Shown in pieces: positions 1 to 64,000 of a stretch of 64,000 nucleotides of DNA. A program made the translations under genes and the position numbers. Below the pieces are notes generated by a model, which had not been told where the DNA came from, ran no database searches, and saw nothing but the letters and a program-made list of their open reading frames with translations. The DNA comes from Sulfurivermis fontis (GTDB lineage Bacteria; Pseudomonadota; Gammaproteobacteria; Thiohalomonadales; Thiohalomonadaceae): NCBI RefSeq assembly GCF_004001245.1, contig NZ_AP018724.1, forward strand, positions 2,348,501 through 2,412,500, in the 5' to 3' direction. Every line of letters starts with the position of its first letter. Positions within the stretch are counted from its first letter, which is position 1.

Positions 1-308
1 AGCGCCGCGATGCGCGGCATCCAGCGCCAAAAGCCCCACGCCAGCAGAGCGGTACCGCCAAGGTAACCGACGACTTTTTCCAGAAAAGCCTCCACCGGCG
101 TGTCGCCGGTGAGGACAAGACGATCCAAGGCGGGAAAATTATCGGTGACATCGAGCAGGCTGCCGGCAAAAATCAGCACAAAGCCCAGCCATATGACACG
201 CCAGCCCGGCTGTTGCGCCAGCCCCTGCTGGTGCCCGACATGCCACAGCCAGACCACGATCAACCCCAGCAGCAGGACGCGCAGGCCTTCGAATACGATG
301 TCTGTCAT
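1..308 (-). CDS. Membrane protein N-terminus (probable sensor/signalling protein), cut by window edge
   Basis: About 102 N-terminal codons are present; the reading frame runs off position 1. The start ATG is at 308, preceded by CAGGTAGCAGCA, a modest ribosome site. The translation shows a short first membrane helix (about residues 8-23), a second helix (about 38-52), a GSLLDVTDNFP stretch, a GDTPVEAFLEKVVGYLGG stretch and a third helix ending GFWRWMP. This two-helix-plus-acidic-loop layout is, from memory, common at the front of GGDEF, EAL or histidine-kinase proteins of Gammaproteobacteria. The signalling domain itself lies outside the window, so the output function is unknown. It is 75 bp downstream of argG on the same strand. 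Confidence 0.6.
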   Translation of the reverse strand, partial: MTDIVFEGLRVLLLGLIVVWLWHVGHQQGLAQQPGWRVIWLGFVLIFAGSLLDVTDNFPALDRLVLTGDTPVEAFLEKVVGYLGGTALLAWGFWRWMPRIAA

Positions 309-383
309 TGCTGCTACCTGACTCCTCCAGCAGCTTGCGGAGCGGCGGGCGGCTGCGTGGCCACCCGCTCGTTATCATTCCGT

Positions 384-1598
<1,215 letters not shown>

Positions 1599-1721
1599 GA
1601 GAGACTCCCCGAAAGATGTGTGCCGTACGCCGCCGCCCGGCGGCGCAAAGGGGAGCAATTATAACCGAGACGCCGCGCCGCCATGGCAAAAAATGGCGCG
1701 CCAACCCAGCGGCTCAAGGGG

Positions 1722-2606
1722 TTATCGGGTCAGCAGAACGATGACACGGCGGTTGACCGCGCGGCCGCTTTCGGTGCGGTTGCTGGCCAGCGGCTTGGTC
1801 TCGCCCTGGCTGCGCAGGGTGAATTTCTCGCGGGCGATCCCTTTTTTCACCAGATAGTCGCGCACCACCTCGCTGCGCTGGCGGCTGAGGCGCTCGTTGT
1901 AACGGCGGAAACCGACATTGTCCGTGTGCCCCTCGATCAGCACCCCGCTGACCGCCGGGTCGGCCAGCAGATACTCGGCCACCCGGTCGAGCACGCGGCG
2001 CGCCTCCGGCCCCAGGGCGGCACTGCCGAAGGCAAAGTTGACCAGCGTCTTCTGTACCGCGCTGAAATCATAACTCAGCAGCCCGTCGAGGCAGCGGAGG
2101 AACTCCCCGAGGGCGGGCTTCACGTTGACCGCGGAGACGGCCACCGTCACCTCATCGCGGCCATCGGCCCAGTCCGGGTAGGTGAAGGTGGGAAACATCC
2201 CCTTTTCCAGCTCGGCCAGCAGACGCCATGCCAGCGGCCGGTCGAAGCGGATGGGCTCGGCGCTGTCGGCGACCGACACCTGCCCGAGCGCCAGAGCAGG
2301 GGTATCGTGCTTCCAGGCCGGGGCCAGGGAGGCCAGCTGCGCCACCCCGGCCTTCGCCGGACGGCGCAGCACCTGCACCGTGAAATCGAGCCCACCACCG
2401 GCGCGTCCCTCGAAGCGCACGGTACCGTAGAGAGGGATGGTATGGCTCAGGGTGCATGCCATGCGGGTGGATTTGACCTCCCAGCGCGACTCGTGCAGGG
2501 CGGCGCCGTAATACTGCGCGCCGGCCAGCACAGAGCCGGCCGGGCACAGCCCGACGCACAACACCAACCATTGCCGCAGAAATAAGGTCACGCGAATATC
2601 CGCCAT
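1722..2606 (-). CDS. motY: Sodium-type flagellar motor protein MotY-like, OmpA family
   Basis: Predicted periplasmic or outer-membrane-associated protein of 294 residues, the same size as Vibrio MotY. A signal peptide covers about residues 1-28. The N-terminal domain (about 29-165) has the MotY-type opening YGAALHESRWEVKSTR and a conserved Cys shortly after. The C-terminal OmpA/peptidoglycan-binding domain (about 175-290) contains NFAFGSAAL and GHTDNVG with the N-E-R-L-S-R-R-S series that contacts peptidoglycan. In Vibrio, MotY forms the T ring with MotX and supports the PomAB stator. No other flagellar gene is in the window, so its use with a polar flagellum is an inference. Confidence 0.85.
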   Translation of the reverse strand: MADIRVTLFLRQWLVLCVGLCPAGSVLAGAQYYGAALHESRWEVKSTRMACTLSHTIPLYGTVRFEGRAGGGLDFTVQVLRRPAKAGVAQLASLAPAWKHDTPALALGQVSVADSAEPIRFDRPLAWRLLAELEKGMFPTFTYPDWADGRDEVTVAVSAVNVKPALGEFLRCLDGLLSYDFSAVQKTLVNFAFGSAALGPEARRVLDRVAEYLLADPAVSGVLIEGHTDNVGFRRYNERLSRQRSEVVRDYLVKKGIAREKFTLRSQGETKPLASNRTESGRAVNRRVIVLLTR

Positions 2607-2652
2607 TACCGGTTTACCCGCTTTGTCGGCGGTGCAGACAGAAACTTGACCC

Positions 2653-3768
2653 CTATTTCACGGGTTCCAGGCGCAGCAGCTGGCCGGAGTCGTGGTCGGT
2701 GAGCAGCCAGAGGCGGCCGTCCGGTCCCTGACGCACGTCGCGGATGCGTCGGCCCAGCGTGGTCAGCAGTCTTTCCTCCGCCACCACCTTCTCGCCATCC
2801 AGGGTGAGGCGCGCCAGATGCTCGCCGGCCAGGGCGCCGACGAACAGATTGCCGCGCCAGCGCGGGAACGCATCGCCGCTGTAGAAGGCCATCCCGGAGG
2901 GGGCGATGGACGGCGTCCAGTGATACAGCGGCTGCTCCATGCCCTCCTTGTGGGTGCCGATGCCGATGGGAAGGTAGGTGTAGTCGACGCCGTGGGTGAT
3001 CACCGGCCAGCCATAGTTCAGGCCCGGGTGCACGATGTTGATCTCGTCACCGCCGCGCGCGCCGTGCTCATGCAGCCACACTGCGCCGGTATCCGGATGC
3101 AGGGTCATGCCCTGCGGGTTGCGGTGACCGTAGCTGTAGATCTCGGGACGGACGTCCTTGCGGCCGAGGAAGGGATTGTCGGCGGGGATGCGGCCGTCGT
3201 CGTGCAGGCGCAGCACCGAACCGGCATGGTCGTCCAGCTGCTGGGCGCGGTCCATGTCGCCGCGATCGCCCACTGTGATGTAGAGAAAACCCGCTCGGTC
3301 GAATACCAGGCGCGAGCCGAAGTGATGGGTGCGGCGCGAGCGCGGCAGGGCCTCGAACAGCACCTGCACATCAGCGAGGGCCAGGCGCCCGCCGTCGAAA
3401 CGGCCGCGGGCGACCCGGGTGGTGTAGCCGCCCTCCCCCGCCGCGGCGTAGGAAAAGTAGATCAGGTCATTGCTGGCGAACTGCGGATGCGGCACCACAT
3501 CGAGCAGGCCCCCCTGGCCCCGTGCCGCGATCTGCGGCAGACCGCTTACCGCCTGCGGCAGCAGACGGCCGTCGCGCACCACCCGCAGCCGCCCCGGCCG
3601 TTCGCTGACCAGCAGCGTGCCGTCGGGCAGAAAGGCCAGCGACCACGGATGCTCCAGACCGTCCACCACGGTCTCGACGCGAAAGCGCTGCTGCGCCGAC
3701 TCGAACACCGGCTGCGCCTGGGCAGGCAATACCAGCCACAACAGGAGAGACAGGATTAATGTACGCAT
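2653..3768 (-). CDS. PQQ-dependent aldose sugar dehydrogenase, YliI/sGDH family
   Basis: Predicted periplasmic quinoprotein of 371 residues that oxidises aldose sugars. The start at 3768 follows GGAG and opens a clear signal peptide (RTLILSLLLWLVLPAQAQ). A longer frame reaches 3816 but would place charged residues before the signal. The mature part is a six-bladed propeller of the soluble glucose dehydrogenase type: LEHPWSLAFLPDG, HHFGSRLVFD, YGHRNPQGMTLHP, HEHGARGGDEIN and LNYGWP are the conserved blade and cofactor-contact motifs. The substrate cannot be read from sequence. It sits alone between motY and purL, and no PQQ biosynthesis genes are in the window. Confidence 0.88.
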   Translation of the reverse strand: MRTLILSLLLWLVLPAQAQPVFESAQQRFRVETVVDGLEHPWSLAFLPDGTLLVSERPGRLRVVRDGRLLPQAVSGLPQIAARGQGGLLDVVPHPQFASNDLIYFSYAAAGEGGYTTRVARGRFDGGRLALADVQVLFEALPRSRRTHHFGSRLVFDRAGFLYITVGDRGDMDRAQQLDDHAGSVLRLHDDGRIPADNPFLGRKDVRPEIYSYGHRNPQGMTLHPDTGAVWLHEHGARGGDEINIVHPGLNYGWPVITHGVDYTYLPIGIGTHKEGMEQPLYHWTPSIAPSGMAFYSGDAFPRWRGNLFVGALAGEHLARLTLDGEKVVAEERLLTTLGRRIRDVRQGPDGRLWLLTDHDSGQLLRLEPVK

Positions 3769-3896
3769 GGCGCGTCTCCGCTCGGATTTACCCAAGCTTA
3801 GACGCTGGAACGTCAAAAGCCTTCAGCGCAAAGACCGCAAAGGATTTCGAGGTGGGGGAATAGCAGGTCGGGTTGCGCTACGCCAACCCGACCTGC

Positions 3897-3932
3897 ATTT
3901 ACTTGCATCTTGTCACTTGTATCGTGTAACTC
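3897..3932. repeat. Small family-A heptad repeat remnant
   Basis: Degenerate units of ACTTGCA / TCTTGTC / ACTTGTA / TCGTGTA type lie directly after the purL stop codon. It is the same 7-bp period as the large array at 26001-26123 and the copies near 23340 and 61404-61492. Confidence 0.6.
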
Positions 3933-3934
3933 GA

Positions 3935-6900
3935 TCAACCCACCCACACGCGCGCGTTGCGGAACATGCGCAGCCACGGGCCGTCTTCCAGCCAGTCGTC
4001 CGGGCCCCAGGAATGCTGCACGGCACGGAACACGCGCTCGGGGTGCGGCATCATGATGGTGACGCGGCCGTCGGCGGTGGTGAGGCCGGTGATGCCCAGC
4101 GGCGAGCCGTTGGGATTGAACGGGTAGATCTCGGTGGGGTCGCCATAGTTGTTGACCCAGCGCAGGGCGACACGCTGATTGCGCAGTGCGGCCACCGGGC
4201 CGTCGGCATCGGGGAATTCGGCACGGCCTTCGCCGTGGGCCACGGCGATGGGCATGCGCGAGCCTTCCATACCGGCGAAGAACAGCGATGGCGACTTGAC
4301 GACTTCCACCATCGCCACGCGCGCCTCGAACTGCTCGGACTCGTTGCGCACGAAACGCGGCCAGCCCTCGGCACCGGGGATGAGTTCGTGCAGGTTGGAC
4401 ATCATCTGGCAGCCGTTGCACACGCCGAGGCTGAAGCTGTCGCCACGCTGGAAGAAGGCGGCGAATTCGTCGCGCGCGCGCGGATTGAACAGGATCGACT
4501 TGGCCCAGCCGCCGCCGGCGCCGAGTACGTCGCCGTAGGAGAAGCCGCCGCAGGCGACCAGGCCGGTGAAATCCTGCAACGACACGCGGCCGCTGATGAT
4601 GTCGCTCATGTGCACGTCCACCGCGGCAAAGCCGGCGCGGTCGAAGGCGGCCGCCATTTCCACCTGGCCGTTGACGCCCTGCTCGCGCAGGATGGCGACG
4701 CGCGGCCGCCGGCCGCTGTGGATGAAGGGCGCGGCAACGTCCTCGTCGATATCGAAGGACAGCTCGGCGTGCAGGCCCGGATCATCGGCATCGAGCAGGG
4801 TGTCGAACTCTTCCTGCGCGCATTCCGGATTGTCACGCAGTGCCTGCATGCGGTAGCTGGTCTCGGCCCAGGCGCGCTGCAGCTCGATGCGCGGCTCGTC
4901 GAGCAGTGCGATGCGATCCTGGCTTATGACGATGCGGTCATCGTCATTGAGCGTGCCGATGACGTAGCTGTGCCGGCCGAGGCCGGCGTCGTGCAGATAG
5001 GCCAGCACGTCGTCGGTGTCGACGTGGCGCACCTGAATCACTGCGCCCAGTTCTTCGTTGAACAGGAGCGCGGCGGCGTCGCCCTCCAGGCCATCCAGCT
5101 CGACGCTGATGCCGGTGTGACCGGCGAAGGCCATCTCGGCCAGGGTGACGAACAGGCCGCCGTCGGAGCGGTCGTGATAGGCGAGCAGCAGGCCCTTGGC
5201 GTTCAGGTCCTGGATACAGTCGAAGAAGGCCTTGAACTGCTGCGGGTCGTCCAGGTCCGGGGCGTGGTGGCCCAGTTCCTTGTATACCTGCGCCAGGCAG
5301 GAACCGCCGAGACGGTTTTTGCCCTTGCCCAGGTCGATGAAGATCAGATCGCTGTCGCCCTTGTCGCTACGCAGTTCCGGGGTAAGGCTCTTGCGCACGT
5401 CGGACACCGGCGCGAAAGCAGAGACGATCAGCGACAGCGGCGCGGTGACGCTCTTCTTCTCGCCGTTGTCTTCCCATACCGTCTTCATGGACATGGAGTC
5501 CTTGCCCACGGGGATGGCGATACCCAGCGCCGGGCACAGCTCCATGCCCACCGCCTGCACCGCCGCATACAGGCCAGCGTCCTCGCCCGGATGACCGGCC
5601 GGGGCCATCCAGTTGGCGGACAGCACGATGCGCGAGATGTCGTCGATGCGCGCAGCAAGGATGTTGGTCAGCGCCTCGCCCACCGCCATGCGCGCCGAGG
5701 CGGCGTGATCGATCAGCGCCACCGGGGTGCGCTCGCCCATGGCCATGGCCTCGCCGGTGTAGACGTCGAAGCTGGTGGCGGTCACGCCGCAGTCGGCCAC
5801 CGGCACCTGCCACGGGCCGACCATCTGATCGCGGCACACCAGGCCGGTGACGGTGCGGTCGCCGATGGTGATGAGGAAGTGCTTGCTGGCCACCGTGGGC
5901 AGGCGCAGCAGGCGGTAGGCGGCGTCCTTGATGTCGATATGTGCGGTGCGCAGCTCGCTCTTGTGGAAAGGCTTGTGCTGCACGTCGCGCAGCATCTTGG
6001 GTGGCTTGCCCAGCAGCACCTCCAGCGGCAGGTCGATGGGCGTGTTCTCGAAGTGGCCGTCGCCCAACACCAGGCGCTGCTCCTCGGTGGCCTCGCCGAT
6101 CACCGCATAGGGCGCGCGCTCGCGCTCGCAGATTTTGGCAAAGCGCTCCATATCCTCCGGGCGCACGGCAAGGACGTAGCGCTCCTGCGCCTCGTTGCAC
6201 CAGATCTCCATCGGCGCCATGCCCGGCTCGTCGTTGGGGATGGCGCGCAGCTCGAAACGCGCCCCGCGGCCGGCGTCGTTGACCAGTTCCGGCATGGCGT
6301 TGGACAGGCCGCCGGCGCCGACATCGTGGATGGAGACGATGGGATTCTGGGCGCCCAGCTGCCAGCAGCGGTCGATGACCTCCTGGCAGCGGCGCTGGAT
6401 CTCGGGATTGCCACGCTGCACCGAGGCGAAGTCCAGGTCCTCGTGGGACTGGCCGGTGCTCATGCTGGAGGCCGCGCCGCCGCCCAGGCCGATGAGCATG
6501 GCCGGGCCACCCAGCACCACCAGCTGCGCGCCGGGCGGGATGCGCTGCTTCTCCACATGGTCGACGCGGATGTTGCCGAGGCCGCCGGCCAGCATGATGG
6601 GCTTGTGGTAGCCGCGCACCTCTTCGCCGTTGGGGCCGGCGACCTTCTCCTCATAGGTGCGGAAATAGCCGTTGATGGCCGGACGGCCGAACTCGTTGTT
6701 GAAGGCGGCGGCGCCCAGCGGGCCGTCGACCATGATCTGCAGCGCGGAGGCGATGCGTCCCGGCTTGCCGTGGTCGGTCTCCCAGGGCTGCTCGAAGCCA
6801 GGGATGCGCAGGTTGGACACGGAGAAGCCGGTCAGGCCGGCCTTGGGCTTGGAGCCGCGGCCGGTGGCGCCCTCGTCACGGATCTCGCCGCCGGAGCCGG

Positions 6901-7834
6901 TGGCGGCACCGGGGAAGGGAGAAATGGCGGTGGGATGATTGTGGGTTTCCACCTTCATCAGGATCGCCACCGGCTCCCGGTGATAGCCGTACTCGCCGCT
7001 GTCGGGCGACGGGTAGAAGCGGCCGGCCTCGAAACCTTCGATTACCGCCGCGTTGTCCTTGTAGGCGGACAGGATGCCACGGCTGTTGTGATGATAGGTA
7101 TTGCGGATCATGCCGAACAGCGACTTCTCCTGCGCCTGGCCGTCGATGACCCAGTCGGCATTGAATATCTTGTGGCGGCAGTGCTCGGAGTTGGCCTGGG
7201 CGAACATCATCAGCTCGACGTCGGTCGGGTTGCGGCCGAGGGCGGTGAAGTTCTCCACCAGGTAGTCGATCTCGTCGCCGGCCAGGGCCAGGCCCCAGTC
7301 CTTGTTGGCCCGCTCCAGGGCCGCACGGCCGCCGGCGAGCACGTCCACCGAACGCAGCGGCGCCGGCTCGGCCACGCGAAACAGTCCGGCCGCATCGTCC
7401 AGGGTATCCAGCACGCTCTCGGTCATACGGTCGTGCAACAGGGCGGCCACGGCGGCGGCCTCGTCCGCGCTGAACGGGGCAGCGCCCGCCTTGGCAGCAT
7501 AGTAGGCGACGCCGCGCTCCAGGCGGTGCACCACGGACAGGCCGCAGTTGTGGGCGATATCGGTGGCCTTGGAGGCCCAGGGCGAGATGGTGCCGAGGCG
7601 CGGCACCACGAAGAACAGCCGGCCGTGCGGCTCCTCCACCGTCAGGCGCGGACCATAGCTGAGCAGCTGTTCCAGCACCGCACGTTCGGCGTCGGTGAGC
7701 GCCCGCTCCGTGTCGGCGAAGTGGACGAACTCGGCGTAGAGGTGCTCCACCCCCGGCACGGCGCGGCGCACCTGCGCCAGCAGCTTTTCCAGACGAAACG
7801 GGGACAGAGCCGGACTTCCGCGCAACAGCAGCAT
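3935..7834 (-). CDS. purL: Phosphoribosylformylglycinamidine synthase, single-chain
   Basis: Fourth step of purine synthesis: converts FGAR, glutamine and ATP to FGAM. The protein is 1299 residues, matching the large gammaproteobacterial form (E. coli 1295) that fuses PurS-, PurL- and PurQ-like parts. The N-terminal PurS-like segment covers about 1-150. Catalytic and ATP-binding domains include the motifs [35 protein letters not shown] and [13 protein letters not shown]. The C-terminal glutamine amidotransferase has [11 protein letters not shown] with the nucleophile Cys. The start at 7834 ([14 protein letters not shown]) matches the family, although no strong ribosome site precedes it and the frame stays open further upstream. 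A 217-bp gap separates it from the divergent PAP2 gene. Confidence 0.97.
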
Positions 7835-7865
7835 GACAGGGCAGGCCTTTCGGTAAGGATTCGGA

Positions 7866-7918
7866 TATGTCCATGGATGGACGGTATGTCGCGAGAGGCA
7901 GGAGCCGGCAGCGACGAG
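7866..7918. repeat. Solo copy of the unit found inside the long MITEs (family D)
   Basis: The stretch GTCCATGGATGGAC, then TATGTCGCG, GGCAGG, GCCGG and AGCGAC in order resembles the extra block of about 52 bp present in the MITE copies at 11286-11490 and 55112-55315 (TCCACGGATGGAC, TATGTCGCG, GGGAGGGGCGGGAGCGAC). A weaker match lies at about 33050-33085. It falls in the purL leader. Confidence 0.5.
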
Positions 7919-8051
7919 GCGCCAATGATACTGGCAAACCGGGGAAAGGGAAAACGCAGAGCGGGCCCCGCCCGGCCGCACCGCAGACGACTTCATGAAA
8001 AATTCAGCAAGGCATGGAACAATGGCGCCCCCGACTGCGAGTCCACCGAAC

Positions 8052-8750
8052 ATGACCGACACTGCACGACGCTTCTGGCTGTGGCACGGCCTCCTGCCGG
8101 CCGCCCTGTTTCTCCCCCTCGCCCTGCTGGGCCAGTTTTCCGGCCTGGACCTGACCGTCAGCGACCTGCTCTACGACGCGGAACGGGGACGCTGGCGCAT
8201 CGGCGACACCTGGCTGACGCAGCAGGTGCTGCACGACGGCGGTGCCGACTTCATCAAGCTGATCGCCGTTGTCGTCCTGCTCGGCCTGGCCGGCTCCTGG
8301 CTCGTGCCGCGGCTGCGGCGCTGGCGCCGTACCTTCGCCTACGCCTTCCTCTGCATGCTGCTCGGCACCGGGCTGGTCGCCCTCGGCAAGCACTACTCCA
8401 ACGTGGACTGTCCCTGGAGCCTGCAGCAGTACGGCGGCGACCGCCAGTATGTCCCGGTGTTCAGCCCGCGTCCGGCGGACATGCCGCGCGGCGTCTGCTT
8501 CCCCGGCGGCCACTCTTCGGGCGGCTTTTCGCTGTTCTTCCTCTACTTCCTGTTTCTCGGCCGCAACCGCCGCCTGGCCCTGGCCGGACTCGGCACCGCC
8601 CTGACCGTGGGATCGGTGTTCGCCGCCACCCAGTGGGTACGCGGCGCGCACTTCGTCTCCCACGATGTCTGGTCGGCCTTCATCTGCTGGGGCATCGCCC
8701 TCGGCCTCTATGTCTGGGTCTTCCGGCGGCAGGTCTGGCCGGTCAGTTGA
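8052..8750 (+). CDS. PAP2-family membrane phosphatase
   Basis: Integral inner-membrane protein of about 232 residues with six hydrophobic segments. The PAP2 triad is visible: the first motif as [11 protein letters not shown], the second as FPGGHSSGG (His in the PSGH position), the third as RGAHFVSHD. Such enzymes remove phosphate from lipids, for example undecaprenyl-PP, phosphatidylglycerol-P or lipid A. The substrate cannot be chosen from sequence. ATGs at 7995, 8022 and 8052 are all in frame, and none has a convincing ribosome site. 8052 ([13 protein letters not shown]) is preferred because the first membrane helix follows directly. The 3' end overlaps the convergent LtaS-like gene by 8 bp. 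Confidence 0.82.
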
Positions 8751-10656
8751 CGCCCCAGGCCAACAGTCCACGGTGATAGAGCGCGCTGGCCCCCTGATAC
8801 AGGGCCACGGCATCGGCCAACTCGGCAGCATCCGGCGCGGCGGGCCGCAAGTGGCCGCGTTCATCCACGGCATAGGCACTCACCTGTCGCTGCGGTGACA
8901 GCACGGTGAGGTGGTCATCGCGCAGATATCCCAGCTTCTGATAGTTGCCGATCAGGGCACGGCCGCCGCTGCCTGCGGCCAGCAAGTCCTGACCGAAGAA
9001 CTTGCTGTCGTAACTGAAATTGAGCAGGCCGAGCACCGTGGGCATGACATCGATCTGGCTGGCCAGCACATCGACCTGCTGCGGCCGGATATGGCGCGGG
9101 GCATAGATCAGCAACGGGATACGATAGCGTGCCACCTCCAGTTCGGCCCGGCCGGCGCTGCTGGCGCAGTGATCGGCGACGATGACGAAGACGGTGTCGT
9201 CGAACCAGGGGTGCTGCCGGGCCTGGGCGATGAAATTGCCCAGCGCCCAGTCGGTGTATTTCACCGCCCCTTCGCGCCCCGTCCCCGACGGGATATCGAT
9301 GCGCCCGTCGGGGTAGGTATAGGGACGATGATTGGAGGTGGTCAGCAATTGCTGGAAGAACGGGCGGCCCGCGGCATGGGAGCGATCCGCCTCGGCCAGG
9401 GCGCGGTTGAACAGGTATTCGTCCGCCACCCCCCAGATGGTGGCGAAAGGCGCCTCCGCCTCGCTCATGTCGGTGCGGTCGACCACCTCGTAGCCGTTGC
9501 CCGCGAAAAAGGCATTCATGTTGTCGAAGTAACCGTAGCCGCCGTAGAGGAAGCGGGTGTCATAACCGCGTTCGCGGAACAGCAAGCCGACGGAGAACAG
9601 GCCGCTGTTGCGCGGCCGTTTGACGATGGAACTGCCGGGCGTCGGCGGCAGGGACAGTGTCACCGCCTCCAGGCCGCGCACCGTGCGGGTGCCGGTGGCA
9701 TACAGACGGGTGAAACGCAGGCTGTCGGCGGCGATGGCATCCAGGTATGGCGTCAGGCCGTGGCCATCGCCATAGGCACCGAGAAACTCGGCGCTGAGGC
9801 TCTCCACCACCACCAGCATGACATTCAGCCGCCGTTCGGCACCCGGCCGGCGCACGGCATGTAACGCGCTCAGCTCATCGCCCGACATCCCCTCCCCGAG
9901 CATTTGCGCCAGACGCTGCTGCACGACCGGCTCCGGCTCGGTGCGGTAAAAGGTGTCATAGTCCAGCTCGTTGTTGCGAAAAGCGGCAAAGAAACTGTAG
10001 ATACCATTGCCTGCCAACTGGTTTTCATAACGGTTGTCCGACACTTCGGCCAGGGAACTGTCGACGAGTACGGTAGCCAGCGACGCCGCCACCACAAAGC
10101 CCGCGGCATGACGCAGGCGCGCCGCCAGACGGGTCGGGTGGCCCAGTCCGGCCAACAGATGGCGGCGGATGAGCAGGTGCAGGGTCAGTGCCGCCGCGCC
10201 GATACCGCTGAGCAGGGCCGTCAGCGGGTAGGATTCACGGATATTGCCGATGACCTCCTGGGTATAGATGAGGTAGTCCACGGCGACGAAATTGAAGCGG
10301 CTGCCGAACTCGTCCCAGAACAGCCACTCCGCCACACCGATGAACAGCAGCAGAGCAAGGGCCACCACATAACCCAGTTCCAGCCACAGCCGATGCAGGG
10401 GATGGCGGAACACCGCCTCGGGGATCAGCAGCAGGTACAGCACGAAGGGCAGGGCGAAATAATTGGCGGTGATCAGGTCGTAGAGCAGGCCGACGGCGAA
10501 TACCTTGACCAGCCCAAACACCCCGGCGTCGATATCGCCCCATTGCTTCCACAACAGGGCCAGACGGATGACAAAGGAAATGGCAACGAACACGCCGACA
10601 TAGGCCAGCACGGCCGTATAGCGCCCCCGAAAATCGAACTGCAGTTTACGCGCCAT
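8743..10656 (-). CDS. LTA synthase-like sulfatase-family membrane enzyme
   Basis: 637-residue inner-membrane enzyme with about five N-terminal membrane helices (roughly residues 10-220) and a periplasmic sulfatase-fold domain (about 265-570). Metal and nucleophile positions of the LtaS/OpgB group are visible: VVESLSAEF for the first acidic ligand, TGTRTVRGLEA with the candidate catalytic Thr, and VIVADHCAS for the Asp-His pair. Family members transfer phosphoglycerol or phosphoethanolamine from phospholipids to glycans or lipids. In a Gram-negative cell a role on periplasmic glucan or envelope lipid is more likely than true lipoteichoic acid. GGAGAG precedes the ATG. The convergent partner is a PAP2 phosphatase. 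Confidence 0.85.
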   Translation of the reverse strand: MARKLQFDFRGRYTAVLAYVGVFVAISFVIRLALLWKQWGDIDAGVFGLVKVFAVGLLYDLITANYFALPFVLYLLLIPEAVFRHPLHRLWLELGYVVALALLLFIGVAEWLFWDEFGSRFNFVAVDYLIYTQEVIGNIRESYPLTALLSGIGAAALTLHLLIRRHLLAGLGHPTRLAARLRHAAGFVVAASLATVLVDSSLAEVSDNRYENQLAGNGIYSFFAAFRNNELDYDTFYRTEPEPVVQQRLAQMLGEGMSGDELSALHAVRRPGAERRLNVMLVVVESLSAEFLGAYGDGHGLTPYLDAIAADSLRFTRLYATGTRTVRGLEAVTLSLPPTPGSSIVKRPRNSGLFSVGLLFRERGYDTRFLYGGYGYFDNMNAFFAGNGYEVVDRTDMSEAEAPFATIWGVADEYLFNRALAEADRSHAAGRPFFQQLLTTSNHRPYTYPDGRIDIPSGTGREGAVKYTDWALGNFIAQARQHPWFDDTVFVIVADHCASSAGRAELEVARYRIPLLIYAPRHIRPQQVDVLASQIDVMPTVLGLLNFSYDSKFFGQDLLAAGSGGRALIGNYQKLGYLRDDHLTVLSPQRQVSAYAVDERGHLRPAAPDAAELADAVALYQGASALYHRGLLAWGVN

Positions 10657-10844
10657 GGTCTCTCCGCCACCTGAACAGAATCGGTGGCGGCAGCCTAGCG
10701 GAGCAAGGCTTAAAACAAGCTTAATTGCCTTAGCGCAAATACCGGCCGACGCGGCAAAATGCCGGGGCGGTCACACAACTGTTCAAACCTGACCCGAAAA
10801 GCGGTAAGGTGGCGCCCCTGAATCCTGGACACCGGGTTGCCATC

Positions 10845-11285
10845 GTGAGCACCGAATTCATCCCCTGCCCCCTGCTGCGCCGTCTGGCCGCCGCCCTGTA
10901 CGACACCGTGCTGCTGCTCGGCGTGGAGCTGTTGGCCTTCGTGCCCTACACCCTGCTGCGCCGTGGCAGCGCCGGTGACGGCAGCTTCGATCCGCTGGCC
11001 CTGTTCTGGCTGCTGGCGACGGCCTTTCTGTTCTTCGGCTGGTTCTGGACCCACGGCGGACAGACCCTGGGCATGCGCACCTGGCGCATCCGTGTGCAGA
11101 CTTACGACGGCCGCGCCATCGGCTGGATGCAGGCCCTGCTGCGCTTCATGACCGCCCTGGTCTCCTGGGCCGCCCTCGGCCTCGGTTTCTGGTGGTCGCT
11201 GTGGGACAAGGACAAGATGACCTGGCACGACCGCTGGTCGGAAAGCATCCTGGTCAGGACAGATGCCCGAGAAAGGAATCCTTAG
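10845..11285 (+). CDS. RDD-family membrane protein
   Basis: Small inner-membrane protein of 146 residues from a GTG at 10845 (STEFIPCPLLRRLAAALYD); a GTG at 10809 would add 12 residues. The RDD signature is present as LLRRLAAALYDTVLL, with a second motif TLGMRTWRIRVQTYDGR and three predicted helices, ending DKDKMTWHDRWSE, the usual RDD tail. Family function is largely unknown; some members act in ion transport. The TAG stop codon is part of the 4-bp duplicated target TTAG of the MITE that begins at the next base. Confidence 0.8.
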   Translation: MSTEFIPCPLLRRLAAALYDTVLLLGVELLAFVPYTLLRRGSAGDGSFDPLALFWLLATAFLFFGWFWTHGGQTLGMRTWRIRVQTYDGRAIGWMQALLRFMTALVSWAALGLGFWWSLWDKDKMTWHDRWSESILVRTDARERNP

Positions 11286-11490
11286 GGAAGCTCTGAATAA
11301 GTTCAGAGCTTCCGCGGCACAGGGATGTGCCGCCATTTTTCAACGACGATAAGTCGTTGAAAAATGAAGCCAAGCGAAAATCACACTTTTCGCTTGGCGT
11401 GGTTTTGTCCACGGATGGACTTATGTCGCGCAGCCCAGGGAGGGGCGGGAGCGACCTGAGAAGTCCAGGATGGACTTATTCAGACCTTCC
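11286..11490 (+). mobile_element. MITE copy 1, long form (IS5-like ends)
   Basis: A 205-bp non-coding element flanked by the direct duplication TTAG (11282-11285 and 11491-11494). The left end starts GGAAGCTCTGAATAAGT; the right end read inward is GGAAGGTCTGAATAAGTCC. These ends resemble the IS5 terminal repeat GGAAGGTGCGAATAAG. The interior is a chain of hairpins: the left end itself, GCGGCACAGGGATGTGCCGC, a CAACGAC...GTCGTTG hairpin, a CCAAGCGAAAA...TTTTCGCTTGG hairpin, and AAGTCCAGGATGGACTT near the right end. The long form carries about 52 extra bases (family D unit) between the last two hairpins. No coding capacity. Confidence 0.9.
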
Positions 11491-11515
11491 TTAGAGGGTA
11501 ATCCGCCACATGGCA

Positions 11516-11640
11516 AGCACGAGGCACAAGGTACGGGACACGAGGGCGGTGTGCACTGCGCTCACGGTCGTTTGAATTCAAAACAGCACGAGCGCAGCGA
11601 GTTCACTCCTCGCACCTTTCCCCGCGTACCTCGTGCCTAT
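11516..11640. repeat. Family-B repeat 1 (heptad-armed inverted repeat)
   Basis: The left arm is built of 7-bp units such as GCACGAG GCACAAG GTACGGG ACACGAG. The right arm is the complement type, CTCGCAC CTTTCCC CGCGTAC CTCGTGC. The loop between the arms holds GTGCACTGCGCTCAC, GAATTCAAAA and AGCGCAGCGAGTTCA. Other copies are at 18667, 19633 and 32916. The right arm runs into the stop codon of the carbonic anhydrase gene. Confidence 0.8.
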
Positions 11641-12269
11641 TCTTCTATGCGATACACCGGCGCCAGCTGGTCCGCGCCGCTGACCTGCACGCCAAGGTCG
11701 CGCAGGATGCCGTCGTTGATGCTGTAGATGCAGCCATGCACCGACAGCGCCTGTCCCTTGTGCCAGGCACGCTGCACGATGGTAGTGTGACAGACATTGG
11801 CCACCTGCTGCACCACGTTCAGCTCGCACAGCCGATCGATGCGCGCCTCCTCGTCCAGCCGCTCCAGCCGGGTGCGGTTGCGATCATAGATATCGCGCAC
11901 ATTGTGCAGCCAGTTGTCGATCAGCCCCAGCTCGCGGTTCTGCAACGCGGCGCGCACGCCGCCACAGCCGTAATGGCCGGTGACGATGATGTGCTTCACC
12001 TGCAGGATTTCAATGGCGTACTGCAGCACCGACATGCAGTTGAAGTCGGTGTGATAGACCAGGTTACCGACGTTGCGGTGCACGAACAGTTCACCCGGCG
12101 CCAGGCCGACGATGTCATTGGCGGGCACGCGGCTGTCGGAGCAGCCGATCCACAGATATTCCGGACTCTGTTGCTGCGATAGGCGGGTAAAGAACGCGGG
12201 GTCCTGGGCGAGGTGTTGCGCGGCCCAGGTGCGGTTGTTCTGGAACAGGTCGGCTAGCTCGTCGGCCAT
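11637..12269 (-). CDS. can: Beta-class carbonic anhydrase
   Basis: Cytoplasmic zinc enzyme interconverting CO2 and bicarbonate. It is 210 residues, against 220 in E. coli Can. The zinc and catalytic residues align exactly: Cys43, Asp45 and Arg47 in CSDSR, His99 and Cys102 in HYGCGG. The segment GELFVHRNVGN is also diagnostic. In an autotroph it would supply bicarbonate or CO2 for carboxylases, though no Calvin cycle genes are in the window. The stop TAG is formed by the last bases of the family-B repeat downstream. Confidence 0.95.
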   Translation of the reverse strand: MADELADLFQNNRTWAAQHLAQDPAFFTRLSQQQSPEYLWIGCSDSRVPANDIVGLAPGELFVHRNVGNLVYHTDFNCMSVLQYAIEILQVKHIIVTGHYGCGGVRAALQNRELGLIDNWLHNVRDIYDRNRTRLERLDEEARIDRLCELNVVQQVANVCHTTIVQRAWHKGQALSVHGCIYSINDGILRDLGVQVSGADQLAPVYRIEE

Positions 12270-12410
12270 GATGCGTATCCAGTAATGGTGGGTCGCGCAT
12301 TCTACCCTATCCCCGCGGCGGGAAAAAAATCCCGTGCCGTCTCCGCCGGTGCGGAGAAACTGCTAGGCTTTCATTGTTGACGCCACAAAATCAGCCGAAA
12401 CAGGGAGAGC

Positions 12411-13781
12411 ATGATGAATCACGCGCACCGCCCGCAGCGTACGGGCAACAAGAGCCGCCCCCCCGCCATGCTGCGGATACTGGCCTGCGCCGCACTGCTG
12501 CTGACCAGCACCGCCCATGCCGACGCGTTACTGGACCAGGCCCGGCAACTGCTTGACGCCAGGGCGGGCGAACAGGCCTACCAGCTCCTGGCGCCGCAGG
12601 AGGATACACGGGCCGGCGAGGTGGAATACGACTATCTGCTCGGTCTCGCGGCGCTGCAATCCAATCGCACCACCCGGGCGGTCTTCGCCCTCGAACGCGT
12701 CCTGAGCGTGCAGCCCGACCACAGCCAGGCACGTGCCGAGCTGGCCCGCGCCTATTTTCTGATCGGCGAGAACCAGGCGGCCCATCATGAATTCAGCCAG
12801 GTGCTGCGACAAGATCCGCCGGAGACCGTGCGCAGCAGCATTGCGCGCTACCTCAACGTGCTCGAACAACGCTTCGACGCCCAGCTCGATCAACTGAGCG
12901 GCTACCTGGAACTCGGTGTTGGCCATGACAGCAACGTCAACAGCGCGACCAGCGACAGCCAGGTAGCCATCCCCGCGCTGGGCAATCTGGTGTTCACCCT
13001 CGACCCGGGCGGACTGGAGCAATCAGACAGCTTTGCCAGCGTGCGCGGCGGCCTCACTTACCGGCGCCAGCTGCGCCCCGACCTGCAGGCCTTTGTCGGC
13101 GGCAACATCGAAGATCGCCGCAACGCAGATTACGACCGCTTCAATATCGGCACCGCCGATGCCCATGCCGGCCTGCGCCTGCAAAGCGGCCGCGAACGCT
13201 ACATCGCCGCACTGCAGACACAGGGGCTGTGGCTCGACGGCGAGCGCTACCGCACGCTGGCGGGGCTGAACCTGCAGTGGGAACACATCTTCGACGCCCG
13301 CAACCAGGGCTCGCTGTTCATGCAATATGCCACCCAGCACTATCCGGAGCAACAGACCCGCGATGTCAACACGACCATGATCGGCGCGGCATGGGTCCAT
13401 GCCCTCAAGCAGACCACCGCGCCGGTGGTGTTTTACAGCAGCCTGTTCGGCGGCACGGACGACGAACAGGATGGCAACTACCGGCACATCGGCAGGGATT
13501 TCTGGGGGCTGCGCCTGGGCGTCAACTATGCACTCAGCCAGAAGATCGGCTTCAATCTGTTGGGCAGCTACCAGGCGGCCAGCTACGGCGCCGACGATCC
13601 GCTGTTCCTGAAGACGCGCAGGGACGACCTGTATGACGCCAGCCTCACGGCCACCTACAAGGCGACCAAGGACTGGTCATGGCGCGCCCAGCTGCGCCAC
13701 AGCAAAAACGACTCCAACATCCCCATCACCCGATACGAGCGCACACAGATGATGCTGTCGCTGCGTCGTGATTTCCGTTAG
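12411..13781 (+). CDS. TPR-containing outer-membrane beta-barrel protein
   Basis: 456-residue protein with AGGGAG before the ATG pair at 12411/12414. A signal peptide ends near residue 37 (AHADALLDQARQ). Residues about 38-150 form TPR-like helical repeats (LLDARAGEQAYQLLAP, EYDYLLGLAALQSN, SQARAELARAYFLIG). From about residue 160 alternating strands begin with LSGYLELGVGHDSNVNSATS, and the protein ends in SLRRDFR, a C-terminal aromatic typical of outer-membrane barrels. The layout matches the DUF560/surface-lipoprotein-assembly-modifier type. It is followed after 11 bp by a FecR-domain gene, so the two are probably co-expressed and may work as an export or anchoring pair; that is inference. 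Confidence 0.72.
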   Translation: MMNHAHRPQRTGNKSRPPAMLRILACAALLLTSTAHADALLDQARQLLDARAGEQAYQLLAPQEDTRAGEVEYDYLLGLAALQSNRTTRAVFALERVLSVQPDHSQARAELARAYFLIGENQAAHHEFSQVLRQDPPETVRSSIARYLNVLEQRFDAQLDQLSGYLELGVGHDSNVNSATSDSQVAIPALGNLVFTLDPGGLEQSDSFASVRGGLTYRRQLRPDLQAFVGGNIEDRRNADYDRFNIGTADAHAGLRLQSGRERYIAALQTQGLWLDGERYRTLAGLNLQWEHIFDARNQGSLFMQYATQHYPEQQTRDVNTTMIGAAWVHALKQTTAPVVFYSSLFGGTDDEQDGNYRHIGRDFWGLRLGVNYALSQKIGFNLLGSYQAASYGADDPLFLKTRRDDLYDASLTATYKATKDWSWRAQLRHSKNDSNIPITRYERTQMMLSLRRDFR

Positions 13782-13792
13782 GGAGAACGACC

Positions 13793-14914
13793 ATGAACCT
13801 GTCTCTTCTCCGCCACCTGCAAACCCTGACCCTGCTCTGCCTGCTGGGAAGCAGCGGCGCCTGGGCCAGCGCCGGCAAGATCCTCTTCGCCAGCGGCGAG
13901 GCCAGCGCCGAGGATGCGCAAAGCATCAGCCGTACCCTGCGCCGCGGCGATGCCATCAACAGCGGCGATACGCTGATCACCGGGGCCGGCAAACTGCAGG
14001 TGCGCTTCACGGACGGCGGCCTGGTGTCGTTGCAGGAATACAGCCGTTTTGTCGTCGACGAGTACAGCTTCGCCGCACCGGGCGAAGGGGGCGACAAGGC
14101 GGCCTTCAGCCTGCTCAAGGGCGGTCTGCGCGCCATCACCGGCACCATCGGCGTGCGCTCGCGCGAGACCTACAGCGTCACCACCCCGGTGGCCACCATC
14201 GGCATCCGCGGCACCGGCTTCACCCTGCGCTACTGCTCCGGCGACTGCGCCCCCGTCAATGGCCAGCCACAACCCGACGGCCTGTATGTCAGCACCCAGG
14301 ACGGTATCATCTATGTCGCCAATCCTGCCGGCATCATCGAACTGGCCATCGGTCAGGCGGCCTTCGTCGCCAACCGCGAGACACCGCCGCAGCCCATCGA
14401 TACGCCGCCGCTGCTGCTGCCGCCGGCCGACGACGGCAGCGGCACGCCCGTGTATGTCGCCGGTGAACAAACCTCTTCTGACAGCGACATCCCCGCCATG
14501 CTGTTCACGCCTCGCAGCGTCTTCGATGACTTTGCGGCCCAAGACCTGGTGGGGTTCTATAACGGAACCGGTGGTTCGGCCACTGATCAATTTGGCAACC
14601 AAGGGCAGATCAGTTCGGCGGGGATGTCTGTGTACTTCGCCAACGCCACACTAAACGGTTATGCCAATATCATTTTTCCCACAATGCCAAACTCAGATAT
14701 CAATTTAACTTTCATGGGCGATTTTCTGAGTGGCACTACCCTGTTTACAGGTACGGGTGATGATGAAATCACACCAATTTCAGACTTGAATGTTTCCGGT
14801 GGATTGCTTGGTCCGACGGCCGAAGGCGCCATCTTGAATTTCGACTATGCCGATGGCAGCAAGGAAGTCGAGGGAACGATAGTTTTTGAATTAAGTGGCT
14901 TGGCTGGCCCATGA
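13793..14914 (+). CDS. FecR-domain secreted protein
   Basis: 373 residues with a signal peptide (LCLLGSSGAWA) and a FecR domain at about 28-165: RRGDAINSGDTLITGAGKLQVRFTDGGLVSLQEYSRF and TIGVRSRETYSVTTPVATIGIRGTGF are characteristic. Most of the family sit in the periplasm as carbohydrate/peptidoglycan-binding or signalling modules. The last 120 residues (from about FDDFAAQDLVGFYNG) are glycine-, threonine- and asparagine-rich, unlike the FecR part, and their DNA is clearly poorer in GC than the surroundings. The gene follows the TPR-barrel gene after 11 bp with GGGAGAACGACC as ribosome site. The stop nearly touches the convergent lptG stop. Confidence 0.75.
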   Translation: MNLSLLRHLQTLTLLCLLGSSGAWASAGKILFASGEASAEDAQSISRTLRRGDAINSGDTLITGAGKLQVRFTDGGLVSLQEYSRFVVDEYSFAAPGEGGDKAAFSLLKGGLRAITGTIGVRSRETYSVTTPVATIGIRGTGFTLRYCSGDCAPVNGQPQPDGLYVSTQDGIIYVANPAGIIELAIGQAAFVANRETPPQPIDTPPLLLPPADDGSGTPVYVAGEQTSSDSDIPAMLFTPRSVFDDFAAQDLVGFYNGTGGSATDQFGNQGQISSAGMSVYFANATLNGYANIIFPTMPNSDINLTFMGDFLSGTTLFTGTGDDEITPISDLNVSGGLLGPTAEGAILNFDYADGSKEVEGTIVFELSGLAGP

Positions 14915-14916
14915 AT

Positions 14917-15981
14917 TCACTGCACCCGCCGCATCAGCCCCCACCACAGCCCGTACACCACCAGGGTGGGCATCGCGGCGCTGAGCAAGGGCGACAGGTC
15001 GTAGACGAGGGCGATGCGGCCGAACACGCCGTTGAACAGGTGGAAGCCGATGCCGAGCAGGCCGCCGACGGTGATGCGCAGGCCGATGCTGACGCTGCGC
15101 AGGGAACCGAAGATGAAGGGCACGGCGAGCAGCATCATGCCGGCGGTTGCGAAGGGTGCCACCACCCGCGTCCACAGCGCCAGCTCATACACCCGCGCAT
15201 CCAGGCTGTTGCTGCGCGTGTAATCCACATAACCGGCCAGCTCGGCGATGGACAACTTGTCCGGCGGCAGCGCCGCCACGCTGATCACCGCGGGGCTCAG
15301 CACGGTACGCCAGGGCAGGCGGGGCAGTTCCTCACTCACCACGCCGGCATGATCGACGCGGCTGCGCGTGACCTTGCGCAGCACCCACTGCCCCTTGTCA
15401 TACACCGCTGAACGGGCATCGATCATCTCCAGCAGCCGCTGCTCCTTGTCGAACACATACAGCGACACGTCATAGGCCGTGCCTTCCGGCAACAGTCGCC
15501 GCACGTTGATGTAGGTATCGCCGTCGCGCACCCACAGCCCGCCCCTGACGTTGAGGCTGACCCCCTTGTTCAGCGCCTGCGCGCGCATTATCTGTGCCTT
15601 CTGCTCCAGTTGCGGCGCGGCCAGTTCACCGATCAGCGCCACGGCGAGCATCAGCAGCAAGGCCATCTTCATCATGGCCAGCATGATGCGCCGCACCGAC
15701 ACCCCTGCCGCCCGGATCACCGTCAGCTCGTTGCTGCTGGCCAGCGTGCCGAGACCAAGCATGCCGCCGAGCAGGGCCACCATGGGGAACAGTTCATAGA
15801 GCTGGCGCGGCAGCAGCATCAAGGCATATTGCAGCGCCATCACGATGGAATAACGTCCCTGGCCGACGGCGGCCAATTCATCCATCAGGGTGATGAAGAA
15901 ATAAATGGTCAGCAGCACCGCCATGACCATCAGGGTCTGCACCAGCACGGCACGGCCGATGTAGCGGCTGAGGATCCTCAT
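14917..15981 (-). CDS. lptG: LPS export ABC transporter permease LptG
   Basis: Inner-membrane permease of the LptB2FG complex that extracts lipopolysaccharide and hands it to LptC/LptA. It is 354 residues. The N-terminus MRILSRYIGRAVLVQTL and the segment LYELFPMVALLGGMLGLGTLASSNELTVIRAAGVS are typical, with three helices at each end and a periplasmic jellyroll between. The start at 15981 overlaps the lptF stop by 4 bp (ATGA), the usual translational coupling. It is convergent with the FecR gene; only 2 bp separate the stop codons. Confidence 0.95.
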   Translation of the reverse strand: MRILSRYIGRAVLVQTLMVMAVLLTIYFFITLMDELAAVGQGRYSIVMALQYALMLLPRQLYELFPMVALLGGMLGLGTLASSNELTVIRAAGVSVRRIMLAMMKMALLLMLAVALIGELAAPQLEQKAQIMRAQALNKGVSLNVRGGLWVRDGDTYINVRRLLPEGTAYDVSLYVFDKEQRLLEMIDARSAVYDKGQWVLRKVTRSRVDHAGVVSEELPRLPWRTVLSPAVISVAALPPDKLSIAELAGYVDYTRSNSLDARVYELALWTRVVAPFATAGMMLLAVPFIFGSLRSVSIGLRITVGGLLGIGFHLFNGVFGRIALVYDLSPLLSAAMPTLVVYGLWWGLMRRVQ

Positions 15982-17060
15982 GCGTGCACCGCCTTGCGGC
16001 GCGGCCCCGGCAAACGCCGCTGGCGCCACAGGATGACAAGCAGCAGCGCCGCACCCAGGCCGTGCACCCACCACAGGCCGAGCCACGGACTGATCTCACC
16101 CCGGGCCAGGGCCGATTTGGCGGCGAAGATGAGATAGCTGTACACGATGTAGATCAGGATCGCCTCGGCCAGACGGCCGTAGCGCCCCTCGCGCGGTGAA
16201 CTGCGCGACAGCGGCACCGCCAGCAGGCCGAACACCAGGGTGCTGAGCGGCACCGTCAGGCGCCACTGCAACTCGGCCATGTCGGCAGCGGCACCGCTGC
16301 GCCACAGCACCGCCACCGGCAGCGCCTGGCGCGGCCGCTCGCTGGCCACCACCTCGCGCTCCTGCAGGCGGATGCCATGCTCGCGAAACTGAATGACGCG
16401 GAAGTCCGGCGTACCCGGCTGGCCGTCATAGCGGTAGCCATCGTAGAACACCAGGTAACGATCGCCATCGATCTCCTGCTGCTGGGCCCGCGCCGCACTC
16501 AACACCTGTTGGCGCGCATCCATCTCGCCACGGGAGAACACCTCGATCATCTCGCGCCGATCGTCGGAGATCCCCTCCAGATAGACCAGCAGGCCGCCCT
16601 CACCCAACAGGTTGAAGCGTCCCGCCGTCAGCCCCTCGATCTCGGAACGCGCCCCGGCCTCGTCCTGCAGACGGGCGGCCCGTTCCTTGGTCCACGGCAC
16701 GAACAGCAGGGCGAGGGCCCCCAGCACCAGGGCCACCAGCAGGGAGAGCAGGCCGACGCTGCGATAGATGCGCTGCGGACCGATGCCGCAGGCAAACAGC
16801 ACGGTCATCTCGCTGTCGCGATACAGCCGCCCCAGGGCGAGCAGGACCGACAGAAAGAAGGTCAGCGGCATGATGAACACCAGATTGGCCGAGCTCTTGA
16901 GAGCGAACAGCTCCAGCATTACATCAGCGGGATAGGTTCCCTCCACCACCTCGGACAGCACGCGCACGAAGGTGCCGCTGAGCACGATCAGCGACAGCAG
17001 CAATGCCACCCCGGCAAAGGTGGCAGCGATCTCGCGCAGGAGGTAGCGTCGGATAATCAA
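15978..17060 (-). CDS. lptF: LPS export ABC transporter permease LptF
   Basis: Partner of LptG in LPS extraction. It is 360 residues. The start is TTG (reading IIRRYLLREIAATFAG), which aligns with the family N-terminus; there is no nearby ATG in frame. Conserved segments are NLVFIMPLTFFLSVLLALGRLYRDSEMTVLFACG and a C-terminal PLSRSSPREGRYGRLAEAILIYIVY. It is transcribed divergently from pepA across a 99-bp gap that must hold both promoters, the common gammaproteobacterial arrangement. The unusual start codon may lower translation relative to lptG. Confidence 0.95.
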   Translation of the reverse strand: MIIRRYLLREIAATFAGVALLLSLIVLSGTFVRVLSEVVEGTYPADVMLELFALKSSANLVFIMPLTFFLSVLLALGRLYRDSEMTVLFACGIGPQRIYRSVGLLSLLVALVLGALALLFVPWTKERAARLQDEAGARSEIEGLTAGRFNLLGEGGLLVYLEGISDDRREMIEVFSRGEMDARQQVLSAARAQQQEIDGDRYLVFYDGYRYDGQPGTPDFRVIQFREHGIRLQEREVVASERPRQALPVAVLWRSGAAADMAELQWRLTVPLSTLVFGLLAVPLSRSSPREGRYGRLAEAILIYIVYSYLIFAAKSALARGEISPWLGLWWVHGLGAALLLVILWRQRRLPGPRRKAVHA

Positions 17061-17159
17061 GGAATTAGCAATCCGTTATGGTGGGCGGGGGCAGACAAGT
17101 TTACGCTATAGCCATGGCCGCTGGCACGGCCCCCAATCAAACATTGTCAGGAGACTTTC

Positions 17160-18656
17160 ATGGAGTTTTCCGTCAAGCACGGTCCGGTAGAAAAACAACG
17201 CAGCGCCTGCATCGTGGTGGGCGTGCATGAAAAACACAAGCTGAGTCCCGCCGCCGCCGCCCTGGATGCCGCCTGCGGCGGCCTCATCACGCGTACCCTC
17301 AAGGGCGACGACATCAAGGGCAAGGTGGGCGACAGCCTGTTGCTGCACCATGTCGGCGACCAGGCCGAGCGCGTACTGCTGGTGGGCTGCGGCAAGGCCG
17401 GCGAGGCGCTCTCCGCCGCCGATTACCGCACGCTGCTGACTGCCGCCCTCACGGCCCTCAAGGGCACCGGCGCCAGGGACGCACTGCTCGCTCTCGCCGA
17501 ACTGGAGGTCAAGGAGCGCGACCTGGCCTGGAAGGTGCGGCAGACCGTGGAACTGGCCGGCAACGTGATTTATCAGTTCGACCAGCTGAAGAGCAAGAAG
17601 GACGATAAGGAAAGGCCGCACGTCAAGAAGGTGTCCCTGCTGGTGGCCGACGCCGCGGCGGAGAAGGTGGCCAGGGAGGCGGTGCGTCAGGGCCAGGCCA
17701 TCCAGGCCGGCATGAAGCTGACCAAGGACCTGGCCAACCTGCCCGGCAACATTTGCACCCCGCGCTACCTCGCCGAGCAGGCCGAACAACTGGCCAAGGA
17801 CAACAAGAAACTCAAGGCCACCATCCTCGACGAGCAGGAGATGGAAAAGCTGGGCATGGGCGCCCTGCTCTCGGTGGCCAAGGGCAGCCGCCAGCCGCCG
17901 CGCCTCATCGTGCTGGAATACCAGGGCGGCAAGAAGAAGGACAAGCCGGTGGTACTGGTGGGCAAGGGCCTCACCTTCGACGCCGGCGGCATCTCCCTGA
18001 AGCCGGCGGCCGCCATGGACGAGATGAAATACGACATGTGCGGCGGCGCCACCGTCCTCGGCGTGATGCAGGCGGTGGCGGAGCTGGAGCTGCCGCTCAA
18101 CGTGGTGGGCGTGGTGCCCAGTTCCGAGAACCTGCCCGACGGCGCCGCCAACAAGCCCGGCGACATCGTCACCTCCATGTCCGGCCAGACCATCGAAATC
18201 CTCAACACCGACGCCGAGGGCCGCCTGATCCTGTGCGACGCACTGACCTATGCTAAGCGCTTCGATCCGGCGGTGGTGATCGACATCGCCACCCTCACCG
18301 GCGCCTGCGTGGTGGCCCTGGGTGCCCACGCCTCCGGCCTGCTCGGCAACGACCAGGGCCTGGTCGATGCCCTGCTCGCCGCCGGCCAAGCCAGCGGCGA
18401 CCGCGCCTGGCAGATGCCGCTGTGGCCCGAATACGACGAACAGCTCAAGAGCCCCTTCGCCGACATGGCCAACATCGGCGGCAAGGAGGCCGGCACCATC
18501 ACCGCCGCCTGCTTCCTGGCCCGCTACACCAAGGAATACACCTGGGCCCACCTGGACATCGCCGGCACCGCCTGGAAAAGCGGCAACGGCAAGGGCGCCA
18601 CCGGCCGGCCTGTTCCCTTGCTCATGCAGTATCTACTTCACAGAAGTGGTGCCTAA
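17160..18656 (+). CDS. pepA: Leucyl aminopeptidase PepA (M17)
   Basis: Cytosolic two-metal aminopeptidase; in E. coli it also binds DNA at recombination and carAB sites. It is 498 residues (E. coli 503). The metal- and catalytic-site motifs [15 protein letters not shown] and [14 protein letters not shown] are intact. CAGGAGACTTTC before the ATG is a good ribosome site. It is followed by the holC-hypothetical-valS series, a conserved gammaproteobacterial order, but here separated from holC by a family-B repeat. Confidence 0.96.
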
Positions 18657-18666
18657 ATAATGGATA

Positions 18667-18793
18667 AGGGACGAGATACGAGGGGCGAGGGACGAGGAAT
18701 GAACTCGCTACGCTCGTGCCGTATTGAATCAACACCGGTGTGCGCGCAGCGCACTCCCGTCCTCGCACCTTTTCCCTCGTATCTCGTACCTGT
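18667..18793. repeat. Family-B repeat 2
   Basis: The left arm is ACGAGAT ACGAGGG GCGAGGG ACGAGG-type heptads. The right arm is CCTCGCAC...CCTCGTA TCTCGTAC. The loop is in the opposite orientation to copy 1 (GAACTCGCTACGCTCGTGC, GATTCAA-like and GTGCGCGCAGCGCAC blocks). It fills the whole pepA-holC gap. Confidence 0.75.
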
Positions 18794-18799
18794 GTTCTT

Positions 18800-19240
18800 A
18801 TGACCCGCATCGATTTCTACATCCTCGAAGGCAAACAGCCGGCCGATGGTCGGGTGATTGCCTGCCGCGTGGCGGAAAAGGCCTGGCTGACCGGCCACCG
18901 GGTCTATATCCACACCGCCGACGAACGCGAAGCGGAACGGCTCGATGAGTTGCTGTGGACCTTCCGCCAGGGCAGTTTCGTGCCGCACCAGAAACTGGAA
19001 GCGGGCATACCGGCGGACACACTCACCCCCATCCACATCGGCTGGGGCGGCGAGCCCGAGGTGCACGACGAGGTGCTCATCAACCTGGCCGCCGAGGTGC
19101 CCCTGTTCTTCAGCCGCTTCCAGCGCGTCGCCGAGATCGTTCCCGCCGATGAACAGGCCAGACAGCAGGGCCGTGCCCGCTACAAGTTCTACCGCGACCG
19201 CGGCTACCCGCTGGAAACGCACACCCTCGCTCAGGGATGA
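18800..19240 (+). CDS. holC: DNA polymerase III subunit chi
   Basis: Small clamp-loader accessory subunit that links the tau/psi complex to SSB. It is 146 residues (E. coli 147). Family features are MTRIDFYILEG at the start, KAWLTGHRVYIHTADEREAERLDELLWTFRQGSFVPH, and RYKFYRDRGYPLETH at the end. The ATG at 18800 directly follows the family-B repeat, and no clear ribosome site is visible. It sits between pepA and valS as in many relatives. Confidence 0.93.
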   Translation: MTRIDFYILEGKQPADGRVIACRVAEKAWLTGHRVYIHTADEREAERLDELLWTFRQGSFVPHQKLEAGIPADTLTPIHIGWGGEPEVHDEVLINLAAEVPLFFSRFQRVAEIVPADEQARQQGRARYKFYRDRGYPLETHTLAQG

Positions 19241-19244
19241 GACG

Positions 19245-19577
19245 ATGACCGACCACACCAAGAAATCCGCCGCCGAAATCCTCGCCGAACTGGACCGGGT
19301 CCGCGCCCTGCTGGCCACCCGCCCCCCTGCGCCGCCCAAGGCGGAGGACGCCATCCCGCTGCTCGACGAGGTGGTCGCCTCGGGAAAGGACAGCAAGCCC
19401 ACCGCCGCTCCGCCACCGGAACCGGCTCCTGCGCCCGCAACCTCCCCGGCCCTGCCCTCGCAGGCAGAGCTGGAGGCCCTCGTCGACAAGGTCATCGACC
19501 GCGAAATGCCGCGCATCCGCTTGGAGCTCAAGCGCGCCCTGCGCGACGAGCTGCGCATACGCAACCTGCTGAAATAG
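19245..19577 (+). CDS. Conserved hypothetical protein between holC and valS
   Basis: 110 residues starting 4 bp after the holC stop, so almost surely co-translated with it (GGGATGAGACG precedes the ATG). The N-terminal third is a short helix ([20 protein letters not shown]). The middle is Pro/Ala-rich and likely unstructured ([12 protein letters not shown]). The C-terminus is a charged helix ([31 protein letters not shown]). I recognise no domain. The position beside the polymerase chi subunit suggests, but does not show, a DNA-replication link. Confidence 0.7.
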
Positions 19578-19632
19578 CCCCCATCGGGTATAATCCCGCC
19601 CCATTTCCTGTATCTAGGTCTCGCATCAACGA

Positions 19633-19751
19633 TAGGTACGAGGGACAAGGTACGAGATACGAGGGCGGTGTGCGCTACGCGCACGGCTGTTTTGATTCAA
19701 AACGGCGCGACCGCAACGAGTTCATCCCTCGTACCTTGTCCCTCGTGCCTG
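19633..19751. repeat. Family-B repeat 3
   Basis: The left arm is TACGAGG GACAAGG TACGAGA TACGAGG. The right arm is CTCGTAC CTTGTCC CTCGTGC, so the arms can pair with a 7-bp internal period. The loop contains GTGCGCTACGCGCAC and TTTTGATTCAAAA palindromes and CGCAACGAGTTCATC. This is the cleanest copy and lies upstream of valS. Confidence 0.82.
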
Positions 19752-19810
19752 TTCGCTTGGCGAAGGCACTGCGTTTAGCCGCCCGGAAACATTCAAATCG
19801 AAATAAAGAC

Positions 19811-22678
19811 ATGGACAAGAGCTACGAACCCCATTCCATCGAGCAGCGCTGGTACCAGACCTGGGAACAGAACGGCTGGTTCGCCCCCCGCAGCGACGCA
19901 GGCGCCAACAGTGACGCCTACTGCATCATGATCCCGCCGCCCAACGTCACCGGCTCGTTGCACATGGGACATGCCTTCCAGGACACCATCATGGATGCCC
20001 TGATCCGCTACCACCGCATGAAGGGCGACAACACCCTGTGGCAGCCGGGCACCGACCACGCCGGCATCGCCACCCAGATGGTGGTGGAACGCCGCCTGCT
20101 GGCCCAGGGCAAGACCCGCCACGACCTGGGGCGCGAGGACTTCCTCGCCGAGGTGTGGAAGTGGAAGGCCGAATCCGGCGGCACCATCACCCGCCAGCTG
20201 CGCCGCATGGGCGCCTCGCCAGACTGGTCGAAAGAGCGCTTCACCATGGACGAGGGACTGTCCGATGCGGTGAAGGAAGTGTTCGTGCGCCTGTACGAAG
20301 AGGGCCTCATCTACCGCGGCAAGCGCCTGGTCAACTGGGACCCGGTGCTGCACACCGCCGTCTCCGACCTCGAAGTGATCAGCGAGGAAGAAAACGGCTA
20401 TCTGTGGCACTTCCGCTATCCGCTGTCCGACGGCAGCGGCCACCTGGTGGTCGCCACCACCCGTCCCGAGACCATGCTGGGCGACAGCGCGGTGGCGGTG
20501 AACCCGGACGACGAGCGCTACCAGCACCTCATCGGCAAGACCGTCACCCTGCCGCTGGTGGGCCGCGAGATCCCGATCATCGCCGACGACTACGTCGACC
20601 CGGCCTTCGGCACCGGCTGCGTCAAGATCACCCCGGCCCACGACTTCAACGACTACGCCGTCGGCCAGCGCCACAATCTGCCCATGTTCAATGTGTTTAC
20701 CAAAGACGCAAAGATCATCGGCGCAACAGATCGGCCGGTGACAAATCTAGCTTTCCGACAAGACACCATTATTTTGCAGAGCCCTCTGTTTTGTGAGGAC
20801 GCTGTCAAAATTGGTATCCCGGAACAGTATTGGGGCCTGGATCGCTACGAGGCGCGCGACCAGATCGTGCGTGACCTCAAGGAACTGGAACTGGTCGAGA
20901 AGATCGAGGACCACAAGCTGATGGTGCCGCGCGGCGACCGCTCGCACAGCGTCATCGAGCCGCTGCTCACCGACCAGTGGTACGTCAAGGTCGCGCCGCT
21001 GGCCGCCGAGGCCATCAAGGTGGTGGAAGACGGCCGCATCCGCTTCGTGCCGGACAACTGGAAGAACACCTACTTCGACTGGATGCACAAGATCGAGGAC
21101 TGGTGCATCTCGCGCCAGATCTGGTGGGGCCACCGCATCCCGGCCTGGTATGACGACCAGGGCAAGGTGTATGTGGGCCGCAGCGAGGCCGAGGTGCGCG
21201 AGCGGCACAAGCTGGGCTTCGACGTTGCGCTCAAGCAGGACGAGGACGTGCTCGACACCTGGTTCTCCTCCGCCCTGTGGCCGTTCTCCACGCTGGGCTG
21301 GCCGCAGCAGACGGAAGCATTGAAAACCTTCTACCCCACCTCGGTGCTGGTCACCGGCTTCGACATTATCTTCTTCTGGGTCGCCCGCATGATCATGATG
21401 GGCCTGAAGTTCATGGGCGACGTGCCGTTCCGCGAGGTGTACATCCACGGCCTGGTGCGCGACGCCCACGGCCAGAAGATGTCAAAGTCCAAGGGCAATG
21501 TGCTCGATCCGATCGATTTGATCGACGGCATCGACCTGGAGACCCTGGTGCAGAAACGCACCACCGGCCTGATGCAGCCGGAGATGGCCGCGAGGATCGA
21601 GAAGCAGACCCGTGCCGAGTTCCCCGACGGCATCAAACCCTACGGCACCGATGCCCTGCGCTTCACCTTCGCCGCCCTCGCCTCCACCGGCCGTGACATC
21701 AACTTCGACACCGGCCGCATCGAGGGCTACCGCAACTTCTGCAACAAGCTGTGGAACGCGGCGCGCTATGTGCTGATGAATACGGAAGAGAAGGACTGCG
21801 GCCAGACCGGCGGCGCCTGCGAACTGTCGCTGGCCGACCGCTGGATCCTGTCGCGCCTGGCCCGCACCGTCAGCACGGTGAACGAAGCGATCAACGGCTA
21901 CCGCTTCGACCTCGCCGCCCAGGCCATCTACGACTTCACCTGGAACGAGTACTGCGACTGGTATCTGGAGCTGTCCAAACCGGTGCTCACCAGCGGCGAG
22001 GCCACCGCAGCGCAAGAGCGCGGCACGCGAGCGACCCTGGTGCGCGTACTGGAGGCCCTGCTGCGCCTGGCCCATCCGATCATGCCCTACATCACCGAGG
22101 AGATCTGGCAGCGCGTGGCACCGCTCGCCGGTGTCACCGGCCCGACCATCATGCGCCAGCCCTACCCGCAAGCCGCCGACTTCGCGCTCGACACCGCCGC
22201 CGAAAGCGAGATGCAGTGGGTGATGGACTTCATCGTCGGCGTGCGCAAGATCCGCTCCGGCATGAACATCGCCCCCAGCAAGCCCCTGCCGGTGCTGCTG
22301 CAAAACGGCTCCGCCGAGGACAAGAACCGCCTGGAGCGCAACGCCCTGTTCCTGCAACGCCTGGCGCGCACCGAATCCATCACCTGGCTGGGTGCCGGCG
22401 ACAACGCGCCGGAGTCGGCCACTTCCCTGGTGGGCGAGATGCAGTTGCTGGTGCCCATGGCCGGCCTCATCGACAAGGAGGCGGAGCTGGCACGCCTGGC
22501 CCGCGAGATGGGCAAGCTGGAGAAGGACATCGAGCGCATGCAGGGCAAACTGTCCAACGAGGCCTTCACCGCCAAGGCCCCGGCCGAACTGGTGGAGAAG
22601 GAGCGCACGCGCCTCGCCGAGGTACAGAGCGCCCTGGCCCAACTGACCGAACAGCAGGCCCGCATCGCCCGCCTGTAG
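19811..22678 (+). CDS. valS: Valyl-tRNA synthetase
   Basis: Class I aminoacyl-tRNA synthetase charging tRNA-Val, 955 residues (E. coli 951). The HIGH motif appears in [17 protein letters not shown] in [14 protein letters not shown], the CP1 editing domain in between, and a C-terminal coiled coil ([26 protein letters not shown]). ATG 19811 gives the family start [15 protein letters not shown]; the open frame upstream is repeat-derived. Residues about 305-340 ([16 protein letters not shown]...) lie in a short patch of visibly lower GC and look longer than in E. coli ValS. It ends before a strong hairpin. Confidence 0.96.
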
Positions 22679-22686
22679 CAGCCAGC

Positions 22687-22722
22687 CGGACCCGGGCCGT
22701 CCTCACAATCGGCCCGGGTCCG
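22687..22722 (+). terminator. Strong hairpin after valS
   Basis: A perfect 12-bp stem, CGGACCCGGGCC paired with GGCCCGGGTCCG around a 12-base loop, begins 8 bp after the valS stop. There is no T-run, so it may slow or protect RNA rather than be a classic intrinsic terminator. Confidence 0.55.
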
Positions 22723-22899
22723 ACAGACTGCGAGCGCCGCACGCAACTCCGTCTAAACTGCCATGGGCAGGGCATACCTGCCTCAAGGTGATTTGCCAGC
22801 GACAGCCGTGTTGCTGCAAGATCACCGGGCAGTTGCGCCGACACACTGCACGTGTCCATCTTGCGCCACCCCGCGGGGCGGCGCATGCGCGGAGGAGAC

Positions 22900-23310
22900 A
22901 TGGCGGATTTGATCGAGTGGCAGTCCCACCTCAACCTCGGCATCGCAGCGCTCGACTACCAGCATCGCGAGCTGGCGGATCTGCTCAACCTGCTGGCAGC
23001 CACCCTGCACGCCGACACCACCCTCGACCCCGTCGCCCTGCTGCAACGCATCCACCGCGATGCACACGACCATTTCCTCTATGAAGAGAAGCTGATGCTG
23101 TCCAGCGGCTTCCGTGCTCACATCGCTCATCAACGTGAACACACCATGCTGCTGGGAGAGCTCAAATTACTCAGCAACGCAGTCAGCCATGGCGAGACCG
23201 CACTGGATGCCGCGCTGCTGCATTCGTTGCGCGACTGGCTCATCGCCCACATCGTCACCAGCGATCGCGAATTTGCCGTGCATTACATCCAGGTGACAAA
23301 CGACCAGTGA
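22900..23310 (+). CDS. Bacteriohemerythrin
   Basis: 136-residue single-domain four-helix non-heme di-iron protein that binds O2. All expected ligands are present: His22, His58, Glu62, His77, His81, His117 and Asp122 (motifs LDYQH, HFLYEE, HIAHQREH, HIVTSD). GGAGGAGAC precedes the ATG. Such proteins supply O2 to oxidases or act as O2 sensors or stores in microaerobic bacteria. It is followed after 74 bp by the glucan phosphorylase gene, with no obvious functional link. Confidence 0.93.
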   Translation: MADLIEWQSHLNLGIAALDYQHRELADLLNLLAATLHADTTLDPVALLQRIHRDAHDHFLYEEKLMLSSGFRAHIAHQREHTMLLGELKLLSNAVSHGETALDAALLHSLRDWLIAHIVTSDREFAVHYIQVTNDQ

Positions 23311-23335
23311 CCTGCGGGAGCGTTTTCTTTTCCCT

Positions 23336-23356
23336 GTAACTTGTCACTTGTAACGT
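23336..23356. repeat. Small family-A heptad repeat
   Basis: TGTAACTTGTCACTTGTAAC, about three units of the ACTTGTC type, between the hemerythrin and glucan phosphorylase genes. Confidence 0.55.
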
Positions 23357-23384
23357 ATCTGTCTTCACTTTGCAGGAAACCACC

Positions 23385-25943
23385 ATGCCCGGTACCCGTT
23401 ATTCCCTCGAAGTCCAGCCACGCATACCCGAGCGCCTGGCACGGTTGCAGGAACTGGCCAACGACCTCTACTACAGCTGGGACCGCCAGGTGCGTGGCCT
23501 GTTTCGCCGCCTGGACATTCCGCTGTGGGAACAGTGCGGCCACAATCCCAAGGTGTTCCTGCGCCAGGTAGCCCAGGACAGGCTGGAGCAGGCGGCACAG
23601 GACCGCATCTTCATACAGGATTACAACCGCGTCATCTCATCCTATGACGTCTATCTGCAGGAGGAGGCGCGCGGCGACCTGCTGCAGCACCTGGACCCGC
23701 AGCGCGATCTGGTCGCCTATTTCTGCGCCGAGTTCGGCCTGCACGAGAGTTTCCCCATCTACTCCGGTGGCCTCGGCATCCTCGCCGGCGATCACTGCAA
23801 GGCGGCCAGCGATCTGGGGCTACCCTTCGTCGCCGTCGGCCTGCTCTATCGCCAGGGCTATTTCAATCAGACCATCGACGGCGGCGGCTACCAGATCGCC
23901 CACTACCATCCGGTGGATTTCCGTGACCTGCCGGTACACCCGGCAGTGGATGCCGCCGGCAATGAAGTACACGTCTTCATCGAACTGCCGGGACGACGCG
24001 TCGAACTCAAGGTATGGGAGGCGCGCGCCGGCCATATCCGTCTCTACCTGCTCGACTCCGATCTGCCCGGCAACCAGGAGAACGACCGCTCCATCACCTA
24101 CCAGCTTTACGGCGGCGACATCCACACGCGCATGCAGCAGGAGATCGCCCTCGGCATCGGCGGCGTGCGCGCCCTGCGCGCCCTCGGCATCCGTCCCACC
24201 GTATGGCACATCAACGAGGACCACACCGCCTTCCAAATCCTCGAGCGCATCCGCGAACACGTGAGCGACGGCCTCGATTTCGACAGTGCGCTGGAACTGG
24301 TGGCCGCGGCCACGGTGTTCACCACCCACACCCCGGTGCCTGCCGGCCACGACATCTTTCCGCACCACCTGATGCACGAATACTTCGGCCGCTACATGCA
24401 GGAATTCGGCGTCGACGAGGAACGCATCCTCGCTCTCGGCGCCTCGCCCGCAACGCCCAACAGCTTCAACCAAACCGCCCTCGGCCTGCGCGGCTCACGC
24501 TTCCACAACGGCGTCAGCCGCATTCACGGCGACGTCGCCTCGCAGATGGAGGCCTACATCTGGCCGCAAATCCCGGCGGAGGAAAACCCCATCGGCTACG
24601 TCACCAACGGCGTGCACGTCCCCACCTTTCTGGCGCGCGAATGGGTCAACCATCTGGACATGCAATACGGCGGCGGCTGGCGCAACGAACTGCTCAATGC
24701 CGACTACTGGACTCAGATCGACGATATTCCCGATCACACCTTCTGGAGCCTGCGCCAGACACTCAAGGCACAGATTCTGGATGAGGCGCGGCGCCGTAGC
24801 CTGCGCATGCACCGCCGCAACGGCGTCAGCGAATCGCAGCTGGAACGGCTGGTGCGCCACCTGCAACCCACCGAAACCGACATCCTCACCATCGGCTTTG
24901 CGCGCCGCTTCGCCACCTACAAGCGTGCCACCCTGCTGTTCTCCAACCCGGAACGGTTGGCGCGGCTGGTGAACGATCCGCAACGCCCGGTGCTCTTCAT
25001 CTTCGCCGGCAAGGCGCATCCCCACGATCAGCCCGGTCAGCAACTGATCAAGATCATCCACGACTATGCGCGGCGCCCGGAGTTCGAGGGCAAGATCATC
25101 CTGCTGGAGGACTACGACATGGCGTTGGGCCGCAAGCTGGTCACCGGCGTCGACGTATGGCTGAACAATCCGGAATATCCCATGGAGGCCAGCGGCACCT
25201 CGGGACAGAAGGCGGGGATCAATGGCGTGCTGAACCTCAGCATCACCGACGGCTGGTGGGGCGAGGGCTACAACGGCGACAACGGCTGGGCCATCACGCC
25301 GCATGGTCCGCAATACGATGCCACCTTCCGCAACAACGAAGAGGCCAACGAACTGCTCGACCTGCTGGAACACCACGTCATCCCGCTTTACTACCAGCGC
25401 AATGGCCACGGCTATCCGGAAGACTGGGTGAAGAAATCCAAGAATTCGATGAAGTCACTGCTGCCGCGCTTCAATGCACAACGCATGGTGATGGACTACA
25501 TCCGTGACTACTACGGTCCGGCGCAGCGCCAGCGGCAGCGGCTGGCCCAGGATGATAATGCACCGGCACGCGAACTGGCAGCCTGGAAGCGCCGCATCCG
25601 CGCCGCCTGGCACAAGATCACCATCGCGCGCAGCGACAACATCCAGAAACAGATTCTGGCCGGCGACACCCTGCCCATCGAAGTGACGATGGATCTCAAC
25701 GACCTGCAGCCGGAGGATTTGATCGTCGAATGCCTGGTGGGAACCGAGACCGAGACTGGCGAATTCGTCACCCATGCCAGCCACAACCTGACCTGCCAGG
25801 GCCGTGATGAACACGGTGCCACACTGTTCCGTATCGATCTGCGCCCGCAGCTCTCCGGCATGCAGTACTACAAGCTGCGCGCCTATCCATACCACAGACT
25901 GCTGAGCCACCCGTTCGAGATGGGCTACATGATATGGGTATAA
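23385..25943 (+). CDS. glgP: Alpha-glucan phosphorylase (GT35, short type with DUF3417)
   Basis: Cytoplasmic PLP enzyme releasing glucose-1-phosphate from glycogen or maltodextrin. It is 852 residues. The N-terminal DUF3417-like domain (about 1-100, ERLARLQELANDLYYSWDRQV) marks the group related to Thermus maltodextrin phosphorylase rather than E. coli GlgP. Conserved blocks are AEFGLHESFPIYSGGLGILAGDH, HINEDHTAF, RFATYKRA and, for the PLP lysine, ASGTSGQKAGINGVLN, where the common GTGNMK of GlgP is replaced by GTSGQK. The ATG at 23385 follows AGGAAACC. The convergent UPF0149 gene is separated by a heptad array. Confidence 0.92.
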   Translation: MPGTRYSLEVQPRIPERLARLQELANDLYYSWDRQVRGLFRRLDIPLWEQCGHNPKVFLRQVAQDRLEQAAQDRIFIQDYNRVISSYDVYLQEEARGDLLQHLDPQRDLVAYFCAEFGLHESFPIYSGGLGILAGDHCKAASDLGLPFVAVGLLYRQGYFNQTIDGGGYQIAHYHPVDFRDLPVHPAVDAAGNEVHVFIELPGRRVELKVWEARAGHIRLYLLDSDLPGNQENDRSITYQLYGGDIHTRMQQEIALGIGGVRALRALGIRPTVWHINEDHTAFQILERIREHVSDGLDFDSALELVAAATVFTTHTPVPAGHDIFPHHLMHEYFGRYMQEFGVDEERILALGASPATPNSFNQTALGLRGSRFHNGVSRIHGDVASQMEAYIWPQIPAEENPIGYVTNGVHVPTFLAREWVNHLDMQYGGGWRNELLNADYWTQIDDIPDHTFWSLRQTLKAQILDEARRRSLRMHRRNGVSESQLERLVRHLQPTETDILTIGFARRFATYKRATLLFSNPERLARLVNDPQRPVLFIFAGKAHPHDQPGQQLIKIIHDYARRPEFEGKIILLEDYDMALGRKLVTGVDVWLNNPEYPMEASGTSGQKAGINGVLNLSITDGWWGEGYNGDNGWAITPHGPQYDATFRNNEEANELLDLLEHHVIPLYYQRNGHGYPEDWVKKSKNSMKSLLPRFNAQRMVMDYIRDYYGPAQRQRQRLAQDDNAPARELAAWKRRIRAAWHKITIARSDNIQKQILAGDTLPIEVTMDLNDLQPEDLIVECLVGTETETGEFVTHASHNLTCQGRDEHGATLFRIDLRPQLSGMQYYKLRAYPYHRLLSHPFEMGYMIWV

Positions 25944-25949
25944 CGCTAG

Positions 25950-26123
25950 TTACAAGTTCCAAGTGACAAGTTGCAAGTTAAAGGCAGACCATGCCGTCTT
26001 CTTGTCACTTGTCACTTGTCACTTGTCACTTGTCACTTGTCACTTGTCACTTGTCACTTGTCACTTGTCACTTGTCACTTGTCACTTGTCACTTGTCACT
26101 TGTCACTTGTCACTTGTCACTTG
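25950..26123. repeat. Family-A heptad array, 17 tandem copies of CTTGTCA
   Basis: From 26001 to 26123 the unit CTTGTCA repeats 17 times without error, plus four bases. Just before it (25950-25978) lie units in the opposite sense (AAGTTCC AAGTGAC AAGTTGC), so a stem can form. It lies between two convergent genes and could end transcription from both sides. The copy nearest the right gives the last codon and stop (AAG TGA) of the UPF0149 gene. Confidence 0.95.
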
Positions 26124-26698
26124 GAACTTCTGTAAATATCCTGCACCGCCGGCGGAATGGCATTGATGAACTCATCGCGCAGCGACTGATCGCTGCCCAG
26201 CTGCGCCAGCATCGGATCTTCCGCCGACTCCGGCAGCTGATAGACGGCGAAGGCGATGATCGGCGCCAGCCAGAGGTACTGTTCATCGGACTCGAACAGG
26301 CGATCCCAGTAAGCACTGCGCAACTGCGTGGCGCGCATGAATCCCGAGCACCAGCCCTCCGGTTCCACCACCTCATTGTCCTCGTCGTCCAGCCCCACGT
26401 ACCACATCGGTTCGAAGACATCGCTGTCACGCAATTCCTCTTCGATGGAACGGCGCAGCGCGAAGATCAGCTCCACGATATCCCGCTCCTCGCACTCGTC
26501 GGCAAAGCCGGGATTCTCCCCGCCCCACACCTCGGCCAGCCACTCCCCGGCCGGCACGTCATCCGGCGTGCACACCAGGGCGGTGAGGAAGCCGTCCAGC
26601 TCGTCCAGCACCATGCATTCCTGCGGACGCTGTTCGGAGCCGAGAAATTCCTCCAGCCGTACCAGGCCGTCTTCATCCAGTTGTGCTGCGTTGTTCAT
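26117..26698 (-). CDS. UPF0149 (YgfB/YecA-type) protein
   Basis: 193 residues, acidic, helical. UPF0149 features are LDELDGFLTALVCTPDDVPAGEWLAEVWGGE in the N-terminal half and WCSGFMRA followed by a second helical half (LWLAPIIAFAVYQL). The family's role is poorly defined; YgfB of Pseudomonas represses the ampDh3 amidase gene. It lacks the C-terminal SEC-C zinc motif of YecA. The start at 26698 (MNNAAQLDEDGL) was chosen over an upstream open frame. The stop codon is contributed by the heptad array. Confidence 0.82.
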   Translation of the reverse strand: MNNAAQLDEDGLVRLEEFLGSEQRPQECMVLDELDGFLTALVCTPDDVPAGEWLAEVWGGENPGFADECEERDIVELIFALRRSIEEELRDSDVFEPMWYVGLDDEDNEVVEPEGWCSGFMRATQLRSAYWDRLFESDEQYLWLAPIIAFAVYQLPESAEDPMLAQLGSDQSLRDEFINAIPPAVQDIYRSSK

Positions 26699-26737
26699 CG
26701 CGACTGCTCCATCGAATGGGATTGGGATTAGAAACTT

Positions 26738-26905
26738 CAAGCAGTCCGCATTAAACGCCAATGGACGCGAATTTTTACCTGCACTCTCGCCAAGACCGTG
26801 CGTAGCGCTTTGGCGCAATTCAATTGATGGTCAGGTTCATCTTAAGGAAACTCTGAATAAGTTCAGAGCTTCCTTAATTTGCGTCCATTCGCGTTCATTT
26901 ACGGA
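26738..26905. repeat. Family-C inverted repeat (10-bp units) around a micro-MITE
   Basis: The left arm reads TTAAACGCCAATGGACGCGAA. The right arm reads ATTTGCGTCC ATTCGCGTTC ATTTACGGAC, three 10-bp units of ATTTGCGTCC type in the opposite sense. A 28-bp MITE end sits between them. The same family flanks the MITE at 43307. Confidence 0.6.
26846..26873. mobile_element. Micro-MITE: 28-bp terminal hairpin with TTAA duplication
   Basis: GGAAACTCTGAATAAG followed by TTCAGAGCTTCC, flanked on both sides by TTAA (26842-26845 and 26874-26877). It equals the left-end hairpin of the MITE family alone, with no internal part. Whether it moved as such or is a deletion product is not decidable here. Confidence 0.7.
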
Positions 26906-26930
26906 CCAACTGTTTTTCTGGCATTAACCC

Positions 26931-29234
26931 TCAGCGTTTCAGTCGCGCAAAGGCTTCGGCCATGACGCCGCCCGGCGCCGGCGCATCGCGGCGCTCGTGG
27001 CGCGGCTTGCCGCCCTTGGCCGGACGTTCCTTCGACATCGCACTGGAATCGTGTTCGCGCTGGTCATCGCTCAGGCGCATGGTGAGCGCAATACGGCGGC
27101 GTTTCACGTCCACCTCCAGCACCTTCACCTTCACCACATCGCCGGCCTTGACCACCTCACGCGGGTCCTTGACGAACTTGTCGGCCAGGGCGGAAATGTG
27201 CACCAGACCGTCCTGATGCACGCCGATGTCGACGAAGGCGCCGAAGTTGGTGACGTTGGTGACCACGCCCTCCAGGATCATGCCCGGTTCCAGGTCTTTC
27301 AAGTCCTCGACGCCCTCGCGGAAGGAGGCGGTCTTGAACTCGGGACGCGGGTCGCGTCCCGGCTTTTCCAGTTCCTTGAGAATGTCGCGCACCGTCGGCT
27401 CGCCGAAGCGTTCGTCCACAAAGTCATTCGCCGCGAGACGGCCGAGCAGGCCGGTGTTGCCAATCACCTCGCGTATCGGCTTGCCGGTGGTGGCAAGAAT
27501 CTTTTCCACCACCGGATAGGCTTCCGGGTGCACCGCGGAGGCATCCAGCGGATTGTCGCCGTTCATCACGCGCAGGAAGCCGGCACACTGCTCGAAGGTC
27601 TTCTCGCCCAGGCGCGGCACCTTGAGCAGGGCCTGGCGGTTGGGAAAGGCGCCGTGCGCATCACGATAGGCCACGAGGTTGGCGGCCAGGGTCGGATTGA
27701 GTCCGGCGACGCGGGTCAGCAGCGCACTGGAGGCGGTGTTGACGTCGACGCCGACGGCATTGACGCAGTCCTCCACCACCGCATCGAGCATGCGCGCCAG
27801 GCGCGTCTGCGACACATCGTGCTGGTACTGGCCGACGCCGATGGACTTGGGGTCGATCTTCACCAGCTCGGCCAGCGGGTCTTGCAGGCGGCGCGCGATG
27901 GACACCGCGCCGCGCAGCGACACGTCCACGTCGGGAAATTCCTTCGCCGCATACTCGGAGGCGGAGTACACCGAGGCGCCCGCCTCGCTCACCATCACCT
28001 TGGTGAGGCGCAGCTCGGGATGGCGCTTGATGAGATCGGCGGCCAGCTTGTCGGTCTCGCGCGAGGCGGTGCCGTTGCCGATGCTGATCAGCTCGACATT
28101 GTGCTTCTTCGCCAGCGCGGCCAGCACGGCGATGGACTGGTCCCACTGCCGCTTCGGCTCGTGCGGATAGATGGTCGCCGTGTCCACCAGCTTGCCGGTG
28201 TTGTCCACCACCGCCACCTTCACACCGGTGCGCAGCCCCGGGTCGAGGCCGAGGGTGGCGCGCGGACCGGCCGGCGCCGCCAGCAGCAGGTCGTGCAGAT
28301 TCTGCGCGAACACCTTGATCGCCTCCTCCTCCGCCGCCTCGCGCAGGCGCGTCTTCAGGTCGGTATCGAGGTGGGTGAAGATCTTCACGCGCCAGGCCCA
28401 GCGCACCGTCTCCTTCAGCCACAGGTCGGCGGGGCGGCCCTGCTCGCTGACGCCGACATGGGCGGCGATCATGCGCTCGGCGCTGCCCAGCTGGCCGGCC
28501 GGCAAGGCCTCGTCATCGGGCAGCGCCAGGGAGAGATTGAGGATACCTTCCTTGCGGCCGCGGAACAGCGCCAGGGCGCGATGCGAGGGCACGCCCTTGA
28601 GCGGCTCGCGGTGGTCGAAGTAGTCGGAGAACTTGGCGCCCTCCTCTTCCTTGCCCTCCACCACCTTGGCCACCATCTGGCCCTGTTCCCACAGGTACTC
28701 GCGCAGGCGGCCCACCAGCTCGGCGTCCTCGGCGAAATCCTCCATCAGGATCTGGCGCGCGCCGTCCAGCGCGGCGGCCACATCGGCCACGCCCTTGTCG
28801 GCATCGATGAACTTGGCAGCCTCGTCTTCCGGCTTGAGCGTCGGGTCGGCCAACAGTGATTTGGCCAGCGGCTCCAGACCGGCCTCGCGGGCGATCTGCG
28901 CCTTGGTGCGGCGCTTCTGCATATAGGGGCGATAGAGGTCTTCCAGGCGGGTCTTGGTGTCCGCCGCCAGGATCGCCGCCTTCAACTCCGGGGTCAGCTT
29001 GCCCTGCTCTTCGATGCTCTTCAGCACCGTGGTGCGGCGCTCGTCCAGCTCGCGCAGATAGCTCAGCCGCTCCTCCAGGGTACGCAGCTGGGTATCATCC
29101 AGGCCCCCGGTGACCTCCTTGCGGTAACGGGCGATGAAGGGGACGGTGGCGCCCTCGTCGAGCAGGGCGATGGCGGCCTCTACCTGGGCGACCTTGACGG
29201 CGAGTTCGTTGGCGATGCGTTGGGCAATGGTCAT
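26931..29234 (-). CDS. tex: Tex-family RNA-binding transcription accessory protein
   Basis: 767 residues, normal for Tex. Order: N-terminal helical Tex domain ([29 protein letters not shown]), a YqgF/RNase H-like fold ([17 protein letters not shown]), helix-hairpin-helix repeats ([45 protein letters not shown]) and a C-terminal S1 domain ([31 protein letters not shown]). It acts in transcription and ribosome-associated processes through nucleic-acid binding. ATG 29234 is preferred over a TTG three codons upstream. The leader immediately before it is a 23-bp direct repeat. Confidence 0.95.
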
Positions 29235-29235
29235 A

Positions 29236-29281
29236 GGCAACAAGGGGTCAGTGCAAAAGGCAACAAGGGGTCAGTGCAAAA
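29236..29281. repeat. Perfect 23-bp direct repeat in the tex leader
   Basis: Two adjacent identical units, each starting GGCAACAAGGGGTCAG and ending TGCAAAA, begin 2 bp before the tex start codon. They share GGGGTCAG and CAAAAGGCAA with the 24-bp inverted repeat at 56033 and 57451. Confidence 0.85.
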
Positions 29282-29370
29282 AAGGAGGGGCGGCATTGTA
29301 GCAAAGGCCGCCGCCGGTGGCGGACAAAACAATAAAACCCTTAATTAACATACAGATACAAAAAATCATT

Positions 29371-29853
29371 TCACCCGAAGGCAAGCGCCACCCAGTCGCC
29401 GATGAAGTGGGTGGCGACGATGACGATGACGGCAATGACCAGGTGCTCGCCAATGACGTGCAGGGGCGGTTCGCCGCGATGGCGTGCCAGATACCAGGAC
29501 AGCAGCGCGATCAGTGCCAGCCCCCAGCCTGTCGCCACCAGGATCGCCGTGCCCAGTTCCAGCAACAGCAGCGGCACCAGAAAGGTCAGGGCGATGGCCG
29601 CCTTGGAGAACAGGGTGGCGAAGGTGGCCTCCCACACCGCCAGCACGCTGCGCCCGGCGGCGGATTCCTCGGCGATGTGGATGCCGAGGGCATCGGAAAA
29701 GGCATCGGCCACCGCAATGGTGATCACCCCGCCGATCACCGCCAGCGAGGAATGGGTGCCGGAGTGCAAGCCCACCATCAGGCCGAGGGTGGTGATCACC
29801 CCGGAGGTGAGACCGAAGCTGAAACCGGTACGCAGGGATTGTCTCAGACTCAT
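29371..29853 (-). CDS. VIT/CCC1-like membrane protein
   Basis: 160-residue polytopic protein with about five hydrophobic segments. The opening (RTGFSFGLTSGVITTLGLMVGLHSGT) and AVADAFSDALGIHIAEESA resemble the VIT1/CCC1 iron/manganese transporter fold, where a DA-SDALGIH-type helix lines the pore. It is short for the family (usually about 230), lacking the cytosolic metal-binding loop. The ATG at 29853 has GGAGAGATGAGCC upstream. Substrate is unknown. It follows a GNAT-like remnant by 4 bp. Confidence 0.65.
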   Translation of the reverse strand: MSLRQSLRTGFSFGLTSGVITTLGLMVGLHSGTHSSLAVIGGVITIAVADAFSDALGIHIAEESAAGRSVLAVWEATFATLFSKAAIALTFLVPLLLLELGTAILVATGWGLALIALLSWYLARHRGEPPLHVIGEHLVIAVIVIVATHFIGDWVALAFG

Positions 29854-29857
29854 CGGC

Positions 29858-30031
29858 TCATCTCTCCACACCGGGCAATGGCAACACCATGCGGGCATTC
29901 TGCACCGCCACGGTCTGCACACACGCCATCACCAATCCATAACGCGCAAAGAAACCTTCCGCCGCCCGACTGACAGTGGCGTAGACCCGCGTCAGGTGAT
30001 ATCTGGCGGCCTGCTGCAGGAGATGCTGCAT
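29858..30031 (-). pseudogene. Possible GNAT acetyltransferase C-terminal remnant
   Basis: 57 codons reading MQHLLQQAARYHLTRVYATV, then SRAAEGFFARYGL, and ending ENAR-like QNARMVLPL. The A-S..A..FFAR-GF pattern and the final ARMVLPL resemble the last helix and strands of GNAT N-acetyltransferases. No recognisable N-terminal half or acetyl-CoA loop lies upstream in any frame, so it is likely a decayed fragment. The rest of the 29854-30218 gap shows nothing else. Confidence 0.35.
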
Positions 30032-30218
30032 AGGCTGAGAGCACAGGTCAGCGCATTGATCGCCAGTACCGCACGCCAGGTGCCGGGCTGCCGTGCGCGC
30101 AGCCCCTCCTGCGTACAGCCCTGATCACAGCAATCACCGATGACGCTTTCTCCGGCCGGCTGGCAAGCCGGCGGCAGGACCGCTACCATCTTAGCGCATT
30201 CCCCCACCGGACCCTGTG

Positions 30219-31253
30219 ATGCCCTGCCTGCGCCCGCTCCTGTTTCTCCTGCTGCTTGCCACCACCGGCAGTGCGGTGGCGGCCTCCCATGCAGTGGTAT
30301 TCATGTACCACCGCTTCGGCGAGGACCGCTATCCCTCCACCAGCATCCGCCTGGAGCAATTCGACGCCCAGCTCGATTATCTGGCGCAGAACGGCTATCA
30401 GGTCTGGCCTTTGGAGCGCATCGTCACCCACATCCTGCACAACGAGCCCCTGCCCGAGCGCACCATCGCCATCACCGTCGATGATGCCTATCTGTCGGTC
30501 CACGAACACGCCTGGCCGCGCCTCAAGGCGCGCGGCTGGCCGTTTACCGTGTTCGTCAACACCGACCCGGTGGATCGCCGGCTGGGCGGCTTCATGACCT
30601 GGGAACAGATGCGCGCCATGCAGAAGGAAGGCGTGCGCTTCGCCAATCACACCGCCAGCCATGACTCCATGGCGAAACGCCGTGCCGATGAAACCGATGC
30701 CGCCTGGGAGCGGCGCGTGCGTGCCGACATCGAACGGGCGCAGCGCCGCCTGCGCGAAGAACTGGGTGAACAGAGTGAACAGGAACCGCGCCTGTTTGCC
30801 TACCCCTACGGCGAATACGACACGCGCGCCGCCGACCTGGTGCGGGCCATGGGTTACATCGGCTTCGGCCAGCAATCGGGCGCCATCGGTCCGCTGTCCG
30901 ATCGCCGCGCCCTGCCACGCTATCCCATGGCAGAAAGGTTTGCCGCCCTGGAGCCGTTCGCGCGCAAGGCCGCCAGCCTGCCGTTGCCGGTGCTGCAGGC
31001 CGCGCCGTGGGAACCGCACATCGACAGCAACAACCCGCCGCGACTGACGCTCACCCTGCAACAGCCACTGCGCGGCATCGCCTGCTACAACGCAGCGGGA
31101 CACCCCTTGCCGCTCACCTGGCTCGACGACACCAGGCTCCAGGTACAGGCCACCGAAAGGCTGCCGCGCGGCCGCAACCGCTACAACTGCACCGCCCCCG
31201 CCGGCGACGGCCGCTGGTACTGGTACAGCCATCCCTGGCTGGTAGATGACTAG
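30219..31253 (+). CDS. Polysaccharide deacetylase family protein
   Basis: 344 residues with a signal peptide (LLFLLLLATTGSAVAA), so periplasmic. The NodB domain spans about 27-225: VVFMYHRFGED, the metal-site Asp pair in TVDDAY, the His pair in NHTASH, and AYPYGEYD. The remaining 110 residues are a small beta-rich domain (LTLTLQQPLRGIACYN...) ending GRWYWYSHPW. It probably removes acetyl groups from a surface or biofilm glycan; substrate not shown. The ATG at 30219 is directly preceded by an overlapping GTG at 30216. Confidence 0.88.
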   Translation: MPCLRPLLFLLLLATTGSAVAASHAVVFMYHRFGEDRYPSTSIRLEQFDAQLDYLAQNGYQVWPLERIVTHILHNEPLPERTIAITVDDAYLSVHEHAWPRLKARGWPFTVFVNTDPVDRRLGGFMTWEQMRAMQKEGVRFANHTASHDSMAKRRADETDAAWERRVRADIERAQRRLREELGEQSEQEPRLFAYPYGEYDTRAADLVRAMGYIGFGQQSGAIGPLSDRRALPRYPMAERFAALEPFARKAASLPLPVLQAAPWEPHIDSNNPPRLTLTLQQPLRGIACYNAAGHPLPLTWLDDTRLQVQATERLPRGRNRYNCTAPAGDGRWYWYSHPWLVDD

Positions 31254-31339
31254 GCAGCGGGATAGCGGGCTACAGGTGCGGGGAGGTGAGGTGGCGGGGG
31301 TGAGCGCCTGTACGGCGCTCGTCATGTCCGAGTCCGGAT

Positions 31340-32257
31340 TCAGGGCTCTTCGGGGGCCAGCTGCAAAGGACCGAGTTGCCCCAGACCATTGCTGCGGATC
31401 ATGCGCTGTATCTCCGCCACATACTCCGCACCGCGCTCGGAGTAGCGCAGCAACCCCGCGGCCAGATGTTCGGCATCGAATGCGGCGCCGGCCAGACGCA
31501 GCGCCGCGCGGGCGCGGCGCATATCGACATAGGCGTGACCGATGTTGAGATTGAACAGGTAGACGCGCACCGAACTGCGCAGGTCGGGAAACACGCGCAC
31601 GTAATGCCTGGCCCCTTCCATGCGCTGGGCCGGCACCATGCCGAGATCCTTTTTGTAGGTCCACAGGCCGAACAGATTGTTGGCCTCGCGCGCGAAGCGC
31701 GAGGTACCCCAGGCGCTTTCATTGGCGGCCTGCGCCAGCACCAGCGCGGCAGGCACCTCGTCGACACGGCGCAGCAGGATCTCGCGCACCACCGGGTCAT
31801 TCAGGTCGCCGGGCACACGGTACAACTCCGCCAGTTTCTCCACCTGATTCCAGTTGCGCGTGCCCGGACGCAGCGGACCGAGGGCGAAACGTTCCTCGAT
31901 ATAGCGGCGCTGGGCGCGGATATGCGCATTCTCCGCCTCGACCAGCGGCAGCAGGCCGCGGAAGAACAGTGCCTTCTTGCGTGTCACCTCGACCCGGCCG
32001 ATGTCATCCGGGAAACGAACGATGGCGATACGCGGCAGCGGCCCCTGTGGCGGCCAGTGGTAGTTATAACCGGCAAAGAGGGTCTCCATGTGCTCCGCCG
32101 AGGCCACCTCCAGCTCAGGCAAGGGGATCGGCGCCGGCACGCCGGCCACATAGGGACGCACCAGGAACCAGTAAAGGATGGCCGCCAGCAGCAGCGGCGC
32201 CGCCGCGGCCAGCAGCAACAACTTGAAGCGCACCAGCCAGCGCAGCCAGTGCATCAT
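31340..32257 (-). CDS. Bax-like glucosaminidase-domain protein
   Basis: 305 residues with one N-terminal membrane helix (about 12-33) and a periplasmic Bax/glucosaminidase domain in the C-terminal half. Diagnostic stretches are ALVLAQAANESAWGTSRFAREANNLFGLWTY, with the catalytic-type Glu in NESAWG, and FPDLRSSVRVYLFNLNIGHAY. It likely cleaves peptidoglycan GlcNAc bonds. The start shares one base with the marC stop (TGATG), implying coupled translation. Confidence 0.85.
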   Translation of the reverse strand: MMHWLRWLVRFKLLLLAAAAPLLLAAILYWFLVRPYVAGVPAPIPLPELEVASAEHMETLFAGYNYHWPPQGPLPRIAIVRFPDDIGRVEVTRKKALFFRGLLPLVEAENAHIRAQRRYIEERFALGPLRPGTRNWNQVEKLAELYRVPGDLNDPVVREILLRRVDEVPAALVLAQAANESAWGTSRFAREANNLFGLWTYKKDLGMVPAQRMEGARHYVRVFPDLRSSVRVYLFNLNIGHAYVDMRRARAALRLAGAAFDAEHLAAGLLRYSERGAEYVAEIQRMIRSNGLGQLGPLQLAPEEP

Positions 32258-32889
32258 CAGGCTAGTCCCGGCAACAGCTGGCGCAGGCCGTTGGCCATGA
32301 ATTCCACGGCAATGGCCGCCAGGATCAGGCCCATGATACGCGTCAGCACGTTGATGCCGGTGCGCCCCAGACGCTGCGACAGCAAGGGCGCGGTACGGAA
32401 CACCACCCAGACGATGAGCGCCATGAGCAGGATCTCGATACCCAGCATGAGGTAGTGGGTCGGCGCCGAGGAGCGGTGGGTGTAGACAATGATGGTACTG
32501 ATCGCGCCCGGCCCGGCGAGCAGCGGAATCGCCAGCGGCACCACCGCCACCGACTCCTTTTCCGCGGCATCCTGTGCCTCCTCGTCGGTCTGCTTGGCCG
32601 GGCTCAGTCTGGCATGCATCATCGACACGGCGATGAGCAGGATCAGGATGCCGCCGCCGACGCGGAACGAAGCGATGGTGATACCGAAGAAACTCAGAAT
32701 CGCCTCACCGGTGAACAGCGCAACCAATAGCACCGCCCCCACCGCCAGGGCGGACAGCAATGCGGTGTGGTGGCGCCGGCGCACCGTCATGCCATCGGTC
32801 AGGCCGATGAATACCGGGATGGCACCGACCGGATTGACGATGGCGAGCAGACCGGCAAAAAACTTGGCGTATTCAGCCCACTCCTGCAT
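32257..32889 (-). CDS. MarC/YchE-family inner-membrane protein
   Basis: 210 residues with six predicted helices. The family signature is the N-terminal FFAGLLAIVNPVGAIPVFIGLT and the repeat-like PLAIPLLAGPGAISTII. A polar loop (LSPAKQTDEEAQDAAEKE) separates the halves. Function is unknown; MarC was once wrongly linked to multiple antibiotic resistance. The start at 32889 lies just inside a family-B repeat on its 5' side, and the bax-like gene follows with 1-bp overlap. Confidence 0.9.
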   Translation of the reverse strand: MQEWAEYAKFFAGLLAIVNPVGAIPVFIGLTDGMTVRRRHHTALLSALAVGAVLLVALFTGEAILSFFGITIASFRVGGGILILLIAVSMMHARLSPAKQTDEEAQDAAEKESVAVVPLAIPLLAGPGAISTIIVYTHRSSAPTHYLMLGIEILLMALIVWVVFRTAPLLSQRLGRTGINVLTRIMGLILAAIAVEFMANGLRQLLPGLA

Positions 32890-32915
32890 GTTGAAACCCC
32901 AAAAAACAGAGCTGT

Positions 32916-33035
32916 GAGATACGAGGGGCAAGGCACGAGGGGATGATCTCGCTGCGCGCGTGCTGCTTTTGCACAAACAGCGGAGCACGCAGCGCACTCC
33001 ACCCCTCGAACCTCGTACCTTGTCCCCCGTGCCTA
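32916..33035. repeat. Family-B repeat 4
   Basis: The left arm is ATACGAGGGGCAAGGCACGAGG. The right arm is CTCGAAC CTCGTAC CTTGTCC CCCGTGC. The loop has TCTCGCTGCGCGCGTGCTG and CGCAGCGCACTCC. It lies in the 232-bp gap between marC and the phosphatase gene. Confidence 0.75.
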
Positions 33036-33121
33036 TTGTCTGCGCTTATGCCCATGGATCGACGGTATTCGGCGGAAGGCAGGCGCCGGTAGCCGGATCC
33101 ACCCTACAAACCGCATTTTTT

Positions 33122-33919
33122 TCAACCACCCGCCGCGGCAATCCACGCGCGCCACGGCCCGAACAGCGCCGGGTCCAACGTCGCCACCACGGAGCGTGGC
33201 TGCAGGCCGACATGCAGTACCGGCTCGCCCTGCAGGGTCTCGGCGCAACCACCGGCCTCGGCGAGGATCAGGCTGCCGGCGGCGTAATCCCACAGGTTCT
33301 GCCGCCCGTGCAGGTAGAGTTGGCCGCGACCGGCGGCAAGCTGACACCAATCCAGCGCCGAGGAACCGAAATTGCGTTGCGAGGCAAAGGGTGGTGAACA
33401 GGCCAGACGCGTGGCCAGCGCAGGCGTCAGACGCTTGAAATCGACCAGCGCCACGCAGCGCGCCAGCGCCAGCCCGGTGGCGCGGGTACGCAGCGGCACG
33501 CCGTTGAGCCAGGCCCCCTGACCACGCGCCGCGCTGAAGCACTCGTCGCGCACCGGGTCATAGACCAGGCCGAGCTGCACCTCGCCATGGCGGATATAGG
33601 CCAGGGCGAGAGCGAAATAGGGAATGCCAGCAGCGAAATTGCTGGTGCCGTCCAGCGGGTCGAGACACCACAGGCCTGCGGCTGAATCGGCCAGCAGGCG
33701 CTGCTGTTCGGCCGTCGTCATCTCCTCGCCCAGCAGCGGGATCTGCGGCCAGTGCGCCGCCAGCGCGGCGCTCACCGCCTGTTGGCAGGCCAGGTCCGCC
33801 TCGGTGACGACACTGCCGTCGGCCTTGACGGCGGCGGCGACACGGTTGAAGCGCGGCAGCAGTTCCTGCCGCGCCAGTGGCAGGACCACCGCGCACAACT
33901 GTTCCAGCTCGACAGCCAT
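33122..33919 (-). CDS. Inositol monophosphatase-family protein (CysQ/SuhB-like)
   Basis: 265 residues with the full Mg-dependent sugar-phosphatase signature: EADL near residue 42, GEE near 65, DPLDGTSNF near 87 and WDYAAG near 213. Related enzymes act on inositol phosphate, fructose-1,6-bisphosphate or PAP; which one cannot be decided. The second motif begins WCLDPLDGT rather than VDPLDGT of SuhB. The ATG at 33919 shares a base with the stop of the preceding gene, so it is the last gene of a three-gene cluster starting at 35174. Confidence 0.88.
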   Translation of the reverse strand: MAVELEQLCAVVLPLARQELLPRFNRVAAAVKADGSVVTEADLACQQAVSAALAAHWPQIPLLGEEMTTAEQQRLLADSAAGLWCLDPLDGTSNFAAGIPYFALALAYIRHGEVQLGLVYDPVRDECFSAARGQGAWLNGVPLRTRATGLALARCVALVDFKRLTPALATRLACSPPFASQRNFGSSALDWCQLAAGRGQLYLHGRQNLWDYAAGSLILAEAGGCAETLQGEPVLHVGLQPRSVVATLDPALFGPWRAWIAAAGG

Positions 33920-34746
33920 CAACGGCGCAGATATTCGAAGGTGACGTTGGGCCGGCCGACATAGCAGGCATGGGTGAACTGGTATTTGCGGATCGCCGCC
34001 AGTGCCGCCCTCGCCTCCTTCTCATGGCTGCCCATGTCGTACAGCGTGATGCCGTTGTCGATGATCAGCCAACGGCCGTCGCGCTGGACCAGGCCGGCCG
34101 TAGTGGGGTGGAAGCGTACGCAGTCTTCCTCGTACCACTGTCCCAGCGGCGCCCGCCCGCTGATCAGCAGGAAACGGAAGGCCGGCGGGTCGCCGATGAA
34201 ACAGGACTGGTTCAGGCCGTATTGCTGGATGATCTTCATGGCGGCATGGGCATCGGCTTCGTGGTCGCCGAAATCGAAGATCCACCAGTCCTCCTGCACG
34301 ATCTGGTAGCGCCCCTCCAGCTGGCGCACGGCGATGCGCGCCGGATCGAAGTCGAGGCACTTTTCCTCCATCGGCGGCGGCGGCGGCGCATAACCGGCCC
34401 GGCTGATGCGCTTGGCGGTAAAGCCGCCGGTGACGCGCGTCACCTCCAGCACGTTGCCATCCTCGCGGATGGCCAGGTGCAGTTCGCCGCGCGCAGCCGT
34501 GCTGCCCTTGGGCACGTCGACCCAGCTGCCATACAGCATCTGGCCACGGAGGCGGCCGCTGAAAACCGCCGTGCGGCTCGGCTCCGGCCCGTCCTCATTG
34601 AACCAGTAGATTTCGTCGCCGATGTGGCGCACGTAGTAGGTGGCGCCATCGTCGCCGAACCATTTGCCGTTGAAATCCGGCGCAGCCACGGCCGGCAGGA
34701 CCCCGCCCAGCAACAGAACCGCACCTGCTATCAATCGTTTCATCAT
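33919..34746 (-). CDS. Secreted protein with a duplicated C-terminal module, function unknown
   Basis: 275 residues with signal peptide (LIAGAVLLLGGVLPAVA). The N-terminal domain (about 22-125) reads like a small beta-sandwich (FNGKWFGDDGATYYVRHIGDEIYWF). After a Pro-rich linker two similar modules follow, each with W-I-D/F, D-x-G-x-x-E/H-x-x-A and a C-F/Y-V/I-G motif: YQIVQEDWWIFDFGDHEADA...CFIGDP and WLIIDNGITLYDMGSHEKEA...CYVGRPNVTFEYLRR. I have no name for the module. Two ATGs (34746, 34743) are possible. Confidence 0.65.
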   Translation of the reverse strand: MMKRLIAGAVLLLGGVLPAVAAPDFNGKWFGDDGATYYVRHIGDEIYWFNEDGPEPSRTAVFSGRLRGQMLYGSWVDVPKGSTAARGELHLAIREDGNVLEVTRVTGGFTAKRISRAGYAPPPPPMEEKCLDFDPARIAVRQLEGRYQIVQEDWWIFDFGDHEADAHAAMKIIQQYGLNQSCFIGDPPAFRFLLISGRAPLGQWYEEDCVRFHPTTAGLVQRDGRWLIIDNGITLYDMGSHEKEARAALAAIRKYQFTHACYVGRPNVTFEYLRR

Positions 34747-34760
34747 CCCTGTTTCAGCCT

Positions 34761-35174
34761 CTAGTTGGCAGCCCGCAACAGGCTGTCGATCATCTCGCTG
34801 CGCTCGCCGCGCGTGAGTTTGAGCAATTCCCGGTGCGCCACTTCCCGCGCCAGACCACGCCGCACCAACACGTCCAGCATACGGTTAAACGTAGCACGAC
34901 GACGCTGGCCATCCTGTGACTCATCACGGCGCGAACGACAGAAATCCATCAGGGTGGAACCGCAGACACAGTTGCGGAACAGTTCGACCACCGGCCGGTC
35001 ATCATCATCCAGCGCCGCCTTGAGTCCGCTACGACCACCGGCCGGCACCGTGAGTTCAAGGAACTGCGCCAGATTCTCGTAGGTCCGCCCGCAATTGGGA
35101 CAAACCTTGGGAAAGGCGCCGGCGCTCAGCTCCTGCAAGCCGACGAACAGATCCGAATCCGGGTCATCGACCAT
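34761..35174 (-). CDS. Cys-rich small protein, possible zinc ribbon
   Basis: 137 residues. Two Cys pairs, CPNC near residue 26 and CVCG near 70, with a single Cys soon after (DFCRSRRDE), could bind zinc or an Fe-S cluster. The C-terminal half is helical and charged (FNRMLDVLVRRGLAREVAHRELLKLTRGERSEM). No signal peptide, so cytoplasmic. It is 14 bp upstream of the duplicated-module gene and likely in its operon. Function not recognised. Confidence 0.6.
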   Translation of the reverse strand: MVDDPDSDLFVGLQELSAGAFPKVCPNCGRTYENLAQFLELTVPAGGRSGLKAALDDDDRPVVELFRNCVCGSTLMDFCRSRRDESQDGQRRRATFNRMLDVLVRRGLAREVAHRELLKLTRGERSEMIDSLLRAAN

Positions 35175-35262
35175 GAGGTGGCTCCCCTTTCAGACGGATA
35201 CCGCGCCGCAACACACTGAAATGCGGCCATGTTACCTGAAAAGGAAAGCGGCTAGAACCCGC

Positions 35263-35403
35263 TCAACTGCGCCGCACCCAGCCGACGCAGACGGAAAACA
35301 GCAGGATGCCCACCAGGGCGACGGCCCCCAGGAACAGACGGATCGGGCCGGGGCGGCGGCCGGTGTTGTGAAACTCCGGCGGGACGGGGAAGGATACGCA
35401 CAT
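35263..35403 (-). CDS. Small single-helix membrane protein
   Basis: 46 codons: MCVSFPVPPEFHNTGRRPGP, then one membrane helix (IRLFLGAVALVGILLFSVCVGW) and a positive tail. Codon use looks coding and the protein ends in RRS, giving a defined topology. No strong ribosome site (AGGTTGTCGGTT). Unknown role; it could be an accessory peptide or a chance ORF. Confidence 0.45.
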   Translation of the reverse strand: MCVSFPVPPEFHNTGRRPGPIRLFLGAVALVGILLFSVCVGWVRRS

Positions 35404-35488
35404 AACCGACAACCTGATGGGACACGGATCTCGTATATAACACCCGCGCGGCCCCGGGCGAAATGACAATCCGCATTCGCTACCGAGT

Positions 35489-36412
35489 TCAGCCACTCTC
35501 CCGCAATATCAGTTCCAGCCGGGCAAAGTCGAGCGCCAGCAAGCGCACCGGTTCCTGCTTGCCCCTGAGAGCGAGTTCCTGCTGCTTGCCGCGCCAGTAG
35601 CGCTCATGCAGATGGCGGTAGGAGGTCTCGCTCAGGGCGATGTCGCAACCCAGTTCCTTGGTGGCGCTCTCCAGGCGGAAGGCGGTATTCACTGCATCGC
35701 CCAGGGCGGTGTTGTCGGCACCGATGCCAAGGGAGGCCAGGCCGGTATTGATACCGGCACCGATGCGCAAGGGTTGCGGCAGTTCGGGAAAGGAGAGCTT
35801 GAGGCGGGCGGTGACCTCGGCGATCCGCCACGCCGTGCGCAGTGCCTGCATCACATTGTCCTGCACCCGCTCGTTGTCCCAGCGCACGAACACGCAGTCA
35901 CCGATGAACTTGTCGATCGTGCCGCCGCTGTCCTGGATGATATCGCTGACATCCTGGAACCATTTGCTCATCAGCCGCGACAAGGTTTGGATCGGCACCT
36001 GCTCGGACAGCCCGGTGTAGTTGCGGATATCGGCCACCAGTACGGTGATCTCCTTGATCACCGGGGCGTGGAAGATGACGGTTTGCTGGAAGGAGATGGA
36101 ATCATTGAAACGGTCCGGCTGGATGCCCTGCTCGAACACGAATTCCGTCAGCCCGATGGCGATGCGATCGCCGTTGCGCAGCCGGGTGGGGGCCGAGACC
36201 CGCCCACCGTTGACCGAGGTGCCGTTGGAGCTGCCGCTGTCGATGATGTAATAGTCACCGCCGCCCAGGCGCCGCACCATGGCATGATTGCGCGACACCA
36301 GCAGGTCGGTGAGCACGATGTTGTTGTTCTTGTCGCGACCGATGGTCAGGGCATTGCCGCACGGCACCCGCTCCGTCTGCTTGTCTCTCATGAAGGTCAG
36401 ATAGGCGGACAT
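35489..36412 (-). CDS. FHA-domain class III adenylate/guanylate cyclase
   Basis: 307 residues. The FHA phosphopeptide-binding domain at about 22-90 shows LTIGRDKNNNIVLTDLLVSRNHA and DSGSSNGTSVNG. The class III cyclase domain is at about 130-265: the first metal Asp in VADIRNYTGLSEQ, the second in FIGDCVFVRW, then LRIGAGINTG and LGDAVNTAFRLE. It makes cAMP (or cGMP) in response to an unknown phosphoprotein; no membrane helix, so cytosolic. GGGGAG precedes the ATG. A MITE lies 39 bp upstream, between it and the GspE-like gene. Confidence 0.88.
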   Translation of the reverse strand: MSAYLTFMRDKQTERVPCGNALTIGRDKNNNIVLTDLLVSRNHAMVRRLGGGDYYIIDSGSSNGTSVNGGRVSAPTRLRNGDRIAIGLTEFVFEQGIQPDRFNDSISFQQTVIFHAPVIKEITVLVADIRNYTGLSEQVPIQTLSRLMSKWFQDVSDIIQDSGGTIDKFIGDCVFVRWDNERVQDNVMQALRTAWRIAEVTARLKLSFPELPQPLRIGAGINTGLASLGIGADNTALGDAVNTAFRLESATKELGCDIALSETSYRHLHERYWRGKQQELALRGKQEPVRLLALDFARLELILRESG

Positions 36413-36451
36413 TGCAACTCCCCGCATCCATAAGCCTGGGCAAAACCTTAA

Positions 36452-36604
36452 GGAAGGTCCGAATAAGTCCATCCTGGACTACTCAGACCACGCCAAGCGA
36501 AAAGTGTGATTTTCGCTTGGCTTCATTTTTCAACGGCTTATCGTCGTTGAAAAATGGCGGCACATCCCTGTGCCGCGGAAGCTCTGAACTTATTCAGAGC
36601 TTCC
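36452..36604 (-). mobile_element. MITE copy 2, short form
   Basis: 153 bp in reverse orientation, flanked by TTAA (36448-36451 and 36605-36608). It begins GGAAGGTCCGAATAAGTCC and ends in the hairpin GAGCTTCC. All five hairpins are present and the 52-bp block is absent. It separates two minus-strand genes (GspE-like and cyclase). Confidence 0.92.
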
Positions 36605-36623
36605 TTAACGCGCCGCCCGACCC

Positions 36624-38264
36624 TCAGGCAAATACCCGGCGGATCTCTTCCAACGAGGTGATGCCCTGCAACAGTTTGGCACGAGCGTCGTCACGAATAC
36701 TGCCGGTCTCCTGCTGCAGTAAATCGCCACCGTCCAGGACAACACGCCCCTTATCCAGCAATTCGCGCATCACCGCATTCACCTCCAGCACCTCGGCCAC
36801 GGCGATGCGCCCGCGATAGCCACTCTGGCGGCAGTGCTCGCAGCCGACTGCCTCGTAAACAGTGACCTCGCCCGCACCTGCCGCATCCAGGCCGGCCGCC
36901 GCCAGCTCGCGCCAGGACAGCGTCACCGGCCGCTTGCAGTCATCGCACAGACGGCGCACCAGGCGCTGGTACACCACTACCAGCAGGGTGGCCGACAGCA
37001 TGTAGGATTGGATACCGAAATCCAGCAGGCGGGCGATGGCCCCCTGGGCATCGTTGGCGGTCATGGTGGACAGGATCAGATGGCCGGACAGTGCGCTGCG
37101 CGCCACCGCCAGCGCCGTCTCCTGGTTGCGTATCTCGCCCATCAGGAGGATGTCGGCATCCTGGCGTACCAGATGCTGCAGGGAACCGGCAAAGGTATAT
37201 CCGGCAGCCTCGTTGACGGCGGTCTGCTGTACCAGCGACAGCTGGTATTCGATGGGGTCCTCCACGGTGACCACGTTGCGCTGCAGGATATTGCTGCGCC
37301 GCAGCATGGAATACAGCGTGGTGGTCTTGCCGCTGCCGCTTGGCCCGACCGTCAGGATGATGCCGGACTGCTTGCGCAGGCAACGCTCCAGCCGCGCCAC
37401 CTGCGCCGCCTCGAAGCCCAGCCACTCCAGCCGGTGCAGCGCCTCGGTCTTGGGCAACAGGCGCAGCACCATGTTCTCGCCGAAGGCGGTAGGGATGAGG
37501 GCGACGCGGATATCGTAGCCGGTGCGCAGGTAGTGAAAGGCAAAGCCGCCGTCCTGCGGCGTGCGCTGGCGGGTGATGTCCAGTTCGCTGAGCACCTTGG
37601 CACGGGAAACCACATTGCGATGGATGCGCGAGGGAAAGGCGAAATAGTGGTGCAGCACGCCATCCACGCGGTAGAACACATGGGAGGCCAGGGCCTGGGG
37701 CCGGATATGGATATCCGTGGCGCGATCCTTGATCGCGTTCTGAATCAGCAAATCCAGCAGCAGCTCGATATCGACGTCGGCGCCGTTAACGGCCTCCGCC
37801 ACCAGGACTGCAATGCGCTGCTCCAGGGGATTTTCCAGCTCGAAGTAATACAGTTCCACCGCTTGGGCGATGCGTGCCCGATCGCTGACCACGAAGGCGA
37901 TGCGCCGCCCGCTCGCCTCCCGCAACAGCGCCTTCAGGCCGCTGTTGCCCGGGTCCTGGGTGGCCACGGTGAGGACGCCGCGGCGCAGGCGTAGCGGCAG
38001 GACGGTGTGCTGCACTGCCAGGTCCTTGGGGATGGCCAGCAGAGCCTTCTGCTGCGGTACGGTGACGGCGAGGTCGACATAGGGCAGCTTGTGCTGCGTC
38101 GCCACGGCATGGGCAATCTCGTCGGCGGTTACGAAATCCAGTCCCACCAGGATCTCGCCCAGATAGCCGGGCCGGGCCTGCTGGGTGTGCAGCGCCACCG
38201 CCAGCTGCTCCGCCGTAAGGTGTCCCGTTGCCAGCAGCAATTCACCCAAAGGGCTGTTTTTCAT
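36624..38264 (-). CDS. Orphan GspE/PilB-type secretion ATPase
   Basis: 546 residues. The N-terminal MshEN/T2SSE-N domain (about 1-150: LGELLLATGHLTAEQLAVALHTQQ, TQHKLPYVDL) binds c-di-GMP or partner proteins in relatives. The C-terminal ATPase has Walker A GPSGSGKTTT, Asp box VTVEDPIEYQL, Walker B ILLMGEIRNQETA and the CxxC pairs CDDC and CEHC of a zinc site. The insertion between the last Cys and the C-terminus (RVVLDGGDLLQQETGSI) is normal. No pilus or T2SS genes are near, so the partner is elsewhere. Confidence 0.88.
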   Translation of the reverse strand: MKNSPLGELLLATGHLTAEQLAVALHTQQARPGYLGEILVGLDFVTADEIAHAVATQHKLPYVDLAVTVPQQKALLAIPKDLAVQHTVLPLRLRRGVLTVATQDPGNSGLKALLREASGRRIAFVVSDRARIAQAVELYYFELENPLEQRIAVLVAEAVNGADVDIELLLDLLIQNAIKDRATDIHIRPQALASHVFYRVDGVLHHYFAFPSRIHRNVVSRAKVLSELDITRQRTPQDGGFAFHYLRTGYDIRVALIPTAFGENMVLRLLPKTEALHRLEWLGFEAAQVARLERCLRKQSGIILTVGPSGSGKTTTLYSMLRRSNILQRNVVTVEDPIEYQLSLVQQTAVNEAAGYTFAGSLQHLVRQDADILLMGEIRNQETALAVARSALSGHLILSTMTANDAQGAIARLLDFGIQSYMLSATLLVVVYQRLVRRLCDDCKRPVTLSWRELAAAGLDAAGAGEVTVYEAVGCEHCRQSGYRGRIAVAEVLEVNAVMRELLDKGRVVLDGGDLLQQETGSIRDDARAKLLQGITSLEEIRRVFA

Positions 38265-38386
38265 GAGTGCGCCTCGCCTCCGCTCGATGCCTTCATGATG
38301 GCGCAGCCGCCGGCGGTACGCCAGTCCATGTCCATTGCCGGCTATTTTTTGTATGCTTGGCGGGCGCATCAGGCAAGGAGACAGCG

Positions 38387-38878
38387 ATGACACAGCACAA
38401 CGCCAGCGACAACAACGAGTTCGAGAAGCTCATCCGCTGCAACATGGTCGGGCCGCACGGCGAAAAGAGCGTGCGCTTCGTGGCTCTGGAGCACTTCTCC
38501 CTGTGGGAATACATGATGCGCAGCCGCCACGGCTTCGAGTGCAGCGATTATGCCATTGGAATATGGCTGCCGGCGGATGAATTCGAGCGCAAGGCTCACA
38601 TCTTCAGCCACAGTGGCAATGTCGAGGCCGTGGGCCGCTTCAACTTCTCCATCTACGATCCCACCTACCACTACACCTACACCGCATCACGCTTCGTGCC
38701 GGATGCCGATGCGGAACGCTTCCGCCAGGCCATGCTGGAGCACATCCCGGAAGAGGTCCGCCGCAGCAACCGCTTTGACCTGGAGGCGATCCCCGGCTAC
38801 TGCATCGAGAAGGACAACGTGGCCAACCGCTCCAGCCTGGTGCTGGACCTGTACCACGGCTTGCACGACATTTACTGA
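38387..38878 (+). CDS. Hypothetical protein, 163 residues
   Basis: Cytoplasmic, acidic, aromatic-rich protein; CAAGGAGACAGCG is a good ribosome site. The sequence has a central WEYMMRSRHGFECSDYAIGIW and FNFSIYDPTYHYTYTASRFVPDADA. No signal peptide, no metal motif, no domain I recognise. Its 3' end overlaps the end of the broken pcuAC gene on the other strand by 7 bp. Confidence 0.75.
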   Translation: MTQHNASDNNEFEKLIRCNMVGPHGEKSVRFVALEHFSLWEYMMRSRHGFECSDYAIGIWLPADEFERKAHIFSHSGNVEAVGRFNFSIYDPTYHYTYTASRFVPDADAERFRQAMLEHIPEEVRRSNRFDLEAIPGYCIEKDNVANRSSLVLDLYHGLHDIY

Positions 38879-39490
38879 TCCAGGCTGCGTCGATCGCGCA
38901 CGATGAAATCGGTGGTCAGCGCCGAACCGTCGCGGAAAGTAAGAGTTATCGAAGCTCTGAATAAGGGAAGCTCTGAATAAGTTCAGAGCTTCCGCGGCAC
39001 AGGGATGTGCCGCCATTTTTCAACGACGATAAGTCGTTGAAAAATGAAGCCGAGCGAAAATCACACTTTTCGCTTGGCGTGGTCTGAAAGTCCAGGATGG
39101 AGTTATTCAGACCTTCCTTATGGGGATGCGTGCGTCGGCATGCATGCCGCGGCTCTTGTACAGCATCAGGTGGTAGCCGGTTTCGTTGCTGAATACCAGG
39201 CTGCCATGGGGCGGAACCTCCAGCACCTCCTGCAACACCATACGCGCCGTGTCGTTCACCACCACCGACTGGTGGATATCGATGTTCTCCGCATTGGGAC
39301 TGAAGGCGCCGATGAGATATTTCGGCATGTCGCCGTCGTTGTGTAAAACCATCCAACCCGCCGTCACCGCAATCAGCGGTGGGATCTCCGGAATCCAGGC
39401 CCCCTCGACCCGGATCATGGCCGGCTCCTGCCCGGCACAGGCCAACAACAGCAATGTGACGACAAACAGCAGGATTGTGCGCATGGACAT
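38872..39490 (-). pseudogene. PCuAC-type copper chaperone split by a MITE
   Basis: The N-terminal part (39490 to 39122) encodes a lipoprotein (LLLLACAG) with the PCuAC copper motif: MVLHNDGD, IDIHQS, ARM and GYHLML. After HADARIPI the frame enters the MITE and stops three codons later. The missing end, ITLTFRDGSALTTDFIVRD plus seven codons and TAA, lies beyond the element (38946 down to 38872). Removing the 168-bp element and one TTAT duplication restores one frame of 149 codons ending in the usual G-x-x-L-T-F-x-x-G C-terminus. PCuAC delivers copper to cytochrome oxidase CuA or CuB. The 127-residue remnant keeps all copper ligands. Confidence 0.85.
38950..39117 (+). mobile_element. MITE copy 3, inside the copper chaperone gene
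   Basis: 168 bp flanked by TTAT (38946-38949 and 39118-39121). The left end is unusual: the first 15-16 bases (GAAGCTCTGAATAAG) occur twice in tandem, the outer copy with one mutated first base (C for G). The interior matches the 153-bp short form. Confidence 0.9.
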
Positions 39491-39642
39491 TCGATCTGCG
39501 GTGCAAGGAGCCGGCTCATTGTGCCGTATCGCACTACGGCGAGGAAGCGGGTGTTCGTAATGCTCACCGCCACCGCGCGGCAACTCAATCACGATTGAGC
39601 AACTTCGCGCTCTCACGCCCTCACGATTTTTATCCTGGCCGC

Positions 39643-39670
39643 AAAAAAGAAAGGGGCCTTGCGGCCCCTT
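39643..39670 (-). terminator. Intrinsic terminator of nifJ
   Basis: On the minus strand the stem AAGGGGCC-GCAA-GGCCCCTT is followed by TCTTTTTT, starting 4 bases after the nifJ stop codon. A classic rho-independent shape. Confidence 0.9.
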
Positions 39671-39673
39671 CCC

Positions 39674-42600
39674 TCACTGACTCACCGGTTGGAACTCCGA
39701 GGGATCCTGTTTTGCCAGATGCTCGTAGGTCTGCCAGCGCAGGTCCAGCGATTCCTGCGCCAGCTTCATCAGGCGCTTGGCCGCATCCGGGTTGTTCTTC
39801 TGCAACAGCTTGTAACGCTGCTCGTTGTAGGCGAACTCCTCCAACTTCAGCGTCGGCCGCGTCGAGTCGAGGATGAACGGCTTCTTGCCGGCGGCACGCA
39901 GCAACGGGTTGTAGCGGATTAGCGGCCAGTAGCCGGAATCCACCGCCTTCTGCTGCTGCGACAGCCCGTTGCGCAGATCGATGCCGTGGGCAATGCAGGG
40001 GCTGTAGGCCAGGATCAGCGACGGACCGGGATAGGCCTCCGCCTCGCGCATCGCCTGCAGTGTCTGCTGCGGATTGGCGCCCATGGCGACGCGCGCCACG
40101 TACACATTGCCGTAGGAGATGGCCTGCAGGGCCAGGTCCTTCTTGGTCACCGCCTTGCCGGCGGCGGCAAACTTGGCCGTGGCGCCGATGGGTGTGGACT
40201 TGGAGGCCTGGCCTCCGGTGTTGGAATACACCTCGGTGTCCAGCACCAGCACGTTGATGTTGCGTCCGGAGGCCAGGGCGTGATCCAGACCGGACGAGCC
40301 GATATCGTAGGCCCAGCCGTCACCGCCCACCAGCCACACCGAGCGGCGTACCAAATGATCGGCCACGGTGAGCAGCGACTTGGCGCGCGGGTCGTCGATA
40401 TCCTTGAGGCGCTGCTTCAGTTCCTGCACCCGCTGGCGCTGGCGACTCATCTGCGCGCCGATCTCCTGGCTGGTGTCCATCAGTGACTCGATGAACTCCT
40501 TGTCCAGCAGATCGGTCATGCTGGCGAGCAGGTCCTTGGCCAGGGCGGTATGCTGATCCACCGCCACGCGCATGCCGAGGCCAAATTCGGCGTTGTCCTC
40601 GAACAGCGAGTTGGACCAGGCGGGGCCGCGGCCTTCCTTGTTCACCGACCACGGCGTGGCCGGCAGATTGCCGCCGTAGATAGAGGAGCAACCGGTGGCA
40701 TTGGCCACCAGCAGGCGCGGGCCGAACAGTTGGGTCAGCAGGCGCACGTAGGGGGTCTCGCCGCAGCCGGCACAGGCACCGGAAAACTCGAACAGCGGCT
40801 CCAGGAACTGGGCGCCGCGCACCGAGGCGAAGTTGACGGTGGCGCGGCGGTTGACCGGGATGGTGTCGAAGAACTCGACGTTGCGGCGGCCATCCTCCAG
40901 CAACGGCGCCTTCTCGGTCATATTGATCGCCTTGCGCGACTGATCGTTCTGATCGAAGGCCGGACAGGCCTCCACGCACAGGCCACAGCCGGTGCAATCT
41001 TCCAGGTAGATCTGCAAGGTATAACGCGTCTCCGGGAAGCCGCGCGCGGTGACCGGCGCCGACTCGAAGCTGGCCGGCGCGTTATGCAGCGTATCCTCGT
41101 GATAGAAGCGCGCACGGATGACGCTGTGCGGACAGACGAAGGAGCAGTTGCCGCACTGGATGCACACACTCGGCTCCCACTTCGGCACGAAGTCGGCGAT
41201 GTTGCGCTTCTCCCAGCGCGCCGAACCGCTCGGGTAGGTGCCATCCACCGGGATCATCGACACCGGCAGGTCATCACCGTGGCCGGCCAGCATCGGCGCG
41301 GTCACTTCCTGCACGAACTTGGGCGCCTTGGGGGACACCACCGGTTTCATTGTTCTCTGCGAGGTGACCTTGCCCGGCACCTTCACCTCATGCAGGTGAT
41401 CCAGTGCGGCATCCACTGCCTTGAAGTTGAGCTGCACCACCTCGGCGCCCTTGCGCGCGTAGGTCTTCTCGATGGCCTGCTTGATCTTGTTTATGGCCTC
41501 GTCGCGCGGCAGCACGCCAGACAGGGCGAAGAAGCAGGTCTGCATGATGGTGTTGATGCGCCGCCCCATGCCGGCATTGCGCGCCACCGTCGTTGCATCG
41601 ATGACATAGAACTTGAGCTGCTTGTCGATGATGGTCTGCTGCACCGGCATCGGCAGTTCGTCCCACACTTGGTCGGGCCCCACCGGGCTGTTGAGCAGGA
41701 ACACCGCCCCCTTGGCCGCCTTGTCCAGCATCTCCACCTGGTTGATGAAATTGGCCTTGTGGCAGGCGATGAAGTTGGCCGAGGTGATCAAGTAGGGCGC
41801 CCGGATCGGGTCGGGGCCGAAGCGCAGGTGTGAGGTGGTCTGCGAGCCGGCCTTCTTCGAGTCGTAGACGAAGTAGCCCTGGCAATACAGGTCGGTGCTC
41901 TCGCCGATGATCTTGATGGAGTTCTTGTTGGCCGACACGGTGCCGTCGGAACCGAGGCCGAAAAACATGGCGCGGGTGACGTTGTCCGGTTCGATGTCGA
42001 AGGATGCGTCGTAGTCGATGGAGGTGTGGCTGACGTCGTCGATGATGCCGACGGTGAAGTGGTTCTTCGGCGTCTTAGCCGCCAGGTTGTCGAACACGCC
42101 CTTGGCCATGGCCGGGGTGAATTCCTTGGACGACAGGCCATAGCGACCGCCGATCACCTTGGGCAAGACGGCTATCTGCTCATTGGTGTAGGCCTCGGCC
42201 AGAGCGGTGACCACATCCTGATACAGCGGCTCGCCGGCACTGCCCGGCTCCTTGGTGCGATCCAGCACGGCGATGCGCTGGCAGGTCTGCGGCAGGGCGG
42301 CGATGAGGTGTGCGGTACTGAACGGGCGGAACAGGCGCACGGTGATCAGGCCCAGCTTGCGCCCCTCGGCGTTGAGCCGCTTGATGGTCTCCTCCACCGT
42401 CTGCGCGCCCGAGCCCATCATGATCACCACGTCGGTGGCATCGGCAGCACCGAAATAATCGAACAGGCGGTACTGGCGGCCGGTCAGCGCCGCCAGTTGG
42501 TCCATGGTGTCCTGCACGATCTGCGGCACCCGGGCATAGAACGGATTGGCGCTCTCGCGGCCCTGGAAATACACGTCCGGATTTTGCGCCGTGCCGCGGA

Positions 42601-43255
42601 TGAACGGGTTGTCGGGATTGAGGGCGCGACGACGGTGTTCCCACACCAGTTCGTCGTTGATCATCGCCTTGATCTGCTCGTCCGGGATCAGGCTGATCTT
42701 GTTGATTTCGTGCGAGGTGCGGAAGCCGTCGAAGAAGTTGATGAACGGCACGCGCGCCTTCAGGGTGGCCGCATGGGCAATCAGCGCGGCATCGTGCGCT
42801 TCCTGCACCGAACAGGATGACAGCATGGCCCAACCGGTCATGCGCGCGGCCATCACGTCCTGATGGTCGCCGAAGATGGACAGCGCCTGCGCGGCGATGG
42901 AACGCGCCGCCACATGGAACACCGTCGAGGTCAGCTCGCCGGCGATCTTGAACATGTTGGGCAGCATCAGCAGCAGGCCCTGCGAGGCGGTGAAGGTGGT
43001 GGTCAGCGCGCCGGTCTGCAAGGCGCCGTGCGCGGTGCCGGCGGCGCCGCCCTCGCTCTGCATCTCGATCACCTGCGGCACCTGGCCCCAGATGTTCGGC
43101 ACCCCCTGGGTGGCCCACAGGTCGGACAACTCGGACATGTCCGATGACGGGGTGATGGGATAGATGGAGCAGATTTCACTCACCCGGTAGGCGATGTGGG
43201 CAACGGCGTGGCCGCCGTCGACGGTCACCTGCTTGCTCTTGTCTTGTTCGCTCAT
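39674..43255 (-). CDS. nifJ: Pyruvate:ferredoxin/flavodoxin oxidoreductase, single chain
   Basis: Cytosolic TPP/Fe-S enzyme interconverting pyruvate plus CoA and acetyl-CoA plus CO2 with low-potential electrons. It is 1193 residues, the full fused PFOR. Order: domain I pyruvate-binding (ICSIYPITPSSDMSE), domain III CoA-binding (DPIRAPYLITSANFIACHKANF), two 4Fe-4S motifs (CIQCGNCSFVCPHS and CTGCGLCVEACPA at about 690-760), proximal cluster Cys (CAGCGETPY) and the TPP site (GDGWAYDIGSSGLDHALASG). A separate PDH complex is at 58-63 kb, so this one may work reductively or at low O2. The next gene upstream encodes a GltD-like ferredoxin flavoprotein. Confidence 0.96.
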   Translation of the reverse strand: MSEQDKSKQVTVDGGHAVAHIAYRVSEICSIYPITPSSDMSELSDLWATQGVPNIWGQVPQVIEMQSEGGAAGTAHGALQTGALTTTFTASQGLLLMLPNMFKIAGELTSTVFHVAARSIAAQALSIFGDHQDVMAARMTGWAMLSSCSVQEAHDAALIAHAATLKARVPFINFFDGFRTSHEINKISLIPDEQIKAMINDELVWEHRRRALNPDNPFIRGTAQNPDVYFQGRESANPFYARVPQIVQDTMDQLAALTGRQYRLFDYFGAADATDVVIMMGSGAQTVEETIKRLNAEGRKLGLITVRLFRPFSTAHLIAALPQTCQRIAVLDRTKEPGSAGEPLYQDVVTALAEAYTNEQIAVLPKVIGGRYGLSSKEFTPAMAKGVFDNLAAKTPKNHFTVGIIDDVSHTSIDYDASFDIEPDNVTRAMFFGLGSDGTVSANKNSIKIIGESTDLYCQGYFVYDSKKAGSQTTSHLRFGPDPIRAPYLITSANFIACHKANFINQVEMLDKAAKGAVFLLNSPVGPDQVWDELPMPVQQTIIDKQLKFYVIDATTVARNAGMGRRINTIMQTCFFALSGVLPRDEAINKIKQAIEKTYARKGAEVVQLNFKAVDAALDHLHEVKVPGKVTSQRTMKPVVSPKAPKFVQEVTAPMLAGHGDDLPVSMIPVDGTYPSGSARWEKRNIADFVPKWEPSVCIQCGNCSFVCPHSVIRARFYHEDTLHNAPASFESAPVTARGFPETRYTLQIYLEDCTGCGLCVEACPAFDQNDQSRKAINMTEKAPLLEDGRRNVEFFDTIPVNRRATVNFASVRGAQFLEPLFEFSGACAGCGETPYVRLLTQLFGPRLLVANATGCSSIYGGNLPATPWSVNKEGRGPAWSNSLFEDNAEFGLGMRVAVDQHTALAKDLLASMTDLLDKEFIESLMDTSQEIGAQMSRQRQRVQELKQRLKDIDDPRAKSLLTVADHLVRRSVWLVGGDGWAYDIGSSGLDHALASGRNINVLVLDTEVYSNTGGQASKSTPIGATAKFAAAGKAVTKKDLALQAISYGNVYVARVAMGANPQQTLQAMREAEAYPGPSLILAYSPCIAHGIDLRNGLSQQQKAVDSGYWPLIRYNPLLRAAGKKPFILDSTRPTLKLEEFAYNEQRYKLLQKNNPDAAKRLMKLAQESLDLRWQTYEHLAKQDPSEFQPVSQ

Positions 43256-43271
43256 AGTGTTTCCGTTGATC

Positions 43272-43610
43272 CTCAGTCCGCGAATGAACGCAGATATTTA
43301 ACCTAAGGAAGCTCTGAATAAGTTCAGAGCTTCCGCGGCACAGGGATGTGCCGCCATTTTTCAACGACGATAAGTCGTTGAAAAATGAAGCCAAGCGAAA
43401 ATCACACTTTTCGCTTGGCGTGGTCTGAGAAGTCCAGGATGGACTTATTCAGACCTTCCCTAAAAACCTTCGTCCGCAAATGAACGCCAATGGACGCAAA
43501 TATTCCAGGCTGTTACGCAGGTGTGCCACACACCCGATGGGCAGATCGGCGCGACTGGTTAACGGCTGGACCCTTCGCCTTTATTTGCGTCCATTTGCGG
43601 ACTCAATGCC
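43272..43610. repeat. Family-C repeat arms around MITE copy 4
   Basis: Left of the MITE: GTCCGCGAATGAACGCAGAT. Right of it: CGTCCGCAAATGAACGCCAA then TGGACGCAAATATTC, and, inverted at 43582-43605, ATTTGCGTCCATTTGCGGAC. These are the same 10-bp ATTTGCGTCC-type units as at 26738-26905. The rest of the 43256-43634 gap shows no gene. Confidence 0.6.
43307..43459 (+). mobile_element. MITE copy 4, short form
   Basis: 153 bp flanked by CTAA (43303-43306 and 43460-43463). The left end is GGAAGCTCTGAATAAGTTC; the right end read inward is GGAAGGTCTGAATAAGTCC. All five hairpins are intact. It lies between the nifJ start and the GltD-like gene stop, both on the minus strand, so it may uncouple or process a joint transcript. 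Confidence 0.93.
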
Positions 43611-43634
43611 TTTTCGATCCAACAGGCAGGGATT

Positions 43635-45269
43635 TCAGCGTGCCGCCGTCTCCGGGATCATCTCAATGGCGTGGCACGGGCACTGTTCGGCGCAAGTGCC
43701 GCAGCCGGTGCAGCGGGCATAGTCGTAGCGGTACTTCTTGCCCGGCCCCAGCTTGATGATGGCGTCCTCGGGACAGGAGCCGTAGCAACCGTCGCACTCG
43801 AAGCAATTGCCGCAGGACAGGCAGCGCTTGGCCTCGTACACCGCATCGTGCTCGCTGATCCCCTTGAGGATCTCCTCGAACCCGCCGAGGCGCTGCGCCA
43901 ACGGCAGGTGCGGCTGCGCCACCTGCGGTGCGCTGGTGCGGTACCACAACTGCAGTTGCTCGTGAGTGACGATGGGGTGCTTGGGGTGCGGACGGTAGGT
44001 TTCACCGCGCAGCCAGGCATCGATGTGACGCGCCGCTTTCTTGCCGTGGCCGGTGGCGATGGTCACCGAGCGCTCCGACGGCACCATATCACCGCCGGCG
44101 AAGATGCCTTCGGCGCCGGTCATCATGGCGGAATCGACGATCACCGTGCCGTCGGCCTTGAACTCGATGCCGGGGATGCGGCCGAGAAAGCCGGTATCGG
44201 TCTCCTGACCCACAGCGAGAATCAACGAATCGGCCTCCAGCTTTTCATAACGGCCGGTGGGGCGCGGGCGGCCCTCGTCGTCCAGCTCCATCACTTCCAC
44301 CTCGATGGTGGAGCCGTCGATCTCCTTGATGGAGCGCAGCCACTTGAACTTGACGCCCTCTTCCAGGGCCTCGTCGGCCTCGAACTCGTGGGCCGCCATG
44401 TTGGCGCGGTCGCGGCGGTAGATGATCATCGCCTCGTCCACGCCCATGCGCTTGGCCACACGCGCGGCGTCCATCGCCGTGTTGCCGCCGCCGTAGATGG
44501 CGACGCGGCGGCCGAGCTGTACCTTCTCGCCCTGCTCCACGCTCTTGAGGAAGCTCACCGCATCCATCATGCCGCGCGCATCGCGCGCCGGGATGTCGAT
44601 CTTCTTGGAGATGTGCGCGCCGACGGCGACGAACACCGCATCGAAATTGCCGGCGGTCTTCTCGCCCAGCACGTCGTCGACGCGATAGTTGAGGCGGATC
44701 TTCACGCCCATCTCCTCGACGCGTTTGATCTCGGCCTCCAGCTCGGCGCGCGGCATGCGGTAGGCCGGGATGCCGAAGTGGATCATGCCGCCGGCCACCG
44801 GGCCGGCCTCGTAGATCTCGACGGTGTGGCCGAGACGGGTCAGGTGGTAGGCCGCCGACAGGCCGCTGGGGCCGCCGCCGATGACCAGTACGCGCTTGCC
44901 GCCCGGGCGCGGCGTGTATTTCGGCTTCCAGCCCTTTTCCATCGCCAGGTCGCCCAGAAAACGCTCGACGGCATGGATGCTCACTTCCTGGTCGGTGTAG
45001 GCGCGGTTGCAGGCGTTTTCGCAGGGGTGATAGCAGACGCGGCCGTGGATGGCCGGGAACGGGTTGTTCTCGATGAGGAGCTGCCAGGCCTCCTCGTACC
45101 TGCCGGCCTGGGCCAGCGCCAGCCAGCCCTGGATGTCCTCGCCGGCGGGACAGGCGTTGTTGCAGGGAGGCAGGAAATCCATGTAGACGGGGCGGCGCGA
45201 GCGCATGGCGCCGGTGCCCTTGCCGAACTTGTCCGGGTCCAGGCGTGCGGTCATATCCTTGGAATTCAT
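43635..45269 (-). CDS. GltD-like FAD/NAD(P) oxidoreductase with C-terminal ferredoxin domain
   Basis: 544 residues. The N-terminal GltD-type Fe-S domain has CNNACPAGEDIQGW and CYHPCENACNR. The FAD motif VLVIGGGPSGLSAAYHL and NADPH motif AIYGGGNTAMDAARVAKRMG follow. The C-terminal 100 residues add ferredoxin Cys sets CLSCGNCFECDGCYGSCP and CTGCGTCAEQCP. Such proteins move electrons between NADPH and ferredoxin-type centres. Being directly upstream of nifJ, it plausibly feeds or drains NifJ's electrons; that is inference. The start at 45269 gives MNSKDMTARLDPDKFGKG. Confidence 0.85.
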   Translation of the reverse strand: MNSKDMTARLDPDKFGKGTGAMRSRRPVYMDFLPPCNNACPAGEDIQGWLALAQAGRYEEAWQLLIENNPFPAIHGRVCYHPCENACNRAYTDQEVSIHAVERFLGDLAMEKGWKPKYTPRPGGKRVLVIGGGPSGLSAAYHLTRLGHTVEIYEAGPVAGGMIHFGIPAYRMPRAELEAEIKRVEEMGVKIRLNYRVDDVLGEKTAGNFDAVFVAVGAHISKKIDIPARDARGMMDAVSFLKSVEQGEKVQLGRRVAIYGGGNTAMDAARVAKRMGVDEAMIIYRRDRANMAAHEFEADEALEEGVKFKWLRSIKEIDGSTIEVEVMELDDEGRPRPTGRYEKLEADSLILAVGQETDTGFLGRIPGIEFKADGTVIVDSAMMTGAEGIFAGGDMVPSERSVTIATGHGKKAARHIDAWLRGETYRPHPKHPIVTHEQLQLWYRTSAPQVAQPHLPLAQRLGGFEEILKGISEHDAVYEAKRCLSCGNCFECDGCYGSCPEDAIIKLGPGKKYRYDYARCTGCGTCAEQCPCHAIEMIPETAAR

Positions 45270-45335
45270 AGGATTTTCTTTTTCTCTCAACAGGTTAGAA
45301 AAATCAGAGGTGACTTGTCTTGCGAAATGGGCGGC

Positions 45336-45362
45336 ATTGTACCTGACTGACAGAAAATCCAA
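45336..45362 (-). promoter_or_regulatory. Candidate sigma-70 promoter of the GltD-like gene
   Basis: On the minus strand TTGGAT, a 15-bp spacer and TACAAT, in a short AT-rich window between two GC-rich genes. The spacing is slightly short. It would give a leader of about 60 bases. Confidence 0.4.
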
Positions 45363-45424
45363 TACTCATTATTAAAAATTACAATACTTGGTTCACAAAT
45401 CGAAAAACACGCCGGATGGCGCCC

Positions 45425-46168
45425 TCAAAGCCGGCGGATGCGGTAATTGAGGCGGCAGCTGCGCCGGGCGGGGTCGAGGTCCGGCCAGGCCGCCAGCTGC
45501 CGGCGCAGTCGGGCCGTCGGGGTCGGGCGGCTGAGTAAGGCCGCGATGGCGTTCTCGTACTGCGGCGCCGTCAGGCGAAAGGCGGAAGGATAACGGCGGC
45601 GTAGCGTTTCCTCATGGAACCAGGCACAGGCCTGCAATTCCGCCAGTGCCGCAAAGTTGAACACCAGCGTCCCGTCTGGCGCCAGCAACCGCCCCAACCG
45701 GCGCAACCAGCGGCCATCCGCCGCCACCACCCGCCGCGGCTCGCCATCCGCATCGCCAAACAGGTCGTCGATGATCAGATCGAAGGGCGGGCCGCGGTAC
45801 TGCCGCACCCAGCGCAGGGCATCCGCCTCGTGCAGCGAGACATTGGCGGCGCGCACGCCAAAAAAGCGCCGCGCCACCTCCAAGTGCACCGGATTGAGTT
45901 CGACGCCGACGATGCGCTGCGGAGCGAGGAAGTGGTTGAGCTGACGGATCACCGCACCGCCGCCCACCCCCAGCACCAGCACCCGTCGCACCTCCCGCGG
46001 CGCAAAAAAGGCCGGCAGCATCAACAGATCCCACACACTGCCACTCACCGGCTGACGCGGGTTGTACTGGCTGTGGAATACACCGTTGGTATAGAGCCGC
46101 CGCGCATTGCCGGCGCTGCGCACCTCATAGCGGGTCGCGCCGTCCTGGCGGAACCAGAGCAGGGCCAT
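45425..46168 (-). CDS. Spermidine synthase-like SAM-dependent methyltransferase
   Basis: 247 residues. Rossmann motif I is VLVLGVGGGAVIRQL, with the acidic residue following in GVELNPVHLEVARRFFG and a later FDLIIDDLFGDADG. The fold is that of the spermine/spermidine synthase group, but the aminopropyl-acceptor signature is not evident, so a methyltransferase or unknown activity is equally likely. It is 19 bp downstream of the SGNH lipoprotein gene on the same strand. Confidence 0.7.
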   Translation of the reverse strand: MALLWFRQDGATRYEVRSAGNARRLYTNGVFHSQYNPRQPVSGSVWDLLMLPAFFAPREVRRVLVLGVGGGAVIRQLNHFLAPQRIVGVELNPVHLEVARRFFGVRAANVSLHEADALRWVRQYRGPPFDLIIDDLFGDADGEPRRVVAADGRWLRRLGRLLAPDGTLVFNFAALAELQACAWFHEETLRRRYPSAFRLTAPQYENAIAALLSRPTPTARLRRQLAAWPDLDPARRSCRLNYRIRRL

Positions 46169-46187
46169 CGGAGCAGCGAGCGCGGCG

Positions 46188-46805
46188 CTACAGCGCGCCG
46201 CTCCTTTTCAGCCTGGCATGAATGGCGACCGCGATGGCGCGATATCCGTCGGCGTTGGGATGGATGGGATCGGCCTTCAGGCCGTTGTCGGCGAGGACCT
46301 CGGGAATGACGTCGGCCTCCAGCGCCACCTGCAACCGCTCGGCCAGGGCGTGGTACAAAGGCTCGCTCTCCAGACCGAACAGCGCCGGCCGCGGCACCCC
46401 CAGCAGCAGCACCGGGACACCCCGCTCACGGCTGAGCAGCACCATGCGTTCCAGATTGTGCGCAATCCCGGCCGGGGCCTGCTTGCGCAGCAGGTCATTG
46501 CCGCCCAGACACAGGATCAGCAACTGCGGCCGATATCGATCGAGCACCTCCGGCAGGCGTTCCAGCCCCGCCGCCGTCATCTCCCCGGGAACACCGGCAT
46601 TGATCACGCGCCGTCCGCTCAACCGCTCCAACTGCGCTGGATAACTCTGCTGCGGAGCGGCGCCGGTGCCGTAGGTCAGGCTGTCGCCCAAGGCGAGGAT
46701 CACCGCATCCTCCGCCAGCGGCGGCAACGGCAGCTCGCGGCTGCAACCGACGATGGCCAGCAACAAGACCAGCGCAACGAGACGCAATATTCCGTCGACT
46801 CTCAT
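46188..46805 (-). CDS. SGNH-family esterase lipoprotein (TesA-like)
   Basis: 205 residues. A lipobox (LAIVGCSRE) implies lipid anchoring. SGNH blocks are all present: I ALGDSLTYGTG with the nucleophile Ser, II NAGVPGEMT, III CLGGNDLL, V DPIHPNADGYRAIA with Asp-His. It hydrolyses lyso-lipids or aryl/acyl esters in the periplasm. Relatives of E. coli TesA (multifunctional thioesterase/protease I) are normally soluble, so the lipid anchor is a difference. Confidence 0.87.
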   Translation of the reverse strand: MRVDGILRLVALVLLLAIVGCSRELPLPPLAEDAVILALGDSLTYGTGAAPQQSYPAQLERLSGRRVINAGVPGEMTAAGLERLPEVLDRYRPQLLILCLGGNDLLRKQAPAGIAHNLERMVLLSRERGVPVLLLGVPRPALFGLESEPLYHALAERLQVALEADVIPEVLADNGLKADPIHPNADGYRAIAVAIHARLKRSGAL

Positions 46806-46829
46806 GGCCTGCCCTGCAACCTCGCAGGC

Positions 46830-47252
46830 TCAGTCCTCCACATCGTCCACGTCCGCCTGACCGGACAGGCGGCGGCGAATATGCGACCAGGACATGCCGG
46901 TGGCCAGCACGATGGCGACGACGATCAGGATCAGCCAGGTGATGGCCTGGGCGCTGTCGGCGGGCACGATGCCGAGATCCACCACCAGCCAGATGAGCGT
47001 GCCGAAGAAGGCGGTGGCCAGCAGCACGCCCCAGGCGCCGAGCGAGCGGCCGGTGGCGCCGAGATAGACCACCCAGCCGATGACCAGGGTGATGCCGGCC
47101 AGCGCCTTGTACACGTTGAACGCCGACAACTCGGTAAACACCCAGTGCAGATAGGAATAACCGGAGGGATTGTAAGTGGCGAAGACAATGACCAGCGCGC
47201 CGAGCAGGCGCAACAGGAAACCAACCCAGTTGAATTCTTTGACTACGGCCAT
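46830..47252 (-). CDS. Four-helix inner-membrane protein (DUF6524-like)
   Basis: 140 residues with four hydrophobic helices, a central GWVVYLGATGRSLGAWGVLL loop and an acidic tail (GQADVDDVED). I associate this with DUF6524 from memory of its WVGFLLRLLGALVIVFATYNPSGYSYLHW opening. Function unknown. The start at 47252 has GGGAGATTGCACG upstream. It is 24 bp upstream of the SGNH gene. Confidence 0.65.
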   Translation of the reverse strand: MAVVKEFNWVGFLLRLLGALVIVFATYNPSGYSYLHWVFTELSAFNVYKALAGITLVIGWVVYLGATGRSLGAWGVLLATAFFGTLIWLVVDLGIVPADSAQAITWLILIVVAIVLATGMSWSHIRRRLSGQADVDDVED

Positions 47253-47525
47253 CGTGCAATCTCCCGGTCGTCGGTGTGAACACCGAATTTGCGCAAGTGT
47301 ATCGCCGAACACCGCTGCCGTGGCAGCACCTGACCGGAAAATATTGTGCGTCGTCGCAACATGATTCCTGCAGGCAGTCATAGCGGCATTCAACCATCGA
47401 CGCAGGGACGCCATCTCCTGTGCACCGATGAGTACCGCCCATTCCGCCAAGACCGGCAACCGGTAGTGAGCCGCTCTGAATTGCGTTACCCTGCCGGCAT
47501 AGCGCCAACAACCCCGGATATCGCC

Positions 47526-47873
47526 ATGCCCCGACTGCCCGCACGCATTCTGCTCCCGCTCCTCCTCCTTGCCGGCTGTTCACCGCATCCGGCTACCGGC
47601 ACGTGGAGCGGTGCCGCGCCGGAGTCCGGCCGGTTCCAGCGCCTGGAAGTGACTTACGAAGGTCGTGCGCTGCTCTACGCCGCCGGCGAAGACAAGGCGG
47701 GGCGGCACTGCTTCTGGAGCGGGGAAAGCGCGCAGTCCATCGCGCTGAGCTGCACACCGGCATTCAATCCGGAGCTGGAGGAGCACTATCGCCTGGTCAT
47801 CGGCGCCGACGGTCGCGCCAGCCTGCGGCAGGGCGACAAGGTCCTCGCCCAATGGGAACGGCAGGTGCAGTGA
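47526..47873 (+). CDS. Small lipoprotein, function unknown
   Basis: 115 residues with lipobox LLLLAGCSPH. The mature part is a small beta-rich domain with a Cys pair (GRHCFWSG, ALSCTPAF) that could form a disulfide. The 272 bp before it contain no other gene and must hold its promoter and that of the divergent membrane-protein gene. Confidence 0.7.
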   Translation: MPRLPARILLPLLLLAGCSPHPATGTWSGAAPESGRFQRLEVTYEGRALLYAAGEDKAGRHCFWSGESAQSIALSCTPAFNPELEEHYRLVIGADGRASLRQGDKVLAQWERQVQ

Positions 47874-47911
47874 GCTGCGCACCGCGCCGACGGCACGGTG
47901 TGCTCACCGCA

Positions 47912-49207
47912 TTACTCCATCATGTCGTTGATGACATTCTTGAACCAGCTGTGGGCGTAGCTCACTTCACGCTTGCGGATCTCCGGGCTGGCATTGGCCG
48001 GTGACACACCGCCGGAGTTGGGTATTTCCTCGATGGAGTTATGGGCGGCATCCAGGGTGTAGACCGCCGCCACGGAAATGCCGAAGTCCTCGCCCACCAC
48101 GCTGTAGCAGGTGTTGACGAAGGTCGGGTCGCCCGGCTCGCGGCCAAGGAAACGGGCCACGATGGCGGCGGCGGCCACCTTGGCCTGGGAGTTGGCGGCA
48201 TAGGCCGACTTGGGCATCTTCGCCGCGCTGGCGGCATCGCCCAGCACATAGATATCCTTGTACCGCTTGGATTCGAAGGTACGCTTGTCCACCGGACACC
48301 AGTCGCCATCGACCAGATCGGCGGCGAAGGCGATGGCCCCGGCCTTCTGCGGCGGGATGATGTTCACCACGTCGCCCTGGAACGCCTCGATCTCCGCCTG
48401 CAGCGTCAGCGTCGACGGATCGACGGACTCCACCGTGCCGCCGGCAGCCGCGCCCACCCATTCGATCATGCTGTTGCCGGAGCCGTAACCGTACAGCTTG
48501 GTCCAGCCTTCCACATACAGCCCCTGTTTGGAGAAGGCATCCTTGGCGTCGAGGATGATGATCTTGGCGCGCGGGTTGTGGTACTTGCAGTACATGGCGA
48601 TCTGCGAGGCACGCTCATAGGGCCCCGGCGGACATTTGAACGGATTGGGCGGCGCGACGATGATCACGCGGCCCCCCTGGCGCATGGCCTGCAACTGGCG
48701 GCGCAGGATGCGGGTCTGCGGCCCGGCGTTCCAGGCATGGGTGATGGTCTCGCTCACCGATTCGTCATAGCCGTCGATGGCGTCCCACTTGAAACCGATG
48801 CCGGGCGATACCACGCAGGCGTCGTAGCCGAATTCCCTGCCGCCCGCCGTCGCCACCGTCTTCTTCACCGGATCGATGCCCACCACCGTATCGGTGACCA
48901 CGTCTACACCATGACGGCGCAGGCCGTCGTAACCGAAGGTGATGGACTCCAGGGTACGCTCGCCGCTCAACACCTCGTTGCTCATGAAGCAGGTGGTGTA
49001 GGCGGTCTTGCTCTCGATCAGCGTCACCGCCAGCGTCGGGTCCAGCTTGCGCAAATACTTGGCAACCGTGCAACCACCCACGCCGCCGCCCACGACCACC
49101 ACACGGCGGGCAGCGCCGAGGGCGAGGTGCGGAAAGCCGAGGCCGGCGCCCAGCGCGGCCACGCCGCCGGCGCTGCGAATGAAATCTCTACGCGTAATCT
49201 TCGTCAT
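47912..49207 (-). CDS. fccB: Flavocytochrome c sulfide dehydrogenase, flavoprotein subunit
   Basis: Periplasmic FAD enzyme oxidising sulfide and reducing the cytochrome subunit. It is 431 residues, with a Tat signal (TRRDFIRSAGG). The FAD fold VVVVGGGVGGCTVAKYL is followed by YTTCFMSNEV. If the signal is cut after residue 31, that Cys (73 of the precursor) becomes residue 42, the covalent FAD Cys in Allochromatium FccB. Disulfide-type Cys are in FKCPPGPYE and NTCYSVVG. It is downstream of fccA by 21 bp, part of the 51.8-47.9 kb operon. Confidence 0.93.
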   Translation of the reverse strand: MTKITRRDFIRSAGGVAALGAGLGFPHLALGAARRVVVVGGGVGGCTVAKYLRKLDPTLAVTLIESKTAYTTCFMSNEVLSGERTLESITFGYDGLRRHGVDVVTDTVVGIDPVKKTVATAGGREFGYDACVVSPGIGFKWDAIDGYDESVSETITHAWNAGPQTRILRRQLQAMRQGGRVIIVAPPNPFKCPPGPYERASQIAMYCKYHNPRAKIIILDAKDAFSKQGLYVEGWTKLYGYGSGNSMIEWVGAAAGGTVESVDPSTLTLQAEIEAFQGDVVNIIPPQKAGAIAFAADLVDGDWCPVDKRTFESKRYKDIYVLGDAASAAKMPKSAYAANSQAKVAAAAIVARFLGREPGDPTFVNTCYSVVGEDFGISVAAVYTLDAAHNSIEEIPNSGGVSPANASPEIRKREVSYAHSWFKNVINDMME

Positions 49208-49228
49208 GATTCGTGGTCCTCGCGGCGA

Positions 49229-49807
49229 TCAGTGCTGGCTGGCGTAGTAGTGGATGAGGGCCGGGATCGCCTGCTTGCCGTCTTCGGCAATCGCCGCATC
49301 GACCTTGCGCTTCATCTTGCGCGGCCAGTCGCGCTTACCGGACATGAAGTCATCCATGGTGTGCTGCAGATAAGGCATCCACTGTCCGGCCAGCGTGCCG
49401 GCATCGCCGGGGCGGCCGCCGTTTTCGTGACACTTCTCGCAGTGCTTGTCGTGCAGGATCTTGCCACGCGCCGCGAGCGCTGCATCGTATTTTTGCGGCA
49501 CCAGATGCAGGCGCTGCCGGGCGAAGAACCAGGCCATGTCCTCCAGCTGCTGTGCGGTATAGCCTTTGGCGATGCGGTTCATGATGGTGGCATTGCGCTT
49601 GTCGGCCTGATAGGCCTTCATCGCATCGACGAACACCTCCGGGTCCATGCCGGCGATGGACGGCATCGACGGTCCCACGCTGGAACCGTCGGTGCCGTGG
49701 CAGCCGGCACAGGTGAAGGCCAGCGCCTCACCGCTGGGCGCGGCGGCGACCGTGGCCGGGAGCAGCGCCAGCACGGCCAGCAGCAGGTTGCGTACAGTCT
49801 TGGTCAT
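49229..49807 (-). CDS. fccA: Diheme cytochrome c, flavocytochrome c subunit
   Basis: 192 residues with a signal peptide and two CXXCH heme sites (Cys33/Cys36/His37 and Cys123/Cys126/His127), each in a class I cytochrome c domain with Met ligands probable in PSMPSIAGM and GQWMPYL. It receives electrons from FccB and passes them on to small cytochromes or the membrane. It lies between fccB and the CbcL-like gene, spaced 21 and 17 bp. Confidence 0.92.
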   Translation of the reverse strand: MTKTVRNLLLAVLALLPATVAAAPSGEALAFTCAGCHGTDGSSVGPSMPSIAGMDPEVFVDAMKAYQADKRNATIMNRIAKGYTAQQLEDMAWFFARQRLHLVPQKYDAALAARGKILHDKHCEKCHENGGRPGDAGTLAGQWMPYLQHTMDDFMSGKRDWPRKMKRKVDAAIAEDGKQAIPALIHYYASQH

Positions 49808-49824
49808 GATGTCGTCTCTCCAGG

Positions 49825-51804
49825 CTAGTCCGGCATGGTCGTCAGGCCGATCAGCACCAGCGTCAGCAATGCCAGGCCGGCCATGATCAGCACACTGGTG
49901 ATGAACGACGAGGCCAGATCGACACGGCGCGACGGCCGCTTGACCAGATGCTTTTCCAGCTCGCCGGCGGCGACCAGACGCTCGTATTCGAGACGATGGT
50001 CATGCTTGAACTCCTCGATGGGGATCACACCGGTAAAGATGGTGGTGCTCATCGGGAAGCGCTCGGGCCGGAAGTGCACGTTGAAGAAGTGCACCGAGTT
50101 GAGGAATATCGCAGCCAGCAACGCTTCCTCCGCATGGACCAGGGTGGCGATATTGAACACCCAGCCCGGCAGGATGGCGGCGGTCGCCTCCGGCGCAAAC
50201 AGGATGATGCCGGAAGAACCGATCACTGCCGTGCCCCAGAACGGCGCCCAGTAGTCGAATTTCTGCCAGTAGGTCCAGTGACAGAACTCGGGGCGCGGGC
50301 CGCGGCCGAGGAACCACTTGAACATGCCGCGCAGGTCATCCCAATCCTTCCAGTTGGGCAGCATGGATGTGCCGCCGAACCACTCGAAGGTCTTGCGCTT
50401 GCGCCAGATGTTGGTGAGCGCGATGACCAGGTGCGCCACGAAGATGCTCAGCCACAGCACGGCGGCGGTGCGATGCACGAGGCCTTCCACCTGCGGCCCG
50501 CCGAGGAAATCCACCACCGCCTTGGCCCAGGCGGTGTGCGAGAACAGCAGGGTGGTGCCGGTCAGGATCAGGGTCATGGTGGCGAGGGCGAACAGACCGT
50601 GAATCCAGCGCCATACCACCGGAAAACGTCGGAAGTAGACGATGTCGGGACGGTCGCGATCCTCGATGAAGCCCTTGCCCTGGATGCGGTCCATCACCTC
50701 GCGGTACAGCCACAACAGGACATGGACCCAGAAAAAGGCGATGACACCGTAGATCAGCGCCTGCATGAATACCTTGGCGGCCCACAGCGCCGGATAATTC
50801 TCCGCGTCATCCGCATCGCCGTGCGGCCAGAAGCTGAGGAAGTTCTCGTTGGCGTCGGTGTGGCAGTTGCGGCAGTTCTCCAGCCGGTTGTTGGCGTGGA
50901 TCTCCGAGGTGGGGTCGTCCTTGCCCTTGATCTCGTGGCCGCCGTGGCAGTCGTGGCACTTGGCGGTATTGGTGTAACCGAGGCGGTGCACCTGGCCGTG
51001 ATACGAGGCGAAGTAGGTGCGCTGGGCATCCTCGTGGCAGTCGCCGCAGTTCCTGGTGATGGCCTTTTTGGCGGCATCACCCTCGGGTGAGGTGATGGCA
51101 TGGGTGGTGTGGCAGTCGGAACACACCGCCGCCTTGCTGTCCTTCTTCTCCAGCACCGCCTTGCCGTGATCGGAGGTGCGGTACTCGTTCAACTGCTTCT
51201 CGTGGCAACGGCCGCACAGCTCGGGATTTTTCAGGCGGTTCTCTTCCCGCTGCTGGGTGCCGAGCTTGCCCACGTTGTGGGCATCGTGACAGTCGTAGCA
51301 GGTGGCGTTGGTGCGGGACTCGTCCAGCTTGCTCGGCTGGGCGTGGACCGAGCCCATGAAACTGTCGATCTGTTCGATGACCACCTTCAGGCGCTCATGC
51401 GCGCCGCTCGGGTCATTCTTGTGTTTTTCCCAGGTGCTGCGATGACACTCGACACAGCCGACGATCACCTCCGGCGCCTCGCGGTGCGGCACGCGGCTGA
51501 TGGTAGTGTGACAGCTGTTGCAGCGTAGTTCACCATGGACACTCGCCTCGATCTGTTCGCGGTGCACGAAGATGTTGACCGTGGTGCCGTCGTCACGCAC
51601 ATCGGTCGTTTCCTTCTCGTCGCCGTGGCAGGTCAGGCAGCGCTCGTTGGGAATGATGCGCTTGCCCGTGGCCGGATCGAAGTTGTGGATCATCAACTCC
51701 CCGTCCGCCTCGGCGGCGCAGGCCGGCGGCAGGGGGAAGAGACAGGAGGCTGCGCAGAGGCAGGCATAAAACATGGCTGCGATGCGACTTGGCATCGTAT
51801 TCAT
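49825..51804 (-). CDS. Nine-heme cytochrome c fused to a cytochrome b membrane domain (CbcL-like)
   Basis: 659 residues. After a signal peptide, nine CXXCH sites lie between residues 56 and 315 (CLTCH, CNSCH, CVECH, CYDCH, CGRCH, CSDCH, CGDCH, CHDCH, CRNCH). From about 345 to the end is a HydC/FdnI-type b domain with five or more helices and His residues placed for two hemes (WIHGLFALATMT, LVHRTAAVLWLSIFVAHLVIAL, SVHFFNVHF). This nine-heme plus diheme b fusion is the layout of Geobacter CbcL, an inner-membrane quinol-linked cytochrome. Here it leads the fccAB operon, so it probably links sulfide-derived electrons with quinones. The direction is not shown. Confidence 0.88.
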   Translation of the reverse strand: MNTMPSRIAAMFYACLCAASCLFPLPPACAAEADGELMIHNFDPATGKRIIPNERCLTCHGDEKETTDVRDDGTTVNIFVHREQIEASVHGELRCNSCHTTISRVPHREAPEVIVGCVECHRSTWEKHKNDPSGAHERLKVVIEQIDSFMGSVHAQPSKLDESRTNATCYDCHDAHNVGKLGTQQREENRLKNPELCGRCHEKQLNEYRTSDHGKAVLEKKDSKAAVCSDCHTTHAITSPEGDAAKKAITRNCGDCHEDAQRTYFASYHGQVHRLGYTNTAKCHDCHGGHEIKGKDDPTSEIHANNRLENCRNCHTDANENFLSFWPHGDADDAENYPALWAAKVFMQALIYGVIAFFWVHVLLWLYREVMDRIQGKGFIEDRDRPDIVYFRRFPVVWRWIHGLFALATMTLILTGTTLLFSHTAWAKAVVDFLGGPQVEGLVHRTAAVLWLSIFVAHLVIALTNIWRKRKTFEWFGGTSMLPNWKDWDDLRGMFKWFLGRGPRPEFCHWTYWQKFDYWAPFWGTAVIGSSGIILFAPEATAAILPGWVFNIATLVHAEEALLAAIFLNSVHFFNVHFRPERFPMSTTIFTGVIPIEEFKHDHRLEYERLVAAGELEKHLVKRPSRRVDLASSFITSVLIMAGLALLTLVLIGLTTMPD

Positions 51805-51995
51805 AACCTGTTTCCTTTGGTGGTCACGCAGCCCAGTGGACTGTCGATTTTGTTATTTCCGACAACTGCGGTTCCGGCCTGCCTGCGCAAACGGAAACCG
51901 CTGTCCCGGTATGGGGCGACTGTCCGCGCGCAGGAGAACGAACGGCGGCGTCCCTTACTTCAAGGCATCACAAAAGCAAAGGCAGTGCCAAGTCA

Positions 51996-52077
51996 TGTCA
52001 TGACAAAACCCGGCAAAATGACCGCGGAAGGAATTTTTTCAGACTGTGTCATGACACATGACATATGACATGCATGT
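51996..52077. promoter_or_regulatory. TGTCATGACA operator cluster upstream of the cytochrome/fcc operon
   Basis: Two perfect palindromes TGTCATGACA (51996-52005 and 52047-52056; the second extends to GTGTCATGACAC) are followed by further TGACA/ATGACAT half-sites and ACATGCATGT up to about 52077. They lie about 190-275 bp upstream of the start at 51804. The 51805-52262 gap has no gene and otherwise shows nothing notable. The regulator is unknown. Confidence 0.65.
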
Positions 52078-52220
52078 GACACCTGACAAATTTGGCGGAA
52101 GAATACTGACTGAAGAGGCAATGCCAACGGTCAGGCCTGAGGTCAAGCGATAGAGAAGGGAACATGCATTCATGCTATTTGCCAAAAACGCATGCCATAG
52201 ATGAAGAAGGAAAGACAGGC

Positions 52221-52257
52221 GTCAGCCCCCGCCGCTGACCCGTGAGCAGGGGCTGAC
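52221..52257 (-). terminator. Possible terminator after the TPR-PDZ lipoprotein gene
   Basis: GTCAGCCCC (52221-52229) pairs with GGGGCTGAC (52249-52257), 9 bp with a 19-base loop, followed on the minus strand by a T-rich stretch (GCCTGTCTTTCCTTCTT). Confidence 0.45.
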
Positions 52258-52262
52258 AACGG

Positions 52263-53519
52263 TCAATTGATCCAGGGCTTGTTCTCGCCGTACACCAGCG
52301 GCAGCACCTCGATGCGGTGCGTGGTGATGGTGATCGGCTCCTTCACATCCTCGCGCTGCAAGGTCAACCTGACCGCTGTCCCCGGCTCGCCGCGCAGACG
52401 CATCACCACGCCGGCGGCAGAAAGCGACTGTACCGCCACATCGTCGATGGCAAGGATTTCATCACCGTCACGCATGCCCGCCGCGTAGGCCGGCGAGTCC
52501 ACCGACACACGTGCCGCCACATGCCCCTGCCAGCCGGCCTGGATGGCGGAAAATCCACCCGCCCACCACTCCTCCAGCCCGTACAACACCACTCCGACAC
52601 CGCCCTTGGGCAGTGGGCCATACAACTGGATATCCACCGGGAACGGCTCGCCCGGCACCACCTCGCCGCAGACGTCATTGGACAGCAGTTGCATGCGGAT
52701 CGCGGCGCGATAGGGTGTGCGGGTGTGATGCAACACCAGCTGGCCATCGGCGTCATTGATCTCGCCAGTCACCTGGCCGCCGTCGGCCGGTATCGGACAA
52801 ATTTCTGCCTTCAACGGCTTGCGCTCCCAGGAACCTGTCAGGGCATTGCCCTGGACATTCAGTACATAGCTTTCGGTGGCGTAGGTACGCAGAAAGATGT
52901 TGCCGACAAAGGGATAGGTGGCGCTGACCTCCTTCTCAACCACACGGCGCCGATCGGTACGCAGCGTGATGCGGCCGTTTTCCAGGCTCAGGTGGTAGGG
53001 CGCGCCATCGTGACTGATCCACAAACCGACACGTCCCATGGTCTTGGCCTGTTGTTCCTGCCGGAACTCCAGCTTGATCAATTCGTCCTGCACCTTGGCG
53101 GCATCAGGCGCATTGGGTTCCAGGGCAAGATACTGGCGGTAGCTGGCGATGGCATCGCCATAACGATTCAGCCGCATCTGTACCAGGGCCAGATTGAACC
53201 AGGCGGCGGACATCTGCGGCGCAATCTCCGTCGCCATGCGGAACTCATCCTCCGCCACCACCAACTCTGCCGGGGACTTGGCCATTTCCACGGCCGCCAT
53301 GCCGCGCACCATGTGCCGGCGCGCATCTTCCGGTGTACCGGTCGCCTTCGGACGCGGTGCCGGGGCTGCAACCGCAGCGGGAGACATCAAGCCAGGCTGA
53401 GCGGCTGCGGTAGCGGGCTTCTGCTGTGCAGCGCCCACATCGAAACGCACAGGCGCGTCGGCGGCGCATCCGGTCAGCAGCACGGCAAGCACGACAGCGA
53501 GGATTGTTGTACAGCGCAT
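52263..53519 (-). CDS. TPR and PDZ domain lipoprotein
   Basis: 418 residues with AGGAGA before the ATG. Lipobox VLLTGCAAD. A Pro/Ala linker is followed by a TPR pair at about 85-160 (AAWFNLALVQMRLNRYGDAIASYRQYLALEP). A middle beta-rich domain (GLWISHDGAPYHLSLENGRITLRTDRRRV) spans about 175-300. A PDZ domain lies at the C-terminus (ARVSVDSPAYAAGMRDGDEILAIDDVAVQSL). It likely scaffolds envelope proteins; no protease triad is visible. It is upstream of the divergent omptin gene. Confidence 0.8.
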   Translation of the reverse strand: MRCTTILAVVLAVLLTGCAADAPVRFDVGAAQQKPATAAAQPGLMSPAAVAAPAPRPKATGTPEDARRHMVRGMAAVEMAKSPAELVVAEDEFRMATEIAPQMSAAWFNLALVQMRLNRYGDAIASYRQYLALEPNAPDAAKVQDELIKLEFRQEQQAKTMGRVGLWISHDGAPYHLSLENGRITLRTDRRRVVEKEVSATYPFVGNIFLRTYATESYVLNVQGNALTGSWERKPLKAEICPIPADGGQVTGEINDADGQLVLHHTRTPYRAAIRMQLLSNDVCGEVVPGEPFPVDIQLYGPLPKGGVGVVLYGLEEWWAGGFSAIQAGWQGHVAARVSVDSPAYAAGMRDGDEILAIDDVAVQSLSAAGVVMRLRGEPGTAVRLTLQREDVKEPITITTHRIEVLPLVYGENKPWIN

Positions 53520-53644
53520 CGTCGGATTCTCCTGGAATAAGCATTTCCACATGCTGCCATATTGCCAGAAAAACGCACCGCACGGCATACGCAATCCGAG
53601 CCCACCCCATCGACAAGGCATCGAGCGAGGCAAATTACCTATAC

Positions 53645-53771
53645 GGAAGGTCTGAATAAGTCCATCCTGGACTTCTCAGACCGTGTGTATCGAAAAATGT
53701 GCTTTTCGCATCGCCCCCTTTTACAACGACTGATTCGCCTTGGAAAATGGGCGCACATCCTTATGCCGCAA
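53645..53771 (-). mobile_element. Degenerate MITE copy (copy 6), one end lost
   Basis: It begins GGAAGGTCTGAATAAGTCC and keeps the AAGTCCATCCTGGACTT hairpin, the CGAAAAATGTGCTTTTCG hairpin and the ACATCC-TATGCCGC remains, but the left-end hairpin is missing and the interior is heavily mutated. It occupies much of the 352-bp gap before the omptin gene. Confidence 0.7.
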
Positions 53772-53871
53772 TCATCGTGACGACGTGTACAATAACGGAC
53801 GCTTCACACCGTCAGATGGACCTTGTCTAACCACGCTGCCCGGCGGCAGCCTGCCCAGGGAGAAAAATAAA

Positions 53872-54852
53872 ATGAACAGGAATATGCTCCAGAGCCTCTT
53901 CCTTATTCCCATGCTATCTGGCCTGCCGCTGGTCGCCACGGCACAGACCGTCTCTGTCAGCGACGACGGCATGACCCAGATCAGCCTCAAGGCCGGCGTG
54001 ATGGGCGGCGAGTCGGGCGAATATGTCTACGACGCCGACGGCAGCGCCAGCGGCATCCGCGGCTACAAGATCAGCGAGTTGCAGTGGGAACTGGACAATG
54101 TGTGGATGGCCGGCATCAACCTGCGCCACCGCTTCAGCGAGGGCTTCGCCCTCGGCGTGGACTACTGGGCCAACGCCGGCGACGGCGACGGCTACATGAC
54201 CGACTACGACTGGCTTTACGTCGGCCTCGACTGGAGCCATCGCTCACAACATCCAGACACCACCGTGCGCAACGTCAACCGCATCGACATCAACGGCGAG
54301 TTTCTGCTGCATCGCAACGCGCACGAGCGGTACGATGTCTACGCCCTGCTCGGTTACCGCCGCGATCACTTCGACTGGCAGGCCAGGGGCGGTACGGCCA
54401 TTTATTCAAACGTAACCTACCGCGACACCTACCTGGTATTTGCCGATGTTCCGGTGATTTCCTACGAGCAGACCTGGGAAGTGCCCTACCTCGGCCTCGG
54501 CATCCGTTCCACCAGCCTGGTCAGCGGCCGTCGCGTCACCGCGGAATTCAACGCCCGCTACAGTGTCTGGGCCGAAGGCGAGGACATCGACATTCACCAC
54601 CTGCGCGATCTGCGCTTCGAGGAAAGCGGCAAGGATGGCCAGTGGCTCGACCTGCAGCTGAACATCGACGTCGCGCTGGATACGAACCTCGACCTCACCT
54701 TCGGCGTCTCCCATTCGGTCTACAGCGAGGTCAAGGGACCGACCACCATCACCGACCTGACCACCGGCGCCACCAGTTACTATCCCGGCGATGCCGCCGG
54801 CCTCGACCACAGCTCCACCCTGCTGTCGCTGGGGCTCAACTACCGGATGTAA
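53872..54852 (+). CDS. Omptin-family outer-membrane protease
   Basis: 326-residue precursor with signal peptide (LSGLPLVATAQ). Ten-strand barrel protease of the OmpT/Pla family. The active-site Asp pair is Asp111/Asp113 in MTDYDW and the Asp-His pair Asp240/His242 in EDIDIHH. Other family motifs are HPDT, RGG-IYS, GY(E/K)Q and the final LGLNYRM. Omptins cleave between basic residues of peptides at the surface and need LPS. Loop regions are longer than in OmpT (297 residues). It has its own terminator and is uncommon outside enterics and symbionts. Confidence 0.87.
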   Translation: MNRNMLQSLFLIPMLSGLPLVATAQTVSVSDDGMTQISLKAGVMGGESGEYVYDADGSASGIRGYKISELQWELDNVWMAGINLRHRFSEGFALGVDYWANAGDGDGYMTDYDWLYVGLDWSHRSQHPDTTVRNVNRIDINGEFLLHRNAHERYDVYALLGYRRDHFDWQARGGTAIYSNVTYRDTYLVFADVPVISYEQTWEVPYLGLGIRSTSLVSGRRVTAEFNARYSVWAEGEDIDIHHLRDLRFEESGKDGQWLDLQLNIDVALDTNLDLTFGVSHSVYSEVKGPTTITDLTTGATSYYPGDAAGLDHSSTLLSLGLNYRM

Positions 54853-54875
54853 TATCGCCGCGCAGCCCGAGCAGT

Positions 54876-54898
54876 AAGGCACCCGCAAGGGTGCCTTT
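54876..54898 (+). terminator. Terminator of the omptin gene
   Basis: AAGGCACCC-GCAA-GGGTGCCTT followed by T, a 9-bp perfect stem 24 bp after the stop. The T-run is short (TTT). Confidence 0.6.
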
Positions 54899-55025
54899 GC
54901 TGATCCCTACCGTGACAACCCGTTTGTCGATCCGGTGATGTGACCGATGTACACGTATCCAGCACTCACCTCACCATCCTGTGACAGGCCGCCAATAATC
55001 AAGCAACACCCACACGTTCCCTCTG

Positions 55026-55107
55026 GGGAAGCTCGAATAAGTTCAGGGCTTGCACAGTATAAGAACGTACCATGGTATGAGCCGAGCCGGCTGGACTCAT
55101 TCAGTCC
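55026..55107 (+). mobile_element. Degenerate MITE fragment (copy 7)
   Basis: It starts GGAAGCTCGAATAAGTTCAGG and ends GGACTCATTCAGTCC, with a short unrelated-looking middle. Both ends are recognisable but mutated. The intact copy 5 is inserted 4 bp to its right (after CTAA). Confidence 0.55.
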
Positions 55108-55111
55108 CTAA

Positions 55112-55315
55112 GGAAGCTCTGGATAAGTTCAGAGCTTCCGCGGCACAGGGATGTGCCGCCATTTTTCAACGACGATAAGTCGTTGAAAAATGAAACCAAG
55201 CGAAAATCACTCTTTTCGCTTGGCGTGGTTTTGTCACGGATGGACTTATGTCGCGGAGCCCAGGGAGGGGCGGGATCGACCTGAGAAGTCCAGGATGGAC
55301 TTACGCAGACCTTCC
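55112..55315 (+). mobile_element. MITE copy 5, long form
   Basis: 204 bp flanked by CTAA (55108-55111 and 55316-55319). Same long form as copy 1, including the extra block of about 52 bp (TCACGGATGGACTTATGTCGC then GGGAGGGGCGGGATCGAC). It ends one base before the stop codon of the nitroreductase gene, whose TAG lies within the target duplication. Confidence 0.92.
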
Positions 55316-55969
55316 CTAAAGAAAGGTAAACACCTCATCCGCCGGCAGGCGCGACTTGGGCAGGGCGGCATTGGGGTCGTCGGCGCTGCGGTAGCCGAGG
55401 GCGACCAGCACCACCGAGGTCAGGCCCTGCGCGCGCAGGCCGAGTTCGCGGTCGAGAATGTTACGGTCGAATCCCTCGATGGGCGTGGCGTCGATCTCCA
55501 GCGCACCGGCGCCGAGCAGCAAGGTGCCGAGGGCGAGATAGACCTGCTTCTCCATCCAGTGTTGCGTGTCCTGCAGATCCTCGCGGTGCAGATTGGCGTA
55601 GAACAGGCGGCCCTTGAGCGTCCCCGCCTTCGCCTCCGCGCTCTTGAAGCGGCCGTCCTTCTCCTCCTGATCCAGCACATGGGCCAGGTGGGCATCGGTC
55701 AGCTCGGTGCGGGCACACAGCACCACCACATGGGAACAGTTGCGCACCTTGGCCTCGTTGGCGCTGTAGGGCCCGGTGGTGGCCTGGGCGATGCGCGCCT
55801 TGCCTGCCTCGGAGCCGGCGATGATGAAATGCCACGGCTGCGAATTGATGGACGACGGCGCATAGCGCAGCAGCGTCTGTATCTGCTCCATCTGCGCGGC
55901 GCCGATGCGCTTGTGCGGGTCGTAGGCCTTGGTGGTGTAGCGGGTGGTGGCGATCTGGGTGATGTTCAT
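55316..55969 (-). CDS. nfsB: Oxygen-insensitive NAD(P)H nitroreductase, NfsB type
   Basis: 217 residues, the same length as E. coli NfsB. FMN-binding features are ATTRYTTKAYDP, YAPSSINSQPWHFI, the IDATPIEGFD motif and a final LVALGYRS. The last residues are DEVFTFL, and the TAG stop lies within the CTAA target duplication of MITE copy 5. Reduces nitro compounds and quinones; physiological substrate unknown. Confidence 0.9.
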   Translation of the reverse strand: MNITQIATTRYTTKAYDPHKRIGAAQMEQIQTLLRYAPSSINSQPWHFIIAGSEAGKARIAQATTGPYSANEAKVRNCSHVVVLCARTELTDAHLAHVLDQEEKDGRFKSAEAKAGTLKGRLFYANLHREDLQDTQHWMEKQVYLALGTLLLGAGALEIDATPIEGFDRNILDRELGLRAQGLTSVVLVALGYRSADDPNAALPKSRLPADEVFTFL

Positions 55970-56056
55970 GGTGTGAATTCCATTCTTGCCAGTTAAACCA
56001 GACTTGTATTTTCGTTCAACTTACAGTCTAAAGGCAAAAGGCAAGACCTGACCCCG

Positions 56057-56212
56057 GTGGAGTTCACATGGCCTTGCACTGCCGGGCAGACCGTCGTTGG
56101 ATTCTTGAACGAATACAACCTCGACGGCTATCAAAACGGCATTTTCAAGTACCAGAATACTTCCACAAACTCGCCGTGGAACACCATGTCGGTGCAGATC
56201 AGCATCCTTTGA
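56057..56212 (+). pseudogene. Fragment of an unknown coding sequence (C-terminus)
   Basis: 51 codons open from the inner edge of the inverted repeat: EFTWPCTAGQTVVGFLNEY, then NLDGYQNGIFKYQNT, ending MSVQISIL and TGA. It has no proper start, ends in a hydrophobic-tailed strand and is followed by a terminator, as for the 3' end of a real gene. I do not recognise the family. Confidence 0.35.
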
Positions 56213-56239
56213 TCTGCTGAACTTTGCTTGAAGTTGTAG

Positions 56240-56260
56240 AGGCCGGGAAGCCGGCCTTTT
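56240..56260 (+). terminator. Intrinsic terminator
   Basis: AGGCCGG-GAAG-CCGGCCT followed by TTTGCATTTTT, 7-bp stem, behind the fragment ORF. Confidence 0.7.
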
Positions 56261-56266
56261 GCATTT

Positions 56267-56707
56267 TTAAGCGCGGATATTGACGCCGATGGTTTGGCCC
56301 TGCTGGCGCTGCATGATCGACATGGCCGATTGCAGCATCTTCAAGGTTGTCTCGTCATTGCGCGATAGCGCGCCCTCGATGCCATCACGAACCTTCTGCG
56401 TGAAGTCGTACCGCGTCCCGTCGCTCTCGGCCCCCAGCTCGCCGCCCAGGCCGCCTACCGGCATTTTCATGGTCATCGCCATGAAAGGTCGGCTGTCATC
56501 GAGCGACATTTCTCCGCTGCGGATTTGAGTATTCACCCAATCGCGCATTTCCAGGCGGGTCATGCTGGTGAAATCGGCCTGCTTGGTGCTGTCGGCTTGG
56601 GTAGCTGTCAGCGCAGCCGAAAACGACGCGCCGGCCGAGCGGTCAGCCGCCGATGCCTGCGGGCGCTGGCTCGTGTATAGGTAGCTTGTTCCTGCATCGA
56701 CTCTCAT
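56267..56707 (-). CDS. Hypothetical protein, 146 residues
   Basis: An N-terminal Ser/Ala-rich disordered part (about 1-40) is followed by a compact helical domain: SMTRLEMRDWVNTQIRSGEM, SLDDSRPFMAMTMKMPVG, then FTQKVRDGIEGALSRNDETTLKMLQSAMSIM. I have a recollection of similar proteins in pseudomonad and xanthomonad accessory regions but no function. No signal peptide. It sits alone inside the 24-bp inverted repeat. Confidence 0.6.
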   Translation of the reverse strand: MRVDAGTSYLYTSQRPQASAADRSAGASFSAALTATQADSTKQADFTSMTRLEMRDWVNTQIRSGEMSLDDSRPFMAMTMKMPVGGLGGELGAESDGTRYDFTQKVRDGIEGALSRNDETTLKMLQSAMSIMQRQQGQTIGVNIRA

Positions 56708-57532
56708 CTAACCCTCCTTCCCACGGTAATCACGGCACCATACCCCTGCAAAACTTGCGCCAGGGTTGTGTTTAGGATCACCGCCATGGACAAATAGCCT
56801 TAATTTCCCATGAATCTGTGCTCTTTGAAGGCAGGAATAGCAAGGGGATAGGCTTCGTGCTCAGGGGATCAAGCGGCCAAGAGCGGCAAACTGTTGCCGG
56901 CAAGCCGGCACCTTTTGCCTACGCGACGCATTGGTGACGCCGGCAGCTCGGCCAGGTCGCCGCCGTGTCACCATCGGGAACGATAGGAATAGTAATAGTC
57001 CTACTACTATTATTCTTATCCACTACCCTACTCCGCGCTTCGCTTGGGGCAAGCCCCTTCGGCTTGCATCCCGCGTCGGTTCTTGCCCGACTGGCTGCGG
57101 GGGCAGGGGTGGCGGGCTTCGCCCTTCGTCCCTCCCCCTTGCCGATAGGCTGCACGGCTTCCAGTGGCATCAAGGGTTCGCCCCGTCTGGCCCGTGTCCT
57201 CGCTGCGCTGCGGGCCGCACCAGCCAGCCGGGGCCGCTTCGCGCCCTTGACACCACTTCCAGCCAAACGGCCCCAGGTGCCCCGGTTTTCAAGTGGAAAG
57301 GGGGTCAAGGGTGAAACCGGAAGCCGCACGCGGAGCGCAGCCCGCAGGGCGAGCACCGAACGGGTGAGGATTTCAGGGGTAGTGTCCCAGGACGTGGTGT
57401 AAATCGAGGTTAGGAGGTCATCGCGGGTCTTCGTTAAGGTTGAAGAACAACGGGGTCAGGTCTTGCCTTTTGCCACCCGCCATTATGAAAAATGTGACAG
57501 ATTTATTTCCTCTCCCGTCACCACACACAACC
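56708..57532. other. 825-bp stretch without a convincing gene; possible ICE relic
   Basis: Overlapping open frames exist on both strands (about 56919-57402) but none has a domain or a ribosome site. The DNA from about 57030 to 57380 (CTTCGGCTTGCATCC, GCCGATAGGCTGCACGGC, GGTTTTCAAGTGGAAAGG, CGCAGCCCGCAGGGCGAGCA) reminds me of the leader next to the relaxase gene of ICEclc/PAGI-2-type elements. An AT-rich imperfect palindrome lies at 56986-57016. At 57380-57410 GTGTCCCAGGACGTGGTGTAA looks like an insertion-sequence end. All identifications are from memory. Confidence 0.4.
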
Positions 57533-57874
57533 CTACCCACCCAACACAACCTTCAAGCAGCCCACGAGTCCTTGCCGATCTTCATCACGCAACGTCCCCA
57601 TATGCTTGACGATCAGTTCTTTCTCTATGGTGGTTATCACCGGCTTTATGGCCGACGGCTTGAGCAGGCCGGCTGACTGCCAGTCCCGGATTACGATTTC
57701 GCCAACTGTAGAGGTTGGTTTTATCTGGCTGGTCACGGCCATAATGATGAGATCGGGCCGCTCAGCGTTGTAGGCAACGGAGCTGATGACGACGGCGGGG
57801 CGCTTCTTGGTGGCGGATTGGTCCGTAAAGGGGAATGGCACCAGGATGATGTCACCAAACTCAAAGCGAGTCAT
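57533..57874 (-). CDS. PemK/MazF-type endoribonuclease toxin
   Basis: 113 residues from ATG 57874; an ATG three codons earlier (57883) is possible. MazF/PemK fold with FEFGDIILVPFPFTDQ and KKRPAVVIS, AVTSQI in the middle and a C-terminal helix. Cuts mRNA until bound by its antitoxin. The start overlaps the antitoxin end by 14 bp, the normal order antitoxin then toxin. Confidence 0.85.
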   Translation of the reverse strand: MTRFEFGDIILVPFPFTDQSATKKRPAVVISSVAYNAERPDLIIMAVTSQIKPTSTVGEIVIRDWQSAGLLKPSAIKPVITTIEKELIVKHMGTLRDEDRQGLVGCLKVVLGG

Positions 57875-58070
57875 AGACGGCATCGTCCGGGTTATCCCAC
57901 ACCTTGCGCAGGCTCGGTTCCGCAGTCTTCATCGCGGCACGGGTAAGCTGATCGTCACGGTCGCGCTGATGCAGAAAATCGATAAAGTCCTCCACCTCGG
58001 CAATGCGCTCCGGCGGCAGGCTTTCGAGTTTGTCGATCAGGTCACGGATGTGATTGGGTTCGGTTGCCAT
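57861..58070 (-). CDS. Antitoxin partner (DUF2281-like)
   Basis: 69 residues: an N-terminal LIDKLESLPPERIAEVEDFIDFLHQR helix of DUF2281/VapB-like antitoxins and a C-terminal toxin-binding tail (SLRKVWDNPDDAVYDSL). ATG 58070 fits the family. It overlaps the toxin start. Probably autoregulates with the toxin from the 280-bp gap upstream, which carries a terminator for the pdh operon. Confidence 0.78.
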   Translation of the reverse strand: MATEPNHIRDLIDKLESLPPERIAEVEDFIDFLHQRDRDDQLTRAAMKTAEPSLRKVWDNPDDAVYDSL

Positions 58071-58181
58071 CGTGGTGTCCTCGCGTAGCCAGGGCCGTGG
58101 CATGCGCCCTCTTTTCTGCTGTGGACCAATTCCTTGTGCCAACTATGGGAAGTTGGGCAGTGATCGTCAAGTCTGGGAATG

Positions 58182-58204
58182 AAAACGGCGGCCATTGGCC
58201 GCCG
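58182..58204 (-). terminator. Intrinsic terminator of the pdh operon
   Basis: On the minus strand CGGCGGCC-AAT-GGCCGCCG followed by TTTTC, an 8-bp perfect stem 148 bp after the E2-E3 stop. The bases between (58205-58351) hold only CCCTCACCCTAGCCCTGG-type intergenic sequence. Confidence 0.75.
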
Positions 58205-58351
58205 CTTTGCTTATTGAACACCCCTCACCCTAGCCCTGGGCCACTTGCTCCCGGCGCGGCCAACCGACTAGATCCCTGTAGTCGTCTCCCTGGGGGAGTG
58301 AGAACGCCCCTCCCCAACCCTCCCCGCGTAGCAGGGAGGGAGTAAACAGGG

Positions 58352-61300
58352 TCAGGCAGTCTTCTTCGCCTTGCTCCGGCGCAGCCGCGACAGCAGCCTC
58401 CGGGCCAGTTCACCGAACAGCTCGGTCTGCGTCGGGTGCGGGTGGATGGCGTTGCCGACCTGCTCCAGGGTCATCCCGCCGCTGACCATCATCACCGCCT
58501 CGCCGATGAGGGTGTCGGTGTGGTCGGCCAGCAGGTGGACGCCGATGATCTTGTTGGTCGCCTTGTCGGCGACGATCTTGATGAGGCCGTGGGTCTCGCC
58601 GGTAATCATCGCCTTGGCGTCGATGTTGAGCGGGACCTTCACCTCGGCGGCGTCGATGCCTCTGGCCTTGGCCTGGTCCATGGACAGGCCGACGAAGCCG
58701 GCCTCGGGGCGGGTGAAGATGACGCCGCTGTCCTTGGTCTCGTCGTACTGCATGTCTTCGCCGAGGATGGTGGCGGCGGCGACGCGGCCCTGCTGGCCGG
58801 CAGTGTGGGCCAGCATGTAGCCGCCGATGACGTCGCCCACGGCGTAGATGTGCGGTACGCTGGTGCGACAGCGGCTGTCGGCCTTGATGACGCCGTTCTC
58901 CACCGCGACGCCGGCGTTGTCGAGCTTGAGCGGTTCCAGCAGCGGGCGCTTGCCGGTGGCCATCAGCACGTAGTCGCACTTGTAGCGCTGTTCGCCCGCG
59001 GCGGTTTCGTACACCAGGGTCATGGCGCCGGCCTTGCCCTTGACCGCCTTGGTGGCGGCATTGGTGACGATGGTCAGGCGCGGGTCGTTCTCCAGCACGG
59101 CGATGAGAGTCCTGGCGATCTCCGGTTCCACTTCCGCCAGCACGCGCTCGTGGCGTTCCAGCAGCAGCACCTCGCTGCCGAAGTCCTGGAAGATCTGCGC
59201 CATCTCCATGCCGATGGCGCCGCCGCCGACGATGCCGAGGCGCTTGGGCACCTTGGGCAGGGACCAGACGGTGTCGGAGGTGAGCACGCCGCCGGCCTCG
59301 ACGCCCTCGCGCGCGCCGGGGATCGGCGGCACGAAGGGCGGCGCGCCGGTGGCGATGACGGCGCAGCCGAAGGTGATCCGGCGGCCGGCGCTGCCGTCGC
59401 CGTGGCGGGCGCGGTGGTGCGGGTCGTCGCTGTTGCCGGAGGTATCGACGAACAGGCGGTGGTCGGTTTCGAAGGAGGCGAAGCCCTGGATGACGTCGAT
59501 CTTCACGCCCTTGTCGGTCTTGAGCGCCAGGCTGCCGCGCTCCTCCAGCACGCTGCGGCGATGCTGCTCCAGCTTCTCCCAATCGAGTTTGGCCTTGTCG
59601 GTGCCGACCACGCCGAGCAGGGCGTCTCCGCCGCGGTCGCGCAGACGATCGGCGGCGGCGCGCCAGGCCTTGGAGGGGATGCAGCCGCGCCACAGGCATT
59701 CACCGCCGGGGAACGGCGCGTCGTTGATCATCGCCACCTTGAGGCCGTGGCCGGCCAGGTCGCGGGCGCAGTCTTCGCCGCCGGGGCCGCCGCCGATGAC
59801 GACGACGTCATAATCCCAGTTGCCCTCCGGTATCGCCGGGCCCAGTGATCCCATCCATTCCTCCGGTTGTTCTATTTTGTTTTTCAGCGTGTTGAGGAAC
59901 AACGCCACCTCGGCGCCGTTCACCACGCGATGGTCGGCGGTGAGGGTGAGCGGCATGCCGTCGGCACCGGCGGCGGCGATGGCCAGGATCGCGGCGGTGC
60001 CCGGCGTCGGGATGGCGTCGAAATACGAAACGCCGAGCATACCCATATTGGACACCATAAAGGTAGGGTTGGCGTACTCTTCCGGCGCCAGGCGGCGTTT
60101 GCGCGCCCGTTCCACTAGCCCCTTCCAGGCCTCGTGCAGTTCTTCCAGCGAACGTGCCTCGCAGTGGCGCAGCACCGGCACCACCAGGCCGCCGCCGTCG
60201 GCGGAGACGGCCATGCCGATGTCCACCTGCGTGCGCTCTACCAGCTTGTCCACCGGCTGGTAGGCCCAGTTGATGCTCGGGTGATGGCGGATCGCCTCGG
60301 CGCAGGCCTTGGCGATGGCGACGGTCACCGACACGCCCTTGCGCTTGGCCGCCTTGAGCAGGGCGTCGGGCTTGGCGTTCATGCTGACGCGGAAGGTCGG
60401 CATGGTGAGCGAGGCGGTCATGGAGTGGCTGACCGCCTTTTCCATCGCCGTCATGGGACGGCCGTGGCCGGGCACCTGGATCTCGGGCATCGCGTGCGCC
60501 GGCACCGCCGGGGCGACTTCGGTGGGACGCTCGATGGGCTGGGCGCGGCGCACGTCGTCGGCGGTGATCTCGCCGCTCGGGCCGCTGCCCTTCAGGTTGT
60601 TGAGATTGACGTGCAGGCTGGCGGCGAGCTGGCGCGCCAGCGGCGTGGCCGTCTTGTTGTGCGGACGTGGCGCGGGGGGCACAGAGGCAAGCGGCGCCGC
60701 GGCAGACACCGGGACCGGAGCAGACGCCGCCGGTTCCGCCTTTCGCGCCGGCGCGGCGCTGGCCGCGGCGGTGTCGCGCACCACCTGCTCGGCGCTCTCC
60801 ACCAGATAGGCCATGGGCTGGCCGACCTGCACCACCGAATCCGCCGCCACCATCGGCCCGGACAGCCAGCCCTCGCGGAATACCTCGACATCCATGATCG
60901 CCTTGTCGGTTTCCACCTGGGCGACGATGTCGCCGCGGCTGACCTTGTCGCCTATCTTCTTCTCCCAGCTCACCACCACGCCCTCGGTCATGGTGTCGGA
61001 GAGCTGCGGCATCTTGATGACGTGCACACAGCCGGCCGGTTCGCCGGCGCGGGCATCGGGGCCGTGTTCCAGCTCGACCTTGCGCGGCAACTCGCGTGCG
61101 CTCGCCGGCGGCGCCTCGCCCACCTCGCCGTGGCGCTGCACCAGCTCCGGCGCCTCCACCAGATAACCGATGGCCTCGCCCACAGGCACGCTGGAATCGA
61201 TGGCCGCCAGCGGACCGGACAGCCAGCCGTCGCGGAATACCTCGACATCCATGATCGCCTTGTCGGTCTCCACCGTGGCGACGATGTCGCCGCGGCTGAC

Positions 61301-61393
61301 CTTGTCGCCGATCTTCTTCTCCCAGCTCACCACCACACCCTCGGTCATGGTGTCGGAAAGCTGCGGCATTTTAATGATGTACGGTTCGGACAT
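58352..61393 (-). CDS. Pyruvate dehydrogenase E2-E3 fusion with two lipoyl domains
   Basis: 1013 residues joining dihydrolipoyl acetyltransferase (E2) and dihydrolipoyl dehydrogenase (E3). Lipoyl domains at about 4-80 and 123-199 each have VETDKAIMDVEV (Lys45 and Lys164); their DNA is nearly identical over about 165 bp. Peripheral-subunit-binding domain TATPLARQLAASL at about 255-290. E2 catalytic domain to about 545 ends TADHRVVNGAE, where the usual HRxxDG has Asn for Asp. E3 from about 560 has VVVIGGGPGG, redox CLWRGC and final HPHPTQTE. Last gene of the operon; 88-bp repeat-filled gap from pdhB. Confidence 0.95.
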   Translation of the reverse strand: MSEPYIIKMPQLSDTMTEGVVVSWEKKIGDKVSRGDIVATVETDKAIMDVEVFRDGWLSGPLAAIDSSVPVGEAIGYLVEAPELVQRHGEVGEAPPASARELPRKVELEHGPDARAGEPAGCVHVIKMPQLSDTMTEGVVVSWEKKIGDKVSRGDIVAQVETDKAIMDVEVFREGWLSGPMVAADSVVQVGQPMAYLVESAEQVVRDTAAASAAPARKAEPAASAPVPVSAAAPLASVPPAPRPHNKTATPLARQLAASLHVNLNNLKGSGPSGEITADDVRRAQPIERPTEVAPAVPAHAMPEIQVPGHGRPMTAMEKAVSHSMTASLTMPTFRVSMNAKPDALLKAAKRKGVSVTVAIAKACAEAIRHHPSINWAYQPVDKLVERTQVDIGMAVSADGGGLVVPVLRHCEARSLEELHEAWKGLVERARKRRLAPEEYANPTFMVSNMGMLGVSYFDAIPTPGTAAILAIAAAGADGMPLTLTADHRVVNGAEVALFLNTLKNKIEQPEEWMGSLGPAIPEGNWDYDVVVIGGGPGGEDCARDLAGHGLKVAMINDAPFPGGECLWRGCIPSKAWRAAADRLRDRGGDALLGVVGTDKAKLDWEKLEQHRRSVLEERGSLALKTDKGVKIDVIQGFASFETDHRLFVDTSGNSDDPHHRARHGDGSAGRRITFGCAVIATGAPPFVPPIPGAREGVEAGGVLTSDTVWSLPKVPKRLGIVGGGAIGMEMAQIFQDFGSEVLLLERHERVLAEVEPEIARTLIAVLENDPRLTIVTNAATKAVKGKAGAMTLVYETAAGEQRYKCDYVLMATGKRPLLEPLKLDNAGVAVENGVIKADSRCRTSVPHIYAVGDVIGGYMLAHTAGQQGRVAAATILGEDMQYDETKDSGVIFTRPEAGFVGLSMDQAKARGIDAAEVKVPLNIDAKAMITGETHGLIKIVADKATNKIIGVHLLADHTDTLIGEAVMMVSGGMTLEQVGNAIHPHPTQTELFGELARRLLSRLRRSKAKKTA

Positions 61394-61403
61394 AGCATCA
61401 GTT

Positions 61404-61492
61404 CCAGGTTTCAAGTTACAAGTTTCAAGTCTCAAGACAGGCCGCGCTTGCGCGCGCCAACCACTTGCTACTTGCCACTTGTCACTTGCCAC
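61404..61492. repeat. Family-A heptad repeat with facing arms between pdhB and E2-E3
   Basis: Units TTTCAAG TTACAAG TTTCAAG TCTCAAG are followed by the complementary CACTTGC TACTTGC CACTTGT CACTTGC, so a heptad-periodic stem can form around GCCGCGCTTGCGCGCGCC. The right arm supplies the last Lys codon and TGA of pdhB. It lies within an operon, so it is not a simple terminator. Confidence 0.85.
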
Positions 61493-62465
61493 CGATCATT
61501 TTCAGGACGGCGGCAACGACGTCCCTGGCGTTGGGGATGGAGGCCTTTTCCAGTGTATGGTTGAACGGCGTCGGCACCATCTTCGCCGACACGCGCACCG
61601 GGGCGGCGTCCAGTTCGAAGAAGCATTCTTCGTTGATGATCGCCATCACCTCGGCGCCGACGCCCACCGGCGCCTCGGCCTCCTCGACGATCACCGCGCG
61701 GTGGGTCTTGCTCACCGACTCGCGGATGCCGGCGCGGTCCAGCGGCGACAGCGCGTAGAGATCGACCACCTCGGCCTCGATGCCGTGCTGCTTGGACAGG
61801 ATCTCGGCCGCCTGCATGCTCCAGTGCACGGAGATGTTGTAGCCGAACAGGGTGACGTCGCGGCCCTGGCGCGTGACCTCGGAGCCTTCCAGCGGATGGA
61901 AGTATTCGCCGTCCGGCACCTCGCCCTTCATGTTGTACATCAGCTCGTGTTCGTTGATGAACACCGGGTCGTTGCAGCGCACTGCGCTCTTCAGCAGACC
62001 GTAGGCCTGCTTCGGATTGGACGGCGTCACCACGCGCAGGCCGGCGATCCCCATGAACACCTTCTCCATACGCGCCGAGTGCTGCGCGCCGAGCTGGTGG
62101 GCGGTGCCGCCCGGCGAGCGGATCACCACCGGCGCTGCGAGCTGGCCGCCGGACATGTAGCGCACCTTGGCGGCGGAGTTGAAGATCTGGTCCATCGCCA
62201 GCCAGGCGAAATTCACCGACATCAGCTCGATGATCGGGCGCACGCCGAGGAACGACGCGCCGATACCGAGACCAACGAAACTGTTTTCGGAGATCGGCGT
62301 GTCGATGACGCGCTGCGGGCCGTATTTGTCATACAGGCCCTTGGTGGCCTTGTAGGTGCCGCCGGCCACGCCGATGTCCTCGCCCATGGCGATCACCAGC
62401 GGATCGCGCGCCATCTCTTCATCGTGGGCGCGACGGATCGCTTCCCAGTACATCATCTCGGCCAT
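61482..62465 (-). CDS. pdhB: Pyruvate dehydrogenase E1 beta subunit
   Basis: 327 residues of the heterotetrameric E1 type. Motifs: GEDIGVAGGTYKATKGL, ISENSFVGLGIGAS, HSARMEKVFMG and the C-terminal VEEAEAPVGVGAEV. With E1 alpha it decarboxylates pyruvate on TPP and acetylates lipoyl groups of E2. The ATG directly abuts the pdhA stop codon. Its stop codon lies in the heptad repeat. Confidence 0.95.
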   Translation of the reverse strand: MAEMMYWEAIRRAHDEEMARDPLVIAMGEDIGVAGGTYKATKGLYDKYGPQRVIDTPISENSFVGLGIGASFLGVRPIIELMSVNFAWLAMDQIFNSAAKVRYMSGGQLAAPVVIRSPGGTAHQLGAQHSARMEKVFMGIAGLRVVTPSNPKQAYGLLKSAVRCNDPVFINEHELMYNMKGEVPDGEYFHPLEGSEVTRQGRDVTLFGYNISVHWSMQAAEILSKQHGIEAEVVDLYALSPLDRAGIRESVSKTHRAVIVEEAEAPVGVGAEVMAIINEECFFELDAAPVRVSAKMVPTPFNHTLEKASIPNARDVVAAVLKMIGGK

Positions 62466-63458
62466 TTAGCGCACGCCTCCCTTCACGTAAGGATCGTTCT
62501 CGGCAAGAACATATTTCTCCAATTCTTCCACCTTCGGTTCCGGCGAGTTCTCGGCATAGGGAATGATCTCGTTTTCGATCTCGGCAAAGATTTCCTGGTC
62601 CATGGCCTCGTAATCGGCCTGGGTGAGCTCGCCGGCGGTGATCAGGCGATCGCGCAGGATGATGATCGGGTCGCGCTTACCCCACTCCGCCACCTCCTCC
62701 TTGCTGCGGTAGGCGCCGGAGTCGGACATGGAGTGGCCGCGGTAACGGTAGGTGCAAAGTTCAAGGAAGTACGGCCCCTGACCGGAACGCACATAGTCCA
62801 CCGCGGTCTTGGCCGCGGCATATACCTTCTCAATGTCCTGGCCGTCGGTCTGGTTCGATGTGATGTCGTAAGCGCAGGCACGTTTGTATTGGTCGGTCAC
62901 GGCGGTGGAGCGGTGGGTAGCCGTACCGATGCCGTACAGGTTGTTCTCGCACACGAACAGCACCGGCAGATTCCACACCGCCGCCATGTTGAGGGTTTCG
63001 TGGAAGGTACCCTGGTTGTTGGCGGCGTCGCCCAGGAAGCAGATGGCGATCTCGTCGCCGCCCTTCATCTGGATCGCCTTGGCCATGCCGGCGGCCAGCG
63101 GGAACGGCCCGCCCACCAGGGCGTAGCCACCCATGAAACGCTTCGATACGTCGAACAGATGCATGGAGCCGCCGCGGCCCTTGCAGCAGCCGGTCTCCTT
63201 GGCGTACAGCTCGGCCATCACCGCCTTGGGGTCGACGCCGCACTTGATGGCGTGGATGTGGTCGCGGTAGCCGGTGATGACATAGTCGTAACCCGGCCGG
63301 GCCGCCTCCATCACACCGATGGCACAGGCCTCCTGGCCGGGGTAGAGATGCAGGAATCCGCCGATCTTGCGTTCGACGTAGGCCTCGTAGCAACGCTCTT
63401 CAAAGCGCCGCGCAAACAGCATTTCGCGCAGGACGCGTTTCTTATCTGCGGCGTTCAT
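62466..63458 (-). CDS. pdhA: Pyruvate dehydrogenase E1 alpha subunit
   Basis: 330 residues. TPP-binding motif GDAANNQGTFHETLNMAA (the GDG-NN pattern), GRGGSMHLFD, and the phospho-loop-like region YRYRGHSMSDSGAYRSKEE. GGGAGCACC precedes the ATG. First gene of pdhA-pdhB-E2/E3; this alpha/beta E1 type differs from the single-chain AceE of E. coli. A perfect palindrome lies in its leader. Confidence 0.95.
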   Translation of the reverse strand: MNAADKKRVLREMLFARRFEERCYEAYVERKIGGFLHLYPGQEACAIGVMEAARPGYDYVITGYRDHIHAIKCGVDPKAVMAELYAKETGCCKGRGGSMHLFDVSKRFMGGYALVGGPFPLAAGMAKAIQMKGGDEIAICFLGDAANNQGTFHETLNMAAVWNLPVLFVCENNLYGIGTATHRSTAVTDQYKRACAYDITSNQTDGQDIEKVYAAAKTAVDYVRSGQGPYFLELCTYRYRGHSMSDSGAYRSKEEVAEWGKRDPIIILRDRLITAGELTQADYEAMDQEIFAEIENEIIPYAENSPEPKVEELEKYVLAENDPYVKGGVR

Positions 63459-63516
63459 GGTGCTCCCTTGTTCTGTTGTTTCGCTGTGGTGTGCCTGTCC
63501 GCGCCGGAACGGGGCC

Positions 63517-63545
63517 GATACCGGGCACCCCGAAAGCCCGGTATC
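63517..63545. promoter_or_regulatory. Palindrome upstream of pdhA
   Basis: GATACCGGGC and GCCCGGTATC form a perfect 10-bp stem around a 9-base loop, about 60-90 bp before the pdhA start. It could be an operator or an attenuator. No T-run follows on either strand. A related CCCCGATACCC word lies at 63635. Confidence 0.5.
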
Positions 63546-63732
63546 ATCAGTGCTTCGCCGGGGTCAGTCAAGTTGACAACAACACTAGGTTATCAACAAC
63601 CCCATGAATAATAAGCTGGAAATCATTTTGCCGGCCCCGATACCCACACAGGGGCAACGTGATTAAACGGTCGCGGCATCCGATATACTCCTATAGCTTA
63701 GAAAATTACTGGTAATTAGCACGGAACCCTTC

Positions 63733-64000
63733 ATGGAGGAGATGCGACACATCGCCGAGCAGTGGCTCAAGGCCTATGCCTATACCGTGGCCACCAGCAA
63801 CATCGACGCCCACCTGGACCTGATCTCCCGGCGCCTGCAGGTGGTGGGCATCAGCCGCGACGGCTTTCTGGAATACCGCGAGTGGGCCAAGCGGCGGCGC
63901 AACGACATGGAAAAGCGCCGCCTGCTGCGCGTCGCCTACCACAATCTGGTGATGGGCCAGTGCAGTCCGGGGCGGATGCGCTTCACGGTCGAGGAGACCA
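63733..64000 (+). CDS. Hypothetical protein, partial at window edge
   Basis: 89 codons, open at the right edge. ATG at 63733 or 63742 (MEEMRHIAEQWLKAYAYTVA). The part seen is helical and basic (EYREWAKRRRNDMEKRRLLRVAYHNLVMGQCSPGRMRFTVEE). An NTF2/SnoaL-like fold is possible but not shown. A -10-like TATACT lies at 63684-63689. Confidence 0.55.
   Translation, partial: MEEMRHIAEQWLKAYAYTVATSNIDAHLDLISRRLQVVGISRDGFLEYREWAKRRRNDMEKRRLLRVAYHNLVMGQCSPGRMRFTVEET

Follow-up and report, generated by a model that had tools for sequence, protein, structure and literature searches.

A non-autonomous MITE of the IS5 type has very probably transposed into a PCu(A)C copper-chaperone gene of Sulfurivermis fontis, with duplication of the target TTAT and, most likely, loss of function of the gene product. 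The site lies in the window, i.e. the whole stretch of 64,000 nucleotides that was analysed, in a genome that consists of a single contig of 3,246,214 bases. Taken alone, the interruption is an ordinary insertional pseudogenisation, a clean MITE pseudogene; of wider interest is the element itself, which belongs to a known kind, the MITE, as a new variant, possibly with a link to CsrA. The five-hairpin build of the element, its GGA loops and its wide spread are described here in addition to what a preliminary description had reported on the gene. Should CsrA be what maintains the core of the element, this would link selfish repeats to global regulation.

Anatomy of the interrupted gene

According to the preliminary description, the minus-strand PCu(A)C frame runs to ...HADARIPI, enters the element and picks up again beyond it as ITLTFRDGSALTTDFIVRDRRSLDQ*, and taking out 168 bases plus the 4 of one TTAT yields a gene of 149 codons including the stop (38872-39490). 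Direct reading of the sequence agrees on both junctions, and the reconstruction is correct to the base. The frame starts at 39490 and meets the insert, which occupies 38950-39117 (168 bp) between the two TTAT copies, at 39117 (Table 1); the insertion point of the MITE lies in the last sixth of the gene. The 3' remnant matches the C-termini of L038-L040. On the 5' part, Pfam PF04314 scores 60.6 bits over profile positions 1-93 of 109, so that the domain is not covered over its whole length. The product is lipoprotein-like, judged by an LLAC motif. The strand of the element that carries the GGA loops is antisense to the PCu(A)C gene and codirectional with the convergent gene.

Table 1. Features at the interrupted PCu(A)C gene (window coordinates)
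Feature	Position	Strand	Remark
Truncated PCu(A)C open frame	39107..39490	-	ends in the element with the tail RKV and a stop
Orphaned 3' remnant of the PCu(A)C gene	38872..38949	-	25 codons and stop, still in frame
MITE canonical body, five hairpins	38966..39117	+	152 bp here, 153 bp in the consensus
Additional left terminal repeat, in tandem	38950..38965	+	16 bp
Target duplication TTAT, left	38946..38949	.	4 bp
Target duplication TTAT, right	39118..39121	.	4 bp
Hairpin H2 with GGA loop (ACAGGGATGT)	38994..39013	+	CsrA-like motif on the + strand
Convergent gene, unknown product	38267..38878	+	stop overlaps the original PCu(A)C stop; left intact

The empty site in related genomes

A search for the PCu(A)C gene in 39 genomes, own genome included, gave a match at E 1e-5 or better in 20 of them. 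Within the genus, the genes of G001, G002 and G004 (76%, 69% and 64% identity) are continuous across the insertion site and have closely similar C-termini, while no close match was found in G003, a genome that is 84% complete. Since three genomes of the same genus read through the site, the split gene is not a product of chance. A scan of genome contigs with the PCu(A)C gene gave five named loci, L106-L110, from MAG RS263_metabat.bin.44, Thiohalomonas denitrificans MAG BE2011_63_42, HGW-Gammaproteobacteria-1, Sedimenticola sp. BM503 and HKST-UBA182; the first three loci (L106-L108) come from the same genomes as G001, G002 and G004, the gene sequences being identical. In all five relatives the protein is full length with its C-terminus kept, and the element is absent from the orthologous site. 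L106-L108 also have the gene order in common: nifJ precedes the PCu(A)C gene and the convergent gene follows it; neither neighbour was found within the 3-kb flanks of L109 and L110. The combination that the preliminary description had named as evidence to the contrary, namely relatives with the element at the same position and a conserved short protein, was sought and is absent in these five relatives.

Fate of the truncated product

The junction falls after residue 122, and the last strands of the model of the full-length L106 protein span residues 119-126 and 131-139, so that the truncation removes half of one beta-strand and all of the last one. An in-frame RKV and a stop come from the target duplication together with the end of the element, and the product therefore ends inside the second-last beta-strand. 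The proposal that the copper ligands stay while the last strands go is thus borne out: four likely ligands are present in the truncated product, and about one and a half beta-strands are missing from it. The ligand-like residues H71, M82, H105 and M107 are invariant in all six aligned rows and are retained; they fit H..M..HxM, which we take to be the copper-ligand motif of PCu(A)C. The L106 model matches the solved PCu(A)C chaperones DR1885 (1x9l), TTHA1943 (2k6w), SCO3965 (3zk0) and AccA (9yah), by Foldseek with E from 6.4e-11 (best, 3zk0) to 1.5e-6 and also by phmmer, whereas in the window copy the final one and a half strands are missing.

In AlphaFold2 the full-length L106 protein reached a pLDDT of 87.1 and a pTM of 0.75 on a shallow alignment of 6 rows in all, while the truncated protein of the window, modelled from these six rows as well, reached 54.7 and 0.41, its confidence being low from about residue 21 onward. 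We infer that the truncated product most likely neither folds nor works. It is improbable that the short protein still functions as a minimal copper binder by virtue of having all ligands upstream of the junction: the four conserved H/M residues do remain, no stop interrupts the 5' frame and nonsynonymous difference there is well below the synonymous one, but the lost part amounts to a full strand plus half of a second in the model of the relative, the model of the truncated protein is of low confidence over most of its length, and the full C-terminus is retained by 5/5 relatives.

The nonsynonymous difference from G001 is 0.128 in the remnant and 0.093 in the core, and compared with G002 and G004 both parts of the gene are more distant than the corresponding parts of G001. 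Constraint on the gene has likely been relaxed, to judge from these substitutions, and not in the remnant alone; as nonsynonymous change is raised on the own lineage in the remnant as well as in the 5' part, the relaxation may predate the insertion. A second PCu(A)C gene (L057, G000:C1:1710871-1711233; 38% identity) has no stop inside, and its presence elsewhere in the genome may have made the loss tolerable.

The element family in its own genome

In the genome, exact matches to the 15-base end GGAAGSTCTGAATAA number 114 in forward and 120 in reverse orientation, against none for a reversed control pattern. Copies were mapped from the window and 90 further loci of the genome, which were the 30 best BLAST matches and 60 of 100 places listed for the end, and thus not a random sample; 85 copies had both ends. 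As is typical of a MITE, the mapped copies are short (153 bp in 49 copies and 205 bp in 25, with the others near these lengths or rearranged), contain no long gene and have terminal inverted repeats, with the ends GGAAGCTCTGAATAAG / GGAAGGTCTGAATAAG. The 205-bp form differs by an extra G-rich stretch of about 52 bp. The 30 closest copies have 0-3 differences relative to a single consensus. The largest departure among them is that of the window copy, with 3 differences and, in addition, the extra 16-bp end. One element of the 205-bp form lies in the window at 11286-11490, with an exact TTAG duplication and a G-rich insert of ~52 bp before its right end, and further copies or ends are seen at about 36452, 43307, 53645 and 55112. 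The 153-bp element had no match in plasmid and phage collections.

Exact 4-bp duplications flank 72 of the 85 mapped copies. Together with the empty site in the relatives, they uphold the placement of a MITE inside the PCu(A)C gene and the view that the family has been mobile in this lineage. The IS5 family has the target YTAR, and 59 of the 72 exact duplications have this form. The TTAT of the window copy is off the consensus; ATAA is found at three other mapped copies, and L163, in another genome, has a TTAT duplication too.

Gene positions around the copies were obtained with a home-made gene caller based on codon usage. By this measure 29 of the 85 copies abut the stop codon of a neighbouring gene exactly (16 on the left, 13 on the right, none on both sides), with an exact duplication in 24 of the 29. 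As YTAR contains TAA or TAG, an insertion at a stop codon restores the stop. A gene stop lies inside the element, at any depth, in only two of the 85 copies, namely the PCu(A)C copy and L206, where only the last few residues are changed. The YTAR sites of the window are intergenic in 38 cases, at stop codons in 9 and inside genes in 21; gene-breaking copies are therefore rarer than the site frequency would give, which fits selection against them. The gene caller replaced an earlier test for interrupted genes based on open reading frames crossing the element: a crossing frame of at least 100 aa was found in 15 of 30 copies, the PCu(A)C copy included, and 12 of the 14 others were read and appeared by eye to be chance frames in GC-rich DNA.

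The window copy departs from the canonical element of 152-153 bp by its tandem left end, and the TTAT duplication fits the outer left end and not the inner one (TAAG vs TTAT). The doubled end could reflect two events, an older end being present at the site and a second element having inserted beside it or recombined with it. That only the outer end has a matching duplication agrees with such a history, and the left end is likewise doubled in one other mapped copy, L208 (221 bp), where the duplication CTTA matches the inner end, as if the element had gone into an older end. The arrangement in the window, however, is the reverse of that in L208, and slippage that duplicated 16 bp of the end, whether it preceded or followed the insertion, accounts for the sequence more simply, so that we consider two events a rather doubtful explanation.

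A chain of hairpins with co-varying stems

When folded on either strand, the window copy forms consecutive hairpins (z -12.4 and -13.4), and none of 200 shuffles folded as well. Covariation was assessed in an alignment of 19 elements from 8 genomes (own, G001, G004, G034, G038, G040, G041 and G047), for which 17 of 20 stretches were used; L128 and L130 were left out for unclear ends, and L121 for an odd hairpin 5 and close sisters. The five consensus hairpins have 89.7% paired cells, compared with at most 49.6% in slid controls, and 73 cells changed on both sides, compared with a shuffled mean of 23.7 (0/500) and at most 23 in slid controls; hairpin 1 is partly misaligned, which lowers these figures. 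The number of further pair types (42 vs 38.8; 57/500) was the sole measure of five not clear of its control. From this covariation, the 153-bp element is read as a string of five hairpins with co-varying stems. Furthermore, hairpins 2-5 of the sense strand have 36 G-T against 12 A-C cells (15 vs 10 pairs), related rows being counted repeatedly, and this excess speaks for the sense strand being the molecule that folds.

Spread of the core and exchange of terminal repeats

By BLAST, the element was found in 11 of 56 genomes, own genome included, with one end only in G018. When 274 genomes of the class were searched at E 1e-5 with a covariance model of the core (hairpins 2-4, built from 24 sequences), 44 of them had a match, again including the own genome. 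The terminal repeats fall into three classes: class A, GGAAGSTCTGA, which is IS5-like; class B, GAGGGTGTCGCAAAA, with a 5-bp duplication in 3 of 6 loci scanned; and class C, CAGGCTGTTGAAAAA, with a 4-bp duplication in 4 of 7. The class B elements L131, L164 and L176 have GAGGGTGTCGCAAAA-like ends together with 5-bp duplications, and a duplication of this length would imply a different transposase. L173 is a hybrid that has a class C left end, a class A right end and an exact TTAA duplication. At L142, L143 and L145, all in G038, the hairpin core is repeated head to tail about every 122 bp, and the L143 array adjoins what by eye appears to be a tRNA gene.

Intergenic palindromic repeats, some of them mobilised in trans, are known as REP/REPIN, ERIC, RUP, NEMIS and RU-1/2/3; the present element is likewise intergenic and palindromic, and its comparison with them by sequence covers the families present in Rfam. 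No Rfam family reached threshold on the element. In the window copy, hairpin 2 gave a near-miss to RsmV (E 0.23; 13.4 bits against a gathering threshold of 100), and among 7 loci scanned the L182 copy gave one to Qrr (E 0.75; 23.5 bits against 50). A literature search by word and by sequence found no description of the element among the papers listed, the sequence matches being unrelated by title.

GGA loops and the candidate link to CsrA

GGA loops were counted in 67 loci, two of which were skipped; after removal of the false locus L170 and of repeats, 60 distinct elements were left. The loop of hairpin 2 contains GGA in 57 of them and that of hairpin 5 in 49, compared with 4 for hairpin 3 and 0 for hairpin 4; within ±3 bases of the loop the counts are 58, 56, 7 and 1, respectively. 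Hairpin 2 reads RCANGGANGY in 55 of 61 distinct elements, the false locus L170 being among the 61 and accounting for one miss, and ACANGGANGU in 47 of the 61, with both N positions varying; the ACA-N-GGA-N-GU hairpin by which a CsrA-binding RNA is recognised is thus present in these 47. The elements were found by similarity to the core, so that invariant positions are partly selected for, and the pattern is informative in that hairpins 3 and 4 behave differently and in that the N positions vary. A single csrA gene is present in the genome.

In a review, the SELEX consensus of CsrA is given as RUACARGGAUGU, where ACA and GGA do not vary and a single ligand lacks GU, the preference of RsmE as an ANGGAN loop and the CsrB repeats as CAGGA(U/A/C)G (PMC7652899). 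The same review remarks that very stable stems may be disadvantageous for CsrA binding, and in that light the long stems of the element speak against it (PMC7652899). The element resembles the CsrA-sequestering RNAs of the CsrB/RsmY/RsmZ type in having GGA in hairpin loops, the ACANGGANGU motif and, in hairpin 5, CAGGAUG. It differs from them in that it is a dispersed mobile repeat and not one dedicated sRNA gene, that its short form has only two GGA hairpins as candidate binding sites, and that Rfam gave only a sub-threshold RsmV fragment.

The family might tentatively be regarded as a mobile CsrA/RsmA-binding RNA cassette, in which a conserved core of five hairpins, two of them with GGA loops, moved by at least two kinds of transposase and present in high copy across Gammaproteobacteria, would titrate CsrA or mark transcripts; the two kinds of transposase rest on the three terminal-repeat classes and the 4-bp and 5-bp duplications. 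It is slightly more likely than not that the hairpins are a mere by-product of transposition or of transcription termination, with no host protein bound. MITE transcripts in general fold stably, as stated in one study (PMC10969869), and the sense strand of the element shows no clear orientation bias, which would be expected if transcription mattered: in 78 copies of the own genome with neighbours on both sides, both neighbours are co-directional in 24 and both opposed in 17. A by-product does not readily account for the retention of GGA loops in hairpins 2 and 5 and not in 3 and 4, a pattern that extends to elements with another kind of terminal repeat; that the core keeps its hairpins and GGA loops while the terminal repeats change suggests that it is maintained by something other than recognition by a transposase.

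Source of the transposase

The element shares with the MITEs and ISs of the IS5 family its terminal inverted repeats, 4-bp YTAR target, many near-identical copies and, as in the MITEs, a short non-coding body and the presence of an IS5-family transposase in the genome; it differs from them in that its body is a chain of five co-varying hairpins and that this core is also found between other terminal repeats and, in some genomes, next to duplications of 5 bp. The genome contains an IS of 1158 bp in five copies (four identical, one with 3 differences), whose transposase is of the IS5 family (NF033581, 352.9 bits against a cut-off of 140), and exact YTAR duplications flank 4 of the 5 copies. Two IS copies lie directly beside MITE ends. 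The element would be moved by a transposase acting in trans, most likely one of the IS5 family that resembles the enzyme encoded by the five IS copies, and mobilisation by the resident 1158-bp IS is plausible. Its ends agree with those of the MITE at 12/16 and 14/16 bases and are thus not identical, so that the active transposase may be another, perhaps lost. By its ends, the MITE appears related in kind to the resident IS, and direct descent from it is not supported.

A full-length IS with identical ends was found neither among the PF05598/PF01609 matches of the own genome nor in 23 PF01609 loci from seven of nine relatives searched. At position 1246 of L098 (G033), an end with one mismatch from that of the MITE, flanked by TTAG, lies beside a decayed IS5-like transposase; the second end was not found there, and L098 is possibly a relict of a closer partner of the MITE. 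In the sequence adjoining one of the IS5-family copies (L032, 435-1433), the translation repeats VHPRVRGEH/RFIPACAGNT, which looks to be a type I-E CRISPR array.
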